This document shows, piece after piece, positions 1 through 64,000 of a stretch of 64,000 nucleotides of DNA. The stretch covers positions 62,001 through 126,000 of the forward strand of contig NZ_SIZZ01000001.1 in the NCBI RefSeq assembly GCF_004322705.1, given 5' to 3'. Source of the DNA: Dyella terrae. GTDB taxonomy: Bacteria; Pseudomonadota; Gammaproteobacteria; Xanthomonadales; Rhodanobacteraceae. Each line of letters opens with the position of its first letter. Position 1 is the first letter of the stretch. Made by a program: the position numbers and the translations under genes. The notes under the pieces were generated by a model. It saw only the letters and a program-made list of their open reading frames with translations, did not search any database and was not told the origin of the DNA.

Positions 1-451
1 CAGCCGCCGAATCCACGCCCTGGTTGACGGCGATGCGCGCGGTCTCGCTGTCGCGGCCGAGCAACGCGATCAGGCCGGAGGTCGCTTCGGGCGTCAGCCA
101 CGCGGCATCCACCAGCGGGCGACCGCTGTGCTGGCCGTCGCGCCAGGTGCGCGAGATCAGGCGCGAGAGATTGAGGTAGCCCTCGTGGTCCTGGATCAGC
201 AGCGTGACGCGGGATGGGCGCGGGTCATCGGGCATGCTCACCCAGATGTCGCAACCACCGATCGGCTTGATGCCCGCCGCGCTGCACGCCTTGTAGAACT
301 TCACCAGCGCGAACATGTTGGTCTCGTCCGTGAGCGCGACGGCGGGGATGCCGTTGCGCACGCAGGCATCGACCAGTCCCTTGATGCGGATGGTCGAGTC
401 GACCAGCGAATACTCGCTGTGCAGGTGGAGATGGGCGAAGCGAACGGTCAT
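1..451 (-). CDS. dnaE: DNA polymerase III subunit alpha, N-terminal fragment (partial)
   Basis: This is the 5' end of the replicative polymerase gene, and the reading frame runs off the left edge. The 150 residues present begin MTVRFAHLHLHSEYS, the hallmark of the N-terminal PHP domain, with the HLHLHSEYS metal-site segment at about residues 7-15. The typical ALTDETNMFALVKFYK block follows at about 40-55. The ATG at 451 is chosen because homologues start a few residues before the HLHLH motif. In many gammaproteobacteria dnaE directly follows rnhB. Here rnhB ends about 4.2 kb away on the same strand, so dnaE probably has its own promoter in the 136-bp gap to the diguanylate cyclase gene. Family assignment is secure. 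Only the PHP part can be seen. Confidence 0.96.
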   Translation of the reverse strand, partial: MTVRFAHLHLHSEYSLVDSTIRIKGLVDACVRNGIPAVALTDETNMFALVKFYKACSAAGIKPIGGCDIWVSMPDDPRPSRVTLLIQDHEGYLNLSRLISRTWRDGQHSGRPLVDAAWLTPEATSGLIALLGRDSETARIAVNQGVDSAA

Positions 452-587
452 GCAGACTCACGCGGTGAGTGTCAGAGCCTGCTCCGTCCGGGCGGCCGGG
501 CCCGGGCAGATCGCCGGGTCGTCGCGCGGGAACGTAAGGAGCAGAAGGGGAAGGCTACTTGGCGGTCTGGCGACGGACAAGATTGAC

Positions 588-2216
588 TTACGCATGATTT
601 GCCGGAAGCGAGCTGGGACGCCCACTGGGCCCGGTCGCTTCGGCGCCGTTCCCGGCCGCCACGCAACGATTTCGGCCTTCACGCTTGGCGCGATACAGCG
701 CCTGGTCCGCGCCCTCGATCAGCTCCATTGGATCCGTCGACGGATGGCAGCGTGCCGTCGCCAGGCCGATGCTGATGGTGAGGTAGCCGGTGGGACTCTG
801 TGGATGGGGAATGCACAGGCGCTCCATGGCGTCGATCAGGTGCTCGGCAATGGCGCGGGCTGCGGTCGCATCGGTTGCGGGCAGCACGACGGCGAACTCT
901 TCGCCGCCGTAGCGGGCAACCAGACTGTCCCTGGGCAGCGGTTGCGCGGCCAGCACGTGCGCCACGCGGCACAGGCATTCATCGCCGGCGAGGTGACCAC
1001 GTGAATCGTTGAACTGCTTGAACAGGTCGATATCGATCATGAGCAGCGAACACGAGGTGCCTCGCGGTGCGCCTTCACGCAGGGTGTCGCGCAGGCGCGG
1101 CTCCAGCATGGCGCGGTTGGCGATGCCGGTGAGGGGGTCGCGTCCTAATTGCTGTTGCAGGTTCTGATTGCGCAGCTGGGCGGCGCGCTGCATGTCCTGG
1201 CTGCGGCTCTGGATGAAAGCGACACGCATCGCGTAGAGCACCACTGATGCGGCGGCACCCAACATGCCCAGGCCAAAATCGAAGCGGGAGACGCTGACGG
1301 CGAGCAGGAGCGTTCCCAGGGCCAGCACCACCGGGGCGAACGCGTTGATCGTCTGGACAGTGCGCCGGCCCGGGCGATAGCGGCTCAGCCACAGGGGCAC
1401 CGGACGGGCCAGAACGACGATCAGGGCGACGTAGGCCACGCTGATCATGGGGCCGGTCCAGGGCGGCAGACCGCTCAGCTCAAGGCGGTTGTAGGCCCAG
1501 GCGGCCGCGGCATTGATCCACAGGAAGGTCGCCGTGGCGAAATAGAAGAAGCGCTTGTGCAGGCTGCGCGTGCCGAACATGCGCAGGGTGGCCATGGCCG
1601 CCAGCGAAAAATCGATGGCATCGGCATGCTGGATGATCACCAAGATGCTGGTTGGCGACGCGTGCGGACCGCCAGGCATCAGATTGAAGATCAGGCTGAC
1701 CAGCAGGGCGGCAACCAGGGCGGAGAGGGCCAGATCGACCAGGGTAACCACGCGCGGTTCGCGACGGTCGAACGAGCTGGCGATGATGTACATGCAAGGG
1801 AGCATATAGAGGCCAGAAAAAACCACAGCGATGCGTCCGATGACGTCCCCGGCGTCGCCCACGTAAGTCGCCAGCACGTTGGTGCCGGCCCAGATCAGCT
1901 GCATGCCGGTGGCGGCTGTCAGCCAGAGCCAGATCGGCGTGAAGGGCTTTGGCTCGTTGCGGCGATAGACCAGCACGGCGGCCACGGTGACGGCCTGGAC
2001 GCTCATGAAGAGCCAGCTCGGGGCCGGTGCATGCGCGTCCACGCCCAGGCCGGCCAGCAAGGCCTGGACCACGAAGAGGGCGGTGGCAAGTAGGAGCAAG
2101 CGCACGGGATGGGCCCCCTGAGACCCGATCGGTACGGCGATGGCAACGATGCTATCGGAACTGTCTGTCTTCAGGGCGTGTCTGCCACCCCTGCGACGGC
2201 GCGACAAGTACCCCAT
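588..2216 (-). CDS. membrane-anchored diguanylate cyclase (GGDEF)
   Basis: The 542-residue protein has a multi-spanning N-terminal half, with hydrophobic segments from about residue 38 to 330, and a C-terminal GGDEF domain from about 355 to 520. The domain opens with DPLTGIANR and carries the active-site signature RYGGEEF. It should therefore make cyclic-di-GMP at the inner membrane, with the membrane part as sensor. Nine residues before the GGEEF stands PRDS instead of the product-inhibition motif RxxD, so the I-site looks lost. The ATG at 2216 gives a basic N terminus before the first hydrophobic helix. The gene is divergent from the permease gene with about 70 bp between the starts. It lies between rnhB and dnaE, which are usually adjacent. 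The signal it senses cannot be read from the sequence. Confidence 0.9.
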   Translation of the reverse strand: MGYLSRRRRGGRHALKTDSSDSIVAIAVPIGSQGAHPVRLLLLATALFVVQALLAGLGVDAHAPAPSWLFMSVQAVTVAAVLVYRRNEPKPFTPIWLWLTAATGMQLIWAGTNVLATYVGDAGDVIGRIAVVFSGLYMLPCMYIIASSFDRREPRVVTLVDLALSALVAALLVSLIFNLMPGGPHASPTSILVIIQHADAIDFSLAAMATLRMFGTRSLHKRFFYFATATFLWINAAAAWAYNRLELSGLPPWTGPMISVAYVALIVVLARPVPLWLSRYRPGRRTVQTINAFAPVVLALGTLLLAVSVSRFDFGLGMLGAAASVVLYAMRVAFIQSRSQDMQRAAQLRNQNLQQQLGRDPLTGIANRAMLEPRLRDTLREGAPRGTSCSLLMIDIDLFKQFNDSRGHLAGDECLCRVAHVLAAQPLPRDSLVARYGGEEFAVVLPATDATAARAIAEHLIDAMERLCIPHPQSPTGYLTISIGLATARCHPSTDPMELIEGADQALYRAKREGRNRCVAAGNGAEATGPSGRPSSLPANHA

Positions 2217-2288
2217 GGCTAGTTGTCATGGCACCCAAGCACTGGCATGGTTGACCGTTCCCCCGCGCCAGTACCGAGGCCGCCGTCG

Positions 2289-3725
2289 ATGTCCCTGCTC
2301 CGCTCGTTGTTCGCCGTCAAGCCCGTGGAGGCTTCCCTCACATCGGATGACTCGCTGCGACGAACGCTCGGACTCAAGGAGCTGATCGTGCTGGGCGTCG
2401 GTGCCGTGATCGGCGCAGGTATTTTCGTCATCACCGGCCAGGCCGCCGCCGAGCACGCCGGTCCCGCCCTGACGATCTCGTTCGTCCTGGCCGGCCTTGC
2501 GGCGGCGCTCGCCGCCCTGAGCTACGCGGAGTTCGCCGCGATGCTGCCGGTGTCGGGCAGTGCCTACGTTTACGCCTACGCGACCTTTGGCGAACTGCTG
2601 GCCTGGTTTATCGGCTGGAACGTCGTCGCGGAATACCTGCTGGCAGTGTCGTCGGTGGCCGTCGGCTGGTCGGGTTACGGCGTCGGCCTGCTGCACTCGA
2701 TTGGCATCCACGTGCCTGACGCGCTCGCCAATGCCCCCCTGAGCTTCAAGGACGGTCGCCTGCAGGCGACCGGTGCCTTGATGAACCTGCCGGCGCTGCT
2801 GGTGGTCGCCGCGCTTACCGCGCTGCTCTATCGCGGCACGCGTCAGTCGACCCTGTTCGCGAGCGTGGTCGTGGCGCTGAAAGTGCTGGTGGTGGTGCTC
2901 TTCGTGGTGGTGGGCATGCAATACGTCGATCCGTCGCTGTGGCACCCGTACGTGCCGGAAAACCAGGGTGGCGACCACTACGGCTGGGCCGGTGTGTTCC
3001 GTGCGGCGACGAGCGTGTTCTACGCCTATATCGGCTTTGACGCGGTCGCTACGGCGGCGCAGGAAACCCGTAACCCACAGAAGAACGTGCCGCTGGGCAT
3101 CCTGATTTCGCTGGCCGTCTGCACGGTGCTCTACATCATCGTGGCGGCCGTGCTGACCGGACTGGTGCCGTATCCGGAGCTGGCCACGGCCGAGCCGGTG
3201 GCGACCGCGCTGGCGGCGCACCCGCCGCTGGCCTGGCTGAAGCTGCTGACGCAGATGGGTGCCGTGGCGGGGCTGACCTCGGTGATCCTGGTGATGCACC
3301 TGGGCCTGGCGCGCATCCTCTACACGATGGCAGGCGATGGCCTGTTGCCGACCTTCTTTGGCGCGGTGCACGAGAAGCACCAGACCCCGCATCGCACGAC
3401 CTTGCTGGTTGGCTGCATCGGTGGCGTGCTGGCAGCGGTGTTCCCGCTCAGCCTGCTGGGCGACCTGTTGTCGATGGGTACCTTGCTGGCCTTCGCCACC
3501 GTCTGCGTGGGTGTCCTCGTGCTGCGTCGCACGCATCCGGAGATCCCGCGTGGATTCCGCGTGCCGGCGGCGCCGGTGGTGTGCAGCCTTGGTGTGCTGG
3601 TGTGCCTGTTCCTGCTGGCGCAGATGAACCGGGGCAACTGGATGTTGCTGGCAGGATGGACCGCCATCGGCATGCTGATCTACGTCGGCTACGGGTATCG
3701 TCACAGCCGCCTGCGCGGCCGCTGA
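2289..3725 (+). CDS. APC-family amino acid permease (cationic amino acid transporter type)
   Basis: The product is a 478-residue polytopic membrane protein with about 12-14 hydrophobic segments. The family signature GVGAVIGAGIFVITG lies near the start of the first helix and FYAYIGFDAVATAAQETRNP lies mid-protein, typical of the YfnA/CAT branch of amino acid-polyamine-organocation transporters. It probably imports an amino acid by proton symport, and the substrate is not determinable here. The frame is open from 2223, but the ATG at 2289 is preferred: a GAGG lies about 9 bases upstream and homologues begin near the LFAVKP segment. A perfect 11-bp hairpin follows the stop codon. No partner enzyme is adjacent. 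Confidence 0.9.
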   Translation: MSLLRSLFAVKPVEASLTSDDSLRRTLGLKELIVLGVGAVIGAGIFVITGQAAAEHAGPALTISFVLAGLAAALAALSYAEFAAMLPVSGSAYVYAYATFGELLAWFIGWNVVAEYLLAVSSVAVGWSGYGVGLLHSIGIHVPDALANAPLSFKDGRLQATGALMNLPALLVVAALTALLYRGTRQSTLFASVVVALKVLVVVLFVVVGMQYVDPSLWHPYVPENQGGDHYGWAGVFRAATSVFYAYIGFDAVATAAQETRNPQKNVPLGILISLAVCTVLYIIVAAVLTGLVPYPELATAEPVATALAAHPPLAWLKLLTQMGAVAGLTSVILVMHLGLARILYTMAGDGLLPTFFGAVHEKHQTPHRTTLLVGCIGGVLAAVFPLSLLGDLLSMGTLLAFATVCVGVLVLRRTHPEIPRGFRVPAAPVVCSLGVLVCLFLLAQMNRGNWMLLAGWTAIGMLIYVGYGYRHSRLRGR

Positions 3726-3734
3726 TCCATCCCG

Positions 3735-3763
3735 GTGCGACTGGATGCACGGTCCAGTCGCAC
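3735..3763 (+). terminator. hairpin downstream of the permease gene
   Basis: GTGCGACTGGA (3735-3745) and TCCAGTCGCAC (3753-3763) are perfect inverted repeats around a 7-base loop, 9 bases after the permease stop codon. There is no T tract, so it is either a Rho-assisted 3' end or an RNA-stabilising hairpin. The role is inferred from position. Confidence 0.5.
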
Positions 3764-3910
3764 ATGCCTGCGTGACGTCAGTGCGGCGCGTCGGCGGAGT
3801 GCCGTACCCGGCCTTCGCCCGTCAAGCCTCGGCTCGCGCGCTACCGGATTCAGTGGCGGTGCGGTCGCGGCTTGTCACGGTTCGCCCGTTCCCGTTGACG
3901 CACGAAACGA

Positions 3911-4138
3911 TCAACCGCCAATCCTGAATCTCTCTACCCCTCCGGGCAGATCAAGGTAATGATCAAGGCCCGCGACTTTCAGCGGGTTCCGGTCGTAGTC
4001 GGTGTGATCCGATCCATCCGCAGCCGCGGCCGAGGCTCGCATCCCGAAAACGACCTGGCCTGTGTCAGCGCCATGAGGACGCGGGGCCGGCGGGCCCTCC
4101 GTGGGTGGTACGACAATGGGGCGTTCTGGAAGCATCAT
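3911..4138 (-). CDS. possible small protein of unknown function (75 aa)
   Basis: A 75-residue reading frame starts ATGATG at 4138. AGGAG stands 7 bases upstream, an ideal Shine-Dalgarno sequence, and this decides the start within a longer open frame that runs to 4285. The product begins MMLPERPIVVPPTEGPPAPR, a proline-rich head, followed by a polar acidic/aromatic tail with DHTDYDRNP and LDHYLDLPGG. It has no signal peptide, membrane segment or cysteine. I recognise no family. It lies alone in a gap between the permease gene and rnhB. The ribosome site favours a real gene, while the high-GC background makes chance frames common, so confidence is moderate. Confidence 0.4.
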   Translation of the reverse strand: MMLPERPIVVPPTEGPPAPRPHGADTGQVVFGMRASAAAADGSDHTDYDRNPLKVAGLDHYLDLPGGVERFRIGG

Positions 4139-4650
4139 GGCTGGACTCCTGCGGCGCCGCGCCGCTGAGAAGTTCCGCGTGGTTCCGGGGCGGCTACGCG
4201 CGCGGAAGGTTGCACCAGGCATCCCTGCGTGTTCCGAAGTGGCGACGTCCTGGCATTGGCCGTAGTCGCACATGCATTCAGCCAACTTCGCGTTGCTCTA
4301 TCGAATGGATGCGGGCGCGTTGAAAAGGGTTGAAGCGAACGCGTGGCATCCGATGAATAGAGGTGGCTGAAGCGATGAAGTTCCGTGCCGGAACGCATCC
4401 ATGCCATAGGTCATGCGTTCCGCTGTGGAACATAGTCTATGCCGATGACGACTTGATGGCGCATGTCAAAGGGCATGCGCCCGGAAGGGAAAAACAAGGG
4501 GATTTTGGCCTTGTTGATGCATCGGTGAGACAACGGGAGCGGTCGGGTGGACGTTCAGTCGTTGCGCATGCCTGGCGTCAGGATGCCGACAACGGTGTCA
4601 CGACGATTCTGTCTCGGGATGAACGATACGGTGCCCGGCGCAGCTGTTGC
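4139..4650. other. intergenic stretch without a convincing gene
   Basis: About 510 bases separate the small frame at 3911-4138 from the end of rnhB. Frames here lack plausible ribosome sites and recognisable motifs. The stretch appears less GC-rich than its surroundings. It contains the nested inverted repeat at 4380-4431 and a weaker palindrome near 4458-4479 (GCGCATG ... CATGCGC). Confidence 0.5.
4380..4431. repeat. nested inverted repeat (GTTCC/GGAAC dyads)
   Basis: The 19-base arms GTTCCGTGCCGGAACGCAT (4380-4398) and ATGCGTTCCGCTGTGGAAC (4413-4431) are inverted copies matching at 15 of 19 positions, separated by 14 bases. Each arm also contains its own GTTCC...GGAAC dyad. It could be an operator cluster, a cruciform-forming site or a remnant of a mobile element. 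The sequence does not decide between these. Confidence 0.6.
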
Positions 4651-4663
4651 TCAGAACAGCTGC
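4640..4663 (-). terminator. hairpin across the rnhB stop codon
   Basis: GCAGCTGTT (4640-4648) and AACAGCTGC (4655-4663) form a perfect 9-bp stem with a 6-base loop that includes the rnhB stop codon. There is no T run after it on the minus strand. It probably marks or protects the 3' end of the envelope superoperon transcript. Confidence 0.45.
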
Positions 4664-5241
4664 CCTTGATCGAGCAGGACGCGTACGGGTGCAAAGCTGC
4701 GGCGATGTTCGTCGCAAGGTCCCAAACGCTGCAGGGCTTCCATGTGCGCCGGCGTGCCATAGCCCTTGTGCGTGGCGAAACCATAGCCCGGATAGCTGCT
4801 TTCCATGGCGCACATCATGCGATCACGCGTGACTTTGGCAAGGATGGATGCCGCGCTGATGGACGGCTCCAGCGCATCACCGCCGACGATGGCGCGTCCG
4901 GCACAAGGCAATGCCTTTGGCACGTAGTTGCCGTCGATCAGCGCTTCATGCGCGTTGGGCATCAGGTTCGCCACGGCCTGGCACATGCCTGCCATGGTGG
5001 CCTGGAAAATGTTCAGGCGATCGATGTCCGGCACACTCATCACGACGACGCTATAGGCGACGGCGTGCTCGATGATCTGCGGATAAAGCGCCTCGCGCTT
5101 CGCTTCGGTGAGTTTTTTCGAGTCGTCCAGGCCCGCGATGCAACGGCGGGGATTCAGGATGACGGCGGCAACGACAACAGGGCCGGCGAGGGGGCCACGG
5201 CCGGCTTCGTCCACGCCGGCAATCCAGCGCGGCTCAGCCAT
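4651..5241 (-). CDS. rnhB: ribonuclease HII
   Basis: This 196-residue protein is type 2 RNase H, which cuts RNA in RNA-DNA hybrids and removes misincorporated ribonucleotides. [13 protein letters not shown] (residues 9-21) holds the catalytic Asp11-Glu12 pair. [14 protein letters not shown] and [12 protein letters not shown] supply the remaining family motifs. Length is normal. The ATG at 5241 overlaps the end of lpxB by 8 bases, so translation is probably coupled. It is the last gene of the lpx operon. The usual next gene, dnaE, is displaced by about 4.2 kb. Confidence 0.97.
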
Positions 5242-6523
5242 GCGGACGCTCGATCAGCTCAACAATGGCAGCTGCGGCACGATCGCCAGCCTGGCCTTCG
5301 AGTTCGCCGCGCAAGGCATGATGCAGTTGTTCGAACGCGGCCACGATTTCGCCGCGACGCTGGCTGTCCTGAAAGAGCGCCAGCGTGGCCGCGGCCAGCT
5401 TTTCCGGCGTGCAGTCGTCCTGCATCAACTCCGGCACGAGGATAGTGTCTTTGCCAAGGCCGCAGGCGCGCGCCAGGATGTTCGGCAGCGCATAGACATC
5501 GGTCTTGAGCATGTTGAATGCTTTGGCGATGCGATAACTCACCGGCGACACGCGGTAGCCAACGACCATCGGGCGCTTGGCCAGCATAGCTTCCAGCGTG
5601 GCCGTACCTGACGCCAGCAGCACGACGTCGGCGGCCAGCATGACTTCGTGCGCATGGCCGTCGATCAACACCGGCGCACCGTCGTTGCCTGGCGTATCGC
5701 CGAGCAGCGCGGTCAGTGTTGCATGCACCTGGGCGTTGGCCGCCGGGATGACGATGCGCAGGCCCGGCAAATCCGCAGCGACCTTTTTGGCCGCCTCGAT
5801 GAAGATGCGTCCGAGCTTATTGACTTCGGACGGCCGACTGCCGGGGAGCACCGCCAACACGGGCGCATTCTGCGGTAACTGCAGGAAGTCGCGCGCGCCG
5901 ATTCGATCGGACACCAGCGCGAAGCGATCAGCCAGCGGATGACCGACGAAGCGCGCATCGACGCCGTGACGCGAGTAGATGTCCGGCTCCATCGGGAACA
6001 GGCACAGCACCCGATCCGCGCTTCGGCCGATTTTTTCCGCACGTTTTTCGCGCCAGGCCCAGATCGACGGGCTGACGTAATGCACCGTGCGCAGTCCGGC
6101 CGTGCGCACGCGTTGTTCGACGCCCAGGTTGAAATCGGGTGCATCGATGCCGACGACGACCGCGGGGCGCTCAAGAATCAGCCGGGCGACCAGTTCCTTG
6201 CGCAGCCGCAACAGGCGGGGCAGGTGGCTGATGACTTCGGCGAATCCGAACAGCGACAGTTCGCGAATGTCGTACCAGGAATCGAAGCCTTGGGTCTTCA
6301 TGCGCGCGCCGCCGATGCCCACGAAGCGCGCGAGCGGATACCGGTGGCGCAAGGCGACAATGAGGTCCGCGCCCAGCTGATCGCCGGAGTCCTCGCCTGC
6401 GAGGATGGCGATCGTAGGGGCCGACTGACCGGATGAGGCGAGCGTGTCCTGGATGCCGGCCGGCACGGGGGCCGGGCTTACCGGCGCGTGTACGGCATGG
6501 TCTTCCGAATCGCTATGACCCAT
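5234..6523 (-). CDS. lpxB: lipid-A-disaccharide synthase
   Basis: LpxB joins UDP-2,3-diacylglucosamine to lipid X to form the tetraacyl disaccharide of lipid A at the inner face of the cytoplasmic membrane. The 429-residue product carries [11 protein letters not shown] near residue 42, [21 protein letters not shown] and FVGHPLAD, all typical of this GT19 enzyme. About 35 N-terminal residues before the conserved core are extra compared with the E. coli protein and look disordered (Pro/Ala/Ser-rich). AGGAGG lies 9 bases before the ATG at 6523, which supports this start. It lies between lpxA and rnhB. Confidence 0.97.
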
Positions 6524-6541
6524 TCCCGGTTACCTCCTGCA

Positions 6542-7315
6542 TCAACGCGCGAGCGCGCGTTCGCTGCGATCGAGGAACTCCAGCATCGAACGTACGTCAT
6601 CGCTGTCTTGCGCCTGCGACTCCAGCTGCTCGCGTGCGTCGGCCTGCGTGAGGCCTGCCATGTAAAGCGTCCGATAGGCGCGCTTGATGGCCGAGATCCG
6701 CGTGCTGTCGAAGCCGCGACGCTTGAGTCCTTCGCTGTTGATGCCGCGAGGACGACCACGCTGTTCATTGGCCATCATGATGAACGGCGGCACGTCCGAG
6801 CCGACCAGGCAGCCCATGCCGATGAAGGCATGCGCACCGACCTTGCAGAACTGATGCACGCCGGAGAACCCGGACATGATCACGTGGTCCCCAATGTCCA
6901 CGTGGCCGGCAAGGGCCGCGTAATTGGAGAACACGGTGTTGTTGCCGATGTGGCAGTCGTGCGCGACATGGACGTAGGCCAGCAGCCAGTTGTCGTTGCC
7001 GATGCTTGTGATGCTGCCACCGTCACCCGTGCCGCGATTGATCGTCACAAACTCGCGAATGAGGTTGCGGTCGCCAATGACCAGCTCGGTGCGCTCACCG
7101 GTGAACTTCTTGTCCTGCGGCGCGCCACCCAGGGAGGCGAACTGGCTGATCCGGTTCTCGCGACCAATGCGCGTCGGACCTTCGATGACCACATGCGGAC
7201 CGATGACGGTGCCGTCGCCGATTTCCACGTCGGCACCGATGACGCTGTAGGCGCCGATGCTGACGTTGCTGCCAATTTTCGCGGAAGGATCGATGAGCGC
7301 GGTGGGGTGAATCAT
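6542..7315 (-). CDS. lpxA: acyl-ACP--UDP-N-acetylglucosamine O-acyltransferase
   Basis: LpxA performs the first step of lipid A synthesis, moving a 3-hydroxyacyl chain from ACP to UDP-GlcNAc. The 257-residue protein begins [17 protein letters not shown], continues with left-handed beta-helix hexapeptide repeats, and has [15 protein letters not shown] with the catalytic histidine and the C-terminal [10 protein letters not shown] block. Length matches the family. The ATG overlaps the fabZ stop codon as ATGA, indicating coupled translation. It is part of lpxD-fabZ-lpxA-lpxB-rnhB. Confidence 0.98.
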
Positions 7316-7785
7316 TTTTCAGACCTCGCCGCGCACATCAGTTCGCAGGAGGCGACTTCCTTGCCGTCCACCAGCGCGCGTGCCTCGAACAGGCCCATGC
7401 TGCGCAGCAGGCGCTTGAGCGAGACTTCCAGGCGCAGCTGGTCGCCCGGCGAGACGATCGCGCTGAAGCGCGCGTTGTCGACCTTGGCCAGGTAGAACAG
7501 TGGGCTGCCGGTGCTTCCCTTCAGGCGGCTGCTGATCTGGGTGAGGAGGCCGGCCGTCTGGGCCATGGCTTCGACGATCAGCACGCCCGGCATCACCGGG
7601 TGGCCGGGGAAGTGGCCCTGGAAGAACGGCTCGTTGATCGTGACGTTCTTGAGGCCGACCGCACGCTTGTCCGGGTCGAGCTCGATCAGTCGGTCCACGA
7701 GCAGGAAGGGATAACGATGCGGCAGCAGATGCTGGATCTGCTCCACGTTCACGGGGAGGTGGAAAGGCACGGTCTGCTCACTCAT
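7312..7785 (-). CDS. fabZ: 3-hydroxyacyl-[acyl-carrier-protein] dehydratase FabZ
   Basis: FabZ dehydrates 3-hydroxyacyl-ACP in fatty acid elongation and competes with LpxA for the same substrate pool. The 157-residue protein shows [12 protein letters not shown] and [16 protein letters not shown], the hot-dog fold signature with the active-site histidine, followed by a conserved glutamate in [10 protein letters not shown]. The frame is open to 7803. The ATG at 7785 is preferred because it overlaps the lpxD stop as ATGAGTGA and gives the usual N terminus. It sits between lpxD and lpxA. Confidence 0.97.
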
Positions 7786-8806
7786 TGTTGCTGTCCTTCT
7801 CAAGCGCCGTCAGGCGGCGCACGAACTCATCCAGGTGCTTGAAGCGGGCCGCATTGCGACGCCATTGGCGATTGTCCTGCAATGGAACCCCCGAGGAATA
7901 CTCACCCGGTTCACGTATCGAGTGCGTGACCAGGCTCTTGGCGGTAATGGTAACGCGATCAGCCAGTTCCAGATGCCCCAGCACCCCGGCGTTGCCGCCG
8001 ATCATGCAGTAGCGCCCGATTTTGGCGCTGCCGGCAACGGCGGCACAGCCGGCCATGGCCGTATGCGCGCCGACGTAGACGTTGTGCGCGATCTGGATCT
8101 GGTTATCGAGGCGGACGTCATCTTCCAGCACCGTGTCATCCAAAGCGCCACGGTCGATGGTGGTATTGGCACCGATCTCGCAATCGTCGCCGATACGTAC
8201 GCCTCCCAACTGGGGCATCTTGATCCAGTGATCGCGGTCGAAGGCGAGGCCGAAGCCATCCGAGCCGATGACCGCGCCCGGATGCACCAGCACACGCTTG
8301 CCAAGGGTAACCCGTGTCACCAGCGTTACACGCGCGACGAGGCGCGACTGGGCACCGACGACGCAACCGGCACCGATGATGCAGTGTGGCCCGAGGATCG
8401 CGCCGTCTTCGACCACGGCATCGTCTTCGACCACGCAGCAGGGGCCGATGCTGGCGCTGGGTGAAATCCGGGCGCTTGCCGACACCACCGCGCTGGCATG
8501 GATGCCAACCGGCGAGGCGGGATGTCGCTCGAACAGGGCAGCGATCTTGGCGTAGGTCACGTATGGGTCGCCGGCGACCAGTGCCGCGGTACCGCAATCG
8601 GCCAGGTTTTCCTCTCGCAGCACGACGGCGCCGGCCTTCGTGGCGGCGAGTTGAGCCCCGTACTTGCTGTTGGCGAGGAAGCTCAGCTGGCTGGGGCCGG
8701 CGCCTGCCAGCGTTCCCACCCCATCAATGATCCGGGTGCCATCGCCCTGGAAGGTAAGCCCGAAACGTTCGGCAAGCTCGGCCACGGTGTATTGGTAAGT
8801 GCTCAT
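7778..8806 (-). CDS. lpxD: UDP-3-O-(3-hydroxyacyl)glucosamine N-acyltransferase
   Basis: LpxD adds the N-linked hydroxyacyl chain in the third step of lipid A synthesis. The 342-residue protein has an N-terminal uridine-binding domain ([12 protein letters not shown]), then hexapeptide repeats with [10 protein letters not shown] and the QIAHNVYVG block carrying the catalytic histidine, and a C-terminal helix. The frame is open to 8875, but the ATG at 8806 ([13 protein letters not shown]) is the natural start. Upstream lies the bamA terminator. No skp/ompH gene sits between bamA and lpxD, unlike in E. coli and Pseudomonas. Confidence 0.96.
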
Positions 8807-8881
8807 GCGGACTCCGTGTCGTGACGGGGCATTGTAGGACCCATGCCTGGTTTTGGTGCGTGATTGCGTGCCCACGGGAAA

Positions 8882-8910
8882 AAGAAAGCGCGGCCAGGCC
8901 GCGCTTTCTT
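8882..8910 (-). terminator. hairpin between bamA and lpxD
   Basis: AAGAAAGCGCGGCC (8882-8895) and GGCCGCGCTTTCTT (8897-8910) are a perfect inverted repeat downstream of the bamA stop codon. The A-rich and T-rich flanks let it end transcripts on the minus strand. It implies that lpxD and later genes depend on read-through or on a promoter in the short gap at 8807-8880. Confidence 0.8.
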
Positions 8911-8932
8911 GGGGGTCACGCTGGCAATTCGG

Positions 8933-11377
8933 TCAGAACTGGCTGCCGAAGGTGAACTGGATGCGCTCCTCGTAGTGGCGATCCTCGTCCTTCGAGCGGA
9001 TCGGCACGGCGAAGTTGATGATCAGCGGGCCGATCGGCGCCTGCCACTGCAGGGAGAGACCGGTCGAGGCGCGCAGTTCGCTTGCCTTGAAGCTGGAGTA
9101 GTCCTGGTAGACGTTACCGACGTCCATGAACCACGACACGCGGGCCGTGTTCACGTCCTTCAGGAACGGCAGCGGCAGGAAGACCTGCGCGGTACCCAGC
9201 ACCTTGAACGCGCCACCGATGGGCTGTGCGTAGGTGTAGTAACCGCCCGTGCACTTGCCGTTGACCGGCTGGATGGGCGTGCCGTCGGGGTTCGTGCCCA
9301 CGCAGAGCTTCGGACCCAGGGTGTTGTCCTGGAAGCCGCGAACGTCGCGTACACCACCGGCGTAGTAGTTCTCCCAGAACGGGAAGTCGACCGGGTCGCC
9401 CTTCTTGTAGCTGGTGCCGCCGTCGTAGTCGTACGTCTGGCCGTAGGTCTTGCCGTAGCCGACCTGGCCGTCGAGGTACAGCACGAAGCCGGCGCCGATC
9501 GGCCAGTAATGGTTCGCTTCACCGAAGATCTTGTAGTACTGCACGGTGGAGCCGGGCAGGGCGATGTCGGTCGACAGCGTCATCAGGCCACCACGGGTCG
9601 GTGCCCAGTAGCCGTTACGCGTGTCGTGCGTCCAGCTCAGATTGCCATTCCAGGTGTGGATGGTCTTGTGACCAATCGCGTTCTGGTAGTCGATCAGCTG
9701 CTGCGGCGACGCCGAACTCGAATACAGCTGGCCCGTCGTCGGGTCGATGTAGTCGTAGGTCAGGTTGATCTTGTTACTGCTGATGCCCAGGCCGGCACGC
9801 AGGCTGTCGAAGTCGGTGATCGGGAAGTTGAGGAACGCCGAGAACGACTTGTTGCTGCTGGTGTAGTTCACGAAGTCCGAGTTGGTGTCGCCGTAGTCGG
9901 ACTTGGTAAACGCTGCCTGGTAACCGATACCGATACCGCTGTCGGTGAGGTATGGGTTGAAATAGGTGGCGCTGACGCTGGTGGAGTAGTTACTGCGCTG
10001 TGCAGCCACCGAGAAGCTGTCACCGGTACCCAGGAAGTTGTTCTGCGACACGGAGGCCGACAGGATGATGCCCGAGTACTGCGAGTAACCGACACCGAAC
10101 ATCAGGCTGCCGGCGGACTGTTCTTCCACCTTCACCGTCAGATCGACCTGGTCTTCCGTGCCCGGAACGAGCTTCTTGTCGACATCGACCTTCTTGAAGT
10201 AGCCAAGATGCTGCAGGCGGATCTTCGAACGGTCGATGGCCGGCTGCGAGTACCAGCTGCCTTCGAGCTGGCGCATTTCACGGCGCAGCACGCCGTCTTC
10301 GGTGCGCGTATTGCCCTGGAAGACGACGCGACGCACATAAACGCGCTTGCCCGGCTCGATGAACAGGGTGAGGTCGACGGTGCGCTTTTCCTTGTCCAGC
10401 TTCGGAACCGGCGTGACCTTGGCAAAGGCATAGCCAATGCTGGCCAGAATGCTCTTCATCGCATCCGTACTGGCTTCGATGGCCTTGCGGTTGAAGGTTT
10501 CACCCTGCTTCTGGAACACCAGCTTGCGCATGGATTCCTCGGGGATGACCATTTCACCGAGCAGGTGGATGTCCGAAACGGTGTAGATCTCGCCTTCCTT
10601 CACGCTCGCCGAGATGTACATGGCGCGCTTGTCGGGGGCGATGGTGACCTGGGTGGAGTCGACGCCGAAATCGGCGTAGCCGCGATCCATGTAGTAAGAC
10701 TGCAGCTTCTCCAGGTCGCCGGAGAGCTTTTCACGCGAGTACTGGTCGTCCTTGGAGTACCAGGACATCCAGTTCGTCGTGTCGGATTCGAAATCCTTGC
10801 GGATGTCCTTGTCCAGGAACGCCGTGTTGCCGACGATGTTGATCTCTTTGATCTTGGCAACCTTGCCTTCGCGGATCTCGATGTCGATGGACACGCGATT
10901 GCGATCGAGGTTGACCACGTGCGGGTCCACCGACACGTTGTACTTGCCGCGGTTGTAGTACTGACGGATCAGTTCCTGCTGCACGCGATCGAGGGACAGG
11001 CGGTCGAAGGTTTCACCTTCCGACAGGCCGATTTCCTTCAGGCCCTTGCGCAGATCCTCTTCCTTGATGTCCTTGTTGCCGCGCAGGGCGAGCTTGGCGA
11101 TCGAGGGACGCTCGATCACCTTGATCACCATGATGTCGCCTTCGCGGTCGACCTGGACATCGCTGAAGAACTTCGTGTTGTACAGGGCGCGAATGGCGGC
11201 CTGAGCACGTTCGGTGGTCAGGCGTTCGCCCTTGTTCACCGGCAGATAGTTGAGCACCGTACCTTGCGAAATGCGGCTCAGGCCGTCAATGCGGATATCG
11301 GAAACGATGAAGGGCTCAAAGGCGAGCGCCTTGGCAGACAGTGTGGCGAGGAGGATCAGGGCGGCGAGACGCTTCAT
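8933..11377 (-). CDS. bamA: outer membrane protein assembly factor BamA
   Basis: BamA is the outer-membrane Omp85 protein that folds and inserts beta-barrel proteins. The 814-residue precursor has a signal peptide (MKRLAALILLATLSAKALA), five POTRA repeats over about residues 20-420 and a 16-strand barrel that ends in phenylalanine (FTFGSQF), as barrel proteins do. The VRGF motif of barrel loop 6 is visible in GVRDVRGFQDN. It lies downstream of rseP, as in most proteobacteria, with 216 bp between them that carry two hairpins. Confidence 0.97.
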   Translation of the reverse strand: MKRLAALILLATLSAKALAFEPFIVSDIRIDGLSRISQGTVLNYLPVNKGERLTTERAQAAIRALYNTKFFSDVQVDREGDIMVIKVIERPSIAKLALRGNKDIKEEDLRKGLKEIGLSEGETFDRLSLDRVQQELIRQYYNRGKYNVSVDPHVVNLDRNRVSIDIEIREGKVAKIKEINIVGNTAFLDKDIRKDFESDTTNWMSWYSKDDQYSREKLSGDLEKLQSYYMDRGYADFGVDSTQVTIAPDKRAMYISASVKEGEIYTVSDIHLLGEMVIPEESMRKLVFQKQGETFNRKAIEASTDAMKSILASIGYAFAKVTPVPKLDKEKRTVDLTLFIEPGKRVYVRRVVFQGNTRTEDGVLRREMRQLEGSWYSQPAIDRSKIRLQHLGYFKKVDVDKKLVPGTEDQVDLTVKVEEQSAGSLMFGVGYSQYSGIILSASVSQNNFLGTGDSFSVAAQRSNYSTSVSATYFNPYLTDSGIGIGYQAAFTKSDYGDTNSDFVNYTSSNKSFSAFLNFPITDFDSLRAGLGISSNKINLTYDYIDPTTGQLYSSSASPQQLIDYQNAIGHKTIHTWNGNLSWTHDTRNGYWAPTRGGLMTLSTDIALPGSTVQYYKIFGEANHYWPIGAGFVLYLDGQVGYGKTYGQTYDYDGGTSYKKGDPVDFPFWENYYAGGVRDVRGFQDNTLGPKLCVGTNPDGTPIQPVNGKCTGGYYTYAQPIGGAFKVLGTAQVFLPLPFLKDVNTARVSWFMDVGNVYQDYSSFKASELRASTGLSLQWQAPIGPLIINFAVPIRSKDEDRHYEERIQFTFGSQF

Positions 11378-11434
11378 CGTCGATTCCGTGGGTTTATTCC
11401 GCCGAGACGGCCGAAGCCGCCCCGATCAATACGT

Positions 11435-11489
11435 GAAGCCGGGTACGACCCGGCTTCGAAAAGGTTGCTTCGTCCATCATGGACGAAGC
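11435..11489 (-). repeat. tandem perfect hairpins between rseP and bamA
   Basis: GAAGCCGGGT/ACCCGGCTTC (11435-11457, loop ACG) and GCTTCGTCCAT/ATGGACGAAGC (11467-11489, 1-base centre) lie 9 bases apart in the 216-bp rseP-bamA gap. No T run follows on the minus strand. They may protect the bamA transcript, act as an attenuator or be part of a small RNA. Position and symmetry are the only evidence. Confidence 0.6.
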
Positions 11490-11593
11490 GCAAGACAACT
11501 CAACGCACATGGCACTGCGATAGGCGACAACGCGCGCCGCCACCGCACCAAAGCAGACCGCTTGATTCCCGACGCTGGCGCAGCACGCTGACG

Positions 11594-12940
11594 TCACAAG
11601 GGCAGATTGCGATGGATGTCGTTGTAGAACGCGAGCCCCATCAAGGTGAACAACAGGACGATGCCGACATATTGCCCGGCCATCATCGCGCGTTCGCTCA
11701 ACGGGCTGCCCTTGACCAACTCGATAAGGTAATACAGCAGGTGCCCACCGTCCAAGACAGGGATGGGCAACAGGTTCAGCACGGCCAGGCTCAGCGAGAC
11801 CAGCGCAAGAAACTTCAGGAAGTACACCGGCCCCATGCTGGCCGAATCATTGGCCACCTGGGCGATGCCGATCACGCCCGACAGGTTCTTGGTGGAGGCC
11901 TGCCCGGTGACCATCTTGGCGATCATGTTGAAGATCGACGTGGTGTTTTCCCAGGTATAGCGCAGCGACTCGCCCATGGCGGCCACAGGACCGAAATGGC
12001 GCGTGACCTGCTCCGGCTCCGGCGCACCGATGCCCACCATCCAGCGGCTGGGCTGGCCTGCCTCGCTGGATTGCACGGCGGTCATGGACAGGCTGAGCTG
12101 CCGGTGGTCGCGCTCAACCACCAGGTTCAGCTGGGGTGACTTGGCCGATTCGCCGGCCACAAGGCGGGCAAAATCCTCGAAATCTTCCACGGCCTGGCCG
12201 TTCACGCTGACCAGACGGTCGCCGACCTGCACACCCGCCAGTGACGCCGGCTTGCCGGGTTGAACCACGCTGGCCAGGGCGGGACGGGGCGCCGACTTCA
12301 GTCCCAAGGTCTTGAAATACTGGCCAATATCTTCGCCCGCAGGCAGCTGGGCAAAAGGCAGAGTGATGGAGCGCTCGGCGCCGTCCTTGCCACGGACTTG
12401 CATGACGATGGTTTCGCGGGCGAGCAGCCCGTTGGCCAGCGCATCAAACGAGTCGCTCGACGTATCCGTCTTGCGGCCATCGATGCTGAGGATACGGTCA
12501 CCCTCCCGCACGCCAGCCTCGGCCGCCATGCTGTGCGGCGTGGCCGTGACCACCGGCGCAAAGTCGGGCATGCCCACGGTGAACATGAGCCAGAAGGCGA
12601 CGACGGTGAAGATCAGATTGAACGCCGGACCCGCTACCACGATGGCGATGCGCTGCCAGACCGGCTTGCCGGTGAACTCGCGCGCACGATCTTCCGAAGG
12701 CACGTCGCCTTCGCGGGCGTCGAGCATCTTGACGTAGCCGCCCAGCGGGATCGCGGCGATCTGGTACTCGGTGCCGTCCCGGCCCACGCGCTTCCAGAGC
12801 GCCTTGCCGAAGCCGACCGAAAACCGCAGCACCTTGACGCCGCATTTGCGAGCCACCCAGTAGTGGCCAAATTCGTGAAAGGTAACCAGCACGCCAAGCG
12901 TGACCAGCAACCAGAACACGGAACCGAATAGGGAATTCAT
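11594..12940 (-). CDS. rseP: RIP metalloprotease RseP
   Basis: RseP is the site-2 intramembrane zinc protease that cleaves the anti-sigma factor RseA and releases sigma-E, and it also clears signal-peptide remnants. The protein (about 448 residues) has the zinc motif HEFGH near residue 22 in the first helix, PDZ domains over about 115-300 and the third zinc ligand in NLLPIPVLDGGHLLYY near the C terminus. The frame opens GTG-ATG; the ATG at 12940 is preferred. It lies between dxr and bamA, which suits its envelope-stress role. Confidence 0.96.
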   Translation of the reverse strand: MNSLFGSVFWLLVTLGVLVTFHEFGHYWVARKCGVKVLRFSVGFGKALWKRVGRDGTEYQIAAIPLGGYVKMLDAREGDVPSEDRAREFTGKPVWQRIAIVVAGPAFNLIFTVVAFWLMFTVGMPDFAPVVTATPHSMAAEAGVREGDRILSIDGRKTDTSSDSFDALANGLLARETIVMQVRGKDGAERSITLPFAQLPAGEDIGQYFKTLGLKSAPRPALASVVQPGKPASLAGVQVGDRLVSVNGQAVEDFEDFARLVAGESAKSPQLNLVVERDHRQLSLSMTAVQSSEAGQPSRWMVGIGAPEPEQVTRHFGPVAAMGESLRYTWENTTSIFNMIAKMVTGQASTKNLSGVIGIAQVANDSASMGPVYFLKFLALVSLSLAVLNLLPIPVLDGGHLLYYLIELVKGSPLSERAMMAGQYVGIVLLFTLMGLAFYNDIHRNLPL

Positions 12941-12961
12941 CACTAAAGCTTATCAGGCTTG

Positions 12962-14146
12962 TCAGCAGGCGTTGCGGAGGATGCGCCGGGCGGACTCGCG
13001 AGCCGTCCGGTCACGTTCATTGAGGGTCCGGACATCGACCACAGGTTCAGCCGGCAGTTCCGCAAGAACACTCTCAACCACGTCTGCGATGGAAAGAAAG
13101 GGCAGGGCGCCGGCCAGAAATGCCTCGACGGCCACTTCATTGGCGGCATTGAGGATGGCCGGGGCATCGCCACCGGCGCGCAATGCCTGAAAGGCGAGGG
13201 CGAGGCAGCGAAACGTCTGCAGATCCGGCGCTTCGAACTGCAGCGTGGCGTGCTGGGCCAGATCCAGGGGCGGCACGCCGGCCTGGACGCGCTCCGGCCA
13301 CGCCAGCGCATGGGCGATGGCTGTCCGCATGTCGGGATTGCCCAGCTGCGCCAGCACGGAGCCGTCGACGTATTCCACCAGTGAGTGCACCAGGCTCTGG
13401 GGGTGCACCAGCACATCGATGATGTCGGCACCGGCACCGAAAAGGTGATGGGCCTCGATGACCTCCAGCCCCTTGTTCATCAGCGTGGCGGAGTCGACTG
13501 AAATCTTCCGTCCCATCGACCATTTGGGGTGCTTGCAGGCCTGGTCCGGCGTCACGCCGGCCAGTTCGGCGCGGGTGCGTCCACGGAAAGGGCCGCCTGA
13601 CGCGGTCAGCACCAGGCGCCGGACGCCACTGCGGGCCAGTTCAGGGCGACCACCCGGCAGGCACTGGAAAATGGCGTTGTGCTCGGAATCGACCGGAATG
13701 AGGTCGCCGCCGCCTTCCGTCACGGCTGCCAGCAAAAGCGGGCCGGCCATGACGATGGATTCCTTGTTCGCCAGCAGCAGTCGCTTGCCGGCGCGTGCGG
13801 CGGCCAGCGTCGAATCCAGGCCGGCTGCGCCGACGATGGCCGCGACGACGGTATCGCAAATCGAGCTGGCGGCTGCCGCGGTAATCGCATCGTGGCCCGC
13901 CGCAACGGCGCACTTGACTCCCGCGGCGGCCAGCTTGCGGGCCAGCTCGCCCTCCATCGCCGCATCCCCGATCACCGCCAGGGCCGGCTGGTGCGTGATG
14001 CACAGCGCTACCAGGGCGTCCACCTGCCGATGGGCCGTCAATATGGCAGCGCGAAAGCGGTCGGGATGACGCGCGATGACGTCGAGCGTGCTGCCACCGA
14101 TGGAGCCGGTGGCGCCGAGGACGGCGACCTGGCGCATCGCGCTCAT
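12962..14146 (-). CDS. dxr: 1-deoxy-D-xylulose-5-phosphate reductoisomerase
   Basis: Dxr commits DXP to the MEP pathway, forming 2-C-methyl-D-erythritol 4-phosphate with NADPH, and so supplies isoprenoids including undecaprenyl phosphate. The 394-residue protein has the NADPH site [13 protein letters not shown] at about residues 10-22, the [12 protein letters not shown] block and the metal-binding [11 protein letters not shown] motif. The frame is open far upstream inside cdsA, but the ATG at 14146 overlaps the cdsA stop as ATGA and gives the family N terminus. A second ATG at 14137 is possible. It is followed by rseP after 21 bases. Confidence 0.97.
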
Positions 14147-14961
14147 AGGCCCAGCAGGAGCTTGCCGGCGGCGAACACGGGCAGGGCGGCGAACACGCTG
14201 TCGAGGCGGTCCAGCAGGCCGCCGTGACCCGGGAAGAGGTTGCCCGAATCCTTTACGGCGGCGTGGCGCTTCATCAGGCTCTCGAGCAGATCGCCGATGA
14301 TCGATGCCACGACGGTAACCGCGGAAAGCACGAGCAGACCCGCCAGGGCGCCACCGCGCACGTCCAGCAGCCAGCCGCCGATGCCAGCGCAGAGGGCGCC
14401 AGCGACGAAGGCACCGTAGACGCCTGCCCAGGTCTTGCCGGGGCTGATCGTGGGGGCCAGCTTGCGGCGGCCAAAGGCGCGGCCGCTGAAGTAAGCGCCG
14501 ATATCGGCACACCAGACGATGGCCAGGGCGAGGAACATCCACCAGTGGCCGTAGGGCTGGCTGCCATGGATGGTCAGCGCGGCGACCCAGGCCGGGATGA
14601 TGACCAGCGCGCCGGCGCCGAGCTTGAGCATCTGGTTTTCACGCGTCGGCGCGGCGCCAAAGGCGAAATGGCGGAGCCACAGGCAGACGACCGCCCACCA
14701 GGCGACGCCCACCCCGAGCAGGATCGGCCACAGCGCATTGCCGCGCATGACCCAGAGTCCGGCAAAGATGGCCGCCGTCAGGGCCAGCAGGCCACCACGA
14801 ACTGCGTAGTCCTTGAGTCCGGCGAGGCGGGTCCATTCCCACATGGCGGCCAGGAAAGCCGCCGCGCCAATCAGTGCGAACACGCCCGTCGGCGGCCACA
14901 GGATCATCAGGATCGCCAGGGGCGCGAGCAGCAGGGCGGTGATGGTGCGCTGGAGCAGCAT
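14143..14961 (-). CDS. cdsA: phosphatidate cytidylyltransferase
   Basis: CdsA makes CDP-diacylglycerol from phosphatidic acid and CTP in the inner membrane. The 272-residue protein has about 7-8 hydrophobic segments and the C-terminal CDP-DAG synthase signature, with [13 protein letters not shown] and [17 protein letters not shown]...[12 protein letters not shown]. Start and length are normal. It lies between uppS and dxr, the order seen in pseudomonads and xanthomonads. Confidence 0.97.
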
Positions 14962-14975
14962 GCGGTTCCTTGGGC

Positions 14976-15719
14976 TTAAGCCTTCGCTAGAGCGACCTGG
15001 TCACCCGTGCGACCGAAACGGCGCTCGCGACGGGCGAAGTCTTCGATGGCCAGCGCCAGGCTGGATTGGTCGAAGTCAGGCCACAGGGTATCGGTGAAAT
15101 ACAGCTCTGCGTAGGCGGCCTGCCACAACAGGAAGTTACTGATGCGAAGTTCACCGCCCGTCCGGATGAACAGATCCAGAGGCGGCAGGTCAGCCAGGCA
15201 CATCCAGTGCCCGAGGACCTTCTCATCGATTTCATCGGCACGGAATTCTCCGCGCGCGACCGACTCGGCGGCCTTGCGGGCGGCCTGCACGATGTCCCAG
15301 CGGCCACCGTAGTTCACGGCGACATTCAACAGCAGCTTGTCATTGCCGGCCGTATGCGTCATCGCCTGGTTCATGCGTTGGCGCAACCCCTGCTCGAAGC
15401 CCGCCAGGTCGCCGACGAAACGGATGCGCACACCGTGCCCATGCAGTTCGTCGACTTCCTTGTCGAGTGCGCGGATGAACAGCTCCATCAGCGCGCCGAC
15501 TTCGTCTTCCGGACGGTTCCAGTTTTCGCTGGAGAAGGCAAAAAGCGTGAGTGCTTCCACGCCCTGGCGCATGCAACCTTCAATGACTTCACGCACGGCC
15601 TTGCGGCCGGCGTTGTGGCCGAAACTGCGCGGACGATGGCGGGCCTTGGCCCAACGACCGTTGCCGTCCATCACGATGGCGATGTGGCGCGGTACGCGCG
15701 CAGCGCTGGCCTCGGTCAT
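14976..15719 (-). CDS. uppS: undecaprenyl diphosphate synthase (cis-prenyltransferase)
   Basis: UppS condenses isopentenyl diphosphate onto farnesyl diphosphate to make the C55 lipid carrier used for peptidoglycan and O-antigen. The 247-residue protein shows HIAIVMDGNGRWAKAR at about residues 12-27 with the catalytic Asp, LTLFAFSSENWNRP, and IRTGGELRISNFLLWQ...AELYF near the end. Length is normal. It lies between frr and cdsA, 14 bases before cdsA. Confidence 0.98.
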   Translation of the reverse strand: MTEASAARVPRHIAIVMDGNGRWAKARHRPRSFGHNAGRKAVREVIEGCMRQGVEALTLFAFSSENWNRPEDEVGALMELFIRALDKEVDELHGHGVRIRFVGDLAGFEQGLRQRMNQAMTHTAGNDKLLLNVAVNYGGRWDIVQAARKAAESVARGEFRADEIDEKVLGHWMCLADLPPLDLFIRTGGELRISNFLLWQAAYAELYFTDTLWPDFDQSSLALAIEDFARRERRFGRTGDQVALAKA

Positions 15720-15738
15720 GCGTGGTTGGCGATGGCGC

Positions 15739-16296
15739 TCAGAGCGCCATCAGCTCCTCTTCCTTGGCCTTGACCACGGCGTCGACGTCCTTGACGAAGC
15801 GGTCGGTGACCTTCTGGATGTCGTCTTCGGCCTTGCGCTCGTCGTCTTCGGTGATCTGCTTGTCCTTGAGCAGATCCTTGACCTGCTGGATGGCATCGCG
15901 ACGAATGTTGCGGATGGCGATCTTGGCGTTCTCGCCTTCATGCGCCACATGCTTGGCCAGTTCCTTGCGACGCTCTTCGGTAAGCGGCGGCATGTTCAGG
16001 CGAATCACGGTGCCGGCGGTGGTCGGCGTGATGCCGATGTCCGAACCCAGGATCGCCTTCTCGACGGCTGCCACGAGGCTCTTGTCGAAGGGTGTGATGA
16101 TGATCGAGCGCGCGTCGCCGATCCCAACGGTCGCCACCTGGTTCAGCGGCATGTCCTGGCCCCAGGCCGGTACGCGGATGTTGTCCACCAGCGCGGTGCT
16201 GGCGCGACCCGTGCGCAGGCGGGTCAGGTCGTGCTTGAGAGCATCGATGCTCTTGCCCATGCGGGTCTGGGCATCGTTCTTGATGTCGTTGAGCAT
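15739..16296 (-). CDS. frr: ribosome recycling factor
   Basis: RRF splits post-termination ribosomes together with EF-G. The 185-residue protein is the standard length and composition, with LRTGRAS near residue 29 and the charged C-terminal helix of domain I (KDLLKDKQITEDDERKAE). Its neighbours are pyrH upstream, separated by 169 bp with a strong hairpin, and uppS 19 bases downstream. Confidence 0.98.
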   Translation of the reverse strand: MLNDIKNDAQTRMGKSIDALKHDLTRLRTGRASTALVDNIRVPAWGQDMPLNQVATVGIGDARSIIITPFDKSLVAAVEKAILGSDIGITPTTAGTVIRLNMPPLTEERRKELAKHVAHEGENAKIAIRNIRRDAIQQVKDLLKDKQITEDDERKAEDDIQKVTDRFVKDVDAVVKAKEEELMAL

Positions 16297-16433
16297 GGGT
16301 ATTCACCCCTCCATCGTGCAAGCGGGGAAGTATAACAGGGGGTTGGGGGCGGGTAACGGGGCCCCGTGGCCACGCAGGGCGGTTTGCGGGCCATTCGCGG
16401 TCATGGCCGTGATGCCGTGCGCGTTGGTTCGGG

Positions 16434-16458
16434 GGGATGCCCGGATGCCGGGCATCCC
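16434..16458 (-). terminator. hairpin after pyrH
   Basis: GGGATGCCCGG (16434-16444) and CCGGGCATCCC (16448-16458) form a perfect 11-bp stem with a 3-base loop, 7 bases after the pyrH stop codon on the minus strand. There is no T tract. It could be a partial attenuator or an RNA-processing end between pyrH and frr. Confidence 0.55.
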
Positions 16459-16465
16459 GTGGCTA

Positions 16466-17188
16466 TCACTCGTCGGCTACCAGCGTGCCGATGGCTTCGC
16501 CCTGCATGATGCGCATGAGATTGCCCGGCACCGTCATGTCGTAAATGCGCATCGGCATGTGGTGGTCGCGGCACAGTGCGATGGCGGCGGTGTCCATCAC
16601 GGCGAGCTTGCGTTCGATGACCTGGTCGTAAGTGAGCTTGTCGTAGCGCGTGGCATCGGCGTGGCGTGCCGGATCGGCGGTGTAAACACCATCGACCTTG
16701 GTCGCTTTCAGGAGCAGGTCCGCGCCGATCTCCACGGCACGCAATGCGGCAGCCGAGTCAGTAGTGAAGAAGGGGTTGCCGGTGCCGGCAGCGAACAGGG
16801 CGATGCGACCCTTTTCAATGTGGCGGATGGCGCGGCGGCGGATGAAGTCTTCGGCGACGTCGTGGATCTGGATGGCGCTCATGACGCGTGCGTAACCGCC
16901 GCGACGCTCGATGGCATCCTGCATCGCCAGTGCGTTCATGACGGTGGCGAGCATGCCCATGTGATCGCCGGTGACGCGATCCATGCCTGCGGCCGCAAGG
17001 CCGGCGCCGCGGAAGATGTTGCCGCCGCCGATGACGAGGCCGATCTCGATGCCGGCCTTCTGGATCTCGATGATTTCGTCGGCCAGTCGGCCGATGACCT
17101 TGGGGTCGATGCCGTAGTCGGCTTCGCCCATCAGTGCTTCGCCGGAGAGTTTGAGCAGGATACGACGGTACTTATGCGGGTTGCTCAT
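16466..17188 (-). CDS. pyrH: UMP kinase
   Basis: PyrH phosphorylates UMP to UDP, a regulated step of pyrimidine supply. The 240-residue protein has [13 protein letters not shown] at the N terminus, [12 protein letters not shown] in the phosphate-binding region, and [17 protein letters not shown], all typical of the hexameric bacterial enzyme. The frame is open to 17224. The ATG at 17188 is chosen because GGAG lies just upstream and it gives the normal N terminus. A plus-strand gene separates it from tsf, so pyrH probably has its own promoter in the 118-bp divergent gap. Confidence 0.97.
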
Positions 17189-17306
17189 GGGGTCTCCGGA
17201 TTGTGTGTGGCAAAACGTGCGCATTGTAGCGTTACGTGACGCGCCAGTTAAGCTTCAATGCGGCGTTGCCCGGCAGGGAAGAGGGTGGTCCATTCATGGA
17301 GGGGGT

Positions 17307-17891
17307 ATGGGCTGGCGCGGAGCGGTGTTCGGATCGGAGCGGCCGACAGTCGGGCGCGTCACGGCGATAGCTTTCGCGGCCTTTATGCTGGCCTGGTTGG
17401 CGTACGGGTTGTGGGTGGATTTCCAGCCCGAGCCGTGGGTCCGCAGCCTGGGTCTTTACCCAAGCGTGGTGCTCGGCGTGGCGACCGCGACCTGGCTCGT
17501 CTGGGTTAATCTGAGTGGTCGCAACGAACAGTTCAGCGGCGATCGGGTGGCGCTGATGGTGTACGCGCCGCTGGCGGCCCTCATGGGTACAGGCCTTTAC
17601 TGGTATGTCCTGACCAGCGGCATGACTGCTGCCGCAACGCGTGTCTTTGGCCGGCCAGCGTCAACGATCGTCCAGTTCGTCACTGAGACCAACGTCAATG
17701 GTTGTCGCTATCGAGCTTATGGTCATGTCGACCGGGACTACACGTATTTTCACCTGTGTATTCCCGAGGCCTATTATCTCGCCCACCCGAACCGCAAGGT
17801 CGAGATGGAACTGACGGGTTATCGCAGTGCGTTCGGGTTCTACGTTACGGGCTTCGAGCATCGCCGCGACCTCGGTCGCCGGGGCTATTGA
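17307..17891 (+). CDS. membrane protein of unknown function (194 aa)
   Basis: This is a 194-residue protein with three likely membrane helices at about 13-35, 47-66 and 82-103, followed by a soluble C-terminal part of about 90 residues (NGCRYRAYGHVDRDYTYFHL, VEMELTGYRSAFGFY). GGAGG a few bases before the ATG at 17307 supports this start over the longer open frame. The orientation is opposite to the superoperon, and the gene splits tsf from pyrH, which are normally adjacent. I do not recognise a family. The soluble part could face the periplasm. It converges on tsf, and both probably share the terminator at 17895-17926. Confidence 0.75.
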   Translation: MGWRGAVFGSERPTVGRVTAIAFAAFMLAWLAYGLWVDFQPEPWVRSLGLYPSVVLGVATATWLVWVNLSGRNEQFSGDRVALMVYAPLAALMGTGLYWYVLTSGMTAAATRVFGRPASTIVQFVTETNVNGCRYRAYGHVDRDYTYFHLCIPEAYYLAHPNRKVEMELTGYRSAFGFYVTGFEHRRDLGRRGY

Positions 17892-17894
17892 GGC

Positions 17895-17926
17895 AAAAAA
17901 AAGAAGCCGCGGTTTCCCGCGGCTTC
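17895..17926 (-). terminator. Rho-independent terminator of rpsB-tsf
   Basis: GAAGCCGCGG (17903-17912) and CCGCGGCTTC (17917-17926) form a 10-bp stem with a 4-base loop. On the minus strand it is followed by a run of eight T (the A run at 17895-17902), a classic intrinsic terminator after tsf. The stem can also serve the plus-strand membrane-protein gene that ends at 17891. Confidence 0.92.
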
Positions 17927-17952
17927 CCTGGTATTTCAGTGATCGGAATCGA

Positions 17953-18831
17953 TCAGACCTGCATCGCCTTGGCGACTTCAGCCAGATAGTCTTCCTGCAC
18001 CTTCTCGATGCCTTCGCCCACGGCCAGACGGACCACGGAGACCACGTCGGCGCCTTCCTTCTTCAGGGCGTCGCCAACGGTCACGTTGGTGTCGAGCACG
18101 TACGGCTGGCCGACCAGGGTCACTTCCGAGACGATCTTGTTGATCTTGCCGGAGATGATCTTTTCCAGGATATCGGCAGGCTTGTTCTTTTCCTTGTCCG
18201 ACATGGCGGCCAGGGCGATGTCCTTTTCCTTCTGCACGAAGTCAGCCGGAACATCTTCAGCCTTCACGTACGGAGGGTTCATCGCGGCAACGTGCATGGC
18301 GATGCCCTTGGCCAGCTCTTCCGAGCCGCCCTTGAGCGCCACGATCACGCCGATCTTGCCACCGTGCGAATAGGTGGCCAGCGGGCCATCATTCGACATC
18401 TGGGCAACGCGACGGACGTCGATCTTCTCGCCGATGGTGGCGGTCTGGGCCTTGGCGGCCGCTTCGACGTTGTCGGCGCCCGGGAAGGCAGCCGCCTTGG
18501 CGGCGTCGATGTCGGCTGCGCCGGACTTCAGCACGGCTTCGGCAATCTCGTTGGTGAACTGCACGAAGTTCGGCGCCTTGGCGACGAAGTCGGTTTCGCT
18601 GTTCACTTCGACCAGCACGGCGTTGCCGCCGGCCTGCGCGGTGGCGATGCGGCCTTCGGCTGCAACGCGGTCGGCCTTCTTGTCGGCCTTGGCCAGGCCG
18701 GTCTTGCGCAGGTACTCGATGGCGGCTTCGATGTCGCCGTTGTTCTCAACGAGCGCCTTCTTGCAATCCATCATGCCGGCGCCCGAACGCTCGCGCAGTT
18801 CGCTAACCAGTTTTGCGGTAATGGCAGTCAT
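17953..18831 (-). CDS. tsf: translation elongation factor Ts
   Basis: EF-Ts regenerates EF-Tu-GTP. The 292-residue protein has the N-terminal UBA-like domain with [16 protein letters not shown] at about 10-25 and the [14 protein letters not shown] segment at about 76-90, both family signatures. Length is normal. It follows rpsB after 56 bases that contain a very stable hairpin, and is closed by the intrinsic terminator at 17895-17926. Confidence 0.98.
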
Positions 18832-18856
18832 CAGGGTTCCTCGAAATCTTTGAAAC

Positions 18857-18878
18857 GCCCCGGTCCGAAGACCGGGGC
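18857..18878 (-). promoter_or_regulatory. rpsB-tsf intercistronic hairpin with UUCG loop
   Basis: GCCCCGGTC (18857-18865) and GACCGGGGC (18870-18878) make a 9-bp stem. On the transcribed strand its loop is UUCG closed by a C-G pair, the unusually stable tetraloop. No T run follows, so it should attenuate or protect rather than fully terminate. Placement between S2 and EF-Ts fits tuning of tsf relative to rpsB. Confidence 0.6.
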
Positions 18879-18887
18879 AGGGAAGGC

Positions 18888-19763
<876 letters not shown>

Positions 19764-20030
19764 GGTGTAACTCCTTGCGTGGGCCTTTTTTTGTGGCCCG
19801 GGGGTTGGGACCTCCACGTATCCCCGGCTTCGACCGCTCGTGGCCCGGCCTCGTTTCGAGGAAGGACCGCCAGCAGCACCCCGAAGACGGTGCCGACACG
19901 TGTGTGGCGATTAATGTGTCCAATCAAGGACTTGGGCGATCGTATCGCAGCGCGGTTACAATCGTTTTTCGCTTTGCGGTGGTGGTGGGGCGCTTGATCC
20001 AAAGCCCTGTCCAGCCTGCAAAACTCCGAA
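19764..20030 (-). promoter_or_regulatory. long rpsB leader
   Basis: From the promoter at 20031-20060 the rpsB transcript would carry a leader of about 260 bases. Just before the ribosome site is a hairpin GGGCC...GGCCC (19781-19799) whose loop on the RNA is A-rich. In other gammaproteobacteria the rpsB leader is the target of S2 autoregulation. That role is inferred here by analogy and position only. No gene is apparent in the stretch. Confidence 0.45.
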
Positions 20031-20060
20031 ATTATAGCCGGGCACCCGGCTGAGCGGCAA
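20031..20060 (-). promoter_or_regulatory. sigma-70 type promoter for rpsB-tsf
   Basis: On the minus strand a perfect -10 hexamer TATAAT (20036-20031) is preceded, after an 18-base spacer, by TTGCCG (20060-20055), which matches four of six bases of the -35 consensus. It points towards rpsB about 270 bases away. It lies in the divergent region between rpsB and map, so the map promoter probably overlaps. Confidence 0.6.
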
Positions 20061-20118
20061 GCAGCCGGCGAGCTCATCCATTGAGCTTCGGCGTCTGCGA
20101 CGCCATTTGAGTGGAACT

Positions 20119-20883
20119 ATGGCCGTTACCCTGAAATCCCCCGCAGATATCGAAGGCATGCGCGTGGCCGGCAAGCTGGCCGCCGAAGTGCTGGCCATGC
20201 TCAAGGAGCATGTGAAGCCCGGCGTCACTACCGAAGACCTCGACCGCCTCGCCTACGAGCATATCGTCAACGTCCAGAAGGCCACGCCCGCCAACGTGGG
20301 CTACAACGGCTTTCCCAAGACGCTGTGCACGTCGGTCAACCACGTGATTTGCCACGGCATCCCCAGTCCCGCCAAGGTTCTCAAGGACGGCGACATCATC
20401 AATCTCGACGTCACCGTCATCAAGGATGGCTGGCACGGCGACACCAGTCGCATGTACTTCGTGGGCACGCCGTCGGTCCTGGCCAGGCGCCTGGTCGATA
20501 CCACCCACGAAGCCATGATGCTGGGCATCCAGTCGGTGCGCCCGGGTGCCACCCTGGGTGATGTGGGGCATGCGATCCAGAAGCACGCCGAAGCGGCGGG
20601 CTTCACGGTGGTGCGCGAGTACTGCGGTCACGGCATCGGCAAGGTCTACCATGACGAGCCGCAGGTGCTGCACTACGGCAAGCCCGGTGCCGGCCTGGAG
20701 CTGAAAGAGGGCATGACCTTCACGGTCGAGCCCATGATCAACGCCGGCAAGCCGCAGACCCGCCAGCTGCCCGATGGCTGGACCGTGGTCACGAAGGATC
20801 ATTCGCTTTCGGCCCAGTGGGAGCACACGATTGCGGTGACGAAGGACGGCTTCGAGATCCTCACGCCATGGCCTGACGCGTAA
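20119..20883 (+). CDS. map: type I methionine aminopeptidase
   Basis: Map removes the initiator methionine from nascent proteins. The 254-residue metalloenzyme has the five metal ligands in context: Asp in INLDVTVIKDGWHGDTS, His in EYCGHGIG, and Glu in FTVEPMIN and SAQWEHTIAV. The ATG at 20119 (MAVTLKSPADIEGMRVAG) is preferred to the in-frame TTG at 20107. It is divergent from rpsB, the conserved arrangement. Downstream is a 245-bp gap with hairpin repeats and then glnD. Confidence 0.97.
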   Translation: MAVTLKSPADIEGMRVAGKLAAEVLAMLKEHVKPGVTTEDLDRLAYEHIVNVQKATPANVGYNGFPKTLCTSVNHVICHGIPSPAKVLKDGDIINLDVTVIKDGWHGDTSRMYFVGTPSVLARRLVDTTHEAMMLGIQSVRPGATLGDVGHAIQKHAEAAGFTVVREYCGHGIGKVYHDEPQVLHYGKPGAGLELKEGMTFTVEPMINAGKPQTRQLPDGWTVVTKDHSLSAQWEHTIAVTKDGFEILTPWPDA

Positions 20884-20968
20884 GGCCGCTCGCTGGCGCT
20901 CGCTGTGAATTCGCCCGCTGTGCGGGCTGTGAGGCCGCCCGCTGCGCGGGCTGTGAACGGTAAACAGG
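20884..20968 (+). repeat. REP-like hairpin repeats, forward block (site A)
   Basis: Directly after map lie related units: a degenerate one at 20884-20912, GCCCGCTGTGCGGGC + TGTGA (20913-20932) and GCCCGCTGCGCGGGC + TGTGAACGGTAAACAGG (20937-20968). Each is a short stem-loop with a 3-base loop followed by a TGTGA tail. An inverted copy is at 21021-21065 and relatives are at 55.3-55.7 kb. The structure suggests an interspersed non-coding element of REP type. Confidence 0.75.
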
Positions 20969-21020
20969 TAAGAGCGGGCGCTTCGGCTGGTGCGACGCTT
21001 CGCAGGTAGCGTGCTGTTCT

Positions 21021-21065
21021 CCGTTAACCGTTAACCGTTTACAGCCCGCGCAGCGGGCGAATTCA
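21021..21065 (-). repeat. REP-like hairpin repeat, inverted copy (site A)
   Basis: Read on the minus strand this is GTGAATTC, the stem-loop GCCCGCTGCGCGGGC, then TGTAAACGGTTAACGG and a further TTAACGG. It is an inverted partner of 20905-20968, with about 50 bases between the two blocks. The pair sits between map and glnD. Confidence 0.75.
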
Positions 21066-21128
21066 CCCTGCCAGCGCGCCCGCCACTCCACCATGGCACA
21101 CTGAATCTCCTCTCCGCGCGCCGGTCCC

Positions 21129-23780
21129 ATGACCCAACCCACCGTCCTTCCTCCCTTGCCCCGGCTACCCAATGCGGTGCCGCGCTCGGGCGTGTCGACG
21201 GAGGCGCGCAGGGCATTGCGCCAGCTGCTCGACGATATGGACCGGGCGCTTGCCACGGCGTTCCGTGACGGCGCCGATGCCAGCGCGCTGGCGCGTCGAC
21301 GTGGCGATTCGGTAGGGCGGGTCGTTGTCCATGTGTGGACGGCGTGCCTGGGCGATGTCACGGGCGCTGCCCTCTTTGCCATTGGCGGATTCGGGCGTGG
21401 CCTGCTCTTTCCCCGTTCGGACGTCGATCTGCTGGCCCTCGTGCAGCACAGCGATGCCGCGCGCATGCGTGCGCTCGAGCAGTTCTTCGCGACGCTCTGG
21501 GATATCGGCCTGAAGGTGGGTCACGCGGTGCGTGACGTCGAGCAGTGCAGGGCGCTGGCTGCGCAGGATGCCAGCGTGTTCACCAGTCTGCTCGACGCGC
21601 GCCGCCTGGCGGGCGACGCGGCGATGGAAGACGCCCTTGCCTCGATCGTCGACGATCCCGCGTTATGGCCGCCTGCGCCTTATCTCGCCGCGCGCCTGGC
21701 CGAACGCGATGCGCGACACGCGCGCTATAACGACACCGCCTACAACCTCGAGCCCAATGTGAAGGATGGACCGGGCGGCCTGCGCACGCTCGATTCGTTG
21801 CGCTGGCTCGGTCACCGCCTGGCACACGCCGACGATTTCGACGACATGGAGCACGAGGGCCTGCTTGATCCGGCTGAGCGGTCCACGCTGGAGGAGGCTG
21901 AGGCCACGTTGCGGCGATATCGCTACGCCCTGCACCTGGAGGCCGGGCGTGCGGAAGAGCGCTTGCTGTTCGACTACCAGCGTGCCCTGGCTGCCCGCCT
22001 CGGTTTCGAGGATGAGCACGAGAAGAACCTGGGTGTCGAGCAGTTCATGCAGGGCTATTACCGTGCTGCCAGCCAGGTTGAGCGGCTGGGTGTGCAGATT
22101 GCAGAGCGCTTCGAGGAGATGCTTGAGCCGCCGAGCGAGCCCCGGCCCGTCGGCGAAGACTTCCTGCGCTATGGCAGCCGCCTTGCCGTGCGCGACCCCG
22201 ATCTTTTCATGCGTCGTCCGTCGGCGCTGGTTGACGTGTTTATCTTGCGCCTGGGCGAACCGGGCATCGTAGGCTTCACCGCCGACACGATGCGTCGCAT
22301 CCACCAGGCCACGGCGCATTACGGAACCACCTTGGGCGACACGCCCGAAGTGCTGCAGGCGTTTCTGCAGCTGCTTCGCCTGGGCGCGCCGGCCGTGGAA
22401 GCGTTATGGCGCATGAACCGCCATGGCCTGCTTGCTTCCGTGCTGCCAGCGTTCGGCAAGGTCTTTGGGCGCATGCAATACGACTTGTTTCATGCGTACA
22501 CCGTGGATGAACACACCTTGCGTGTGCTGCGCAATGTCGCGCGTTTTGCCGATCCGGCGGCACGGCAGGAATTTCCCATGGCCTGCGGTATCTGGCCCAC
22601 GCTGGAAAAGCCCGAACTGATGTTGCTGGCGGCACTTTTCCACGACATCGCCAAGGGGCGCGGTGGCGACCACTCCGTGCTGGGCGAAGAGGATGCACGC
22701 GCCTTCTGCGCGCGCCTCGGCTTGCCAGGTAGTGACGTGGACCTGGTCGCCTGGCTCGTGCGCTGGCACTTGTTGATGAGCGTGACGGCGCAGCGCCAGG
22801 ACATCACCGACCCGGATGTCGTTCAGCGATTTGCCGAAAGCGTCGGCAATCGCGAGCGCCTCGATCACCTGTACATGCTCACCATCGCCGACATCATCGG
22901 CACCAGTCCGAAACTGTGGAACGGATGGAAGGATCGCCTGCTGGCCGATCTGTATACAGCGACGCGCTATGCGCTCGCCAGCGATGACGAGTTGCCGCGC
23001 GACGCCAGCGTGCGCATCCAGGAATGTCGCGACGAAGCGATGGCCAGGCTGCGCGAGGAAGGCTTCAGCGAACCCGTCGTCACGCATGTATGGAACGATT
23101 TTCCGGAGCAGAGCTTCCTGCGGCATCATCCCGAACAAATGGCGTGGCAGACCGCGGCTATCCTGCGCGCCCAGGGCGCCACGCCATTGATCGAAGTGCA
23201 TCCGTTGTCGGTGCGGGGCACGACGGAACTTTTTGTCTACACCCCCGACCGCGATGGCCTGTTTGCGGCCGTGACGGCCATGCTCGATCGCCTGCATTTC
23301 TCGGTCATGGAAGCGCGCATCTTCAATACGCGAAACGGCATGGCCCTGGACACGTTCCTGTTGCTTGATACCGAAAGTCAGCAGCCCGCGACGCCTGAGC
23401 GTGCCGAAGAACTCAAGCTGCGCCTGCATCGCGCGCTGTCCCAGCCAGGACACACGCACCAGCCGTCGCGACGGAACATGTCGCGGCATCTGAAGCATTT
23501 CCAGGCCGTGCCGAAGATCGCCTTCGCGACGTCCGCCGATCGCACCAGGCTTTCGCTGGTTTGCAGTGACCGGCCGGGGCTGCTGGCCGCCGTCTCGCAG
23601 GCGATGGTCGAGGCCGAGGTGCGCGTGCATGACGCACGCATCGCCACCTTCGGGGAACGCGTCGAAGACTTTTTCCTGATCTCCGATCGGCGCAATGCCC
23701 CCCTGGGGCTGGCCCAGCAGGATCGCCTGCTGCATGCCCTGCTGGATCGGCTCGGTAGCGGAAAACGCGCCCAGGCTTGA
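21129..23780 (+). CDS. glnD: [protein-PII] uridylyltransferase / uridylyl-removing enzyme
   Basis: GlnD senses glutamine and modifies PII proteins to control nitrogen assimilation. The 883-residue protein has an N-terminal nucleotidyltransferase domain ([20 protein letters not shown], residues about 78-97, with the DxD pair), a central HD domain ([13 protein letters not shown]) for UMP removal, and two C-terminal ACT domains near 695-770 and 800-870 ([18 protein letters not shown] and [15 protein letters not shown]). Length is normal. It lies between map and dapD. Confidence 0.97.
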
Positions 23781-23880
23781 TCCCGGTGTGTCTGCGATCC
23801 GCAGCAGGTCGCTTTTCAACCCCCAATCACGCTCAATCCCAGTAGCATTCACCCTGTTCAATGACTCCGCTCGGACCGAC

Positions 23881-24708
23881 ATGCAAAGCCTCGAAACCCT
23901 GATCAACGACGCCTTCGACCGCCGCAACGACCTGACCCAGGCCGAAATCGACACGCACCTGCGCCCCGCCATCGGTCAGGTCATCGAACTGCTGGAGACG
24001 GGTGAGCGCCGCGTCGCCGAATCGGACGGCCAGGGTGGCTGGACTGTCAACCAGTGGCTGAAAAAAGCGGTCCTGCTGTACTTCCGCATCAACGGCAACC
24101 GCGTCGTCGATGGCGGTCCGGCCATGGCGTTCGACAAAGTGCCGCTGCGCTTTGCGCCGGGTAACGATGCCGAATTGCAGGGCCTGGGCGCGCGCGTGGT
24201 ACCCGGTGCGCTGGTGCGCCGTGGTGCACACATCGCCAAGGATGCCGTGCTGATGCCGAGTTACGTCAATATCGGCGCCTTCGTCGGTGCAGGCACCATG
24301 GTCGATACCTGGGCCACGGTTGGCTCCTGCGCGCAGATCGGTGCGGGCGTCCATCTGTCGGGCGGTGTCGGCATTGGCGGCGTCCTGGAGCCGCTGCAGG
24401 CCAATCCCACCATCATCGAAGACAACTGCTTCATCGGCGCGCGCTCGGAAGTGGTCGAAGGGGTGGTGGTGGAGAAGGGCAGCGTGATTGGCATGGGCGT
24501 GTTCCTGGGCCAGTCCACGCGCATCTACAACCGCGCGACAGGCGAAGTGAGCTACGGCCGCGTGCCGGCCGGTAGTGTCGTGGTCGCCGGCAGCCTGCCG
24601 TCGAAGGATGGTTCGCACAGCCTCTATGCCGCGATCATCGTCAAGCAGGTCGATGAAAAGACGCGCAGCAAGACCGGCATCAACGAGCTGCTGCGCAGCG
24701 CTGACTGA
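23881..24708 (+). CDS. dapD: 2,3,4,5-tetrahydropyridine-2,6-dicarboxylate N-succinyltransferase
   Basis: DapD transfers succinyl from succinyl-CoA to tetrahydrodipicolinate in lysine and diaminopimelate synthesis. The 275-residue protein begins [15 protein letters not shown] and has the hexapeptide-repeat core [22 protein letters not shown] and [11 protein letters not shown]. The frame is open from 23695, but the ATG at 23881 gives the family start and length. It begins a run of closely spaced genes with dapE further along. Confidence 0.97.
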
Positions 24709-24717
24709 GCGAGCCGC

Positions 24718-25080
24718 ATGAGCGATCAAGCTACGCTGTACGGATTGTCCAACTGCGATACCTGCAAAAAAGCGCGCAACTGGATGGCGCGCTTCGAGGT
24801 GCCGCATACGTTCATCGACTATCGTGCCAACCCGGTGCCGGCCGACACGCTCAAAGCCTGGGCGAAGCAGCTCGGCGGGTGGGAGAAGCTGGTCAACAAA
24901 TCCAGCACCACCTGGCGCAATTTGTTGCCGCAGCGCAAGGATCCGGGCAGCGATCCGGAGTGGACGCTGCTGCTGAAGGAGTATCCGGCGCTGGTGCGTC
25001 GTCCGGTGTTGGTCACGCCCGATGGCGAGATCAGTGTTGGCTTCACCGACAATGGCTTCAAGAAGCGCTTCGGTCGCTGA
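24718..25080 (+). CDS. ArsC/Spx-family thioredoxin-fold protein (YffB type)
   Basis: This 120-residue protein has the N-terminal TLYGLSNCDTCKKARNW with a CxxC pair at residues 14-17, and later RRPVLVTPDG and GFTDNGFKKRF, as in the YffB branch of the arsenate-reductase-like family. YffB proteins are thought to be glutathione-linked reductases with no proven role in arsenate resistance. The location between dapD and dapE mirrors E. coli, where yffB is next to dapE. The start lies 9 bases after the dapD stop, so co-transcription is likely. Confidence 0.88.
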   Translation: MSDQATLYGLSNCDTCKKARNWMARFEVPHTFIDYRANPVPADTLKAWAKQLGGWEKLVNKSSTTWRNLLPQRKDPGSDPEWTLLLKEYPALVRRPVLVTPDGEISVGFTDNGFKKRFGR

Positions 25081-25082
25081 CC

Positions 25083-25577
25083 ATGCCGCTTCGAATCGCG
25101 AAGATCCTGGTGGTTGCCATGCTCGCCCTGCAAGCGAGCCTGGTGGCCTTCGGCAATCTCACCGATTACGGCACCAACTTCGCGTTTGTCCAGCACGTGA
25201 TGCAGATGGACACGATTTTCCCGACGTCCGCCATCCACTATCGCGCTGTCACCTCGCCCGTGCTGCATCACACGGCGTACGCGCTGATTATTGCGATGGA
25301 GTGCCTCGTCGCATTGCTATGCGCGCTGGGCGCGTGGCGCATGTGGCAACGGCATCGGGATCCGTCTGCATTGTTCGAGCGTGCAAAGGGACTCGCGGTG
25401 GTTGGATTGTCGCTGGGCATACTGCTTTGGCTGGGCGGCTTTATCGCTGTCGGTGGCGAGTGGTTCGGCATGTGGATGTCGCCGCAGTGGAACGGCATTG
25501 AAACGGCTTTCCGTCTCGTGGCGATGCTTCTGCTGGCTTTGATCTTCCTCGGGCAGCGTGACGCCGAACTGGACTAA
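25083..25577 (+). CDS. DUF2165-family small membrane protein
   Basis: The 164-residue protein has four likely helices at about 7-25, 60-85, 98-120 and 140-158. FGNLTDYGTNFAFVQHVMQMD and the Trp/Phe-rich FIAVGGEWFGMWMS segment resemble the predicted small integral membrane family DUF2165. Function is unknown. The ATG at 25083 lies 2 bases after the preceding stop codon, and the stop is 10 bases before the iron transporter gene, so it belongs to the dapD-dapE transcription unit. Confidence 0.75.
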   Translation: MPLRIAKILVVAMLALQASLVAFGNLTDYGTNFAFVQHVMQMDTIFPTSAIHYRAVTSPVLHHTAYALIIAMECLVALLCALGAWRMWQRHRDPSALFERAKGLAVVGLSLGILLWLGGFIAVGGEWFGMWMSPQWNGIETAFRLVAMLLLALIFLGQRDAELD

Positions 25578-25587
25578 AGGGCGATGC

Positions 25588-26649
25588 ATGAAGCAGCGAC
25601 GCAAAGTGCGGCGATACCTGGCCAACCTGCGCATCGAGCGCGACAACGCGGCGCTGTACAGCCGCCTGGCGGAACTGGCTGACGACCATCGGCTGGAGCG
25701 CGCTTACGAGCGTATTGCGCGCGCCGAACAACACAATGCCGAGTTCTGGGAAAGCCAGCTGACGCTGCTTGGGGTGACGATTCCGCCGCCTCGCGAGCGG
25801 CTACGCGTACGCGTACTGGTCTGGCTGGCGGCGCGCTTCGGTACCGAATTCGTCATGCCCTCGGTGGTTCGCCTTGAGCACGCGGATCACGTTGAGCCTT
25901 CGGTAGACCGTAAAGAGCTGCGCAACCATTTCGGCGCGCCGCCCATTCACCGCGAGGGTCGGCACGGATCGGGCAGTGGCAATACCCTGCGCGCCGCGGT
26001 GCTGGGCGCAAACGACGGCCTGGTGTCCAACGTCAGCCTCGTAATGGGCATGGCCGGCGCCGCGACCAACGATCATGCCGTGCTGCTGGCGGGCTTCGCC
26101 GGCCTGGTGGCCGGTGCGGGTTCGATGGCGCTGGGTGAATGGCTGTCGGTCAACAGTTCGCGTGAGTTCTACCAGGCGCAGATCACCGCACGTGCCGAGC
26201 GGCTGGCCGTGGCGCCGGAAGACGGTGCGCGCAGCATTGAAACCGTCTATCGCGAAAAGGGTGTCGATGCCGAGTCGGCAAGATTGCTGGCGCAGCAACT
26301 CAGCACGACGCCGCGAGCGGCCCTCGACACGTTGGTGCGCGAAGACCTCGGCGTGGATCCTGCCGATCTCGGAGGCTCCGCCTATGGCGCGGCCATTTCG
26401 TCGTTCTGCATGTTTGCGCTCGGCGCGACGTTCCCGGTCGTGCCCTATCTGTTCCTCAGTGGGCGGGAAGCCATGCTCGGCAGCATCGGCGCGACCGTAT
26501 GCGGGCTGGCGCTGATCGGCATCAGCACCTCCCTGTTTACCGGGCGAAGCATCGTTTTCTCCATCATGCGGCAGTTGGTGATTACCGCGGCTGCGGCCTC
26601 GATTACCTATCTGGTCGGGCATGCGCTGGGTGGCGTGATGGCTGGCTAA
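25588..26649 (+). CDS. mbfA: ferritin-like/VIT1-family iron transporter (MbfA type)
   Basis: The 353-residue protein joins an N-terminal rubrerythrin-like domain (about residues 10-60; ERDNAALYSRLAEL and ERIARAEQHNAEFWES carry the Glu/His ligands) to a C-terminal VIT/CCC1 membrane domain (about 130-350; LGANDGLVSNVSLVMGMAGA and LAGFAGLVAGAGSMALGEW). This architecture matches MbfA, an inner-membrane iron exporter in alphaproteobacteria. The ATG at 25588 is preferred to the longer frame from 25558. Iron or manganese efflux under oxidative stress is inferred from the family. Confidence 0.8.
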   Translation: MKQRRKVRRYLANLRIERDNAALYSRLAELADDHRLERAYERIARAEQHNAEFWESQLTLLGVTIPPPRERLRVRVLVWLAARFGTEFVMPSVVRLEHADHVEPSVDRKELRNHFGAPPIHREGRHGSGSGNTLRAAVLGANDGLVSNVSLVMGMAGAATNDHAVLLAGFAGLVAGAGSMALGEWLSVNSSREFYQAQITARAERLAVAPEDGARSIETVYREKGVDAESARLLAQQLSTTPRAALDTLVREDLGVDPADLGGSAYGAAISSFCMFALGATFPVVPYLFLSGREAMLGSIGATVCGLALIGISTSLFTGRSIVFSIMRQLVITAAAASITYLVGHALGGVMAG

Positions 26650-26692
26650 TTCGCTTGCTATGCTTTGACCTGAGTCATTCCAGGGTTTCCCC

Positions 26693-27826
26693 ATGTCCGC
26701 CGTTCTCGACCTCACCCTCGACCTGATCCGTCGCCGCTCGGTTACCCCGGACGATGCCGGCTGCCAGGCCATGCTTGGGGAGCGCCTTGGGCGAGTGGGG
26801 TTCAAGGTTGAGCACTTGCGCTTTGGCGAGGTCGACAATCTCTGGGCGACGCACGGCGACGGTGGCCCGCTGCTGGTGTTCCTGGGGCATACCGACGTGG
26901 TACCGACAGGGCCGGAGGCGGATTGGCGGAGCCCGCCGTTCGAGCCGGAAATTCGCGATGGCCTGCTTTATGGACGTGGCGCCGCGGACATGAAGGGCTC
27001 GGTCGCCGCCATGGCGGTGGCGCTGGAGCAGTTTGTCCTTGCCCATCCGGGGCACAAGGGGCGCGTCGGGTTCCTGATGACCAGCGACGAGGAAGGGCCG
27101 ACCAACCTTGATGGCGTGCGTCGCGTGGCGGCGCATTTTCGGGAGACCTGCGAGCGCATCGACTGGTGCGTGGTCGGTGAGCCTTCGTCGAAGTCGCGCC
27201 TGGGCGATCTGATTCGCGTGGGGCGTCGCGGTTCGCTGTCGGGGACGCTGGATGTCCATGGGGTGCAGGGACATGTCGCGTATCCGGAGAAGGCGAAGAA
27301 TCCGATTCATGCGCTTGCGCCCGCACTTGCCGAGTTGACGGCGGAGCGTTGGGACGAAGGCAATGCGGATTTCCCGCCAACGTCGTTCCAGGTGTCGAAT
27401 ATCCACGCGGGAACCGGGGCGACCAATGTCATTCCCGGCGCCTTGCAGGCCCTGATCAATTTCCGCTTCAGCACCGCGAGCCGCGCCGACGATCTGCGCG
27501 CACGGGTGCATGCCGTGCTTGACAGGCACGGTGTTGACTACGATCTCGCGTGGAATCTCTCGGGCGAGCCGTTCCTCAGCCTGTCGGGCGGCGTGCTGCG
27601 CAGCACGGTGGTGCAGGTGTGTCGCGATCTGTGCGGCGTCGAGCCCGAGCAAAGCACGGGCGGCGGTACGTCGGACGGTCGCTTCATCGCGCCGCTGGGT
27701 GCGGAAGTCGTGGAGCTCGGGCCGGTCAACGCGACGATCCACAAGGTCGACGAGTGCGTGGCCGTCGCCGACCTGGAAAAGCTGCCCGCGCTTTACTACG
27801 CGATCTGCGAGCGATTGCTCGCCTGA
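26693..27826 (+). CDS. dapE: succinyl-diaminopimelate desuccinylase
   Basis: DapE removes succinyl from N-succinyl-LL-DAP to give LL-DAP for lysine and peptidoglycan. The 377-residue M20 metallopeptidase shows [34 protein letters not shown] (catalytic Glu) and the C-terminal [11 protein letters not shown] and [12 protein letters not shown]. Length is normal. It closes the dapD-dapE group and ends 13 bases before the convergent acylase gene. Confidence 0.97.
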
Positions 27827-27839
27827 TGGCCGGCGCCCG

Positions 27840-30266
27840 TCAGTGGCGCGCCGGTTCCAGCGTCATCACGTGTTGATCCGGACCGGGGAGCAGCGGGGTT
27901 GGGCGACCATTGACCCAGTCTTCGTGGCCCGCGCCGTAATAAGGCGATAGCGGATTGTCACTCTGGCCGCCGGGCATGTGCAGGATGCTCTGTGCTTCAT
28001 GGCCGGGCATCACGTCCATGCGTTCGGAGGCACCGAAACCCGGTTTGTCGACGCGCGGCATGTCCTGGTCACCCGGGATCGGTTCGTCAGGCATGTCGAG
28101 CACCCGCGCGAGCAGGCCGGGCAGGGCGCCTGAAAGTGGGTGGCGAATGCCCGTTGTATTCACCTCGCCCCAGGTCCGCGCGGCGAGGCCGCCGGGTTCC
28201 TTGCCCAGCTCCTGCGCGACCTGGCGCGCGGCATCGACCAGCAGGGCGTTCCAGTCGGCATAGCGGGCGTCCAGCAGATGCATCGGTCGATCGCGCACCA
28301 ACGTCCACACGGCAGACTCGGAGCTGTTCATGGCCGGCCACTGGAAGTCTTTGTGCGTCACGCGCACCTGTGCAACGAACGGCGCTAATACGGCGGCAGT
28401 GACCTTCTTGCGGAAGGCGCGGACGAGGCGGTAGTCAACGCTGTCGATGGCCGCGCGGTTGCGCCAGGCATCGGTGAGTTGTCGCAGTTCGACCAGCGCC
28501 GGATCGCGCGTGCCGGCCAGCGTGTCCTGCAGCAGGCGCTGCCAGCGACCCAGGAAAAGGGCGCGATTGTCGAGCTGGATATCAAGGAGGTTTCCTGGCC
28601 CGAAACTATTGCGCGTGCGCAGGCCATCGCGGATCTGTTGCGCGCGTGCACCCAGATCGAATCCGCCGTTGCCAAGAAGCGCGAGCTCAGCCCCATCGAC
28701 CGTGCGGTTGTTTGCGGTCCACAGTCGACCGTCGCCCGGATTTTCGATGCGCGGGTACTGATCGGGTGTCGCCCAGCCGATCCAGCCTTGGCCAGCTTGG
28801 GACCAGTCCGCGGGCAACTGCGGATCGAAACCGGAGCGCAAGGGGATGCTGTTGCCGGTGACGGTCCAGCCAATGTGGCCGGCGATGTCGGCGGCGAGCA
28901 GGTTCTGCGGCGGCATGCCCATCTGCGGCGCAAGATCGAGAGCACCGGAGACGTCGCGTGCGTGCTCAAGCTTCATCACGCCAAGGTTGTATGCACGGGG
29001 CGAATCAGCGATCCAGGACAGGGCCAGCGGCGTGCCGTCGACATCGGCGCCCATGATCGGACCCCAGCGGGTGGTTTCCACTTTCAGCACGCGCGCCGGC
29101 CGGTCTTTGATGGCGATGACTTCGTCGTGGCTTTCCATCGTTGCCCAGCCTTCGGGCACCTTGTACTTGCCGGGATCGTTCGGGTCGCGCAGCACGCGCA
29201 CCCAGTCCAGCCAGTCGCCGTAGCTGTTGGTGAATCCCCAGGCCACCTGGCCATTGGAGCCGACCACCAGCGCCGGCGTGCCGGGCAGCGTAACGCCGTT
29301 GGCGTCGCGCTGGTTGTTCGGCGCAGTGGGGTCTTCATAGCGCAGGCGCGTGCGGAACCAGATGTTCGGCACGCGCAGGCTCAGGTGCATGTCGTTGGCG
29401 AGGATGGCCGCGCCTGATTCGGTCAGGTTGCCGGCGACGGCGAAGTTGTTGCTGCCCGGGCGCGCTTCTTCGAGGGCCGGGAGGATGGCGAGTGCCAGTG
29501 CACTGGCGCTTTCCGGTTCACTCGGGGCGCTCGGATGTTCGCGCAGGTCGAGTACGTCCTGCGAAGGCGTGACCGACGGTCGCGAGAGATCGCCCTTCAG
29601 GGGGGCCTCCCAGTCGGGGTCCGGGGATAGCAGGAAGTCAGCCACCTGGCGCGGCAGGACGGAGCGCAGCTGGCTGATGGCCAGTTCGCGCTGGTTCTGG
29701 CCGTCGCCGTTGAGATCCAGATACATCGCAGCGATCACGAGGAAGGTGTCTTCCGGTTTCCACGGGCGTGGCTGCGTATGGAGCAGGAAGTATTCCCAGG
29801 GTTTGGCGTGCAGATCCGCCAGCCCCTGGTTGACGCCCTCGGCATAGCGTTCAAGCAAGCGCTTGTCTTCCACCGAGAGCTGCGCAAAGGCGGCTTCCGC
29901 GGTTGCGCGCATGCGGTGGCGGCGATGGTTGATGTCGACATCCAGCGCCTTGGGACCCACCAGCTCCGACAGTTCGCCCGCTGGCAGACGGCGCATCAGG
30001 TCCATGCCGAAGAAACGTTCCTGCGCATGGACATAGCCCAACGCATAGCTGAGATCGTCGCGGTTCTTGCCCTGGAGGGTGACGGTGCCGAGCGCATCGC
30101 GCGACACGCTGACGCTGTCGCTCAGACCCTTGGCCGTGACCGTGCCATCAAGCTTTGCGCGACTACCGGCGACCAGGTACCAGACCGCCCCGAAGGCGAC
30201 GAGCAGAAGGATCAACACGGTTGACAACAGATAGCGCAGCCAGCGTATGCGACGGGGCGTGGTCAT
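27840..30266 (-). CDS. penicillin acylase-family N-terminal nucleophile amidase
   Basis: The product, about 808 residues, has an N-terminal membrane anchor or signal at about 12-34, then a family S45 Ntn-hydrolase. The precursor cleavage site RPGSNNFAVAG places the nucleophile serine near residue 272, preceded by the alpha chain and followed by the beta chain with NDMHLSLRVPNIWFR and GWTVTGNSIPLR. Family members cleave penicillins, acyl-homoserine lactones or other N-acyl amides. The substrate cannot be told from sequence. ATG at 30266 is preferred to the preceding TTG. Expected location is the periplasm. Confidence 0.9.
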   Translation of the reverse strand: MTTPRRIRWLRYLLSTVLILLLVAFGAVWYLVAGSRAKLDGTVTAKGLSDSVSVSRDALGTVTLQGKNRDDLSYALGYVHAQERFFGMDLMRRLPAGELSELVGPKALDVDINHRRHRMRATAEAAFAQLSVEDKRLLERYAEGVNQGLADLHAKPWEYFLLHTQPRPWKPEDTFLVIAAMYLDLNGDGQNQRELAISQLRSVLPRQVADFLLSPDPDWEAPLKGDLSRPSVTPSQDVLDLREHPSAPSEPESASALALAILPALEEARPGSNNFAVAGNLTESGAAILANDMHLSLRVPNIWFRTRLRYEDPTAPNNQRDANGVTLPGTPALVVGSNGQVAWGFTNSYGDWLDWVRVLRDPNDPGKYKVPEGWATMESHDEVIAIKDRPARVLKVETTRWGPIMGADVDGTPLALSWIADSPRAYNLGVMKLEHARDVSGALDLAPQMGMPPQNLLAADIAGHIGWTVTGNSIPLRSGFDPQLPADWSQAGQGWIGWATPDQYPRIENPGDGRLWTANNRTVDGAELALLGNGGFDLGARAQQIRDGLRTRNSFGPGNLLDIQLDNRALFLGRWQRLLQDTLAGTRDPALVELRQLTDAWRNRAAIDSVDYRLVRAFRKKVTAAVLAPFVAQVRVTHKDFQWPAMNSSESAVWTLVRDRPMHLLDARYADWNALLVDAARQVAQELGKEPGGLAARTWGEVNTTGIRHPLSGALPGLLARVLDMPDEPIPGDQDMPRVDKPGFGASERMDVMPGHEAQSILHMPGGQSDNPLSPYYGAGHEDWVNGRPTPLLPGPDQHVMTLEPARH

Positions 30267-30352
30267 CAACCGTAGGCCTCTGGCGTAGGAAAGGCCCCAG
30301 TGTAGCGGAGGCGGCAGTCACGTCGCCGTTACGGCCGTCGCCAAAGTGGCGG

Positions 30353-31171
30353 TCAGGGGCGGCTTTGGGTGAAAACCGCGAACATGCCGGCGTAGGGTTT
30401 GACCATGAAGGTCGGGGCGCCGGCATACCCCTGGCCGTCGACGTAGAACTGCGAAATCGTACCGTCCAGGTACAGCGCATCCTGGCAGTGCAGTTCGTCG
30501 CGGAACAGGCGTGCAAAGGTATGGAAATTGACCGGAGCCTCACTGACGGCGAAGACCACTTTGTGTGGCGTCACGGCACACACGCCGCTGCGCCATTTCA
30601 GGCTGGCGGAGTCATCGACGAAGGAGTCATTGAGCTTGCCGTCGATCACCAGCATGGGGCCCGACTGCGTGGCCCATTGGGCTGGCCTGGCATCAGCCTT
30701 GTAGTCGGTGCTGGTGCGCACGGCGGCGTGCCCGTCCGCGTAAACCGCGAAGACGCCGTTGGGCTGGATGGAGAAGTTGCCGGCGGCAGGGTTGCCGCGG
30801 AACAGGTTCAGCGGCACCAGGGTCTTGCCTTCCTCAACGTACAGGCCAAGTGGCGCGAACTGGCGATCATAGATGCCTGCATTGGCAGCAAACAGCAGCC
30901 GGCGATCGTGGGACAGGCCCCATTGGCGGAGCGTTTCGATGTCGTTGTAGGGCTGGCCGTCTTCGGGATCCTTCCAATGCAGCGACAGCGGCTCGCGCTT
31001 GAGGTCCACGCTTACCACGCGGAAGGTCTGGCCTTCGAACACGCGCTCGTCGCTGTCCACGGCCTGCGCCTGGCGCGAACACCCGGCCAGGGTGGTCAGC
31101 AAGGCGAGCAGAAGGGGCCAGCAGAGAGACAGTCCGCGCGAAAGCGGGCGAGGGAGCGCAGGAGCAGGCAT
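30353..31171 (-). CDS. phosphodiester glycosidase/NAGPA-domain lipoprotein
   Basis: The 272-residue protein has a lipoprotein signal ending LTTLAGC near residue 31. The mature part matches the NAGPA/DUF2233 fold, with FAANAGIYD, GLYVEEGKTLVPLN, NFSIQPNGVFAV, SGPMLVIDGKLN and ALYLDGTISQFYV. Members of this fold include the mammalian uncovering enzyme and bacterial phosphodiester glycosidases. The bacterial substrates are mostly unknown. It lies upstream of the acylase gene on the same strand with an 86-bp gap, and is divergent from the Nudix pair. Confidence 0.8.
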   Translation of the reverse strand: MPAPALPRPLSRGLSLCWPLLLALLTTLAGCSRQAQAVDSDERVFEGQTFRVVSVDLKREPLSLHWKDPEDGQPYNDIETLRQWGLSHDRRLLFAANAGIYDRQFAPLGLYVEEGKTLVPLNLFRGNPAAGNFSIQPNGVFAVYADGHAAVRTSTDYKADARPAQWATQSGPMLVIDGKLNDSFVDDSASLKWRSGVCAVTPHKVVFAVSEAPVNFHTFARLFRDELHCQDALYLDGTISQFYVDGQGYAGAPTFMVKPYAGMFAVFTQSRP

Positions 31172-31266
31172 CGCTAGATGGTCGCCGGGCTCAGGGCCGG
31201 GTGCAAGCCTGTCTGACGTGACGGTTCAGGGAGGGGCGATGCTCGGCTTTGGTATCCTTGCCGACC

Positions 31267-31755
31267 ATGCCCTATACCCCCATTACCGCCACCCTCGGTT
31301 ACGTGCTGTCGCCCGATCGCCAGCGCGTACTCATGATCCATCGCAACTCGCGTCCCGATGATCTGCACCTGGGCAAGTACAACGGCCTGGGCGGCAAGAT
31401 GGAGCCCGGCGAGGACATTGCCAGCTGCATGCAACGCGAAATCCTCGAGGAAGCCGGCATCACCTGCGAGTCGATGCAGCTGCGCGGTACGCTCAACTGG
31501 CCCGGTTTCGGCAAGCATGGCGAGGACTGGCTGGGTTTCATCTTCATCATCGATCGCTACAGCGGCACGCCGATGGAGTCCAACCACGAAGGCACGCTGG
31601 AATGGGTGGATGTCTCGCGTCTGATGGAGCTACCCATGTGGGAGGGTGATCGCCATTTCCTTCCGCTCGTGTTCGACGGCGATCCGCGCCCGTTCCACGG
31701 CGTGATGCCGTACAAGGATGGGCGCATGCAGTCGTGGTCGTTTACCCGCCTGTGA
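31267..31755 (+). CDS. Nudix hydrolase (MutT/8-oxo-dGTPase type)
   Basis: The 162-residue protein has a complete Nudix box, GGKMEPGEDIASCMQREI followed by LEEAGI, so it should hydrolyse a nucleoside diphosphate derivative with Mg2+. HLGKYNGLGGKMEPGED and the C-terminal PMWEGDRHFLPLVFDGDPR segment resemble the MTH1/MutT subgroup that sanitises oxidised nucleotides. ATG at 31267 gives the usual N terminus. The stop codon overlaps the start of a second Nudix gene. Confidence 0.88.
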   Translation: MPYTPITATLGYVLSPDRQRVLMIHRNSRPDDLHLGKYNGLGGKMEPGEDIASCMQREILEEAGITCESMQLRGTLNWPGFGKHGEDWLGFIFIIDRYSGTPMESNHEGTLEWVDVSRLMELPMWEGDRHFLPLVFDGDPRPFHGVMPYKDGRMQSWSFTRL

Positions 31756-32150
31756 CCGATCGCACGATCCATATCGTCGCTGCGATGATCCGTGACGAGC
31801 GCGGGCATGTGCTGCTCGTGCGCAAGCGTGGTGCGCAGGTTTACCAGCAGCCCGGGGGCAAGCGGGATCCGGGCGATCGCGATGATCTGCACACGCTCCG
31901 GCGGGAGCTGCACGAGGAACTGGGTTGCACGATGGATGAATCCAGCGCGATCTGCCTGGGAACGTTCAGCGCACCCGCAGCCAATGAGCCGGGATGGACG
32001 GTGTCGGCACACGTCTACGAAGTGCGTGCCGAAGGCCCCTTCGTCGTGCAAGCGGAAATCGAGAGCCTGGTCTGGGTCGATCCGGCGGCTCCGGGCGATA
32101 CGCCGATCGCCCGGTTGAGTCGCGAACAGTTACTGCCGCTCATGCACTAA
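31752..32150 (+). CDS. Nudix hydrolase with atypical Nudix box
   Basis: The 132-residue protein has the Nudix fold with HVLLVRKRGAQVYQQPGGKRDPGDRDD, shown here in part, and RRELHEELG. The box has one extra residue and Asp/Arg where the first conserved glutamate normally stands, so activity or substrate may differ from the first Nudix protein. The GTG at 31752 overlaps the upstream stop codon as GTGA, indicating coupled translation; the frame is open 18 bases further to another GTG. It converges on the condensing enzyme gene. Confidence 0.8.
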   Translation: MTDRTIHIVAAMIRDERGHVLLVRKRGAQVYQQPGGKRDPGDRDDLHTLRRELHEELGCTMDESSAICLGTFSAPAANEPGWTVSAHVYEVRAEGPFVVQAEIESLVWVDPAAPGDTPIARLSREQLLPLMH

Positions 32151-32151
32151 C

Positions 32152-32178
32152 CCTCCTGGCGGGAGGAGGGCCAGGAGG
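32152..32178. terminator. hairpin between convergent Nudix and condensing-enzyme genes
   Basis: CCTCCTGGC (32152-32160) and GCCAGGAGG (32170-32178) form a 9-bp stem with a 9-base loop between two convergent stop codons (32150 and 32184). There is no long T run. A shared bidirectional 3' end is the simplest reading. Confidence 0.55.
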
Positions 32179-32183
32179 TGTCA

Positions 32184-33395
32184 TCAGAACTTGCGCAGCG
32201 CGACCACGGCATTCAGGCCGCCAAACGCAAACGAGTTGCTGATCGCTGCATCCACCTTCACACGGCGCGGCTCGTTCGGGACATAGTCGAGATCGCAGGC
32301 CGGATCGGGGCCGAGATATCCCAGCGTCGGCGGCACGATGCCTTCGCGCATGGCGCCAAGCACGGCGATCAGCTCCAGTGCACCGGCCGCGCCCAGCGCA
32401 TGGCCGTGCATCGGCTTGGTGGAGGAGATCACCAGCTCACGTGCATGCGCACCGAACACGCGATGGATCGTGCGTGTTTCGGTGCTGTCGTTTGCGACGG
32501 TGCCCGTGCCGTGCGCGTTAATGTAGTCGACGTCTTCCGGTGCCATGCGTGCGTCGCGCAGCGCGGCGGTAACGGCTGCCGAGGCGCCGATTTCAGAAGG
32601 CGCCGCGATGTCGCCCGCGTCCGAACTCATGCCGGTGCCGGCCAGTTCGGCGAGGATGGTGGCGCCGCGCGCCTGTGCGTGCTCCAGCGCCTCCACCACG
32701 AACATGCCGGCGCCTTCGCCAAGCACGATGCCGCGACGCCCGCTGCTGAAGGGGCGGCAGGTGTCCGGTGCCAGGACGCGCATCGCTTCCCACGAGCGCA
32801 GCGTGCCAAGGGTGATGCAGGCCTCGGTGCCGCCCACCACGGCGGCATCGACCAGGCCGCTGCGAATCATCATCGCGGCCTGGGCGAAGGCATGGTTGGA
32901 GGACGAACAGGCGCTGGCGAGGGCGAAGGCCGGCCCGGTGATGCCGTGGACCATGCTGATCTGGCTGGCCGGGGCGTTCATCATCATGCGGATGATGCCC
33001 AGCGGGTGGAATCGTCCGGCATGTTCGCCGTAGAGCTTTTCGTACTGCTCGTCGCGGGTGGTCTCGCCACCGACGCCGGTGCCCACGACCACGGCTGTGC
33101 GAGCGGCGGTTTCACCTTCGAACGTGATGCCGGATTGTTCGATGGCTTCGCGCGCTGCGACCAGCGCGTACTGGCTGACCACGTCCAGCTGGTTCAGTCG
33201 CGACTCGTCGAAATGCTGGGTCGGATCAAAATCCACGACTTCCGCCGCAATACCGCCGTTGCGCAGCTGCCCGGGCAGGATGTGGTGGATCGGGCCGATG
33301 CCGCTGCGGCCTTCGGCCATACCCTTCCAGGTAGAGGCCGCATCGTGGCCGAGCGCGCTGATGGCGCCCATGCCGGTAATGACGAGTCGACGCAT
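32184..33395 (-). CDS. beta-ketoacyl-ACP synthase II-like condensing enzyme
   Basis: The 403-residue thiolase-fold enzyme carries the full Cys-His-His triad of chain-elongating condensing enzymes: Cys163 in ASACSSSNHA, His295 in NAHGTGT and His332 in TKPMHGHALGAAG. It should condense malonyl-ACP with an acyl chain. ATG at 33395 (MRRLVITGMGAISALG) gives the family start; the longer frame runs back through the ACP gene. The ACP gene lies 4 bases upstream. The pairing with a dedicated ACP next to acyltransferase and aminotransferase genes suggests specialised lipid synthesis rather than housekeeping FabF. Confidence 0.9.
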   Translation of the reverse strand: MRRLVITGMGAISALGHDAASTWKGMAEGRSGIGPIHHILPGQLRNGGIAAEVVDFDPTQHFDESRLNQLDVVSQYALVAAREAIEQSGITFEGETAARTAVVVGTGVGGETTRDEQYEKLYGEHAGRFHPLGIIRMMMNAPASQISMVHGITGPAFALASACSSSNHAFAQAAMMIRSGLVDAAVVGGTEACITLGTLRSWEAMRVLAPDTCRPFSSGRRGIVLGEGAGMFVVEALEHAQARGATILAELAGTGMSSDAGDIAAPSEIGASAAVTAALRDARMAPEDVDYINAHGTGTVANDSTETRTIHRVFGAHARELVISSTKPMHGHALGAAGALELIAVLGAMREGIVPPTLGYLGPDPACDLDYVPNEPRRVKVDAAISNSFAFGGLNAVVALRKF

Positions 33396-33399
33396 GAAT

Positions 33400-33660
33400 T
33401 CAGCCGGTAGTGTTCTTTGCCGCGAGCTGGCGCTCGATGGCCTTGATGAGATCGCCGATGGTGCCGTTTTCAAAGTCGGCATCTTCATTCGGCAGCTGGA
33501 TATCGAAATGTTCTTCCAGGTCGAACACGACTTCGATGGCGTCAAGCGAGGCAACACCGAGGTCCTTGAGAGTGGACTCAGGCGTGATGGTGGCGATGTC
33601 GATCTTCGCCTGCTTGGCGATGATGTCGAAGGTGGCCTGCTGTACCTGTTCGTTGCTCAT
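33400..33660 (-). CDS. dedicated acyl carrier protein
   Basis: This 86-residue acidic helical protein resembles AcpP, with ESTLKDLGVASLDAIEVVFD and LEEHFDIQL. Ser38 aligns with the 4'-phosphopantetheine site. The usual DSL triplet reads ASL, so the conserved aspartate is lost. ATG at 33660 is preferred to the longer frame to 33690. It is followed after 4 bases by the condensing enzyme and is divergent from the acyltransferase gene. It probably carries the acyl chain for this cluster and not for general fatty acid synthesis. Confidence 0.88.
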   Translation of the reverse strand: MSNEQVQQATFDIIAKQAKIDIATITPESTLKDLGVASLDAIEVVFDLEEHFDIQLPNEDADFENGTIGDLIKAIERQLAAKNTTG

Positions 33661-33848
33661 GCTGGTTCCCGGTGGGTGACGCCAGGGCATCTGGCTGGGC
33701 CGGCCGCGTGGCCGAATGGAGCAAAGCCTGACGAAGTGCGGGGGCGTTGTCCAGAAAGCCTGGTGCGTCGGAGCGCATCCTGACCGGGGAGCCTTTCACC
33801 AACCTTATTCGACCGCGAAAGGTGGAAGTGGCCCGGAGGGTCGTATCC

Positions 33849-34952
33849 TTGGCCGACGGGCGCGTTCGCGCTGGATGGAATCACTGCGTGCGGTATTTGA
33901 ATCAGCTCGAGCCCGATGCGCTCGTCGCCGGCTTTGTCGAGCACCCTCCCGTGGGGTTCGGCGTGCGGGAGGCCGCGCAGACGCCGGCGTTCGTGGCGCC
34001 GTTCGACCTGCTGACAACGGCTGAGCCCGCGGTCCGCCAGAAGGTGACGGGTGCGCCCGGCTATCGCTGGTGGGGGCGCCTGCTGCGCTGGCGTACGGCC
34101 TTCGTCGGCACCACGGTGTCGGAGTACGCCCTGTTTCCAGCCGATGCCGATGCCACCGCGCTTCCGGGGCGCCTGGCCCAGGCACTGGGGCGCGAACAGC
34201 GCATGTTGATCGTCAAGGATATTCCGCAGGACTCGCCCCTGCTTTCGCCGGCCGAACGGTCCTGGTCGACGCGCTTTGCCGATGCCTGTCAGGAAGCGGG
34301 GTACGTACTGCTGGAAGGGCAGGCCCTGGCTTATGTGCCGATCGATTTCGCCAGCGAAGATGAATACCTGGCCCGGCTTTCCTCCGGTCGTCGCAAGGAT
34401 ATTCGCCGCAAGCTGCGCAAGCGCGACGATGTCACGGTGGAGACGGTCCACTGCGGTGATCCGCGTTTCGCCGACGACGCGGTCATCGATGCGTACTACG
34501 CGCTCTACGAAAACGTCTACGCGCAGAGCGAGATCCATTTCGACAAGCTCAGTCGCGAATTCTTTGTCAGGATCCTTCGCGACGGGAGCCATGGCGGCGT
34601 GGTGTTCGTATACCGCGTCGACAGCAAGATGATCGGCTGGAACCTGTGTTTCGTGGTCGATGGAAAACTGATCGACAAATACGTTGGCTTCGCTTACCCG
34701 CAGGCTCGCGAGCAGAACCTGTACTTCACCAGCTGGTTCCGCAATCTTGAATACGCGCGCGAGCGCGGCTTGACGCACTACGTCGCCGGCTGGACCGATC
34801 CGCAGGTCAAGTCGTACCTGGGTGCGAAATTCACCTTGACCCGCCACGCCATTTATCTGCGCAACCCCTTGCTGCGTGCGGTAGCGCGGCGACTGGGCCA
34901 CCTGTTCGAAAGCGACAGCCAATGGGGGACGAACGTCGATGATCAAGCGTAA
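33849..34952 (+). CDS. FemAB/GNAT-like acyltransferase
   Basis: The protein, about 367 residues, resembles the peptidogalycan/FemAB-like and Acetyltransf_6 groups of the GNAT superfamily, with LSSGRRKDIRRKLRKRDD, the IDAYYALYENVYAQSEI helix and a C-terminal acyl-CoA fold (KMIGWNLCFVVDGKLIDKYV, YFTSWFRNLEYARERGL). It should acylate an amine. No ATG is in frame. TTG at 33849 is preferred for its GGAGG 9 bases upstream, while the frame stays open to 33747. The end overlaps the arginase-like gene by 14 bases. It is divergent from the ACP gene. Confidence 0.75.
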   Translation: MADGRVRAGWNHCVRYLNQLEPDALVAGFVEHPPVGFGVREAAQTPAFVAPFDLLTTAEPAVRQKVTGAPGYRWWGRLLRWRTAFVGTTVSEYALFPADADATALPGRLAQALGREQRMLIVKDIPQDSPLLSPAERSWSTRFADACQEAGYVLLEGQALAYVPIDFASEDEYLARLSSGRRKDIRRKLRKRDDVTVETVHCGDPRFADDAVIDAYYALYENVYAQSEIHFDKLSREFFVRILRDGSHGGVVFVYRVDSKMIGWNLCFVVDGKLIDKYVGFAYPQAREQNLYFTSWFRNLEYARERGLTHYVAGWTDPQVKSYLGAKFTLTRHAIYLRNPLLRAVARRLGHLFESDSQWGTNVDDQA

Positions 34953-35814
34953 TCCCCTGGTTCTGGATTTCGACGGTTCGGTCGGCGACATTCCCGGCGC
35001 CACCGTCCTGCCCCTGTCGGACTGGCAGGAAGACATCCGGTTCGGCTGCACGCTGCGCACGTTCGCGAGGCTGGAGCGCCATCTCGATGCGTCGATCGAG
35101 GACGATTACGGCACCGTGCTGATGGGCTCGGGCGACTACCACCATCTCACCTGGCCGCTGGTGAAGCGGCAGCGCCTGCGCGGGCCGTTCCAGCTGGTGG
35201 TGTTCGACAATCACCCCGACAACATGCGGTTCCCCTTGGGTATCCATTGCGGATCCTGGGTGCGCAAGGTGGCCTTGCTGCCTTACGTGACGCATGTGCA
35301 CGTCGTGGGTATCACTTCAGGCGACATCGGGGCGGCGCATGCGTGGGAGAACTACCTGCGACCCTTGCGCGCCGGCAAGCTCAGCTACTGGTCGATGGAT
35401 GTCGATGTGGGCTGGGCCCGCAAGCTCGGGCTTGCCCATGCCTTCAGGCGCTTCGACGATCCTGACTCGCTTACCCGTGCCATGGTCGACCAGCTCGAGC
35501 TGGCACCGCAGCCGACCTACCTGTCGATCGACAAGGACGCGTTCAGCGTAACGACCGCCCGCACGAACTGGGACCAGGGGCGTATCGAGGAGCGTCACGG
35601 CATGGCGATCATCGCCGCCCTGCGCGGACAGATCATCGCCAGCGACATCAATGGTGAAGTGTCGGCCTATCACTATCGCACCTGGTGGAAGCGCCTGCTC
35701 AGCGGCATGGACGGGCAGGAACCGGTGCCGCAGGCTGAGCTGGATGCGTGGCAGGCGCAACAGCGTGCCTTGAACACTCGGCTGCTCGCTGCCATTGCGC
35801 AAAGCAGCGTCTGA
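34939..35814 (+). CDS. arginase/deacetylase-fold protein
   Basis: The 291-residue protein shows the metal-binding pattern of the ureohydrolase (arginase) fold in the right order: GSGDYHH (residues 63-69), VVFDNHPDN (D90, H92, D94 as DxHxD) and LSIDKDAF (D198, D200 as SxDxD). A second SxDxD-like stretch, WSMDVDVG, lies at 151-158. It could hydrolyse a guanidino, ureido or amide bond with a two-metal centre. The rest does not look like classical arginase or agmatinase. It overlaps the acyltransferase gene by 14 bases, so the two are co-expressed. The specific reaction is unknown. Confidence 0.65.
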   Translation: MIKRNPLVLDFDGSVGDIPGATVLPLSDWQEDIRFGCTLRTFARLERHLDASIEDDYGTVLMGSGDYHHLTWPLVKRQRLRGPFQLVVFDNHPDNMRFPLGIHCGSWVRKVALLPYVTHVHVVGITSGDIGAAHAWENYLRPLRAGKLSYWSMDVDVGWARKLGLAHAFRRFDDPDSLTRAMVDQLELAPQPTYLSIDKDAFSVTTARTNWDQGRIEERHGMAIIAALRGQIIASDINGEVSAYHYRTWWKRLLSGMDGQEPVPQAELDAWQAQQRALNTRLLAAIAQSSV

Positions 35815-35820
35815 GCGCGG

Positions 35821-37026
35821 TCAGGCGTCGCGCAGAACGCGCTGCAAGGTGGCGAGGATGTGGTCAAACTCCTCGTCTGTCAGCCAGGGCGAGTTAGTAA
35901 TCGTCAGCGAGCGCGCAGCAAAGTCGCGGGCCTGAGGGAGTGCCGCCGACGGAACGATGTCGCGCAGATAGCCATAGTCTGGAAGGGCATGGATGAAGAG
36001 GCGGCTGACACCGAGGCCTGCGGTCCACAAATCCCTGAGCGCCGCGTCGCGCTTCTCCTGGCTGGGCATCAGCAACATCAGGAACGGCCAGACACCTTCG
36101 TTACCACGCGCGTCGCTGAAAACCGTCAGGCCGGGCAGGGGGCGCAAGGACGCAAGTCGACGCCAGGCTTGCTGGCGCGTCGTCTCCATGAACGGAGACA
36201 GGCGCGCGAGGGCATGCGCGCCGACGGATTGCCGCCAGCGGCCCAGGGGGTGCATGGGAATATCGATATCGAAATCGTCACCGACAGCCGCGACCGGATC
36301 GCCGGCGGCAAGCGCCTTGCGCAAGGGGCGTCCGTAGAACCACGACAGCAGCGACGGGCGATAGGCGAGCGTGTAGCCGAAGAGTTCCAGCGCGCGTTGC
36401 AGCGTCCAGCGCGCGCTCGGCCGGGCCAGCTTGCGGCTGTTTTCAGCGAAGGCCCGGCGTAGCGTCGCGTCCCGCGTCACCAGGATGCCGCCTTCGAAGG
36501 TGGTCAGGCCCTTGCCGACCGCGAGGCTGAAAAAGCCAGCATCGCCGCGAAGGCCGACGCTCTGGCCGAATTGCCTGGCGCCCAGTGCCTGCGCGGCATC
36601 TTCCAGGACATAGGCGCCGCAGGCGCGGGCGACATGCAGTGCCGCATCGACATCGGCGAGGCGGCCGCCCAGGTGCGTCGGCACGATCGCCAGGGTCTGG
36701 GCGCCGGCGAGCGAGGCGATCTGCTGGGCGTCCATATCGAAATGATCGGGGGCCAGGTCACATAAGCGAATCGTGAGGCCGGCGCGATGGATGGCCAGCG
36801 CCACCAACGGACACGTCCATGCCGGCACGATGACTTCATCGCGATCCGGGCGCAGTTGGTGCATGGCCTGCAGGGCGATCACCATCGCCGACGTCCCGGA
36901 GCACTCGAGCTGCACGCTCTCCACGCCAAGCCAAGTCGCCAGTGCGCGGTCGAAACCGCTCGCGCCGGGAAGCCAGTCACTCAGGCGCAGCGGCAGTCCG
37001 GCAGTGGGCGGCAGCTCGCGTGACAT
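35821..37026 (-). CDS. DegT/DnrJ/EryC1/StrS-family aminotransferase
   Basis: The 401-residue PLP enzyme has ECSGTSAMVIAL (phosphate site), VPAWTCPLVALAI, LEDAAQALGA with Asp143 for the pyridine nitrogen, and FSLAVGKGLTTFEGG with Lys172 as the Schiff-base lysine. Family members aminate keto-sugars and related ketones, often for surface polysaccharides or lipid modification. It is the last gene of a tight four-gene unit, 4 bases after a small transporter, and converges on the arginase-like gene with a 6-base gap. No sugar-nucleotide genes are adjacent, so a non-sugar ketone substrate is possible. Confidence 0.88.
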   Translation of the reverse strand: MSRELPPTAGLPLRLSDWLPGASGFDRALATWLGVESVQLECSGTSAMVIALQAMHQLRPDRDEVIVPAWTCPLVALAIHRAGLTIRLCDLAPDHFDMDAQQIASLAGAQTLAIVPTHLGGRLADVDAALHVARACGAYVLEDAAQALGARQFGQSVGLRGDAGFFSLAVGKGLTTFEGGILVTRDATLRRAFAENSRKLARPSARWTLQRALELFGYTLAYRPSLLSWFYGRPLRKALAAGDPVAAVGDDFDIDIPMHPLGRWRQSVGAHALARLSPFMETTRQQAWRRLASLRPLPGLTVFSDARGNEGVWPFLMLLMPSQEKRDAALRDLWTAGLGVSRLFIHALPDYGYLRDIVPSAALPQARDFAARSLTITNSPWLTDEEFDHILATLQRVLRDA

Positions 37027-37030
37027 GGCG

Positions 37031-37462
37031 TCAGTCTCCCGCGGCTACACCCAGGGCGCCCTTGGCTTCGGTCGGGGCGTCGTGCTCCGGATGCGAGCCG
37101 CTCTCGGCGAAGGCCAGGCAGACGATGCCGGCGACGATCACCAGCGCACCGGCCACGCGCGGCCAGGTCAGCGGTTCGTTGAACAGCCATACGGAGAACA
37201 ACATGACGCTGACCACCTCCAGGTGCGTGACCGCGAATGCGGGCCCGATCGGTGCATGCTTGAGTAGCGTCATCCATGTGAAAAAGTTGCCGATATAGCC
37301 AATCACCGCGATGTAGATCCACGGATGGCCGAACACGCGCACGATCCAGGCCCAGTTGGCCTCCGGCGGAAAGGCGTGGTTGCCGGCGTATTTGAAGGCC
37401 AGCTGCACGGCGGTGTCGAAGGCGACGAGGATCAGGAAGCCGAAGAAGTAAAAGCGCTTCAT
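37031..37462 (-). CDS. small EamA/SMR-type transporter subunit B
   Basis: The 143-residue protein has four predicted helices (about 4-24, 42-62, 70-90, 97-117) and a hydrophilic tail. FDTAVQLAFKYAG in helix 1 matches the homologous LDTIGQLAFKAA of the gene just upstream, so the two are a paralogous pair that may work as a heterodimer, as ArnE/ArnF do in flipping a lipid-linked sugar. ATG at 37462 is preferred to the frame end at 37492. Spacing is 4 bases on both sides. The substrate is probably the product of the surrounding pathway. Confidence 0.8.
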   Translation of the reverse strand: MKRFYFFGFLILVAFDTAVQLAFKYAGNHAFPPEANWAWIVRVFGHPWIYIAVIGYIGNFFTWMTLLKHAPIGPAFAVTHLEVVSVMLFSVWLFNEPLTWPRVAGALVIVAGIVCLAFAESGSHPEHDAPTEAKGALGVAAGD

Positions 37463-37466
37463 GCGA

Positions 37467-37832
37467 TCAGCCTCCTCCTGCCACGCCAACAATCGCCACG
37501 CCCAGCGTCACCAGCAGGATGCCTGTGACACGCATGGGCGTGAGCTTTTCGCGGAACAGGATGCGTCCGCCGATCATGATCACCACGATGTTGATCGAGC
37601 CCAGCAGCACGCCTTCGGACAGATCGACCAACGAAAGGAACGCGATCCACACCAGAAATTCGGCGGCATACGAGATGACGCCGACCCACAGCCACGGACG
37701 CGAGGCCATGTATTTCCAGCGTGCGATACCGTCACCTGCCTCGGGGTCGCCCGCCGCAGCCTTGAAGGCCAGCTGGCCGATGGTGTCGAGGGTGACGTTG
37801 AGCAACCAGAGGAAAACCGCGAGCGGACCCAC
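37467..37832 (-). CDS. small EamA/SMR-type transporter subunit A
   Basis: This is a 121-residue, four-helix membrane protein (helices at about 3-22, 48-68, 74-94, 99-118) of the small multidrug-resistance/EamA class. GTG at 37832 has AGGAGG 6 bases upstream, overlapping the hydrolase stop codon region, which decides the start. It pairs with the similar protein encoded directly downstream. Such pairs export or flip hydrophobic or lipid-linked compounds across the inner membrane. Confidence 0.8.
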   Translation of the reverse strand: MGPLAVFLWLLNVTLDTIGQLAFKAAAGDPEAGDGIARWKYMASRPWLWVGVISYAAEFLVWIAFLSLVDLSEGVLLGSINIVVIMIGGRILFREKLTPMRVTGILLVTLGVAIVGVAGGG

Positions 37833-37841
37833 CGAGCCTCC

Positions 37842-38681
37842 TCAGGCCGCTTCGCGCGCAGCAGGTTCGCAGGCCTGGGCGATCCGGCCGAAGAAATCGG
37901 CGGAGCGATCGATCAGGGTGCGGCGTTCACGGTCGATGGTGATCATGTGGTAGCTGTCTTCGAGCAACAGCATTTCTACGGGACCGGACACCGTGCTTTC
38001 GACCAGGCGCGCGTTGGCCATGCTGGCGATATCGTCTTCGGTGGCATGCGCGATCAGGCAGGGCGCGGTGACCTTGGGCAGGTCGCGGCGAACCACGGCA
38101 GCCATCTTGTACATCTCCGCCAGCGACGGCCACGGATTGCCGGGCAGGCCAGCTGCGGCGCTATCGCCGCCAAGCATGAGCGAGCTGATCTGCGCGCGGA
38201 TGCGCTCGTCGCGCAGGCCATAAGGCTCTGCCTCGTGGACCATCCATTTTTTGCCGATGCCCAGCTTGTCGATCAGCGGCAGCAGGAATGAGAACTTGCC
38301 GTACCAGGGCGTGGCCCAGCCGTCGTACTTGAACGTGGCGCCGTAAACGCCCACGCCCTGCACCCAGTCCGGGTGATCGGCGGCCAGCTTCAGCGCCAGC
38401 ACCGCACCCATCGAGAGACCGGCAACGAACAGCTGGTCGACTTCCTTGCGGAACTCGCGCGCAGCGGCCTCGACGCTGGCGTACCAGTCCTGCCAGTGGG
38501 TGGCGAGCAGGTCGGCGGCGTCGCCGCAGTGGCCGGCCAGCTGCATGCCGTAGACGCTGAATCCTGCGCGGTTGAGACCCTTGCCGACCAGGCGCATTTC
38601 GGCAGGCGTGCCGGTGAGGCCGTGGATCAGCAGGACGCCGCTACGGCCGCCTTCGAAGCGGAACTCGACGTTCTGGATCAC
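37842..38681 (-). CDS. alpha/beta hydrolase (carboxylesterase/monoacylglycerol lipase type)
   Basis: The 279-residue cytosolic hydrolase has the oxyanion segment LLIHGLTGTPAEMR, the nucleophile elbow AGLSMGAV with Ser90, an acid in HATEDDIAS and the histidine in EDSYHMITIDRER. This pattern matches Est30-type carboxylesterases that cut short or medium acyl esters. The frame opens with GTG at 38681. It is first in the unit with the two small transporters and the aminotransferase, 9 bases before the next start. It might release or proofread the acyl product. Confidence 0.85.
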   Translation of the reverse strand: MIQNVEFRFEGGRSGVLLIHGLTGTPAEMRLVGKGLNRAGFSVYGMQLAGHCGDAADLLATHWQDWYASVEAAAREFRKEVDQLFVAGLSMGAVLALKLAADHPDWVQGVGVYGATFKYDGWATPWYGKFSFLLPLIDKLGIGKKWMVHEAEPYGLRDERIRAQISSLMLGGDSAAAGLPGNPWPSLAEMYKMAAVVRRDLPKVTAPCLIAHATEDDIASMANARLVESTVSGPVEMLLLEDSYHMITIDRERRTLIDRSADFFGRIAQACEPAAREAA

Positions 38682-38812
38682 AATGGGGCACTCACGCAGG
38701 ATTTGGCGGCAGACAATACGACAGAAAACATGGGGTCACGCGCATCTTGAGACAGTGACCCAAGTCTGGCGGGCGTCGCTTTCCAAAAACTTTCGGTGGG
38801 CTGAAGCTGGCT

Positions 38813-39295
38813 TCAGCGGCCGTGGAACTGGGTCGTCCCGATCGAAATGCCCACGCCGCCGGTGGGATGGGTGCAGCTTCCGAACCGCTGGCTCAGGTTG
38901 ACCTCGCCCATGCCGTACGTGCCTGAGTTCCAATGGCTGCCGGACTGCACGCCCATGCCAACGCTGCCGTGGATCTGGGGCTGGTTGTAAGTGGCGTCAT
39001 CGCAACCCTGGCGCGCCGCTGCCTCGTAATCGGCGCGGGTGCGGCCGCTTGTGTCGCCGTAATAGACGCCCGGGGCCGGCCGGACGGGAGCGGCGGCCGC
39101 GGCACTGGGGCGGGTCGTCGTCGATGGGTTGGCCGGTTTCACATCGACCGCAGTAACGGCAGGGGCACTGGTACTCGTGGACGCCGGCACGCTGCCAGGC
39201 GGCAGTTTAAGGTTCAGTGGTGTCGTCGATTGCGCGTGGGTGCTCGCCATGACGAGAAGCAGGGCGGGAAAGGCGAGGCGTTGCAGGGTGTTCAT
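38813..39295 (-). CDS. exported protein of unknown function (160 aa)
   Basis: MNTLQRLAFPALLLVMASTHAQ is a clear signal peptide. The mature part has an Ala/Thr/Pro/Ser-rich linker (about 25-75), then a small domain with YYGDTSGRTRADYEAAARQGCDDA and a Gly-rich C terminus (GSVGMGVQSGSHWNSGTYGMG). Two cysteines (one in GCDDA, one in GSCTHP) could pair. ATG at 39295 is chosen as the signal-peptide start. I do not recognise a family. It is single, between the hydrolase gene and lplA. Confidence 0.7.
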   Translation of the reverse strand: MNTLQRLAFPALLLVMASTHAQSTTPLNLKLPPGSVPASTSTSAPAVTAVDVKPANPSTTTRPSAAAAAPVRPAPGVYYGDTSGRTRADYEAAARQGCDDATYNQPQIHGSVGMGVQSGSHWNSGTYGMGEVNLSQRFGSCTHPTGGVGISIGTTQFHGR

Positions 39296-39396
39296 GAAAA
39301 CTCCGGGGCAGCATGTCCGGAAACGGCTGGCGCCAGCGGACGTGCACAACGTGATGCTGGTTCGACGCAATGGCGCACTGCAAGTTCCCTGCGCGT

Positions 39397-40173
39397 TCAT
39401 GCGACTTCGCCCGTCCACGCGGCCGTAGCGAATTTTGCCCGTGCCAATTCACCGGCACGATCGAGTTCGGTAGAGCGCAGCGCATCGTCCTTCAGTCCAT
39501 AGCGGCGACGAAAGACGTCGATCATGCGCTGGATGATTGCATCGCGCGGAAGCCCGGTCTGGCTGCGCAAGGGATCAACGCGCTTGGCCGCGCTCGCGGT
39601 GCCCTTGTCCGAAAGCTTCTCGCGACCAATGCGCAGCACGTCTAGCATTTTCCCGGCATCGATGTCGTAAGCCATCGTCACATGATGCAGGACGGCATTG
39701 CCCCGTCGCGCTTGCGCCGCGCCGGCGATCTTGCCGCCGGCGGAGGTGATGTCGTTCAGCGGCTGATACCACGCGCGTATGCCCAGCTCACCCAGCGCGT
39801 CGATGACCCAGGCATCCATCAACTCATAGGATTGCTGGAATGACATCCCCTCGACCAGCGAAAGCGGTGCATAAATCGAATAGGTAATGGTGTTGCCCGG
39901 CTCGATGAACATGGCGCCGCCACCGCTGATGCGCCGCACGACGGTGATGCCGTGACGCTCGGCAGCGAGGCTGTCCACTTCATTGCGCAAGGATTGAAAT
40001 CGACCGATCACTACGGCTGACGTTGCCCATTCCCACACCCGGATCGTGGGTGGGCGCTGACCCGATGCGACCTCGTCGGTCAGCACTTCATCCAGTGCCA
40101 TGTGAAGCGATGGCGCTTGGGGTTCGGTGTGGATCAGGTGCCAGTCGTGATCGCTCCAGTGCGTGCGAATCAT
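39397..40173 (-). CDS. lplA: lipoate--protein ligase A, catalytic subunit
   Basis: The 258-residue protein is the catalytic domain of a BPL/LplA/LipB-fold ligase, with IRVWEWATSAVVIGRFQ, VVRRISGGGAMFIEPGNTI and the nucleophilic-lysine block ITSAGGKIAGAAQARRG. It should activate lipoate with ATP and attach it to E2 or H proteins. It lacks the C-terminal accessory domain found in E. coli LplA. That domain is encoded separately just upstream, with an ATGA overlap between the two genes. Confidence 0.88.
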   Translation of the reverse strand: MIRTHWSDHDWHLIHTEPQAPSLHMALDEVLTDEVASGQRPPTIRVWEWATSAVVIGRFQSLRNEVDSLAAERHGITVVRRISGGGAMFIEPGNTITYSIYAPLSLVEGMSFQQSYELMDAWVIDALGELGIRAWYQPLNDITSAGGKIAGAAQARRGNAVLHHVTMAYDIDAGKMLDVLRIGREKLSDKGTASAAKRVDPLRSQTGLPRDAIIQRMIDVFRRRYGLKDDALRSTELDRAGELARAKFATAAWTGEVA

Positions 40174-40460
40174 GCGGCGGCCTCCGGATGCAGGGCCCGT
40201 CGCACCGCGACCGCGATGGCCTCGGGCGAGATGCCGTACATCAGCACGTCGGCCGCCAGGGCTTGCTGGATCGTCATGGCCAATGCCTGTTCGCCCGCGC
40301 TCGCCGGTTGCCCTTCGAGCGCTGCATTGATGGCATCCAGGGCGGTGTCGGGCTCGAGGAAAAAGTCACCGCTCACCTGCACCTGCTGCAGGCGACCGAC
40401 GTGAACCTCAAGGTCCACCACCACCAATTTTCCGCCGGGCATTTTGTATTCGCCGTGCAT
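40170..40460 (-). CDS. lipoate ligase C-terminal domain protein (LplB-like)
   Basis: The 96-residue protein matches the small C-terminal accessory domain of lipoate ligases: YKMPGGKLVVVDLEVHVGRL, QVSGDFFLEPD and a helical tail. In Thermoplasma acidophilum the same split exists, and both LplA and LplB are needed for lipoyl-AMP formation. Its stop codon overlaps the lplA start as ATGA, so the two are made together. This is a family-based inference supported by the gene pair. Confidence 0.82.
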   Translation of the reverse strand: MHGEYKMPGGKLVVVDLEVHVGRLQQVQVSGDFFLEPDTALDAINAALEGQPASAGEQALAMTIQQALAADVLMYGISPEAIAVAVRRALHPEAAA

Positions 40461-40540
40461 CGCGGTGCCTCGAAGAGAGCTCCACGTATGATTTCACGGT
40501 TTGTGATTCGGGAGGTTATTCGCCGGTGAAACCGCATAAG

Positions 40541-40573
40541 GAAAGGGCGTGATCGCTTGTCGCAACCACGCCC
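40541..40573 (-). terminator. terminator after parC
   Basis: GGGCGTG (40545-40551) and CACGCCC (40567-40573) form a 7-bp stem with a 15-base loop. On the minus strand it is followed by TTTCCTT, a weak T tract. It lies about 30 bases after the parC stop codon and separates parC from the lipoate ligase pair. Confidence 0.5.
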
Positions 40574-40599
40574 CCGGGTTCACCGCTCGATGCGCGTTG

Positions 40600-42840
40600 T
40601 CACGCTGTCGTTTCGATCCGTTCAACGCGGCGCAGGCCACGCGGCAGCACCCCACCGCGCGTGGCGCGATTGCCCCCGAATTCAACCAGGTCGGACCAGC
40701 GCAGGGTCAGCTTGCGCTGGCCGGCATAGAGCGTCACTTCACCCTTGCCTTCGGTGACGACGGCGACGCCAGCGACGCGCTCATCGCCGGAGCCAAGCTT
40801 GGCCTTCGGAATTTCGATCAGCTTGTTGCCCTTGCCCTTGTCGAGTTCGGGCAATTCGGCGACCGAGAACATCAGCAGGTGGCCTTCCGTTGTGACGACC
40901 ACGATGCGGTCGCGTGCCGGATCGGCGCTGACCTGAGGCGTGAGCACGCGTGCACCGTCGGAGAGGCTGATGATCTGCTTGCCGGCCTTGTTGCGACCCG
41001 TCAGCGCTTCGAAGCGGGTGACGAAGCCGTAGCCGAAGTCGGTGGCGAGGATCAGGCGCGTGTCGTTGTCGCCGGCGGTCAGTGCATCGAAGCTGGCGCC
41101 GCTCGGCGGGCTGAAGCGACCGGTGAGCGGCTCGCCGTTGCCACGGGCCGACGGAAGCGTGTGTGCGGGCGTCGAGTAACTGCGGCCGGTCGAGTCGATG
41201 ACCGCGACCTGTTGCGTCGTACGCGCCTTGACCGCCGCGAGGAGGCTGTCGCCTTCGCGATAGTTGAGGCCTTCGGCATCGACGTCGTGGCCCTTGGCAG
41301 CACGGATCCAGCCCTTCTGGCTCAGCACCACGGTGACCGGCTCGCTGGCGACCAGCGCGCTTTCGTCGAGCGCCTGCGCGGCATCGCGCTGCACCAGCGG
41401 CGAGCGGCGATCGTCGCCGTACTTGGCGGCGTCGGCGCGCAGTTCTTCCTTGATCAGCCCCTTGAGCTTGGCCGGCGACTTGAGCAGGACATTGATGCGT
41501 GCGCGCTCTTCTTCCAGCTGATCGCGCTCGGCATTGATCTTCATCTCTTCCAGGCGAGCCAACTGGCGCAGCTTGGTTTCGAGGATGTAGTCAGTCTGCT
41601 CTTCGCTGAGCCTGAAGCGCGCCATCAGCACTTGCCTGGGCTCGTCTTCGGTACGGACGATGCGGATCACCTCATCGAGATTGAGGTAGGCAATGCGCAG
41701 ACCTTCCAACAGGTGCAGGCGACGTTCGACCTTGGCCAGACGATGTTCAAGGCGACGCGTGACCGTGGCGGTACGGAAGCTCAGCCACTCGGAGAGGATG
41801 CGCTTGAGGTCCTTGACCTGCGGGCGACCGTCCAGGCCGATCATGTTGAGGTTGACGCGGAAGCTCTTCTCGAGATCCGTCGTCGCGAACAGGTGCTGCA
41901 TCACTTCAGCCGCATCGACGCGGTTGGAACGCGGCACCACCACCAGGCGGATCGGGTTTTCGTGATCGGACTCGTCGCGCAGGTCTTCGACCATCGGCAG
42001 CTTCTTCGCGCGCATCTGCGCGGCGATCTGCTCGAGGATCTTCGACGGGCTTACCTGGTGCGGCAGCGCGGTGATGACGATGTTGCCGTCGTCGACGTGA
42101 TACACGGCGCGGGCACGCAGCGAACCATTGCCGGTCTGGTAGATCGCCAGCAGCTCCTTGCGTGGCGTGATGATTTCCGCTTCGGTCGGATAGTCCGGAC
42201 CCTGGATGTGTTCGCACAGGTCGGCGACGGTGGCATCCGGGTCGTCGAGGAGGCGAATGCAGGCACTGCTGACTTCGCGAAGATTGTGCGGCGGAATGTC
42301 GGTGGCCATGCCCACGGCAATGCCCATCGAACCATTGAGCAGCACATGCGGCACGCGCGCCGGCAGCCAGCTGGGTTCTTCCAGCGTGCCGTCGAAGTTG
42401 GCGACCCAGTCGACCGTGCCCTGGCCCAGCTCACCCAGCAGCGCTTCGGCGATAGGGCTGAGCTTGGACTCGGTGTAACGCATCGCCGCGAAGCTCTTGG
42501 GGTCGTCCGGCGAACCGAAGTTGCCCTGGCCATCGACCAGCGGATAGCGATACGAAAACGGCTGCGCCATCAGCACCATGGCCTCGTAGCACGAGGTATC
42601 GCCATGCGGATGGAATTTGCCGATCACGTCACCGATGGTGCGCGCGGACTTCTTGGGCTTGGACGTGGCAGCCAGCCCCAGCTCGCTCATCGCGTAGATG
42701 ATGCGGCGCTGGACGGGCTTGAGACCGTCGCCCACGAAGGGCAGGGCACGGTCCAGCACGACGTACATGGAGTAGTCGAGGTACGCCCGTTCGGCGTACT
42801 CCTTGAGCGGGATCTGTTCGTAATTGGCTTGCAGATTCAT
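40600..42840 (-). CDS. parC: DNA topoisomerase IV subunit A
   Basis: ParC with ParE decatenates daughter chromosomes. The 746-residue protein has the breakage-reunion domain with active Tyr122 in AAMRYTES, and six C-terminal beta-propeller blades. [18 protein letters not shown] and [15 protein letters not shown] identify it. In the quinolone-resistance region, Thr82 stands where E. coli has Ser80, while Glu86 (E. coli Glu84) is kept. Length and start are normal. parE is not adjacent. Confidence 0.97.
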
Positions 42841-43203
42841 GCGGTTACGTCAGTTTGGCGGGCGCCGGAGGGGCGCTTAACCGGACGATGGTGCCAGATT
42901 GGGGCGGTGGGGGACAGCGGTCGGTCTCACGGAAGACGTGCCGGACGCGAGACTTGTTTGGAAAGGGAGAGAGTTACCCGGATGCGCAGACCACCCATTC
43001 AGGACGGGTGGCGTTCTTGCCCGCTTTTGAGATCGCTCCGATTCCTGCGGCGCAGTCGTGCTGGCGAACATGGAAAAGACGGACGGGTGCGCCGCAAGCT
43101 TTGGGCGCCGCGCTGCTGGAAAACGGTCGGCTAAGCCGCTGACGACCTGTCTGTCCTGTCGCGACTGACGTCGCTTCCGCCACTTTCCCAGGAAGGCAAT
43201 CAA
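42841..43203. other. divergent intergenic region parC / LPMO
   Basis: About 360 bases lie between two divergent starts. I see no convincing gene. A short hairpin CCACCC...GGGTGG is near 42987-43010. AGGAAGG 8 bases before the LPMO start is a good ribosome site. Promoters for both genes must lie here, but no clear hexamer pair stands out. Confidence 0.5.
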
Positions 43204-44457
43204 GTGAAAATCCAACACGCAGGGTCCGCCGCATTGGCAGCGGGTTTGTTCGCTGCCGTGGCAGGTACTGCCCAGGCCCACGGTGCGGTCGAGTTTCCCA
43301 TCGCCCGCCAGTTGCAATGCCTCAATGATGGCGGCTTCTGGTGGCCCGCCGACGGTTCGGGCGTGCCCAATGCCGCCTGCCGCGCAGCATTCCAGCGCTC
43401 GGGCAATTACCCGTTCACGCAGTATCACGAAGTGGCCGCCCTTACCCAGGACTATCGCAATCCGCTCGCGGTGCGACGCCAGGTGCCGGACGGTGCGTTG
43501 TGTTCGGCCGGAGACGCGAAGAAAGCCGGTCTCGACGCCGTCAGTTCGGCGTGGCACAAGACGCCGATCACGCTGGAGAACGGCAAGTTCCGCATGCTGT
43601 TGCTCGCCACGGCCCCGCACAACCCGTCGTATGTCGAGATCTACCTGAGCCGCCCCGGTTACTCCGCCGCACGAAGTGCTTTGCGCTGGGACGATCTGGA
43701 CCTGATCCATCAGGCATCGGCACCGATGCCTGAAACCATTGGTGGCAAGAAGTACTACGTCTATGACGTGCCGGTGCCGGCAGGGCGCAGGGGGGATGCC
43801 GTGGTCTACACCCGCTGGCAGCGCGAGGATCCGGCCGGCGAAGGGTTCTACAACTGCAGCGACGTGACCTTTGAAGGCGGCGGTACCGTGCCGACGTTTC
43901 CCTGGCACGAGTGGGGCTACTTCCTTGGCCAGGGCTTTGCACCCAAAGCGGGTGAGACGGTGCAGTTCCGCGTGCTCGGACCCAGCCTGTCCGGCAAGGA
44001 GCTGGTAACCGAAAGCATCGCCGTGACGCCGGACAATGCAGCCAGCCATCGCTGGGCGCTCGAACTCGGTGCGCGACTGAACGGCATCCATGGCGAGCAG
44101 GTTCGCGTCGGCGTACGCCACGGCGATGACATCCATCTGGACACGCGCAACGTGCAGGCCAACCAGGTGTTCCTGAAGGACAAGGACAGCAGCGTGTCCA
44201 TGTCGATCCTTTCCGACGACGTGCCGCCGGTGAAACCCGAGCCCCCGGTGACGCCGCCCGGCGACTATCCGAAGTGGCCCGCAGGCATCGGCCAGTATCA
44301 GTCAGGCGACATCGTGGAAGGCGTTGACGGAAAGTTGTGGCAGTGCAAGCCCTTCCCGCATGGCGCGTGGTGCAACATCAACGCGTGGGCGTATACGCCC
44401 GGTGGCAAGGATGTGCCGCCGGCCGAGGATCAGCGGGCCTGGCGCCTGGCGGAGTAG
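43204..44457 (+). CDS. lytic polysaccharide monooxygenase (AA10) with chitin-binding modules
   Basis: The secreted copper enzyme cuts chitin or cellulose oxidatively. The signal peptide ends AQA before His26, which becomes the N-terminal copper ligand. His139 in ATAPHNPSYVEIYLSRPGY is the second ligand and Phe223 in NCSDVTF the axial residue, completing the histidine brace. A GbpA-like middle domain (about 235-340) and a C-terminal CBM5/12 chitin-binding module (YPKWPAGIGQYQSGDIV, WNINAWAY-like) follow. The start is GTG with AGGAAGG upstream. At 417 residues it resembles multi-modular GbpA-type chitin-active enzymes. Confidence 0.92.
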   Translation: MKIQHAGSAALAAGLFAAVAGTAQAHGAVEFPIARQLQCLNDGGFWWPADGSGVPNAACRAAFQRSGNYPFTQYHEVAALTQDYRNPLAVRRQVPDGALCSAGDAKKAGLDAVSSAWHKTPITLENGKFRMLLLATAPHNPSYVEIYLSRPGYSAARSALRWDDLDLIHQASAPMPETIGGKKYYVYDVPVPAGRRGDAVVYTRWQREDPAGEGFYNCSDVTFEGGGTVPTFPWHEWGYFLGQGFAPKAGETVQFRVLGPSLSGKELVTESIAVTPDNAASHRWALELGARLNGIHGEQVRVGVRHGDDIHLDTRNVQANQVFLKDKDSSVSMSILSDDVPPVKPEPPVTPPGDYPKWPAGIGQYQSGDIVEGVDGKLWQCKPFPHGAWCNINAWAYTPGGKDVPPAEDQRAWRLAE

Positions 44458-44465
44458 GCATCACC

Positions 44466-44500
44466 CACTGGCGGTCGCCCGCGTTGGGCGGCTGCCAGTG
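44466..44500. terminator. bidirectional hairpin between LPMO and GumN genes
   Basis: CACTGGC (44466-44472) pairs with GCCAGTG (44494-44500), and an inner GCCC/GGGC stem lies within. It sits between two convergent stop codons (44457, 44515). No T run is present. Confidence 0.5.
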
Positions 44501-44514
44501 CGCCGGCAACCCGA

Positions 44515-45402
44515 TCAAAGCCGCTGGACAGTGAAACCGAGCTTCTCCAGTTGCTTCTGCACGCTTTCCGGGCCGGCGAGATGGCCTGCACCTACCGCAA
44601 CAAACGACACGCCGGGTTCGTGCAGGCGGGTGGCCAGCGTCTTTGCCCAGGCCTTGTTGCGGTTGACCAGCAGCGCCTCATAGAGCTCGGGGCTGAGGGC
44701 GCGAATGTCCTCGTCTTCAATCTTCGCGATGGTATCCACGTCGCCGCGACGCCACGCATCGATGAGTTCGCGCAGTTTCTTCGGGCCCTGGTCGACTTCG
44801 TCGAAGGTCTGTCGCAGGAAGTCCAGTTGAAGCGTTTCGGAGAGATTCGCAAACATGCTCAACTGTTGCTCTGCGCTTTCCAGTCCGTCGACCGGCTTGC
44901 CTGCGGCCTCCATGCGTTTGCGCAAGGTTCGGTCGACGCCCAAAGCCGGATCCATGCCCGCCTGAACCAGCGGAGCGATGCTCAGTGTCACGGCAGCCAG
45001 CCAGGGGCGCATGTGGTCGAGCGTAGCGATCCCACCCGGGACCCGTGCGGCATCGGCGGCTTTGGCCAGGCGATCGCGGTCACGCAGGCTGAGCTTGCTC
45101 GACAAGGTTCCGTCGGCGCTAAAACCGTACTTCAGCACTTGCGCCTGCATGTTGGCCGCGTCGTCGTCGATCAACTCGATACTCAGGCGCTGGCTCGCCT
45201 CCAGCGCCTTGTCCAGTTCCGGTGACGACCAGTTGGCATCGCTGGGCATCAGGTGCACGGTGCCGAACAGGTAGACCGTCCCCAGGTCACCCCGAACCAC
45301 CCAAAGGGCGGGGCGGGCGATGGCGGGCGTGCAAACCAGCAGGCCAAGCAGCAGGACCGCTGCGACGACACGACGAAAACCGTTCAACGTAATGCTCTCC
45401 AT
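44515..45402 (-). CDS. TraB/GumN-family protein
   Basis: The 295-residue protein has a signal peptide (about 1-29, ending in an AIA-type site) and the TraB/GumN fold with two conserved blocks, YLFGTVHLMPSD near the start and FVAVGAGHLAGPESV near the end, whose GxxH motifs are thought to form a metallohydrolase site. Members occur beside the xanthan cluster (GumN) and in eukaryotic organelles. The enzymatic role is poorly defined. It lies downstream of a proline iminopeptidase gene with 39 bases between. Confidence 0.85.
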   Translation of the reverse strand: MESITLNGFRRVVAAVLLLGLLVCTPAIARPALWVVRGDLGTVYLFGTVHLMPSDANWSSPELDKALEASQRLSIELIDDDAANMQAQVLKYGFSADGTLSSKLSLRDRDRLAKAADAARVPGGIATLDHMRPWLAAVTLSIAPLVQAGMDPALGVDRTLRKRMEAAGKPVDGLESAEQQLSMFANLSETLQLDFLRQTFDEVDQGPKKLRELIDAWRRGDVDTIAKIEDEDIRALSPELYEALLVNRNKAWAKTLATRLHEPGVSFVAVGAGHLAGPESVQKQLEKLGFTVQRL

Positions 45403-45441
45403 GAATACGCAGCGTGCGGGCTTGCCCGCTGCTCCAGCTGA

Positions 45442-46491
45442 TCAGTGTGCCGGCGGCGTACCGGCCTCGACGCCATGCAGGAACTTCACCAGACCGGTGA
45501 AGTACGTCTGCTGGTCGTCGTACATCGCCATGTGACTGCCCTTGGGACAAAGCAGGAACTGGCCCTTTGGCAGTTTCTTCGCCATCGACGCCATGTAAGC
45601 CGGGTCCATGGTGTCGAACTGCGCGCCGATCACCAGCGTGGGGACGGTGATCTTGTGAAGGTCCTTGCTGCGGTCCCACTGCACCAGGCGACCGCTGGCG
45701 CCCAGTTCGCTCGGCCCCTGCATGAGCACGTAGATCTGCTCGTTGATATGGGCAAATGAACGCTGCACCGGCTCTGGCCACTGCGCCTCGGGCATGCGCA
45801 ATACGTGCTTTTCGTAGTGCATGGGGCCGAGGATTTCCATGTAGCGGGGATCACTCGTATGGCCGGTGGCTTCAAGCTTTTTCACTTCGGCAACCTGTTT
45901 GGGATCCATCGAAGGGATCAGCACCTTGGTTGCGTATGCGTTGTAAGCCGGAATCGAATCGACCATGTTGGAGATGATCAGGCACTTCAGGTTCTGCTGG
46001 TACTTGAGCGCGTACTCCATGGCGAGGATGCCGCCCCAGGAATGGCCAAGCAGGCAGAAATTGTCCTTGTCCAGGTGGAGCGCCTTGCGCACCTGTTCGA
46101 CTTCCTCGACGTAGCGCTCCGTCGTCCACAAGGACGTGTCCTTGGGCTGGTCGCTGTAGGCCGAGCCGAGCTGGTCGTAGTAGTAGTACTCGACGCCCGC
46201 CGCCGGCATGAAGCTGTCGAATGCCTCGAAATACTCGTGCGTCGCGCCCGGGCCGCCGTGAAGCAGGAGCAACTTGAGTTTGGGGTTGTTGCCGACGCGT
46301 TTCGTCCAGACGCGGAACTTTCCCTTGGGCGTATCGAGGGTGATCATCTTGACGCCGCCGCTCAGGACGTCGTCGCGGCCCTGGTTGTCAAAGTAGGACG
46401 ATGCCGGCGCGTGCGCGGCATCCTGGGCACTTGTCGTCATGCCGAAAGCCAATGCGGCCACTGCCGCACACCAACCAAGCCAGCGCTTCAT
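45442..46491 (-). CDS. exported proline iminopeptidase-family hydrolase
   Basis: The 349-residue alpha/beta hydrolase has a signal peptide (about 1-22), HGGPGATHEYF, YYYYDQLGSAYSDQP, the nucleophile GHSWGGILAMEYAL, and Asp/His further on (GAQFDTMDP, GSHMAMYDD), matching proline iminopeptidases (family S33). It should remove N-terminal proline from peptides in the periplasm. Tight spacing suggests co-transcription with the GumN-type gene. Confidence 0.88.
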   Translation of the reverse strand: MKRWLGWCAAVAALAFGMTTSAQDAAHAPASSYFDNQGRDDVLSGGVKMITLDTPKGKFRVWTKRVGNNPKLKLLLLHGGPGATHEYFEAFDSFMPAAGVEYYYYDQLGSAYSDQPKDTSLWTTERYVEEVEQVRKALHLDKDNFCLLGHSWGGILAMEYALKYQQNLKCLIISNMVDSIPAYNAYATKVLIPSMDPKQVAEVKKLEATGHTSDPRYMEILGPMHYEKHVLRMPEAQWPEPVQRSFAHINEQIYVLMQGPSELGASGRLVQWDRSKDLHKITVPTLVIGAQFDTMDPAYMASMAKKLPKGQFLLCPKGSHMAMYDDQQTYFTGLVKFLHGVEAGTPPAH

Positions 46492-46560
46492 GACGGGAGC
46501 TCCCCTCTCCAGGACAAGGCTCCACTATCACGCGCCGCGAACGAACGGGCAAGGGCGCCG

Positions 46561-47679
46561 CTAGCGCGGTACGCGGTAACCACCCGGTACGCCGTGGGGG
46601 CTAAGCGTCAGCTGCCACAGCTGGTCACGGCGGCTGCGGAATACCGCGGAGGACACCGACAGATAGAACTGCCACATGCGCCGGAAGGCATCGTCGTACC
46701 GGGCCGACAACTGCGGCCACGCCGCGTCAAAGTTAGCTCGCCACGCCAACAGCGTACGGTCGTAGTCGGCACCGAAGTTATGCCAGTCCTCCATCACGAA
46801 CAGGTCCTGGATCGCCTCGGCGACCTGTTGGCCGGAAGGAATCATCGAGTTGGGGAAGATGTACTTCTCGATCCAGGGGTCCGGCCGCGAGGGGGCGCTG
46901 TTGCTGCCGATCGAATGCAGAACGAACAGGCCATCGTCGGTAAGGCAGCGACGGGCGGTTTCGAAGTAGGTGCGGTAGTTGAGTGCGCCGACGTGTTCGA
47001 ACATGCCGATCGATAAAATGGCATCGAAGGTGTCATCGATGTCGCGATAATCCTGCAGGCGTATCTCGATGGGAAGGCCGGCGCAAAGCGTCCGCGCGTA
47101 CTCAGCCTGCTCCTGGGAGACAGTCACGCCGACACCTTCGATGCCGTATTTCTCTGCGGCGTACTTGAGCGCCTCGCCCCAGCCACAACCGATGTCGAGC
47201 ACGCGCTGGCCGGGGAGCAGGCGAAGTTTGCGGCAGATCAGATCGAGCTTGGCGACCTGGGCGTCATCCACATTATCGGCGTTGGCCCAGTAACCGCAGG
47301 AGTACACGAGGCGCTTGCCCAGCATGGCCTGGAACAGATCGTTGCCCAGGTCGTAATGCGTGCGGCCGATCTCGAACGCGTTGTCGCCACGCTGAAGATT
47401 GACGAAGCGAGCCTTCAGATGTGCCAGCAGGGTGTCGAGCGTCTTCAGTTCCCGATCGATATGCGATGACAGCAGCAGGGTAAACAGGCCCGGCAGGTCA
47501 TCCGCATCCCACCAGCCTTCCATGTAGCCCTCGCCCAGGCCGAGCGAGCCATGGGCAAAGACGCGCGCGTACAGGCGATCATCGTGTACGCGCATGTCGG
47601 TGGCGGCATGGCCGTCGATGTGGATGCCGGCGTGTTCGAGCAGTGCGGTGGCGCGTTGCTTCAGAGAATCCCGGCTCAT
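46561..47679 (-). CDS. cfa: cyclopropane-fatty-acyl-phospholipid synthase
   Basis: Cfa transfers a methylene from S-adenosylmethionine onto cis double bonds of membrane lipids, usually in stationary phase. The 372-residue protein has an N-terminal lipid-binding domain (GLGEGYMEGWWDADDL), the SAM site RVLDIGCGWGEALKYAA, and GMFEHVGALNYRTYF with the bicarbonate-site residues. ATG at 47679 is chosen from the normal length and N terminus (MSRDSLKQRATALLEHAG); the upstream open frame overlaps the DUF190 gene. Confidence 0.95.
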   Translation of the reverse strand: MSRDSLKQRATALLEHAGIHIDGHAATDMRVHDDRLYARVFAHGSLGLGEGYMEGWWDADDLPGLFTLLLSSHIDRELKTLDTLLAHLKARFVNLQRGDNAFEIGRTHYDLGNDLFQAMLGKRLVYSCGYWANADNVDDAQVAKLDLICRKLRLLPGQRVLDIGCGWGEALKYAAEKYGIEGVGVTVSQEQAEYARTLCAGLPIEIRLQDYRDIDDTFDAILSIGMFEHVGALNYRTYFETARRCLTDDGLFVLHSIGSNSAPSRPDPWIEKYIFPNSMIPSGQQVAEAIQDLFVMEDWHNFGADYDRTLLAWRANFDAAWPQLSARYDDAFRRMWQFYLSVSSAVFRSRRDQLWQLTLSPHGVPGGYRVPR

Positions 47680-47710
47680 GCTTGCCCCTCGTGGATCACC
47701 CGGAGAGAAC

Positions 47711-48043
47711 TCAAGTTTTCTGACTGGTGCTCCCGAAGCTTGCCGTTGCAGATGCATACACGACGTCGACGCCCGCGGCGCGAATCGCGTCGAGCAAGGC
47801 TGACGCCAGTTCGTCGGTGACCAGGAATTCAACCTTGACCGGCAAGTCGTCGGCGAGGTCAAAGAACTGCTCTTCGCGCAGCTTCTGGTGTCGCCCGAAT
47901 CCTGCGATGGCGCGGAACGCGGAGCCGCCGCCGATGTGCATGCGACGTGCAAGTTCCAGCAACCATTCGTAGACGAGGACGCCGTCGTGGCGCGCGCGTA
48001 CGTGGCAATAGATGCTGAGCAGCTGACCGTGTTGTGGGGTCAT
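47711..48043 (-). CDS. DUF190-family protein associated with CrcB
   Basis: The 110-residue protein has the DUF190 pattern: an RRMHIGGGSAFRAIAGFG core between two beta-alpha units (LLSIYCHVRARHDGVLVYEWL and VKVEFLVTDELASALL), resembling small PII-like folds. These proteins are commonly encoded next to crcB. It follows crcB by 10 bases on the same strand and shares the fluoride-responsive leader, so a regulatory or accessory role in fluoride export is likely. Confidence 0.85.
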   Translation of the reverse strand: MTPQHGQLLSIYCHVRARHDGVLVYEWLLELARRMHIGGGSAFRAIAGFGRHQKLREEQFFDLADDLPVKVEFLVTDELASALLDAIRAAGVDVVYASATASFGSTSQKT

Positions 48044-48053
48044 GGCGGTTTCC

Positions 48054-48455
48054 TCAGGCGTGCAGCAAGGCACGCGTCAACGCGATGCCGGCGATGGTCA
48101 AGGCAATCGATCCGATCAGGTGGACGGCGACGTGACCGCCGAACCACAGGTACTGCTGGCGCAACAGCAGCGTCGTGGCCTCGGCGGAGAAGGTGGAGAA
48201 CGTCGTCAGGCCGCCCAGGAATCCTGTCGCCATGAACAGCCGAAGCTCGGCCGGGAGCGTCTGGTAGTGATCGAAAATGCCCAGCACGCAGCCCATCAGG
48301 AAGCCGCCGACGAGGTTGGCGGCGAGCGTGCCCAGGGGCAGGGTGGGAAAGAGCGGGTTGAAGAGCAGGCCGAGCACCCAGCGCAGCCAGCATCCCATGG
48401 CGCCGCCAATGCCAATGAGGATGAATCCGGTATAGCCCACGAGCGAAATCTCCAT
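48054..48455 (-). CDS. crcB: fluoride channel CrcB/Fluc
   Basis: The 133-residue, four-helix protein belongs to the Fluc family that lets fluoride leave the cell as a dual-topology dimer. Signatures are GGAMGCWLRWVLG, LAANLVGGFLMG and GFLGGLTTFSTFSAE, the last including the conserved Phe and polar track. No strong Shine-Dalgarno precedes the ATG at 48455, which would suit control by the upstream riboswitch. The DUF190 gene follows. Expression should rise with fluoride. Confidence 0.96.
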   Translation of the reverse strand: MEISLVGYTGFILIGIGGAMGCWLRWVLGLLFNPLFPTLPLGTLAANLVGGFLMGCVLGIFDHYQTLPAELRLFMATGFLGGLTTFSTFSAEATTLLLRQQYLWFGGHVAVHLIGSIALTIAGIALTRALLHA

Positions 48456-48510
48456 CGAAGAAGGAAGGGCCCGTGGGATTCAGGCACACGCCTGCGCCCC
48501 GGCCAGGCCG

Positions 48511-48580
48511 GTGGTGCAGGCATCATCAGCCCGAAGGCGGTTTGCCGTGGTGGCGGGAGGTATGCCATCTCCTGGCGTCG
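48511..48580 (-). promoter_or_regulatory. fluoride riboswitch (crcB motif)
   Basis: On the minus strand, upstream of crcB, the RNA reads GGAGAUGGCAUACCUCCC (48572-48555), then the CAAACCGCC core and GGGCUGAUGAUGCCUGCACC near the 3' end (about 48532-48513). The order GGAGAUGGC, AUxCCUCC, AACCGCC, GCUGAUGAUGCC is that of the fluoride riboswitch and can form its pseudoknot. About 55 bases separate it from the crcB ATG, including possible small stems (CAGGC/GCCTG). Control may be translational or Rho-dependent, since no T tract is seen. Confidence 0.92.
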
Positions 48581-48716
48581 GTGACGCGCAGGCCGATGCT
48601 AGCGGGTTGGCTGTCGGCGTGCGAGCGGAACGTGCTCCCGTGACTTGCGGGGCGGGTTTGGGCCGGTGACCGCCGCTATACTCGCGTTCCCTCGCCCTCC
48701 CAAGCGCAGCGTCCCT

Positions 48717-49985
48717 ATGCCCAGCCAACCCCGTCCGGTGCGGCGCAGCCTGCCCTGGCTGCTCGCGGGGCTATCCATGATCGGTCCGTTTTCGATCGAC
48801 GCCGTATTCCCCGCGTTCCCGTTGATCGGTGCGGCCTTTGGCGTGGATGCGGCCGGCCTGCAGCAGATGATCAGCGTGTATCTGCTCACTTATGCCGTGA
48901 TGAGCTTGTTCCATGGCGCGATCTCCGACGCCATCGGCCGCAAGCCGGTGATCGTGACGGGCATGCTGGTTTATGCGCTCGCGTCGGCGGGTGCGGCGAT
49001 GTCCACCTCCTATACGATGCTGCTGACCTGTCGCGCCATCCAGGGGGCGTGCGCCGGTGCTGGCCTGGTCGTGGGGCGCGCCATCGTGCGCGACAGCCTG
49101 GAAGGCGCAGCGGCACAGCAGATGATGTCCCGCGTGATGATGATCTTTGGCATCGCGCCGGTGATCGCGCCCATGGTCGGCGCACAGCTGCTGTTCCTCG
49201 GCGGCTGGCACGGGATCTTCTGGGTGCTGATGGGCTTCACGCTGTTCATTGCGTTCGCCCTGGTCACCAAGCTGGACGAAACCCATCCACCGGAAGCGCG
49301 CACGCGGTTTGCGCCGCGGGCCCTGGTGGCCGGATACATGGTGTTCGGACGCGATAAGCCGTTCTGGCCGTTGCTGGTCTCGTGTTCGGTGAACTTCGCC
49401 GGTCTGTTTCTGTATATCGCCTCGGCGCCGCATATCGTCCGCGACCTGCTGCACCTGACCGAGCAGGGCTTTCCCTGGCTCTTCATGCCCGTGGTGATCG
49501 GCCTGGTCAGTGGCGCCTGGATGTCCGGTCGGCTGGCCAGCCGGCGCAGCGTGGTCTACACGGTGAATCTCGGCTACGCGTCGATGATGACGGCCTGCGT
49601 GCTCCACATGGGCCTGGCGTTGTTCCTGCCCGAGCCCCGGGTGCCGTGGTCGATGTTGCCTTTGATCATCCACGGCGTCGGCATCCAGCTGGCGTTCCCC
49701 ACGCTCACGCTGCAGTTGCTGGATCGTTTTCCGCACCAGCGCGGCGGTGCGTCGTCGGTGCAGGCATTCGCCAGCCTGATTTTGTGCAGCCTGGTGGCGG
49801 GCGTGCTCTCGCCGCTGTTGTCCGGGCGCATGTTATGGCTGGCCCTCGGGGCGAGCACTTTGACACTGATCGGATGGCTGGCGTGGCGACGTTATCAGCG
49901 CATCACGCTGCGGCCGCTGGACGTCCCGTGTGAGAAGCCGGGCGTGGAAGAGGAGTTCGAGACGGAAATTGCCGAGCCGCGCTGA
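48717..49985 (+). CDS. Bcr/CflA-family multidrug efflux MFS transporter
   Basis: The 422-residue protein has 12 predicted helices and the MFS motif A-like GAISDAIGRKPVIVTGM in loop 2-3. FSIDAVFPAFPLIGAAFGVD near the start and RAIVRDSLEGAAAQQMMS are typical of the Bcr/CflA subfamily of drug:H+ antiporters. ATG at 48717 is preferred to the longer frame from 48645. A charged tail (EEEFETEIAE) closes it. The gene is divergent from the fluoride riboswitch and convergent with the HExxH protein gene. Confidence 0.92.
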   Translation: MPSQPRPVRRSLPWLLAGLSMIGPFSIDAVFPAFPLIGAAFGVDAAGLQQMISVYLLTYAVMSLFHGAISDAIGRKPVIVTGMLVYALASAGAAMSTSYTMLLTCRAIQGACAGAGLVVGRAIVRDSLEGAAAQQMMSRVMMIFGIAPVIAPMVGAQLLFLGGWHGIFWVLMGFTLFIAFALVTKLDETHPPEARTRFAPRALVAGYMVFGRDKPFWPLLVSCSVNFAGLFLYIASAPHIVRDLLHLTEQGFPWLFMPVVIGLVSGAWMSGRLASRRSVVYTVNLGYASMMTACVLHMGLALFLPEPRVPWSMLPLIIHGVGIQLAFPTLTLQLLDRFPHQRGGASSVQAFASLILCSLVAGVLSPLLSGRMLWLALGASTLTLIGWLAWRRYQRITLRPLDVPCEKPGVEEEFETEIAEPR

Positions 49986-49994
49986 TCGGCCGGC

Positions 49995-50537
49995 TCAATG
50001 CTCGAAAACCGGCGCGCCTTGCGCATCCAGCAAGCCCCGGGCGATCAGCCACGCGCGCGCATTTTCCGCATCCTGTTCGAACCATGCCTGCGTCGAACCC
50101 AGGCGATAGGTATACCCCCAGGCATCCATGTCGCGCATGAGCTGGAGCCGACCCACGCCAGGCAACTGGTCGGACAGGACGATCTGCAAATAGCAGGTGG
50201 CGTCTTCCTCATCGACCGAATCGGTGGCATCGGTATGGATGGCCGCGCGGCGCTCCGGAGGCAGGACGATAAGGTGACCGGCCTCGTGCAGCAGGGAATG
50301 CACGGGCGTGTCCGGACGGGCATACACCGTGGTGCCAATGATGCCGGCCTCGTCGTCACCCCAAAAGCTGCCGGGTATGGCTGTGCCGGCTTCAACTGCA
50401 CTGAAGCTCAGCCCAAAGCGGGCGAGCAGGGTGTGCACGGAGGACAGGTCGATATCGGCCAGTCGCGTGACCTGGGGTTCACCGGAATCTTGAGGAGGGG
50501 ACACGGCGCGTATCTCGTGCGGCGACGTGCGCGGCAC
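49995..50537 (-). CDS. putative zinc-binding HExxH protein (180 aa)
   Basis: The 180-residue soluble protein carries HSLLHEAGHLIVLPPERR near residues 80-97, with HEAGH as a zinc-peptidase motif and the acidic DSVDEEDATCYLQ 12-25 residues later, a possible third-ligand region. No signal peptide is visible. Start is uncertain: the frame opens with GTG at 50537, and another GTG is at 50504. I recognise no named family. It lies between the Bcr-type exporter gene (convergent) and minE. Confidence 0.65.
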   Translation of the reverse strand: MPRTSPHEIRAVSPPQDSGEPQVTRLADIDLSSVHTLLARFGLSFSAVEAGTAIPGSFWGDDEAGIIGTTVYARPDTPVHSLLHEAGHLIVLPPERRAAIHTDATDSVDEEDATCYLQIVLSDQLPGVGRLQLMRDMDAWGYTYRLGSTQAWFEQDAENARAWLIARGLLDAQGAPVFEH

Positions 50538-50554
50538 GTACGGGAGCGGAAACG

Positions 50555-50580
50555 AACGAGGCGGGAAAACCCGCCTCGTT
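50555..50580 (-). terminator. terminator after minE
   Basis: AACGAGGCGGG (50555-50565) and CCCGCCTCGTT (50570-50580) form a perfect 11-bp stem with a 4-base loop directly after the minE stop codon. The following minus-strand bases TCGTTTCC are only weakly T-rich. It closes the minCDE unit. Confidence 0.75.
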
Positions 50581-50582
50581 CA

Positions 50583-50864
50583 TCAGGTGGCCGGTGCGGC
50601 CGCGCCCGGCTTTTGGTGCTCGGGCAGGGCGACCGACAGCTCGAGGACCTCGTGTCCGCTGTCGCGCTCGACGTTGATGCTGATCGCGTCGAGGTCGACA
50701 TGGACATACTTCTTGATCACTTCGAGCAGCTCGTTGCGGAGCAGCGGGAGGTAGTCCGGGGCGCCGCGCGTGGACCGCTCCTGCGCGACGATGATGCGCA
50801 GTCGTTCCTTGGCCACGGTAGCGCTGGGCTCAGGCTTGCGCTTGAGGAAATCAAGAATACCCAT
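50583..50864 (-). CDS. minE: cell division topological specificity factor MinE
   Basis: MinE drives MinCD oscillation and keeps the mid-cell free for FtsZ. The 93-residue protein has the N-terminal amphipathic membrane segment [15 protein letters not shown] and the MinD-contact helix [13 protein letters not shown], then the dimer domain ([15 protein letters not shown]). ATG at 50864 has GGAGG 9 bases upstream, inside the end of minD, which decides the start. It is translationally linked to minD. Confidence 0.97.
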
Positions 50865-50869
50865 CGCGA

Positions 50870-51685
50870 TCAACCTCCGAATACGCGCTGGAAGAAGCCC
50901 TTTTTCTGCACTTCGAGGAAGCGCAGGGCGCGTTCTTCACCAAGGATGCGGGCCACGGTATCGCTGTACGCCTGGCCGGCAAGGGAATTTTCGTCAAGGA
51001 TGACCGGGACGCCCGAGTTGGACGCTGCCAGCACGTTTTCCGATTCCGGAATCACGCCGACGACGTTGATGCCCAGGATGTCCTCGACGTCCTTCACGCT
51101 CAGCATTTCGCCGATGGCGACGCGGGCCGGGTTGTAGCGCGTCAGCAGCAGGTGCTGCTTGATCGCGCCTTCGCCGGTCTCGGCGCGGCGGGTCTTGCTG
51201 GCGAGCAGGCCCAGGATGCGGTCGGAGTCGCGCACCGAGGAGACCTCGGGGTTGACCACCACGACGGCGTGGTCGGCGAAGTACATGGCCAGGTGGGCAC
51301 CCTTTTCGATGCCGGCGGGCGAGTCGCAGACGACGTAGTCGAAGCCTTCGTCGGAGAGATCCTTCAGTACCTTCTCAACGCCTTCCTGGGTGAGGGCATC
51401 CTTGTCGCGCGTCTGGCTGGCGGCCAGGACGAACAGGTTCTCGTGGCGCTTGTCCTTGATAAGGGCCTGCTTGAGCGTGGCCTCGCCGTGCACGACATTC
51501 ACGAAGTCATACACCACGCGGCGCTCGCAGCCCATGATCAGGTCAAGGTTGCGCAGGCCCACGTCGAAGTCGATCACCGCCACCTTCTTCCCGGCCATGG
51601 CCAGGCCGGTGGCAAGCGACGCGCTGGTCGTGGTCTTGCCTACGCCACCTTTGCCCGAGGTGACAACGATAATCTCAGCAGTCAA
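50870..51685 (-). CDS. minD: septum site-determining protein MinD
   Basis: MinD is the membrane-cycling ATPase that recruits MinC and is displaced by MinE. The 271-residue protein has the deviant Walker [11 protein letters not shown] at about 10-19, [11 protein letters not shown], and a C-terminal amphipathic targeting helix ([13 protein letters not shown]). TTG at 51685 is the likely start: GGAG lies 10 bases upstream and it gives [14 protein letters not shown], matching homologues. The rare TTG may lower its synthesis relative to neighbours. Confidence 0.96.
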
Positions 51686-51739
51686 GGGCTCATCTCCCAA
51701 AAATTGTTCTTGTAGTAGTGGTAAGACAGATTAGAAGAA

Positions 51740-52519
51740 TTACAGCTTTGCGATAAGCAATTTCTCACCTTCGAGCCAGCATTGCACGGACTGGCCTTCA
51801 AGGTCCTTTGGAATCTGTTCAAACACACGATAGTGGCCGGCGATCGCAACGAGCTCGGCACGGAAATCAGTCACGTAGATACGCGCGTTGGTGTCGCCCT
51901 GCGCGCCGGCCATGGCCTTGCCGCGCAGGCTGCCATAAATATGGATGCTGCCGTCAGCGATAACTTCGGCGGCATTGGCCACCGTGCCACGCACGACGAG
52001 ATCGCGATCGCGCGCATAGATCTGCTGGCCTGAGCGCACCGTGCCGTCCTGCGTCTGCGCGCCAAGACCCGGAGCGGACTCTTCCTGATGGACGGGCTGC
52101 TGGCGAGCGACTGGTTCCGGGGCCGGGGCCGGCGACGGGGCGGAAGGCGCGGGCGGCGCGATGCTGCCGCCGTCGGCCGGTTCGTAGGCCGCGCGGAACT
52201 TGGCCAGCAGCGGGATCCCCATGCGACGCGACAGGGCTTCGGTGTCGCTGGTGCCGTAGGCGAGGCCGACGGGCAGCATGCCGGCGCTGCGCACCGCTTC
52301 GAGCAGGGCATCGACGATGCCGTCGTCAGGCAGATTCAGCAGGTGGCTGAGGTCCAGGATGACGGCGGCGCGGGAAAACAGCTGTGGCGCCGTGCGGACG
52401 CGGCGCTCGAGTTCTTCGGCCAGGGCGGCGGCGTCGGGACGGCGCACGCGCACGCTGGCAATACCGACCTGGCCAAAGCGCAGGTCGCAAGCATCGGATG
52501 TATCCATTCGGGCATTCAC
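51740..52519 (-). CDS. minC: septum site-determining protein MinC
   Basis: MinC inhibits FtsZ assembly. The 259-residue protein has an N-terminal FtsZ-binding domain (about 10-115), a Pro/Ala-rich linker (about 118-150) and the C-terminal beta-helix domain with QQIYARDRDLVVRGTVANAAEV, DGSIHIYGSLRGKAMAGAQGD and ARIYV. GTG at 52519 overlaps the stop of the upstream GNAT gene as GTGA. It heads minCDE but appears coupled to that GNAT gene. Confidence 0.95.
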   Translation of the reverse strand: MNARMDTSDACDLRFGQVGIASVRVRRPDAAALAEELERRVRTAPQLFSRAAVILDLSHLLNLPDDGIVDALLEAVRSAGMLPVGLAYGTSDTEALSRRMGIPLLAKFRAAYEPADGGSIAPPAPSAPSPAPAPEPVARQQPVHQEESAPGLGAQTQDGTVRSGQQIYARDRDLVVRGTVANAAEVIADGSIHIYGSLRGKAMAGAQGDTNARIYVTDFRAELVAIAGHYRVFEQIPKDLEGQSVQCWLEGEKLLIAKL

Positions 52520-53136
52520 GGGCGCCGCGCTCCGGCGAGGCGGCGCTGGGGGTTATTGTCGTGGGAGGAGTGCAGGCGTTCAGCCAGCCACGGGACATCG
52601 GGCAGGCCAGCCTTGTCCAGGTAGGTCTCGCGCACGTAGGCGTAGCTGGGCAGCTCCTTGGCCAGCAGGCTGACCTGCGGGCCGCTGCTGCCCATGCGCT
52701 GCTGGCCGACTTCCTGGAAGCCGTAGGTGCCGTGGAACAGAACGACCACGTCGTCGCGCGGCTCCAGGAACACCTCGCAGGTGAGCAGGGGCACGCGAAC
52801 CTCCGCGTAGCTGTTGACGTCGCAATAGAAAATGCGACCCAGCCCGTGACGCCGGTAGGCATTGGCGATCACGATGCGGTCGATGTAGACGAACTGGGGG
52901 TAGTGTTCGGAAAACCAGCGGTAATTGGGGCTGTCGTAGTCGCTGCCTTCTCGCATGGCGATCAGGAAGCCTGCGATATGTCCGTCGATCTCGGCGACCC
53001 TGAAATAGTCGGCGCGATCGTAGAAGAAGCGCAGCTGCGCAGCGTCCAGGGCGAGGATGGTGCGCCCGGCGGCGTTGTTGAGCGCCAGCACGGCATCCAG
53101 GTCGTGCTCGCGCACGTCACGGATGGCAAGGGCCAT
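52516..53136 (-). CDS. GNAT-family N-acetyltransferase upstream of minC
   Basis: The 206-residue protein has a GNAT fold: VREHDLDAVLALNNAAG at the N terminus, GHIAGFLIAMREGS, and the acetyl-CoA segment YIDRIVIANAYRRHGLGRIFY. The C-terminal part (FLEPRDDVVVLFHGTYGFQEVGQQRM) completes it. ATG at 53136 is chosen; the longer frame has no support. It overlaps minC by 4 bases, so it is translated with the Min system. Its substrate is unknown. A -10-like CATAAT (minus strand, 53205-53200) lies about 65 bases upstream. Confidence 0.88.
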   Translation of the reverse strand: MALAIRDVREHDLDAVLALNNAAGRTILALDAAQLRFFYDRADYFRVAEIDGHIAGFLIAMREGSDYDSPNYRWFSEHYPQFVYIDRIVIANAYRRHGLGRIFYCDVNSYAEVRVPLLTCEVFLEPRDDVVVLFHGTYGFQEVGQQRMGSSGPQVSLLAKELPSYAYVRETYLDKAGLPDVPWLAERLHSSHDNNPQRRLAGARRP

Positions 53137-53333
53137 TCGTTGCTCCGCAGTAGATGTTCGTAAGGAAAGACCGACAGACGGCCCGCGAAATCGGGTCGCA
53201 TTATGGCATGGGGGGCGTGCCTGCACATAACACGGCGCACCATGTAAAACCTTTGTAAAGCGCCAGCCGGCATGGCTTTTGGCAGGGGCAGGGGAATGAC
53301 TTCTCACGCATTGCACCACGGTCCGGTGGGCCT

Positions 53334-54575
53334 ATGATGCGGGTCATGCGATGGACCAACTTCAATCATATGCGCCTGCTGCGTTACGCGGGCCTGTTCT
53401 CATACCTGTGCATGGCGCTGCCGCTGCTGCAGGGGAGCTGGACCCTGGCGCCGGTCAGCGCCTGGTGGAGCACACCCAAGATCTCAGGCTGGATCGTCTC
53501 CTACCTGCTCTTTGGCGTGACTTACCTCTTGCTGACGAGCCGGCTGAGCATGGTGCGCCAGAGCGAGCGGCTCCAGCCCCTGCGCCTGCTGGGCATGGTG
53601 GTCCTCACCGCCTCGGCCATTTCCATCGGATGGTTCAGCCAGAGCGGCCTGTCGGCCATGCTGATGCTGGTGATCGCCGTGGTATTGCCCTGGCAGCTGC
53701 CGCTGGCGGCGGGCCTGGGCTGGATGCTCGCGCAGAACCTGCTGCTGATTCCCGTCATCGCCGGCTACAAGGGTTGGACGGTGGTGCAGGCCATCCTGCA
53801 GGTGAGCATTTACCTGGGCATCTCGGCGCTGACCTTCTTCACCTCGATGATTGCCAGCCAGCAGGCCGAGGAGCGGGAAATGCAGCGCCGGCTCAACTCG
53901 GAGCTGCGAGCCACCCGCGCGCTCCTGGCCGAATCAACCCGCATTGCCGAACGCATGCGCATCGCTCGCGACCTGCATGACCTGATTGGCCATCACCTCA
54001 CGGCCCTGAGCCTGAACCTGGAAGTGGCCAGCCACCTGAGCAACCCGGAAGCCGCTGATCATGTGCGCAAGGCCCAGGCGACCGCCAAGCACCTCCTTAG
54101 TGACGTGCGCGAGGCGGTCAGCGAGCTGCGCCAGGACGATGCCATTGACCTGACCCAGGCGCTGCGCAGCCTGATTGAGGGCGTGCCGGGTCTGAATGTG
54201 CATGTGGAGACGCCGCCTCGATTCAGCGTCGAGGACCCGCGGCGCGCCCAGGTGCTGCTGCGTTGCGCCCAGGAGATCATCACCAACACCGCCCGACATG
54301 CCGGTGCGCGCAACCTCTGGCTGTCCTTTGCCTATGACGAGGCAGGCAAGCTGGAGCTGCACGCCCGGGACGATGGTCGCGGCGCGGACCAGTTCAAGCC
54401 CGGCAACGGCTTGTCGGGCATGCGTGAGCGCCTGGCAGAATTTGGTGGAACCGTGGCCGTGGACACGGCATCGGGCCATGGATTCGCGCTCAATGTAAGC
54501 CTGCCGCTGGGCGAGGAGCCCGCGCTGGCCCACGCGACGTCCCGCTTCGAGCCGCCGGCGCTGACCGTCTCGTGA
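53334..54575 (+). CDS. DesK/NarX-type sensor histidine kinase
   Basis: The 413-residue protein has about five membrane helices (residues 15-180) without a large periplasmic domain, then a HisKA_3 dimerisation domain with ERMRIARDLHDLIGHHLTAL, the phospho-acceptor His in RDLHD, and a HATPase domain ending GNGLSGMRERLAEFGGTV and GHGFALNVSLPL. The membrane topology resembles DesK, which senses membrane state. The frame starts ATGATG at 53334; a later ATG at 53346 is possible. It pairs with the response regulator downstream. Confidence 0.9.
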   Translation: MMRVMRWTNFNHMRLLRYAGLFSYLCMALPLLQGSWTLAPVSAWWSTPKISGWIVSYLLFGVTYLLLTSRLSMVRQSERLQPLRLLGMVVLTASAISIGWFSQSGLSAMLMLVIAVVLPWQLPLAAGLGWMLAQNLLLIPVIAGYKGWTVVQAILQVSIYLGISALTFFTSMIASQQAEEREMQRRLNSELRATRALLAESTRIAERMRIARDLHDLIGHHLTALSLNLEVASHLSNPEAADHVRKAQATAKHLLSDVREAVSELRQDDAIDLTQALRSLIEGVPGLNVHVETPPRFSVEDPRRAQVLLRCAQEIITNTARHAGARNLWLSFAYDEAGKLELHARDDGRGADQFKPGNGLSGMRERLAEFGGTVAVDTASGHGFALNVSLPLGEEPALAHATSRFEPPALTVS

Positions 54576-54690
54576 AGGCCGGCCTCACGCCGCCCCGTTC
54601 GGGCATGCCAGAATGCACCGGCTTGGATAGCCGTGCCGTTAACTCCGCTGCCGGGGGCAGTGGAGGTCTCTATCGCTTCGAGGATCCGCG

Positions 54691-55332
54691 ATGATTTCCG
54701 TTTGCCTTGTCGACGACCAGAATCTAGTACGCCAGGGCGTTCGCTCCCTGCTGGATCTGGCTGAGGACATCCGCGTCGTAGCTGAGTGCGCCGATGGCGC
54801 CCAGGCCGTTCAGGACATTCCGCGCGTCAAGCCGGACGTGGTCCTGCTCGACCTGCGCATGCCCAATATGAGTGGCCTGGAAGTCCTGCAGGCCTTGTCC
54901 GCCCGCAATGAATTGCCGCCCACCATCATCCTGACCACGTTCGACGACGATCAGCTCGTGCTGCAGGGCCTCAAGGCCGGTGCCCGCGGCTATCTGCTCA
55001 AGGACGTGTCGCTCGAACAGTTGGTGGAAGCCGTGCGCACCGTGGCTGCCGGCGGTTCGCTGGTTGCCCCGATGGTCACCCAGCGACTGCTGGCTGGCGT
55101 GGGTCGCATGCAGAATCAGTTCACCAGCCTTGAACAGCCCGATCCGCTGACCGAGCGCGAAACCGAGATCCTGCGGCTCCTGTCCGGCGGTTACAGCAAC
55201 AAGGAAATCGCCAACTCGCTGAAGGTGGCCGAGGGCACGGTGAAAAACCATGTGTCCAACATCCTTTCGAAGCTGGGTGTCCGCGATCGCACCCGTGCGG
55301 TGCTTAAAGCGCTGGAGCTGGGCATCGTCTGA
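54691..55332 (+). CDS. NarL/FixJ-family response regulator
   Basis: The 213-residue protein has a receiver domain (about 1-120; phospho-acceptor Asp in DVVLLDLRMPNMSG, conserved Lys in GYLLKDVS) and a LuxR-type helix-turn-helix (about 145-205; LTERETEILRLLSGGYSNKE and VAEGTVKNHVSNILSKLGV). It should bind DNA as a dimer when phosphorylated by the adjacent kinase, which ends 115 bases upstream. The target genes are not evident. A REP-like repeat and an intrinsic terminator follow. Confidence 0.95.
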   Translation: MISVCLVDDQNLVRQGVRSLLDLAEDIRVVAECADGAQAVQDIPRVKPDVVLLDLRMPNMSGLEVLQALSARNELPPTIILTTFDDDQLVLQGLKAGARGYLLKDVSLEQLVEAVRTVAAGGSLVAPMVTQRLLAGVGRMQNQFTSLEQPDPLTERETEILRLLSGGYSNKEIANSLKVAEGTVKNHVSNILSKLGVRDRTRAVLKALELGIV

Positions 55333-55337
55333 GGGGA

Positions 55338-55398
55338 GCCGGCCGCTGGCGCGGCGTGTGAGGGCGGGCGCTGCGCGCCCTGTGAACAGTGAACGGGG
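55338..55398 (+). repeat. REP-like hairpin repeats, forward block (site B)
   Basis: Units are GGCCGCTGGCGCGGC + GTGTGA (to 55361) and GGGCGCTGCGCGCCC (55366-55380) + TGTGAACAGTGAACGG. A weaker third unit GGCCGCTTTGCGGCC + TGTGGATG lies at 55439-55460. They share the layout of the units at 20.9-21.1 kb but with different stem bases, and face an inverted copy at 55601-55668. Confidence 0.75.
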
Positions 55399-55428
55399 AA
55401 AGCCGGTTCCGTGAGGGCCGGCTTTTTT
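55399..55428 (+). terminator. intrinsic terminator of the response regulator
   Basis: AAAGCCGG (55399-55406) pairs with CCGGCTTT (55418-55425) around an 11-base loop and is followed by more T. It is separated from the gene's stop codon by the repeat block at 55338-55398. Confidence 0.8.
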
Positions 55429-55905
55429 CTTGGAGGTTGGCCGCTTTGCGGCCTGTGGATGATTCAGGGTGAATGGGGAAGAGCAGGGCGGCCTTGATGG
55501 AGTTCGCGCTATACCAATCGCCAATTGACTGTAAGTACCCAATCCAGCAGCCCTCTGTACCTCTCCAGGTCCTCAGTTGTTCCCGGTGGTGGGCTTTTTG
55601 CCTTTACCGTTAACCCTTTACAGGGCGCGCAGCGCCCGGCTTCACAGGCCGCGCCAGCGGCCGGCCTGCCGCTCTCGGCCCATGGTGCTGTGCAACACCG
55701 GTCGAGCGGTGTGGACGTCCATAAGAATGAGGCCAATTAAGCGTTCCGGGCCCGTAGCGTTCCGCTCCATGAACCGTTACCATCGGTGGCTTCGGCGCTG
55801 GCCGACCCCCTGTCACGATGCGATTCCTTCAGGCAATTGGCCGTGACGGACAGGTCTCCGGCGACAGCTTTGTGCCGCCAAGAGAGTTGTTCGGAGAACC
55901 CTGGA
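55429..55905. other. intergenic region with repeats but no clear gene
   Basis: This stretch holds a weak forward repeat unit (55439-55460), about 140 bases without evident structure, the inverted repeat block at 55601-55668, and about 230 bases of leader before the next gene. No reading frame has both a ribosome site and recognisable content. Confidence 0.5.
55601..55668 (-). repeat. REP-like hairpin repeats, inverted copy (site B)
   Basis: Read on the minus strand: GGCCGGCCGCTGGCGCGGCC, TGTGAA, then GGGCGCTGCGCGCCC (55637-55623) and TGTAAAGGGTTAACGG. It mirrors the forward block at 55338-55398 closely, so the two could fold together into a long cruciform or RNA structure. Confidence 0.75.
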
Positions 55906-57252
55906 ATGATGCGTGTTCTTGAATTCATTGTTGCCCTGGTCATCGTCGCCATAGCCGGCGTCGTGGTGGGCGTGATCATGCCCAGCACCGGTCATGTGGA
56001 AAGGTCGCTGGTCGTCGGCAAGGACATGCGTCAGGTGTACGACGTGCTCGCCAACTTCCGTCGCTTCCCGGACTTCACGGTCCAGCGCAAGTACGATCGC
56101 AATGTCAAATTTACCCATTCGGGCAAGGGCTATGGCCCGGGCGCCGAAATCAGCTGGGACAGCAGCGACGACAAGGTGGGCAAGGGCAAGCTGACCGTTG
56201 CCACCGCCACCCCGGACTTCGACAAGGTCGATTCGACCGCGAAGAAGGCCCAGATCGTGTGGAACCTGGACAACGACTGGCGCGGTCAGGACAAGCACTT
56301 CACGCTTGACCTGGAGCGTCAGGGCTCGCGCGGTCAGTTGACCAAGATCACCTGGTCGTATGACGTCGCCTATGGTTTCAACCTGATCGACCGTTATTCC
56401 AATCTGTACATCCACGGCGACCCGGATTCCTTCATCCAGTTCAGCCTGACGGATCTGCAGAACGTGCTGGCCTCAGTGCAGAACATCGATTACAGCAAGC
56501 TGATCCCGTACATCGAACAGACCCAGCCGACCCCGGTCCTGCTGGTGTCGACGTCGATCGAGCGTAAGGGTGGTCTGGAAGCGCTGGACGAAGCCACGGC
56601 CAAGGCCGAGCAGGAAATCCAGGCTGCCGCGAAGAAGCTGGGCGTGACTGTCACCGGTCCGCGCATCATCTACACGACCAACTACGGCGACCAGAACTAC
56701 ACCTTCGACGTGGCCCTGCCGATCAGCGCTTCCAGCCTGACGATCAATGGCCAGAGCCATGACCTGGTGGCCGCCAAGGCGCCGGATCTGAACGCGCCGG
56801 CCGCCAGCAGCAGCACCGCGGATGCCGCCAACGCCGACACCAACGCTCCGGGCAGCACCGATCGCTTCGGTCGCCTGATCGTCGACGCCAACGTCCGTGG
56901 TCTGCTTGCCTTCGGTGGCCCGGCCCTCAAGGGCGTCTGGAACGGCACCGCCGCTGGCGTGCCGCAGACCCGCGACATGTTGAAGGCTTACGCCCAGACC
57001 CACGGCTACAAGTTCGACGAAGTGGTCAACCGCTTCTACGACATCCTGGCCAAGGCGGAAGAGAAGAAGGGTGACGAAGTCACCAGCTACGCCCAGTACG
57101 CCGTGTACCTGCCGCTGAGCGATGCGCCGGAAAAGACCCCGGAACAGGAAGCTGGCCTGCAGCCGCCGTCGCTGGACGCGGGCACCGATCAGGCTCCGGC
57201 CTCGTCGGGCACCGCCGCCGCTCCGGCCGCCGCTTCCAGCGCCGCCCAGTAA
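55906..57252 (+). CDS. membrane-anchored SRPBCC / GyrI-like protein
   Basis: The 448-residue protein has one N-terminal helix (about 4-24), an SRPBCC/START-like ligand-binding domain (about 28-190; VERSLVVGKDMRQVYDVL, FRRFPDFT, GPGAEISWDSSDDKVG) and a GyrI-like effector-binding region split in two (about 200-290 and 325-410) by an Ala/Asp/Ser/Thr-rich linker. The tail is Ala/Pro/Ser-rich. ATG at 55906 has GGAG 9 bases upstream. It is single, closed by a strong terminator. Binding of a small hydrophobic ligand at the envelope is inferred. Confidence 0.78.
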   Translation: MMRVLEFIVALVIVAIAGVVVGVIMPSTGHVERSLVVGKDMRQVYDVLANFRRFPDFTVQRKYDRNVKFTHSGKGYGPGAEISWDSSDDKVGKGKLTVATATPDFDKVDSTAKKAQIVWNLDNDWRGQDKHFTLDLERQGSRGQLTKITWSYDVAYGFNLIDRYSNLYIHGDPDSFIQFSLTDLQNVLASVQNIDYSKLIPYIEQTQPTPVLLVSTSIERKGGLEALDEATAKAEQEIQAAAKKLGVTVTGPRIIYTTNYGDQNYTFDVALPISASSLTINGQSHDLVAAKAPDLNAPAASSSTADAANADTNAPGSTDRFGRLIVDANVRGLLAFGGPALKGVWNGTAAGVPQTRDMLKAYAQTHGYKFDEVVNRFYDILAKAEEKKGDEVTSYAQYAVYLPLSDAPEKTPEQEAGLQPPSLDAGTDQAPASSGTAAAPAAASSAAQ

Positions 57253-57274
57253 TCGGAAAGCCTCGTGAAACAAG

Positions 57275-57304
57275 AAGGGCCCTTCGCATGAAGGGCCCTT
57301 TTTC
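57275..57304 (+). terminator. intrinsic terminator of the SRPBCC gene
   Basis: AAGGGCCCTT (57275-57284) pairs with a second AAGGGCCCTT (57291-57300) around the loop CGCATG, followed by TTTCT. It is a clear Rho-independent terminator 22 bases after the stop codon. Confidence 0.9.
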
Positions 57305-57462
57305 TATGGCGGCTTCGGAACCTTCCCGCGATTACCGTGGTCCGAGCCCAACGCGCAGGTAAGTCATGGCTGACGTGATGACCTGTTCTCCGCTGACATC
57401 AGCTCACATGCGTTACATTCCGGGGAAATCTCGGTGTTGCCCGGGAACGCGTCCAAGCCTTC

Positions 57463-58395
57463 ATGATTGAAACCGAACAGCTCACACGCCGATACGGCAC
57501 GCTAACCGCGGTTGACTGCCTCAGCTTCCGTGCCGAACCGGGGCAGGTGCTGGGCTTGCTCGGGCCCAATGGCGCGGGAAAGTCGACGGCGATGCGCATG
57601 ATTGCCGGCTTCCTTGCCCCCAGCTCGGGCACGGCGCGCGTCTGCGGTCACGATGTCCTCAAGGAACCTCTCAAGGCGAAGCGTGCATTGGGCTACCTGC
57701 CCGAAGGTGCGCCCAGCTACGGAGAGCTGACCGTGCGCGAGTTCCTGACGTTCATCATCCGCATGCGCGGCTTTCGCGAAGACATGGGCTGGCGACGATT
57801 CCACGATGTCGTCGGGCACCTGCAGCTCGAAGAAGTGCTCGATATCTGCATTGACACCCTGTCCAAGGGTTTGCGCCGTCGCGTCGGTCTGGCCCAGGCG
57901 ATCCTGCACGACCCGCCGGTGCTCATGCTGGACGAGCCCACCGATGGTCTCGACCCGAACCAGAAGCACACAGTGCGGCAGCTGATCGACGCCATGGCGC
58001 GCGAGCGCACGATTCTTATTTCGACCCATCTCCTTGAGGAGGTGCATGCCTTGTGCAATCGCGTGGTGATCCTCGCCAACGGACGCCTGCTGGCTGATGC
58101 GACACCTGCCGAACTCGAATCACGCTCGCGTTATCACGGCGCCGTTTCCTTTAGTGCGCCGGGCAGTGGCGTGTCGCAGGAGATGCTGGGCCGGCTCCCG
58201 CAAGTGGCATCGATCGAGGTCGATCCGCTCGACGGGCGCATCACCGTCTTCCCCAGGCCGGGCGAGCGCATTCTCGAACCGGTGGAGACCTTGCTTAAAC
58301 AGCAGGGCCTCGAAGTGTCGGAGATCCAGCTTGAGCGCGGACGACTCGACGAGGTTTTCCGGCAGATCACCACGGGTGTGGAGGCGCGCCAGTGA
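57463..58395 (+). CDS. ABC transporter ATP-binding protein (GldA-like)
   Basis: The 310-residue ATPase has Walker A GLLGPNGAGKST, the signature LSKGLRRRVGLAQA, Walker B PPVLMLDEPTDGLD and the switch histidine in LISTHLLEEV. A C-terminal extension after about 225 is typical of GldA/YhhJ-type exporters. It energises the membrane subunit encoded next, whose GTG start overlaps its stop codon. The group corresponds to the Gld-type ABC system, whose cargo is unclear outside Bacteroidetes. Confidence 0.92.
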   Translation: MIETEQLTRRYGTLTAVDCLSFRAEPGQVLGLLGPNGAGKSTAMRMIAGFLAPSSGTARVCGHDVLKEPLKAKRALGYLPEGAPSYGELTVREFLTFIIRMRGFREDMGWRRFHDVVGHLQLEEVLDICIDTLSKGLRRRVGLAQAILHDPPVLMLDEPTDGLDPNQKHTVRQLIDAMARERTILISTHLLEEVHALCNRVVILANGRLLADATPAELESRSRYHGAVSFSAPGSGVSQEMLGRLPQVASIEVDPLDGRITVFPRPGERILEPVETLLKQQGLEVSEIQLERGRLDEVFRQITTGVEARQ

Positions 58396-59126
58396 ATCCG
58401 ATTGCTGCCGTCACACGCCGGGAACTGCGCAGCTACTTCGTTACGCCGCTGGCCTATGTGTTCCTGGTGATTTTCCTGGTCATGGCGGGCATCCTCACCT
58501 TCTACGCGGGTGACTTCTACGATCGCGGCCAGGCTGACTTGCAGCCGTTCTTCGCGATGCATCCCTGGCTATACCTGCTGCTTGCGCCGGCGGTGTCCAT
58601 GCGCATGTGGGCCGAAGAGACCAAGGGTGGCACGCTGGAACTCCTGCTAAGCCTGCCGTTGACGCTGGGGCAGGCGATGATGGGCAAGTTCATCGCGGCC
58701 TGGTTGTTCATGGGGCTCGCGCTGCTCCTTACGTTTCCCATCTGGATCACGGTCAACTATCTCGGCGCGCCGGACAACGGCGTGATCATTGCCGGTTATC
58801 TGGGCAGCTGGTTGATGGCCGGTGCCTTCCTGGCCATCGGTGCCTGTCTGTCGGCATTGACCCAGAGCCAGGTGGTCGCCTTCATCCTGACCATGGTGGT
58901 GTGTTTCCTGCTGATCCTCGCGGGGCAGCCGCAAGTCATGGACTTCCTGCAGGGCACGCTTCCGCGTCGCTGGCTCAATGGCCTTGCGCACCTGAGCATG
59001 CTGCGCCATTTTGAAGCGATCGCGCGTGGCGTGCTGGACCTGCGCGACGTGCTGTATTTCATCATGAGCATTTGCGCCTGGCTGACGGCCGGTGTCCTGG
59101 TGCTCGACCTGAAAAGGACGCCTTGA
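58392..59126 (+). CDS. ABC-2 type permease (GldF-like)
   Basis: The 244-residue protein has six predicted helices (about 20-40, 55-75, 100-120, 135-160, 165-185, 215-238). TRRELRSYFVTPLAYVFLVIF and MRMWAEETKGGTLELLLSLP are typical of ABC-2 permeases of the GldF class. GTG at 58392 overlaps the ATPase stop as GTGA. It should form the channel with the ATPase and, by analogy, with the GldG-like protein downstream. Confidence 0.9.
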   Translation: MNPIAAVTRRELRSYFVTPLAYVFLVIFLVMAGILTFYAGDFYDRGQADLQPFFAMHPWLYLLLAPAVSMRMWAEETKGGTLELLLSLPLTLGQAMMGKFIAAWLFMGLALLLTFPIWITVNYLGAPDNGVIIAGYLGSWLMAGAFLAIGACLSALTQSQVVAFILTMVVCFLLILAGQPQVMDFLQGTLPRRWLNGLAHLSMLRHFEAIARGVLDLRDVLYFIMSICAWLTAGVLVLDLKRTP

Positions 59127-59129
59127 GCC

Positions 59130-61025
59130 ATGGCGCGCTTTTCGCTCACTCGTCGAACGCAATTGCTGGCTGCGCTGGCTTTGCTGGTCGTCGTCTTCAT
59201 CATGCTCACGCTCGCCAGCAGCCGCTGGATGCGCGTGGGGCGTTTCGATCTCACGTCCGATCATCTCTACACGCTGACGCCCGGCACGATTCAGATCGTC
59301 GACAAGCTGCACGCACCGCTCAAGCTGACGCTGTATTTCTCGGAGCACTCCACGCGCGACTTGCCACAGCTACGCAGCTACGAGCAGCGCGTTCGCGAAA
59401 TGCTGCAGGAAATGGTCGCCCGTTCGCACGGCAAGCTGCGCCTGCAGGTGGTCGACCCGGTGCCGTACTCCGATGACGAGGCGGCGGCAGAGGGCAACGG
59501 GCTTTCGCCAATCAGCGGCGGCACCAACGGCGAGCGCGTCTTTTTCGGTCTTGTCGGCACGACGCTGTCGGGCGGATCGGACGCGGACAACGAGAACGAC
59601 CTGCATCCCGGAGCCAAGACGCTCCCCATTCCGCTGTTTGATCCGGCGCGCGAGACCTTCCTCGAATACGACATCGCCAAGCTTCTCTACGAGCTCAACG
59701 AGCCCAGGAAGCCGATGATTGGCCTGATCAGCACGCTGCCGGTGCAGGGCAATCCGGTGATCGGCGAAGAGCCGTGGACCATCATTCGCCAGCTCGGTCA
59801 GCTGTTCGAAGTGAAGCCGCTCGACGCGAGCAAACTCACCGTGGTGCCGAACGACATCCAGGTGCTCCTGCTGATTCACCCCAAGCGCCTCTCCGATGCG
59901 GCCCAGTACGCCATCGATCAGTACGTGCTGCGCGGTGGTCACCTGGTCGTGTTCGTCGATCCGGATGCCGAGCTCGACAACACGCCCTTTGTGGACAGCG
60001 CCGGCGTGATGGATGATCACAATTCCGACCTCAAGCGCCTGTTCACGACGTGGGGCGTGCTTTACGACTCGCAGAAGGTCGTCCTCGATCGCTCGCGTGC
60101 CTTGCGCATCGAGCTTGCGGACAACAGCGCAACCAACCACCCGGCGATGCTGGGTCTGGGTGGCCAGGAGCTCAATCACGATGACGTGATTACCGCCAGT
60201 CTCCAGCGCATCAACCTTTCCAGCGTCGGTTATTTCGATCTCGCGCAAGGCACTGAATCGCGCCTGGTGCCGCTGTTGCAGAGCACGACCGACGCCGAAG
60301 TCGTGGCGGCGCAGCGCGTGCGTGAGTCGACGGCCGACCCCAATGCGCTGATGGACAACTATCGTGCTGATGGCCTGCACTACGTCATTGCCGCCCGATT
60401 GCGCGGCGCGTTTCCGTCCGCCTTCCCTGAGAAGGCGGGCCAGCCGGGTCATCTGACGCATGCGGCGAGCAACGCCGAAGTCATCCTTGTCGCCGACACC
60501 GATCTGTTGTCGGATCGCCTCTGGGTTTCGTACTCGCAAAGCTTGCTGGGACCGCTGCAACTGAGTGCGTTGGCGAACAACGGCGACTTCGTCACCAACC
60601 TTGCCGACAATCTCAGCGGATCCTCGGCGCTGCTGTCGATTCACGGACGCACCAGTTCGCAGCGACCGTTTACGCGCGTGCAGGCGCTGCAAGCCGCAGC
60701 GGACCAGAAATTTCTTGCGAAGAAGCAGGAGCTGCAGCGCGAACTGGCCGTCACCCGAAGTCGCCTGTCCGAGCTGCAGCCGGCCAAGGCCGCGCGCGGG
60801 GAGGCGATCAGTGCCGAACAACGCAGCGAGATCGAGCAGTTCCTGCAGCGCCAGCTGGCCATCAACAAGGAATTGCGCGACGTGCAGCACCAGCTCAACG
60901 CCGAAATCGATGCCCTGGGCATGCGCCTGAAATTCATCAACATCGTGCTGGTGCCCGCCCTGATCACCTTGTTCGGCCTGGCCTACGGCTGGCGTCGCTC
61001 ACGTCGCAGTCGCCGACAGGCATGA
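59130..61025 (+). CDS. GldG-like ABC auxiliary protein
   Basis: The 631-residue protein has an N-terminal helix (about 11-30), a long extracytoplasmic domain of the ABC-type uncharacterised transport (GldG) family (FDLTSDHLYTLTPGT, LKLTLYFSEHSTRDLP, LVVFVDPDAELDNTP), a coiled coil at about 520-595 and a C-terminal helix near 603-622. It starts 3 bases after the permease gene and completes a three-gene GldA-F-G-like system. It probably couples the transporter to the cell envelope; the cargo is unknown. Confidence 0.88.
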   Translation: MARFSLTRRTQLLAALALLVVVFIMLTLASSRWMRVGRFDLTSDHLYTLTPGTIQIVDKLHAPLKLTLYFSEHSTRDLPQLRSYEQRVREMLQEMVARSHGKLRLQVVDPVPYSDDEAAAEGNGLSPISGGTNGERVFFGLVGTTLSGGSDADNENDLHPGAKTLPIPLFDPARETFLEYDIAKLLYELNEPRKPMIGLISTLPVQGNPVIGEEPWTIIRQLGQLFEVKPLDASKLTVVPNDIQVLLLIHPKRLSDAAQYAIDQYVLRGGHLVVFVDPDAELDNTPFVDSAGVMDDHNSDLKRLFTTWGVLYDSQKVVLDRSRALRIELADNSATNHPAMLGLGGQELNHDDVITASLQRINLSSVGYFDLAQGTESRLVPLLQSTTDAEVVAAQRVRESTADPNALMDNYRADGLHYVIAARLRGAFPSAFPEKAGQPGHLTHAASNAEVILVADTDLLSDRLWVSYSQSLLGPLQLSALANNGDFVTNLADNLSGSSALLSIHGRTSSQRPFTRVQALQAAADQKFLAKKQELQRELAVTRSRLSELQPAKAARGEAISAEQRSEIEQFLQRQLAINKELRDVQHQLNAEIDALGMRLKFINIVLVPALITLFGLAYGWRRSRRSRRQA

Positions 61026-61122
61026 GCGCGGCGGCAATCTGCCACAGGTTCGGGTGGGCAGGGCTGGCTCGCCTCGGACTATCCTTGGCGGCTGACGCCC
61101 GTCGGCCGTCCGGATCGCGTTG

Positions 61123-61998
61123 ATGACCGCAAGCCTGCTCAAATGGATCGTGCCCTGGGAGTTCTCCTGGGTCTTCCTGCTGACCTTTGTCAGCTTCGCC
61201 GTGCTGTACGCACGTGGTTGCAAGCGGGCGAAGGTAAGCCACGGGCGACGGCTGTCGTTCTGGGTGGGCATGGCGATCGTCTATCTGTCGCTGCACACCT
61301 ACTTCGATTACTACGCCGAGCATGAGTTCTTCATGCATCGCATCCAGCAGGTGCTGCTGCACCATCTTGCGCCGCTGCTGATCATTGCGTCCTACCCGGG
61401 CCAGGCCGTGCGCGCCGGGTTGCCGCTGCGCTGGCGCATTCGCTTCCTGCGACCTTTCTTCCGTTCATGGCCCTGGCGGATCGTCAGCGGCGTGCTGCTG
61501 AACCCGGCCATCGCCACGATCCTGTTCGTCGGCTTCATCATCATCTGGCTGATCCCGTCCATGCAGACGCTGGCGATGCTGGACTGGCGCATCTACCGGT
61601 TCATGAACTGGTCGATGATGATCAGCGGACTGACCTACTGGTGGCTGGTGCTCGATCATCGCCCGCGTCCGCCCGGTCGCATGACGCCTGGCGTGCGCGT
61701 GCTGTCGCCGGCCATCACGATGAGTCCGCAGATCCTGGCGGGCGCGATTGTGACGTTCTCGAAATCCGATCTCTATCCCATCTTCGAGATCTGCGGCCGA
61801 GCGTTTACGTTCAATGTGCTGACCGGTCAGCTCGTGGGCGGCGTCATCATGTGGGTGCCGGCGGCGATCATCGAATCGATCGGCGGACTGCTGGCGATGC
61901 GCCAGTGGCTTTCGCTGTCAAAGCGTGGTCGCATCAAGTCGAAGCGAGAACTGGCCCGCCGTGCCGAGTTGGCGCGGCAGGCCCAGGCGCGCACATAG
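61123..61998 (+). CDS. cytochrome c oxidase assembly protein (Caa3_CtaG family)
   Basis: The 291-residue, about seven-helix membrane protein matches the Caa3_CtaG family: WEFSWVFLLTFVSFAVLYARG, DYYAEHEFFMHRIQQVLLHHLAPLL with the His/Met-rich copper-type segment, and MSPQILAGAIVTFSKSDLYP. Family members help insert the CuA/CuB centres of heme-copper oxidases. ATG at 61123 is preferred to TTG at 61120. Copper-handling genes PCu(A)C and SCO lie convergently downstream, so this is a small oxidase-maturation group. Confidence 0.88.
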   Translation: MTASLLKWIVPWEFSWVFLLTFVSFAVLYARGCKRAKVSHGRRLSFWVGMAIVYLSLHTYFDYYAEHEFFMHRIQQVLLHHLAPLLIIASYPGQAVRAGLPLRWRIRFLRPFFRSWPWRIVSGVLLNPAIATILFVGFIIIWLIPSMQTLAMLDWRIYRFMNWSMMISGLTYWWLVLDHRPRPPGRMTPGVRVLSPAITMSPQILAGAIVTFSKSDLYPIFEICGRAFTFNVLTGQLVGGVIMWVPAAIIESIGGLLAMRQWLSLSKRGRIKSKRELARRAELARQAQART

Positions 61999-62009
61999 GG
62001 CTGGAATTC

Positions 62010-62030
62010 GCACCACTCGGTTAGTGGTGC
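62010..62030. terminator. hairpin between convergent CtaG and PCu(A)C genes
   Basis: GCACCACT (62010-62017) and AGTGGTGC (62023-62030) form an 8-bp stem with a 5-base loop that overlaps the stop codon of the PCu(A)C gene. It probably serves as a shared 3' end. No T run is present. Confidence 0.5.
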
Positions 62031-62503
62031 GCGTGATCCATCGGTGCGTCGGCAGCGTCAACCGTATTGGCCGGCTTGGCATCGAAATCCGTCACCAGCG
62101 TGCTGCCGTCGGCGAAGTTCAGGGTGAGGCTCACCTTGTCGCCAACCTTCACCGGCTTGGCGGCATCCATCAGCATCAGGTGGTAGCCACCCGGCGAAAG
62201 CGTGGCGGTACCGTGCGCCGGAATCGACAGGCTGTCGACCATTTCCATGCGGCCCATGCCGCCTTCGGTGCTGCTTTTGTGCAGCATGACGTGGCCATAG
62301 CTCGCGCTGCTGGCGCCTTTGAGGCTCACCGCGTGATCGGAATGATTCGCCAGCGTGACGTAGCCACCGGCGGGCAGGGTGCCTGGCATGACGCGGATCC
62401 ATGCCTGCGACGCCTTGATCTGGTCCGCATCGGCGGCGAATGCGTGCGATGCGAACAAGCTGCCGGCGATCAGCAAACCTGCAAAGAAAGGACGATGCTT
62501 CAT
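62021..62503 (-). CDS. PCu(A)C periplasmic copper chaperone
   Basis: The 160-residue protein has a signal peptide (about 1-23), then the copper A chaperone domain with ASQAWIRVMPGTLPAGGYV, the Cu(I) motif GHVMLHKSSTEGGMGRMEMV with its His and Met ligands, and AHGTATLSPGGYHLMLMD. It delivers Cu(I) to the CuA site of cytochrome oxidase with SCO. A His-rich tail ends the chain (MDHAHH). ATG at 62503 lies 4 bases after the SCO stop codon, so the two are an operon. Confidence 0.93.
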   Translation of the reverse strand: MKHRPFFAGLLIAGSLFASHAFAADADQIKASQAWIRVMPGTLPAGGYVTLANHSDHAVSLKGASSASYGHVMLHKSSTEGGMGRMEMVDSLSIPAHGTATLSPGGYHLMLMDAAKPVKVGDKVSLTLNFADGSTLVTDFDAKPANTVDAADAPMDHAHH

Positions 62504-62507
62504 GGGC

Positions 62508-63137
62508 TCAGGCTCCCTTGTCGAGCAACAGTTGCAGGTCGTGCACGAGGTCGTCCTGCGGATTGGCGGGGGTAGACAGCAGGCGAGCCTTGCCATCGCG
62601 ATCAAACAGGTAAAGCGCCGAGCTGTGGCTGACTTCGTACTGCCCGTCGCCCTTGTCCGGTTCGCGCGTGTAGGCCGAGCGATAGCGTTTGCTGAGCGCC
62701 TCCACGGCACGAGGCGTACCCGACAGGCCCACGGCACGAGGATCGAAGGCGTTGACGTAAGCGTGCATGATGTCGGGGGTGTCGCGCGCGGGATCGACGC
62801 TGACGAACAGAATGCGCACGTTGTCCGCGGCGGGGCCGACCTTGGTGAGGACCTGGTGCAACTGCGCCAGCGTCAGCGGGCAGACATCGGGGCAGTGCGT
62901 GTAACCGAAGTAGAGGATGACCACCTTGCCGCGATAGTCCGCACCGCTGACCTCCTTGCCATGGTCATCGACCAGCTTGAAGTCGAGGTCGGGCATGTGG
63001 CCGCTGACATTGGTCAGACGCCAGGGCTGGTCGCCGCGCTGGCAGGCACCGAGCAGGAGCGCGCCCATCATCAGACCAAGCAGGGCGAGCAGGCGGAAGC
63101 GCCGAGAGGGCTTCGTGCGAGAATCATGGGCATTCAT
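62508..63137 (-). CDS. SCO1/SenC-family copper chaperone lipoprotein
   Basis: The 209-residue protein has a lipoprotein signal ending LLLGAC at about residue 33 and a thioredoxin fold with GYTHCPDVCPLTL (CxxxC copper site), FVSVDPARDTP, and the copper-binding histidine in VSHSSALYLFD. SCO proteins load the CuA centre of cytochrome c oxidase and handle thiol redox. ATG at 63137 is chosen; the longer frame overlaps the DUF423 gene. It is divergent from the DUF423 gene with 52 bp between starts. Confidence 0.94.
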   Translation of the reverse strand: MNAHDSRTKPSRRFRLLALLGLMMGALLLGACQRGDQPWRLTNVSGHMPDLDFKLVDDHGKEVSGADYRGKVVILYFGYTHCPDVCPLTLAQLHQVLTKVGPAADNVRILFVSVDPARDTPDIMHAYVNAFDPRAVGLSGTPRAVEALSKRYRSAYTREPDKGDGQYEVSHSSALYLFDRDGKARLLSTPANPQDDLVHDLQLLLDKGA

Positions 63138-63189
63138 GGCGCAGAGGATACGACACCCGCGCCCCCTTCGATCCCAGGAGTTGAATCCC

Positions 63190-63573
63190 ATGCGACAACC
63201 TGTCAGTCCGGCCGTGGGAGCGCTCGCGGGCCTGCTGGGTGCCAGCGGCGTGGCACTTGGAGCTTTTGGCGCGCATGCCCTGCAAGGCGTGCTGGATGAA
63301 CGAGGCGTCGAACTGTGGCGTACCGCGGTCAATTACCACTTCTGGCACGCGCTGGCATTTGTACTGGTGGCATTGACGGCTGCCGGGCGCGCACGCTCGG
63401 TGGCATTGGCGGCGTTCGGATGGGGTGTCGTGTTGTTCAGCGGAAGCCTTTACGCCCTGGCGCTGGGCGCGCCGCGGTGGTGCGGTGCCATCACACCCGT
63501 CGGTGGCGTCGCGTTTATCGCGGGATGGCTGGCGCTTGGCCGGGCGCTGACGCGTCGCGCCGGCCAGGAGTGA
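63190..63573 (+). CDS. DUF423-family membrane protein
   Basis: The 127-residue protein has four predicted helices. GASGVALGAFGAHALQGVLDE at about 15-37, WRTAVNYHFWHALAFVLV, and FSGSLYALALGAPRW followed by TPVGGVAF are the DUF423 (YgdD) signatures. Function is unknown. ATG at 63190 gives the family N terminus. It ends 1 base before the convergent CAAX protease gene. Confidence 0.9.
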   Translation: MRQPVSPAVGALAGLLGASGVALGAFGAHALQGVLDERGVELWRTAVNYHFWHALAFVLVALTAAGRARSVALAAFGWGVVLFSGSLYALALGAPRWCGAITPVGGVAFIAGWLALGRALTRRAGQE

Positions 63574-63574
63574 T

Positions 63575-64000
63575 TCAGGTCAGCGCCGGTGCTGCGACGT
63601 GCAGCACCAGGTCCGCACAGAAGTGCGCGACCATCGCGTGCTCCAGCCCTCGCCGCCAGTAAAGCAGTCCGCACGCCACGCCGACGATGCCGTTCAGCGC
63701 AAGAATGCGCGTGATGCCCATGGCGTCCAGGGGCAAGCCTGCCGCGATGGCCGCAGGCAAGTGGCCGGCGCCAAACAGCAGGGCCGCCATCACCGCACCG
63801 GTCACGAACATCCATGCCCGCACGTGATGGCCGCGCCATGCGGCCAGCAACCAGACCATCACGCTCATCACGCCGAGCCGGAAGATGATCTCTTCCGCGC
63901 TGCCGCCGTAGAACGAGGCCAGTGCGCCGCGCCAGATCTGCGGTGTGGCGGCCGCGTGTCCCGTCGTGAGCATCCGCGTGTCGATCGCGACGATGACGAC
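63575..64000 (-). CDS. CPBP/CAAX-type intramembrane protease family (partial)
   Basis: The C-terminal 142 residues are visible and the frame runs past the right edge with no stop. SAEEIIFRLGVMSVM holds the conserved EExxxR motif and LLFGAGHLPAAIA and VAHFCADLVLHV hold the two later His motifs of the CPBP (Abi) family of membrane metalloproteases. About four hydrophobic segments are present. The real start lies outside the window, although an internal ATG occurs at 63973. Confidence 0.85.
   Translation of the reverse strand, partial: VVIVAIDTRMLTTGHAAATPQIWRGALASFYGGSAEEIIFRLGVMSVMVWLLAAWRGHHVRAWMFVTGAVMAALLFGAGHLPAAIAAGLPLDAMGITRILALNGIVGVACGLLYWRRGLEHAMVAHFCADLVLHVAAPALT

What the first reader, a model, noticed from the sequence alone, without database searches (positions are those of the whole stretch)
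32184..38681. Possible undescribed pathway: condensing enzyme, private ACP, acyltransferase, arginase-fold protein, aminotransferase, paired small exporters and esterase
Eight genes in three tightly packed transcription units, back to back, form a closed set: carbon-chain building (beta-ketoacyl synthase with full C-H-H triad plus its own ACP), amine introduction (DegT PLP enzyme with Lys172), N-acylation (FemAB/GNAT-like), a two-metal hydrolase fold, an esterase and an ArnE/ArnF-like transporter pair. No sugar-nucleotide, NRPS or standard fatty acid genes are present. The parts fit an exported acylated amino lipid or signal. I do not recognise a described cluster with this composition. The product and pathway order are inference.
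Basis: partly seen in the sequence, partly recalled or inferred. Interest (0 to 1): 0.78.

Follow-up and report, generated by a model that had tools for sequence, protein, structure and literature searches.

The report
Conserved undescribed acylated-amine biosynthesis-export system
Eight neighbouring genes in a Dyella-like bacterium form one half of a widely conserved pathway that probably builds, tailors and exports an amine-bearing, lipid-like molecule; the product is unknown.

Summary
The eight genes exist as described: KS–ACP, NAT–ARG and DegT–SMR1–SMR2–EST, in three tight transcription units. Catalytic residues are intact (KS C163/H295/H332, ACP S38, DegT K172, EST S90/H245, a full set of candidate arginase metal ligands) and all eight genes show purifying selection (dN/dS about 0.06–0.25). 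They are not chance neighbours: FemAB-like NAT lies in the same locus as arginase-fold ARG in 101 of 101 distinct related loci (next to it in 100), in at least eight gene orders, across two families of the window's order and Burkholderiales. But the set is not closed. Relatives add a class-III PLP enzyme (AT3), a MtnX-like HAD phosphatase and a DevBCA-type ABC exporter with outer-membrane channel; the window's genome carries all of these 1.6 Mb away. Presence/absence suggests a core (AT3, HAD, EST, usually the SMR pair, often KS–ACP) and a detachable tailoring unit (NAT–ARG–DegT). Best reading: synthesis and export of an acylated amine/aminolipid, tailored by DegT amination, NAT acyl or aminoacyl transfer and ARG hydrolysis. 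Product, substrates and order are inference. Boldest reading not excluded: NAT attaches arginine and ARG trims it to ornithine. Structure prediction was never available.

The parts
32184..33395 (-). KS: FabF-type beta-ketoacyl-ACP synthase, 403 aa, cluster-specific clade
   Evidence: Pfam PF00109/PF02801; C163, H295, H332, K327 invariant in 18 rows; apart from own-genome FabF in a tree, 98/97 support for the cluster clade
33400..33660 (-). ACP: acyl carrier protein, 86 aa, phosphopantetheine Ser38
   Evidence: PF00550 E 1.9e-12; S38 invariant in 19 rows
33661..33887 (.). Divergent intergenic region between ACP and NAT, probable shared promoter region (inference)
   Evidence: Short blocks conserved in at least 85% of 16 sequences: window plus 15 Dyella-type loci
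33888..34952 (+). NAT: FemAB-like / GNAT acyl- or aminoacyl-transferase, 354 aa
   Evidence: PF04339 47.2 bits and PF13480 44.4 bits, over cut-off; start set by alignment
34939..35814 (+). ARG: arginase-superfamily metallohydrolase, 291 aa; GSGDxHH, DNHPD, IDKD, HCGSW, NWDQG
   Evidence: PF00491 in 36 of 36 aligned members; motifs invariant
35821..37026 (-). DegT: DegT/DnrJ/EryC1 PLP aminotransferase, 401 aa, Lys172
   Evidence: PF01041 E 5.8e-47; K172 invariant in 20 rows; inherited with NAT and ARG
37031..37462 (-). SMR1: EamA/SMR-type transporter subunit, 143 aa
   Evidence: PF00892 43.9 bits; match in 28 of 150 genomes of the order, nearly the same set as AT3
37467..37832 (-). SMR2: EamA/SMR-type transporter subunit, 121 aa, partner of SMR1
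   Evidence: PF00892 31.5 bits; next to SMR1 in most relatives that have it
37842..38681 (-). EST: alpha/beta hydrolase (Hydrolase_4), 279 aa, GLSMG nucleophile
   Evidence: PF12146 76.8 bits; S90, H245 invariant in 21 rows; near AT3 in 14 of 16 fetched AT3 loci

Best explanation
The eight genes are one half of a conserved two-part system that makes, tailors and exports an acylated amine, most likely an aminolipid. CORE: a class-III PLP enzyme (AT3) and a MtnX-like HAD phosphatase make a small amine or amino alcohol; KS with its private ACP builds or supplies a special acyl chain; EST, an alpha/beta hydrolase, releases or transfers it; the SMR1/SMR2 pair flips the product across the inner membrane and, in many hosts, a DevBCA-type ABC exporter plus outer-membrane channel moves it out. 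TAILORING UNIT: DegT adds an amine, NAT acylates or aminoacylates it, and ARG hydrolyses a guanidino-, amidino- or amide-type group on the conjugate. Shown: gene content, catalytic residues, linkage, joint presence/absence, the second locus in the same genome. Inferred: substrates, order, lipid nature, export direction.
For: Linkage: 80 named and 26 unnamed loci, five of them the same place twice, so 101 distinct; NAT is in the locus in all, directly next to ARG in all but L053. Of the 80 named, DegT is in 64, SMR1 62, SMR2 60, EST 57, KS 61, ACP 61, AT3 51, HAD 44, OMF 37, DevC 38, in at least eight real gene orders (my count). Own second locus: AT3 (84% identical to a relative's), HAD, OMF, DevC, DevA, HlyD, MipA and a two-component pair together. 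Over the same 150 genomes: ARG 27, AT3 28, both 26, neither 121; 22 of the 26 pairs within 15 kb. Unit behaviour: DegT orthologue in 25 of 25 unnamed relatives with the main NAT/ARG type (19 in the locus, 6 elsewhere) and in 0 of 9 tested genomes where that type was not found; G060 keeps EST-SMR2-SMR1-ACP-KS in place with exactly NAT-ARG-DegT missing. HAD and EST both lie near AT3 in 13 of 16 fetched AT3 loci, three of them with KS and ACP. An unidentified aminolipid is reported in Dyella thailandensis (passage) and an aminolipid in Luteibacter mycovicinus (passage).
Against: No product or enzyme assay exists. KS orthologues were not found in the six named Burkholderiales genomes tested (best FabF-type, 38-42%, one with no match), so the acyl chain there must come from elsewhere. 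G053 has NAT, ARG, DegT and SMR but no AT3. L188 has a 56-57% AT3 with none of the partners. Unidentified aminolipids are common in species descriptions and prove little. Genomes are related, so counts are not independent.
Confidence: 0.5

Rival explanations
1. Cell-envelope glycan modification: DegT makes an amino sugar, NAT N-acylates it, ARG trims an amidino-type substituent, and SMR1/SMR2 flip a polyprenyl-linked form as ArnE/ArnF do; AT3/HAD prepare another substituent.
For: DegT is nearest in the PDB to sugar aminotransferases (perosamine synthases); SMR subunits match ArnE/ArnF models weakly.
Against: Among the recurrent neighbour families that I looked at, no sugar-nucleotide gene stood out; a GT9-like glycosyltransferase (by eye) occurs in 2 of 80 loci, L108 and L125. 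Most flanking ORFs were not annotated, so this is weak. DegT and SMR fall far below ArnB, ArnE, ArnF and PseC cut-offs; the core persists without DegT; KS, ACP and EST stay unexplained.
Confidence: 0.2
2. Secreted small metabolite (N-acyl amino acid-like signal or antimetabolite) made by protect-transaminate-deprotect logic: NAT adds an N-acyl group, AT3 (acetylornithine-aminotransferase-like) transaminates, ARG removes the group as an HDAC-like amidohydrolase.
For: A relative's AT3 has an acetylornithine aminotransferase family as best NCBIfam model (below its cut-off: 271 of 552 bits); NAT and ARG are together in every locus; SMR plus ABC exporters suit a small exported compound.
Against: AT3 occurs without NAT and ARG in G060 and G135 and in several distant loci; nearest solved ARG relatives are arginases and a guanidinopropionase rather than deacetylases (weak: E 0.002-0.006).
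Confidence: 0.2
3. Arginine-to-ornithine tailoring: NAT transfers arginine (perhaps from arginyl-tRNA, as FemAB and arginyl transferases do) to the amine, and ARG converts it to ornithine plus urea. A special case of the best explanation.
For: NAT: FemAB_like in 31 of 31 and ATE_C (arginyl-tRNA-protein transferase) in 4 of 31 at E<=0.01. ARG keeps the metal ligands but has changed motifs, as reported for peptide arginases that act on conjugated arginine (passages of PMC10028609).
Against: ATE_C is below cut-off in the window protein (16.4 of 25 bits), and FemAB_like/GNAT proteins often use acyl thioesters (recalled); ARG lacks the peptide-arginase motif EEH(N/H)EAF; no aminoacyl donor shown.
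Confidence: 0.12
4. Unrelated housekeeping genes that happen to lie together.
For: Families are common one by one; flanking genes (ParC, DapE, Nudix, by eye) look like housekeeping.
Against: Linkage recurs in at least eight gene orders and across families, while flanking genes do not follow (nud1 12, ParC 14, dapE 8 of 80).
Confidence: 0.02

Closest known systems
Arn (L-Ara4N) lipid A modification: ArnB DegT aminotransferase with ArnE/ArnF flippase
   Same: DegT aminotransferase next to a pair of SMR/EamA subunits
   Different: Scores far below ArnB/ArnE/ArnF cut-offs; extra KS, ACP, AT3, HAD, NAT, ARG; other Arn genes were not searched for
N-acyl amino acid synthase pathways (NasY and similar)
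   Same: Acyl-ACP based N-acylation of an amine is possible; ACP in the cluster
   Different: NAT matches no NCBIfam model and no solved structure by sequence; NasY clusters carry ThiF-family and nitroreductase partners (passages), which I did not notice here and did not search for
Peptide arginases (OspR, FlmR, OhkR)
   Same: Arginase-superfamily enzymes with DXHXD and altered flanking motifs (passages)
   Different: No RiPP context noticed; [quoted passage not shown]
RtxA / serinol-phosphate route (DHAP aminotransferase, then dephosphorylation)
   Same: Logic of an aminotransferase and a dephosphorylation acting on a small phosphorylated substrate (passage of PMC3222319)
   Different: Homology between AT3 and RtxA not tested; analogy only
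DevBCA-TolC exporter of heterocyst glycolipids (recalled) / MacB family
   Same: HlyD, ABC ATPase, DevC-like permease and outer-membrane factor together
   Different: A relative's permease scores 77 bits against the devC cut-off of 290

Membership tests
Arginase/ureohydrolase superfamily (PF00491) | Profile match over cut-off | tested here: met
   27.9 bits, cut-off 22; 36 of 36 members match at E<=0.01
Arginase/ureohydrolase superfamily (PF00491) | Binuclear metal ligands: His, DxHxD, DxD | tested here: met
   H68/H69, D90-H92-D94, D198/D200 invariant in 36 rows; aligned to arginase. Which of H68/H69 is the ligand is inferred
Canonical arginase/agmatinase | GGDHS and SxDxDxxDP; agmatinase equivalog score | tested here: not met
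   GSGDxHH and SIDKDxF-type stretches instead; 18.3 bits of 174.3
Peptide arginase | DXHXD, EEH(N/H)EAF, LDIDLDYFSC | tested here: not met
   Only DXHXD present; motif list from passages, sequence
FabF (KAS II) | C-H-H triad; FabF models | tested here: inconclusive
   Triad met. PRK07314 cut-off met (416.5 of 387), TIGR03150 equivalog not met (433.4 of 493.75)
FemAB_like / Acetyltransf_6 | Pfam cut-offs | tested here: met
   47.2 of 27 and 44.4 of 22 bits
ArnE/ArnF flippase | NCBIfam equivalog cut-offs | tested here: not met
   SMR1 33.5 of 99 (ArnF); SMR2 21.6 of 92 (ArnE)
ArnB / PseC sugar aminotransferase | NCBIfam equivalog cut-offs | tested here: not met
   85.6 of 631 and 106.3 of 423.5
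DegT/DnrJ/EryC1 aminotransferase family | Family profile and PLP lysine | tested here: met
   161.1 bits, cut-off 19.8; K172 in all 20 rows
Aminolipid biosynthesis pathway | Acylated amine product detected and gene-dependent | not testable with these tools
   Needs LC-MS of mutants
Anti-phage defence systems | PADLOC model match | tested here: not met
   0 of 8 proteins match at E<=0.001

The most novel reading that the evidence does not exclude
A new tailoring logic for exported lipids: NAT places arginine (possibly from arginyl-tRNA) on a newly made amine, and the partner arginase-fold enzyme cuts it to ornithine plus urea, giving a cationic ornithyl aminolipid; NAT-ARG-DegT behave as one portable cassette added to an older AT3-HAD-EST(-KS-ACP) aminolipid pathway.
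Probability: 0.12. Interest if true: 0.85.

Novelty: new variant of a known kind. Interest (0 to 1): 0.62.

Why it matters
If the reading holds, it gives a genetic handle on an unidentified aminolipid or secreted acyl-amine of soil and water bacteria such as Dyella, Rhodanobacter, Luteibacter, Comamonas and Delftia, and gives work to an arginase-fold family whose substrate is unknown.

Tried and rejected
Chance cluster: rejected by linkage and dN/dS. Defence system: rejected, 0 of 8 PADLOC matches. Housekeeping fatty-acid KS/ACP: rejected; the genome has another FabF-type gene with an ACP-like gene just upstream, 39% identical to KS, and KS falls in a separate clade with distant cluster KSs (five own-genome rows are long branches, so deep placement is unsure). 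Arn-type lipid A enzymes: cut-offs not met. Ectoine, biotin and acetylornithine-like logic were considered from memory and dropped; no test was run. Serinol route for AT3/HAD: kept only as an analogy. Literature: ten searches gave no description of this cluster; the library lacks most subscription papers and preprints, so absence is weak. One search was badly worded and useless. I saw passages of PMC10028609, PMC12703449, PMC11165876, PMC12479983, PMC3222319 and PMC12789092; other papers only as search listings. No cluster database (MIBiG, antiSMASH) was available. Structure prediction for ARG and NAT was asked for; the queue was full each time, so no fold search was run.

Dropped rows and limits: neighbour tables drop matches covering under 35% of a query, and use permissive tblastn, so DevA, RR and HK counts include unrelated ABC ATPases and regulators. 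ORF calls in my scripts are crude and miss some genes (one search lists ARG in 68 and NAT in 74 of 80 loci where tblastn finds 80), so presence counts come from tblastn. The collection scan kept the best 80 of 547 relatives, biased to close ones. The 26 unnamed and 80 named loci share five places. Many loci are cut by contig ends, so counts are lower bounds. The order and phylum sets are samples, with different E-value limits per query (1e-5 ARG, 1e-12 NAT, 1e-120 and 1e-90 AT3, 1e-20 SMR1). Of 26 AT3 loci I fetched wider stretches of 16.
Full report
WHAT IS THERE. The window is G000:C1:62001-126000 of a 4.2-Mb genome. Its ARG protein is 80-83% identical to those of most named Dyella records (three named Dyella are at 60%), so I call it Dyella-like (inference). 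Between two Nudix genes and a small unknown gene upstream of lplA and parC (LplA by Pfam, the rest by eye) lie eight genes in three units: KS-ACP leftward, NAT-ARG rightward, DegT-SMR1-SMR2-EST leftward. Genes inside a unit are 4-9 bases apart, or overlap by 14 (NAT/ARG). ACP and NAT diverge from a 227-base region with short blocks conserved among 16 Dyella-type sequences. The mechanical NAT ORF starts too early: relatives place the start at GTG 33888.

THE GENES ARE INTACT AND SELECTED. Pfam families pass their cut-offs for all eight proteins. KS has C163, H295, H332 and K327 invariant in 18 rows; ACP S38 in 19; DegT K172 in 20; EST S90, D216/D217 and H245 in 21; ARG GSGDxHH, DNHPD, HCGSW, DKD and NWDQG in 27 and in the 36-row alignment. 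Nei-Gojobori dN/dS against four Dyella loci is 0.056-0.248 over all eight genes. All 36 aligned ARG members match the Pfam arginase family; by profile the nearest solved sequences are two arginases and a guanidinopropionase, weakly (E 0.002-0.006; a fourth hit, eRF3A at 0.019, looks like chance), and a single-sequence search found nothing sensible. All 31 aligned NAT members match FemAB_like, 20 Acetyltransf_6, 4 ATE_C at E<=0.01; NAT has no solved relative by sequence.

THE LINKAGE IS REAL. ARG was found in 27 of 150 sampled genomes of the order. I compared 26 unnamed loci outside the window with 80 named loci (the best of 547 relatives); five places are in both sets, so 101 are distinct. NAT is in the locus in every one and directly next to ARG in all but L053. 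In the 80 named loci KS and ACP are in 61 each, DegT 64, SMR1 62, SMR2 60, EST 57; many contigs end early. Genes that flank the cluster in the window do not follow it (nud1 12, ParC 14, dapE 8 of 80). I count at least eight orders and orientations, including a one-strand run ARG-SMR2-EST-NAT-SMR1-ACP-KS in L053, EST-NAT-ARG with AT3-HAD on the far side in L108 and L119, and AT3-NAT-ARG followed by the rest in Comamonas and Delftia.

THE SET IS LARGER THAN EIGHT. In Rhodanobacter, Frateuria, Luteibacter, Fulvimonas and others the same stretch often also holds a class-III PLP enzyme (AT3; in a relative the best models are acetylornithine/aspartate aminotransferase families, all below cut-off, and the best solved relatives an amino-acid racemase and aminobutyrate-type aminotransferases), a MtnX-like HAD-IB phosphatase over its subfamily cut-off (84.9 of 81.55 bits in a relative), and HlyD, DevA, DevC and an outer-membrane factor. 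In the window's genome AT3, HAD, OMF, DevC, DevA, HlyD, MipA and a two-component pair stand together at about C1:1,688,900-1,698,600, 1.6 Mb away. Over the same 150 genomes AT3 is in 28, ARG in 27, both in 26, neither in 121; 22 of the 26 pairs lie within 15 kb. The four exceptions are the window's genome, G039 (153 kb) and G046 and G085 (different contigs); their loci keep the window's gene order, and two of them are identical in ARG to named Dyella loci. The genomes are related, so the p-values printed overstate independence.

A CORE AND A DETACHABLE UNIT. G060 keeps the syntenic locus with EST, SMR2, SMR1, ACP and KS but lacks NAT, ARG and DegT, exactly the middle block; G135 lacks the same three. 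Counting DegT in the ARG locus (19) or elsewhere (6: G053, G074, G095, G100, G105, G120), 25 of 25 unnamed relatives with the main NAT/ARG type have it. Of nine tested genomes where that type was not found (G060, G135, G145, G031, G110, G013, G164, G441, G354; in G164, G441 and G354 only the AT3 locus was looked at for NAT/ARG) none has a DegT orthologue (best E 3.5e-22, against 4.4e-130 or better for the orthologues in that search). A second NAT/ARG type, about 28-32% identical, occurs without DegT in G145, in Pseudomonas-like genomes (L180, L183; L181 shows NAT only; assignment by eye) and in L179 and L182 (ARG only in the latter). Of 398 sampled genomes of the phylum 26 carry AT3. I fetched wider stretches for 16: EST is near AT3 in 14 (not L175, cut by the contig end, nor L188), HAD in 13 (not L175, L176, L188). 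L188 has AT3 alone. Three (L185, L186, L189) have ACP-KS-HAD-AT3-EST and, in the stretch held, none of NAT, ARG, DegT or SMR. KS is not universal: of 12 genomes reached through loci, four (a Dokdonella, a Lysobacterales and two unplaced proteobacterial MAGs) have the cluster-type KS unlinked at 61-64%; of six named Burkholderiales, five have only FabF-type enzymes at 38-42% and one (G152) no match; two further MAGs (L114, L126) are like these at 38-40%. G053 has NAT, ARG, DegT and SMR without AT3, which speaks against strict dependence.

MECHANISM. Shown: content, residues, linkage, joint presence and absence. Inferred from families: AT3 and HAD prepare a small amine (a route such as DHAP to serinol phosphate to serinol, known for RtxA from a passage, would fit but is only an analogy); KS-ACP provide an acyl chain; EST releases or transfers it; SMR1/SMR2 and the DevBCA-type pump export the product. 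DegT, NAT and ARG then form one tailoring unit: amination, N-acyl or aminoacyl transfer, metal-dependent hydrolysis. ARG's chemistry is the main clue. Its ligand set is that of guanidine hydrolases, but its flanking motifs have drifted, as in peptide arginases that act on conjugated arginine, whose own motifs it does not share. With FemAB/ATE-like NAT as its constant partner, arginylation followed by trimming to ornithine is possible; I give it 0.12. An unidentified aminolipid in Dyella thailandensis and an aminolipid in Luteibacter mycovicinus (passages) fit but are weak.

COMPARISON. The equivalog cut-offs of the nearest known pathway enzymes are not met: ArnB, ArnE, ArnF, PseC, agmatinase, TIGR03150 FabF, devC. 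Ten paper searches found no description; the library is partial and no cluster database was at hand. The parts are known families; the combination looks like an undescribed biosynthesis-export system, so I rate it a new variant of a known kind.

LIMITS. No structure could be predicted (queue full in 17 requests). 

Noticed in passing
L137 (G000:C1:1682000-1701000), 3585-6728: Next to the second half of the system lie ApbE-like and PepSY/flavodoxin-type genes (by eye), which look like iron or redox genes outside the conserved set.
   Followed up: no
L028-L030 and other Dyella loci, between ARG and DegT: Dyella relatives carry a CPBP-like membrane protease gene (about 290 aa, by eye) between ARG and DegT that the window lacks.
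   Followed up: no
L179, L180, L181, L183, L184, L187: There the AT3-HAD-EST set lies near a sensor kinase and an NtrC-type regulator (by eye) instead of the OmpR-type pair seen in the window's genome.
   Followed up: partly
L114, L122, L126 just after ARG: A cyclopropane-fatty-acid synthase-like gene (by eye) follows ARG in these loci.
   Followed up: no
G000:C1:1413492-1421538 and G000:C3:224406-225155: Other ketoacyl synthases: a three-gene group that may be an aryl polyene/xanthomonadin cluster (recalled) and one in a 2393-aa open frame, perhaps a modular PKS.
   Followed up: no
window 43204-44457 (+): Secreted chitin-binding/LPMO-like (GbpA-type) protein beyond parC, by eye.
   Followed up: no
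window 31267-32150 (+): Two overlapping Nudix genes (by eye) directly beside KS, kept in Dyella-type loci but in only 12 of 80 named loci overall (nud1).
   Followed up: partly

What the first reader, a model, noticed from the sequence alone, without database searches (positions are those of the whole stretch)
32184..38681. Possible undescribed pathway: condensing enzyme, private ACP, acyltransferase, arginase-fold protein, aminotransferase, paired small exporters and esterase
Eight genes in three tightly packed transcription units, back to back, form a closed set: carbon-chain building (beta-ketoacyl synthase with full C-H-H triad plus its own ACP), amine introduction (DegT PLP enzyme with Lys172), N-acylation (FemAB/GNAT-like), a two-metal hydrolase fold, an esterase and an ArnE/ArnF-like transporter pair. 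No sugar-nucleotide, NRPS or standard fatty acid genes are present. The parts fit an exported acylated amino lipid or signal. I do not recognise a described cluster with this composition. The product and pathway order are inference.
Basis: partly seen in the sequence, partly recalled or inferred. Interest (0 to 1): 0.78.

Follow-up and report, generated by a model that had tools for sequence, protein, structure and literature searches.

The report
Undescribed envelope-lipid gene cluster in Dyella
Eight adjacent genes in a Dyella-like bacterium are the local half of a gene set that recurs in many soil and plant-associated bacteria and probably makes and exports an unusual amino-bearing lipid; the product is still unknown.

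Summary
In detail: eight genes at 32184-38681 in three tight units, named catalytic residues intact. They are not chance neighbours. In 197 genomes of the window's family, ARG (arginase-fold) and FemAB genes co-occur in 132 and are adjacent in 131; DegT is present in 109 of 111 genomes with the window's ARG type and 0 of 25 with a diverged type. 12 of 20 ARG neighbourhoods hold all eight.

The set is not closed. In 5 of those 20, a class III PLP enzyme, HAD phosphatase, sensor kinase and MacB-like exporter lie in the same stretch; here they lie 1.6 Mb away. A related cluster occurs in Pseudomonas (49 of 49 ARG-selected full-length loci), Rhizobium/Agrobacterium and Roseomonas, without KS/ACP.

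Best reading: a regulated envelope-lipid pathway. The class III enzyme and phosphatase make an amino alcohol, KS/ACP supply acyl chains, FemAB (fold nearest to aminoacyl-tRNA transferases) adds an amino acid that ARG trims, and an SMR pair flips the product. Conservation is shown; chemistry is inferred. My searches of an open-licence library found no description.

The parts
32184..33395 (-). FabF-like beta-ketoacyl-ACP synthase (KS), C163/H295/H332
   Evidence: Pfam PF00109/PF02801; FabF equivalog 432.8 bits, below cut-off 493.75; residues; alignment A4
33400..33660 (-). acyl carrier protein, serine in ASLD
   Evidence: PF00550 1.9e-12; 4 bp from KS
33661..33887 (.). divergent intergenic region between KS/ACP and FemAB/ARG units (presumed promoters)
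   Evidence: ORF layout; no sigma-70-like match found in 32000-39000
33888..34952 (+). FemAB-like dual-GNAT transferase (ORF opens at 33747)
   Evidence: PF04339 3.1e-12; model pLDDT 84.4; nearest folds Sba18/Sbb17, FemX, MprF; GTG at 33888 in frame
34939..35814 (+). arginase-fold protein (ARG), metal-ligand motifs kept
35821..37026 (-). DegT-family PLP aminotransferase, K172
   Evidence: PF01041 5.8e-47; K172 and D143 invariant in 16 sequences
37031..37462 (-). small EamA/SMR transporter 1
   Evidence: PF00892 5.8e-12
37467..37832 (-). small EamA/SMR transporter 2
   Evidence: PF00892 2.5e-7
37842..38681 (-). alpha/beta hydrolase (Hydrolase_4), GLSMG nucleophile
   Evidence: PF12146 2.1e-21; motif

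Best explanation
The locus is the Rhodanobacteraceae form of a conserved, two-component-linked pathway that builds and exports an amino-bearing envelope lipid. Shown: the gene set, its conservation, its split in this genome and its relatives in Pseudomonas, Rhizobiaceae and Roseomonas. Inferred: (1) the class III PLP enzyme and HAD phosphatase, both elsewhere in this genome, make a small amino alcohol, for which DHAP -> serinol phosphate -> serinol is the model chemistry; (2) KS and ACP supply a special acyl chain; other lineages use other acyl genes or none in the locus; (3) the FemAB-fold enzyme adds an aminoacyl group, probably from aminoacyl-tRNA; (4) the arginase-fold hydrolase acts on that group, for example arginyl to ornithyl; (5) DegT adds a further amine in lineages that carry it; (6) the SMR pair flips the lipid, the hydrolase trims or turns it over, and the two-component system sets expression.
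Against: No substrate, product or phenotype was tested. A shared fold does not show aminoacyl-tRNA use; I saw no tRNA synthetase among the annotated neighbours of four plasmid loci; Acetyltransf_6 also covers other donors (general knowledge). 9 of 141 FemAB genomes lack ARG, 4 of 136 ARG genomes lack FemAB at the cut-off used, and 9 of 118 DegT genomes lack the window's ARG type. G022 keeps KS/ACP/SMR/hydrolase without FemAB, ARG or DegT. G015 and G027 lack KS at 1e-100. 40 of 49 Pseudomonas loci have none of KS, ACP, desaturase or CFA synthase in the stretch, and 4 of 22 other loci have both KS and desaturase, so the acyl genes do not replace each other neatly. AT3 is on the same contig but over 1 Mb from ARG in G070 and in the window's own genome. 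The regulators' PmrA/PmrB scores are below NCBIfam cut-offs. The AT3 substrate is a guess from the phosphatase pairing.
Confidence: 0.38

Rival explanations
1. N-acyl amide pathway: FemAB transfers a fatty acyl group from the private ACP to an amine made by DegT or the class III enzyme; the SMR pair exports the acyl amide.
Against: FemAB occurs without KS/ACP in the stretch in 49 of 49 full Pseudomonas loci; the nearest folds are aminoacyl-tRNA-dependent; no detectable similarity to YghO, the E. coli relative of the ceramide N-acyltransferase; gives ARG no role.
Confidence: 0.27
2. Beta-amino fatty acid pathway: the KS extends a beta-ketoacyl-ACP and the class III PLP enzyme transaminates it, as GSAM-like domains do in mycosubtilin-type synthases (recalled, not looked up); FemAB then adds an amino acid.
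For: AT3 is replaced by a GSAM-like enzyme in 4 of 13 genomes tested; 21 of 21 KS genomes have one or the other.
Against: The HAD phosphatase stays beside the class III enzyme (8 of 8 AT3 loci), which this chemistry does not need; no KS/ACP in the Pseudomonas loci.
Confidence: 0.13
3. Arn-like surface decoration: DegT makes an amino sugar that the ArnE/ArnF-like SMR pair flips on undecaprenyl phosphate.
For: SMR proteins score to ArnE/ArnF models; Roseomonas has UppP beside DegT and two small transporters.
Against: Arn scores are below cut-offs (33.2 vs 99; ArnB 85.6 vs 631); no glycosyltransferase or sugar-nucleotide family among the eight; SMR pair present without DegT in Pseudomonas and G022.
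Confidence: 0.08
4. Amino-acid or polyamine metabolism with efflux: the arginase-fold and aminotransferase genes break down guanidino compounds or amines that the SMR pair expels; no lipid product.
For: Ureohydrolase fold; class III transaminase and SMR families often handle amines (general knowledge).
Against: KS/ACP, desaturase and CFA synthase genes in some of the loci; ARG scores 18.3 against an agmatinase cut-off of 174.3.
Confidence: 0.08

Closest known systems
MprF / aminoacyl-phosphatidylglycerol synthases and FemX
   Different: FemAB here has no fused membrane flippase domain (the matches to the soluble part span the model); identity is 9-16% in those alignments; a neighbouring SMR pair could flip instead; tRNA use untested.
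Arn (L-Ara4N) lipid A modification
   Same: DegT enzyme plus a pair of small EamA transporters.
   Different: Below ArnB/ArnE/ArnF cut-offs; no glycosyltransferase or sugar-nucleotide family among the eight.
Arginase/agmatinase superfamily (proclavaminate amidinohydrolase, arginase, agmatinase)
   Different: 10-19% identity in the listed alignments; own invariant motifs HCGSW and NWDQG; fails the agmatinase cut-off.
Bacterial sphingolipid (ceramide) cluster
   Same: Private ACP, PLP enzyme, N-transferase and a possible flippase gene (passages of PMC11324152 and PMC9386255).
   Different: No serine palmitoyltransferase among the eight; FemAB shows no detectable similarity to YghO.
Serinol formation by RtxA
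   Same: PLP transamination of DHAP, then dephosphorylation (passages of PMC3222319).
   Different: Not shown that AT3 or GSAM-like enzymes use DHAP; RtxA was not compared here.

Membership tests
Arginase family (PF00491) | Score above the curated cut-off | tested here: met
   27.9 vs 22 bits
Arginase family (PF00491) | Metal-ligand motifs GDH, DxHxD, DxD | tested here: met
   D66/H68, D90/H92/D94, D198/D200 invariant in 26 sequences, one of them partial; aligned to arginase 6vsu by HMM
Arginase family (PF00491) | Hydrolysis of a guanidino group | not testable with these tools
   Needs an enzyme assay
Agmatinase (TIGR01230) | Equivalog cut-off | tested here: not met
   18.3 vs 174.3 bits
FemAB_like (PF04339) | Score above the curated cut-off | tested here: met
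   46.7 vs 27 bits
FemX/MprF aminoacyl-tRNA transferases | Dual-GNAT fold | tested here: met
FemX/MprF aminoacyl-tRNA transferases | Use of aminoacyl-tRNA | not testable with these tools
   Needs an in vitro assay
Ceramide N-acyltransferase (CC_1154/YghO type) | Sequence homology | tested here: inconclusive
   hhalign probability 0.1% and no Pfam family for YghO; folds not compared
ArnE/ArnF flippase | Equivalog cut-off | tested here: not met
   SMR1 33.2 vs 99 (ArnF), 18.7 vs 92 (ArnE); SMR2 22.9 vs 99 and 21.6 vs 92
ArnB aminotransferase | Equivalog cut-off | tested here: not met
   85.6 vs 631
FabF (TIGR03150) | Equivalog cut-off | tested here: not met
   432.8 vs 493.75; the wider subfamily PRK07314 is met, 415.9 vs 387
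PmrAB two-component system | Equivalog cut-off for regulators of related loci | tested here: not met
   Agrobacterium RR 202.3 vs 330, HK 143.6 vs 314; L038 HK 139.1 vs 314; the window genome's own pair was only scanned with Pfam

The most novel reading that the evidence does not exclude
FemAB and ARG form a two-step, tRNA-dependent ornithinylation unit: FemAB transfers arginine from Arg-tRNA to an amino-alcohol lipid and the arginase-fold enzyme removes urea, leaving an ornithyl head group that a separate SMR pair flips. This would be a 'split MprF' with its own lipid, spread over alpha- and gammaproteobacteria and under two-component control.
Probability: 0.17. Interest if true: 0.86.

Novelty: new variant of a known kind. 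Interest (0 to 1): 0.6.

Why it matters
If the reading is right, many Pseudomonas, Rhizobium and Rhodanobacteraceae share an undescribed envelope-lipid pathway whose genes are annotated today as 'arginase', 'GNAT' or 'EamA'. Lipidomics of single-gene deletions in non-pathogenic strains would test it directly. Bacteria that carry KS/ACP or not, and AT3 or a GSAM-like enzyme, offer natural variants for assigning each step.

Tried and rejected
Ceramide-synthase analogy: FemAB was compared with E. coli BL21 YghO and no similarity was detected (to locate the gene; 78, 80 to test). Literature: searches returned no paper; 31 (3 papers, seen as a listing) and 90 (1 paper, passages read) describe other things; 70 and 97 were used for sphingolipid and serinol background. 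The library holds only open-licence PMC papers, so absence from print is not shown. Protein searches list only the best 120 of 2178 and of 3722 hits (the latter scored a capped candidate list), so taxonomic breadth is under-read. Promoter and terminator scans gave nothing beyond chance. No tandem repeats in 30000-41000. The conserved ORF 'f20' partly overlaps the ABC ATPase gene in antisense and has no Pfam family; I did not count it as a member. SMR, EamA and kinase hits by tblastn may include paralogues. The GSAM-like enzyme was sought in 13 of the 26 genomes only. The split of ARG genomes into window type (111) and diverged type (25) was made by me from the identities. My note lists L044 and L046 as holding both halves; one search shows that neither has AT3 in the stretch, and the counts here follow.

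Full report
WHAT IS THERE. The eight genes are real and packed as described: KS and ACP (-), FemAB and ARG (+, overlapping by 14 bp), and hydrolase-SMR2-SMR1-DegT (-, in that order of transcription). FemAB probably starts at GTG 33888, which is in frame: the L045 relative begins at the same RYLNQLEP sequence, and residues 1-46 of the longer ORF have low model confidence. KS has C163, H295 and H332; DegT has K172; the hydrolase has GLSMG.

IT IS CONSERVED. In 197 genomes of the window's family (its own included) ARG occurs in 136 at E 1e-3 and in 21 of 26 genera, FemAB in 141 at 1e-20 and DegT in 118 at 1e-80. Of 132 genomes with both ARG and FemAB, 131 have them within 2.5 kb; 4 ARG genomes lack FemAB and 9 FemAB genomes lack ARG. 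ARG comes in two types by identity: the window type, about 50% and more (111 genomes), and a diverged type, 31-38% (25 genomes). DegT is found in 109 of 111 and 0 of 25. The two exceptions are G006, where a DegT match is cut by a contig end, and G181, a fragmented assembly. Within genera g9 and g24, which hold both types, DegT is in 7 of 7 window-type and 0 of 22 diverged-type genomes (read; related genomes are not independent). DegT lies within 20 kb of ARG in 84 of 109. I fetched 20 ARG neighbourhoods of up to 19 kb from 20 genomes chosen to cover genera. All 20 have FemAB, 16 DegT (one cut), 16 SMR1, 16 SMR2, 16 the hydrolase, 13 KS and ACP, and 12 all eight, with gene order rearranged.

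IT IS NOT CLOSED. In 8 of these 20 stretches a class III aminotransferase (AT3) and an MtnX-like HAD phosphatase are present (L033, L034, L036, L037, L038, L039, L043, L047); in 8 an outer-membrane efflux protein, FtsX/MacB-like permease and ABC ATPase (L033, L034, L036, L039, L041, L043, L044, L046); in 8 a sensor kinase; AT3, HAD, permease, efflux protein and kinase together in 5 (L033, L034, L036, L039, L043) (families; counts). In the window's own genome these genes form a second locus at G000:C1 about 1.69 Mb, 1.6 Mb from the window, with a response regulator and a MipA gene (L077). AT3 is present in 19 of 26 tested genomes at 1e-60. Four of the other seven (G013, G045, G047, G083) carry a GSAM-like class III enzyme at 73-75% identity instead, while the 9 other genomes tested have only a HemL-like match at 41-45%. 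The remaining three (G009, G011, G012), which I had chosen for lacking ARG, also lack KS and DegT. So a class III PLP enzyme is present in 23 of 23 genomes that hold KS, ARG or DegT.

MODULES. G022 keeps hydrolase-SMR2-SMR1-ACP-KS at the same flanks but has no FemAB, ARG or DegT, and it has AT3. This suggests a core (class III enzyme, phosphatase, KS/ACP, SMR pair, hydrolase) and a decorating part (FemAB, ARG, DegT). Against strict pairing: of the 9 FemAB genomes without ARG, 8 are genus g25, and all 9 DegT genomes without window-type ARG are g25 (with the genus labels). G015 and G027 have ARG, DegT and AT3 but no KS at 1e-100.

BEYOND THE FAMILY. On plasmids the diverged ARG matches 47 records, mostly Rhizobium (16), Roseomonas (11) and Agrobacterium (10) (all rows). 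Three rhizobial loci read: response regulator, kinase, HAD phosphatase, class III enzyme, arginase, EamA, hydrolase, FemAB/GNAT, EamA, MipA; two of the three add a desaturase and a CFA synthase, and in one, A. fabrum pAt2788a, EptA and DgkA follow. One Roseomonas locus has UppP, DegT (52% to the window's), two EamA/SMR genes, a GSAM-like enzyme, phosphatase, ARG, hydrolase, GNAT and regulators. None of these four loci has a KS or ACP match. All 49 of these with full flanks hold ARG (by selection), FemAB, both SMRs, hydrolase, AT3, HAD, a kinase and a regulator; 43 have MipA, 9 a desaturase, none KS, ACP or DegT, and 40 have none of KS, ACP, desaturase and CFA synthase. Of the 22 other loci, many on short contigs, 4 hold both KS and desaturase, so these genes are not simple replacements. 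In a class-level sample of 369 genomes the window-type ARG matched 5: two of the window's family (its own genome among them), one of the same order, and two weak ones. Ten FemAB proteins of both types share 32 invariant positions.

MECHANISM, MARKED BY STATUS. Shown here: conservation, modularity, swaps and folds. Inferred: class III enzyme plus phosphatase make an amino alcohol (serinol formation is the nearest case I found; passages of PMC3222319); the acyl genes tailor a chain; FemAB adds an aminoacyl group that ARG trims; DegT adds an amine; the SMR pair flips. The envelope role rests on the regulators, MipA and one EptA/DgkA neighbour, and is weak.

COMPARISON AND VERDICT. The system resembles MprF and Arn in parts but fails the Arn and agmatinase cut-offs tested, and my searches found no description. 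I call it a new variant of the known kind 'envelope lipid modification system'. It is real and widespread, and its product is unknown.

Noticed in passing
window 27840-30269 (-), 30353-31171 (-): Penicillin-amidase family protein (PF01804) and phosphodiester-glycosidase (NAGPA) protein beside the cluster; both are syntenic in L031, L045 and L067.
   Followed up: partly
window 31249-31755 and 31734-32150 (+): Two adjacent Nudix hydrolase genes next to the KS gene.
   Followed up: no
window 38813-39418 (-): Small conserved protein with no Pfam family; it has matches in L031, L040, L045 and L067.
   Followed up: no
G013, G045, G047, G083: A GSAM-like class III enzyme is found in exactly the four ARG-bearing genomes of the 26-genome sample that lack AT3.
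   Followed up: partly
genus g25 genomes (e.g. G096, G107): DegT and a FemAB-like gene lie side by side but no ARG was found.
   Followed up: no
L040 9897-10772; L050 10118-11035: A CAAX-protease-like gene and a PF00756 esterase gene lie between ARG and DegT in two genera.
   Followed up: no
G151, G031 (ARG); G016 (FemAB); G105, G139 (DegT): Single in-frame stop codons inside the match; pseudogene or assembly error not distinguished.
   Followed up: no
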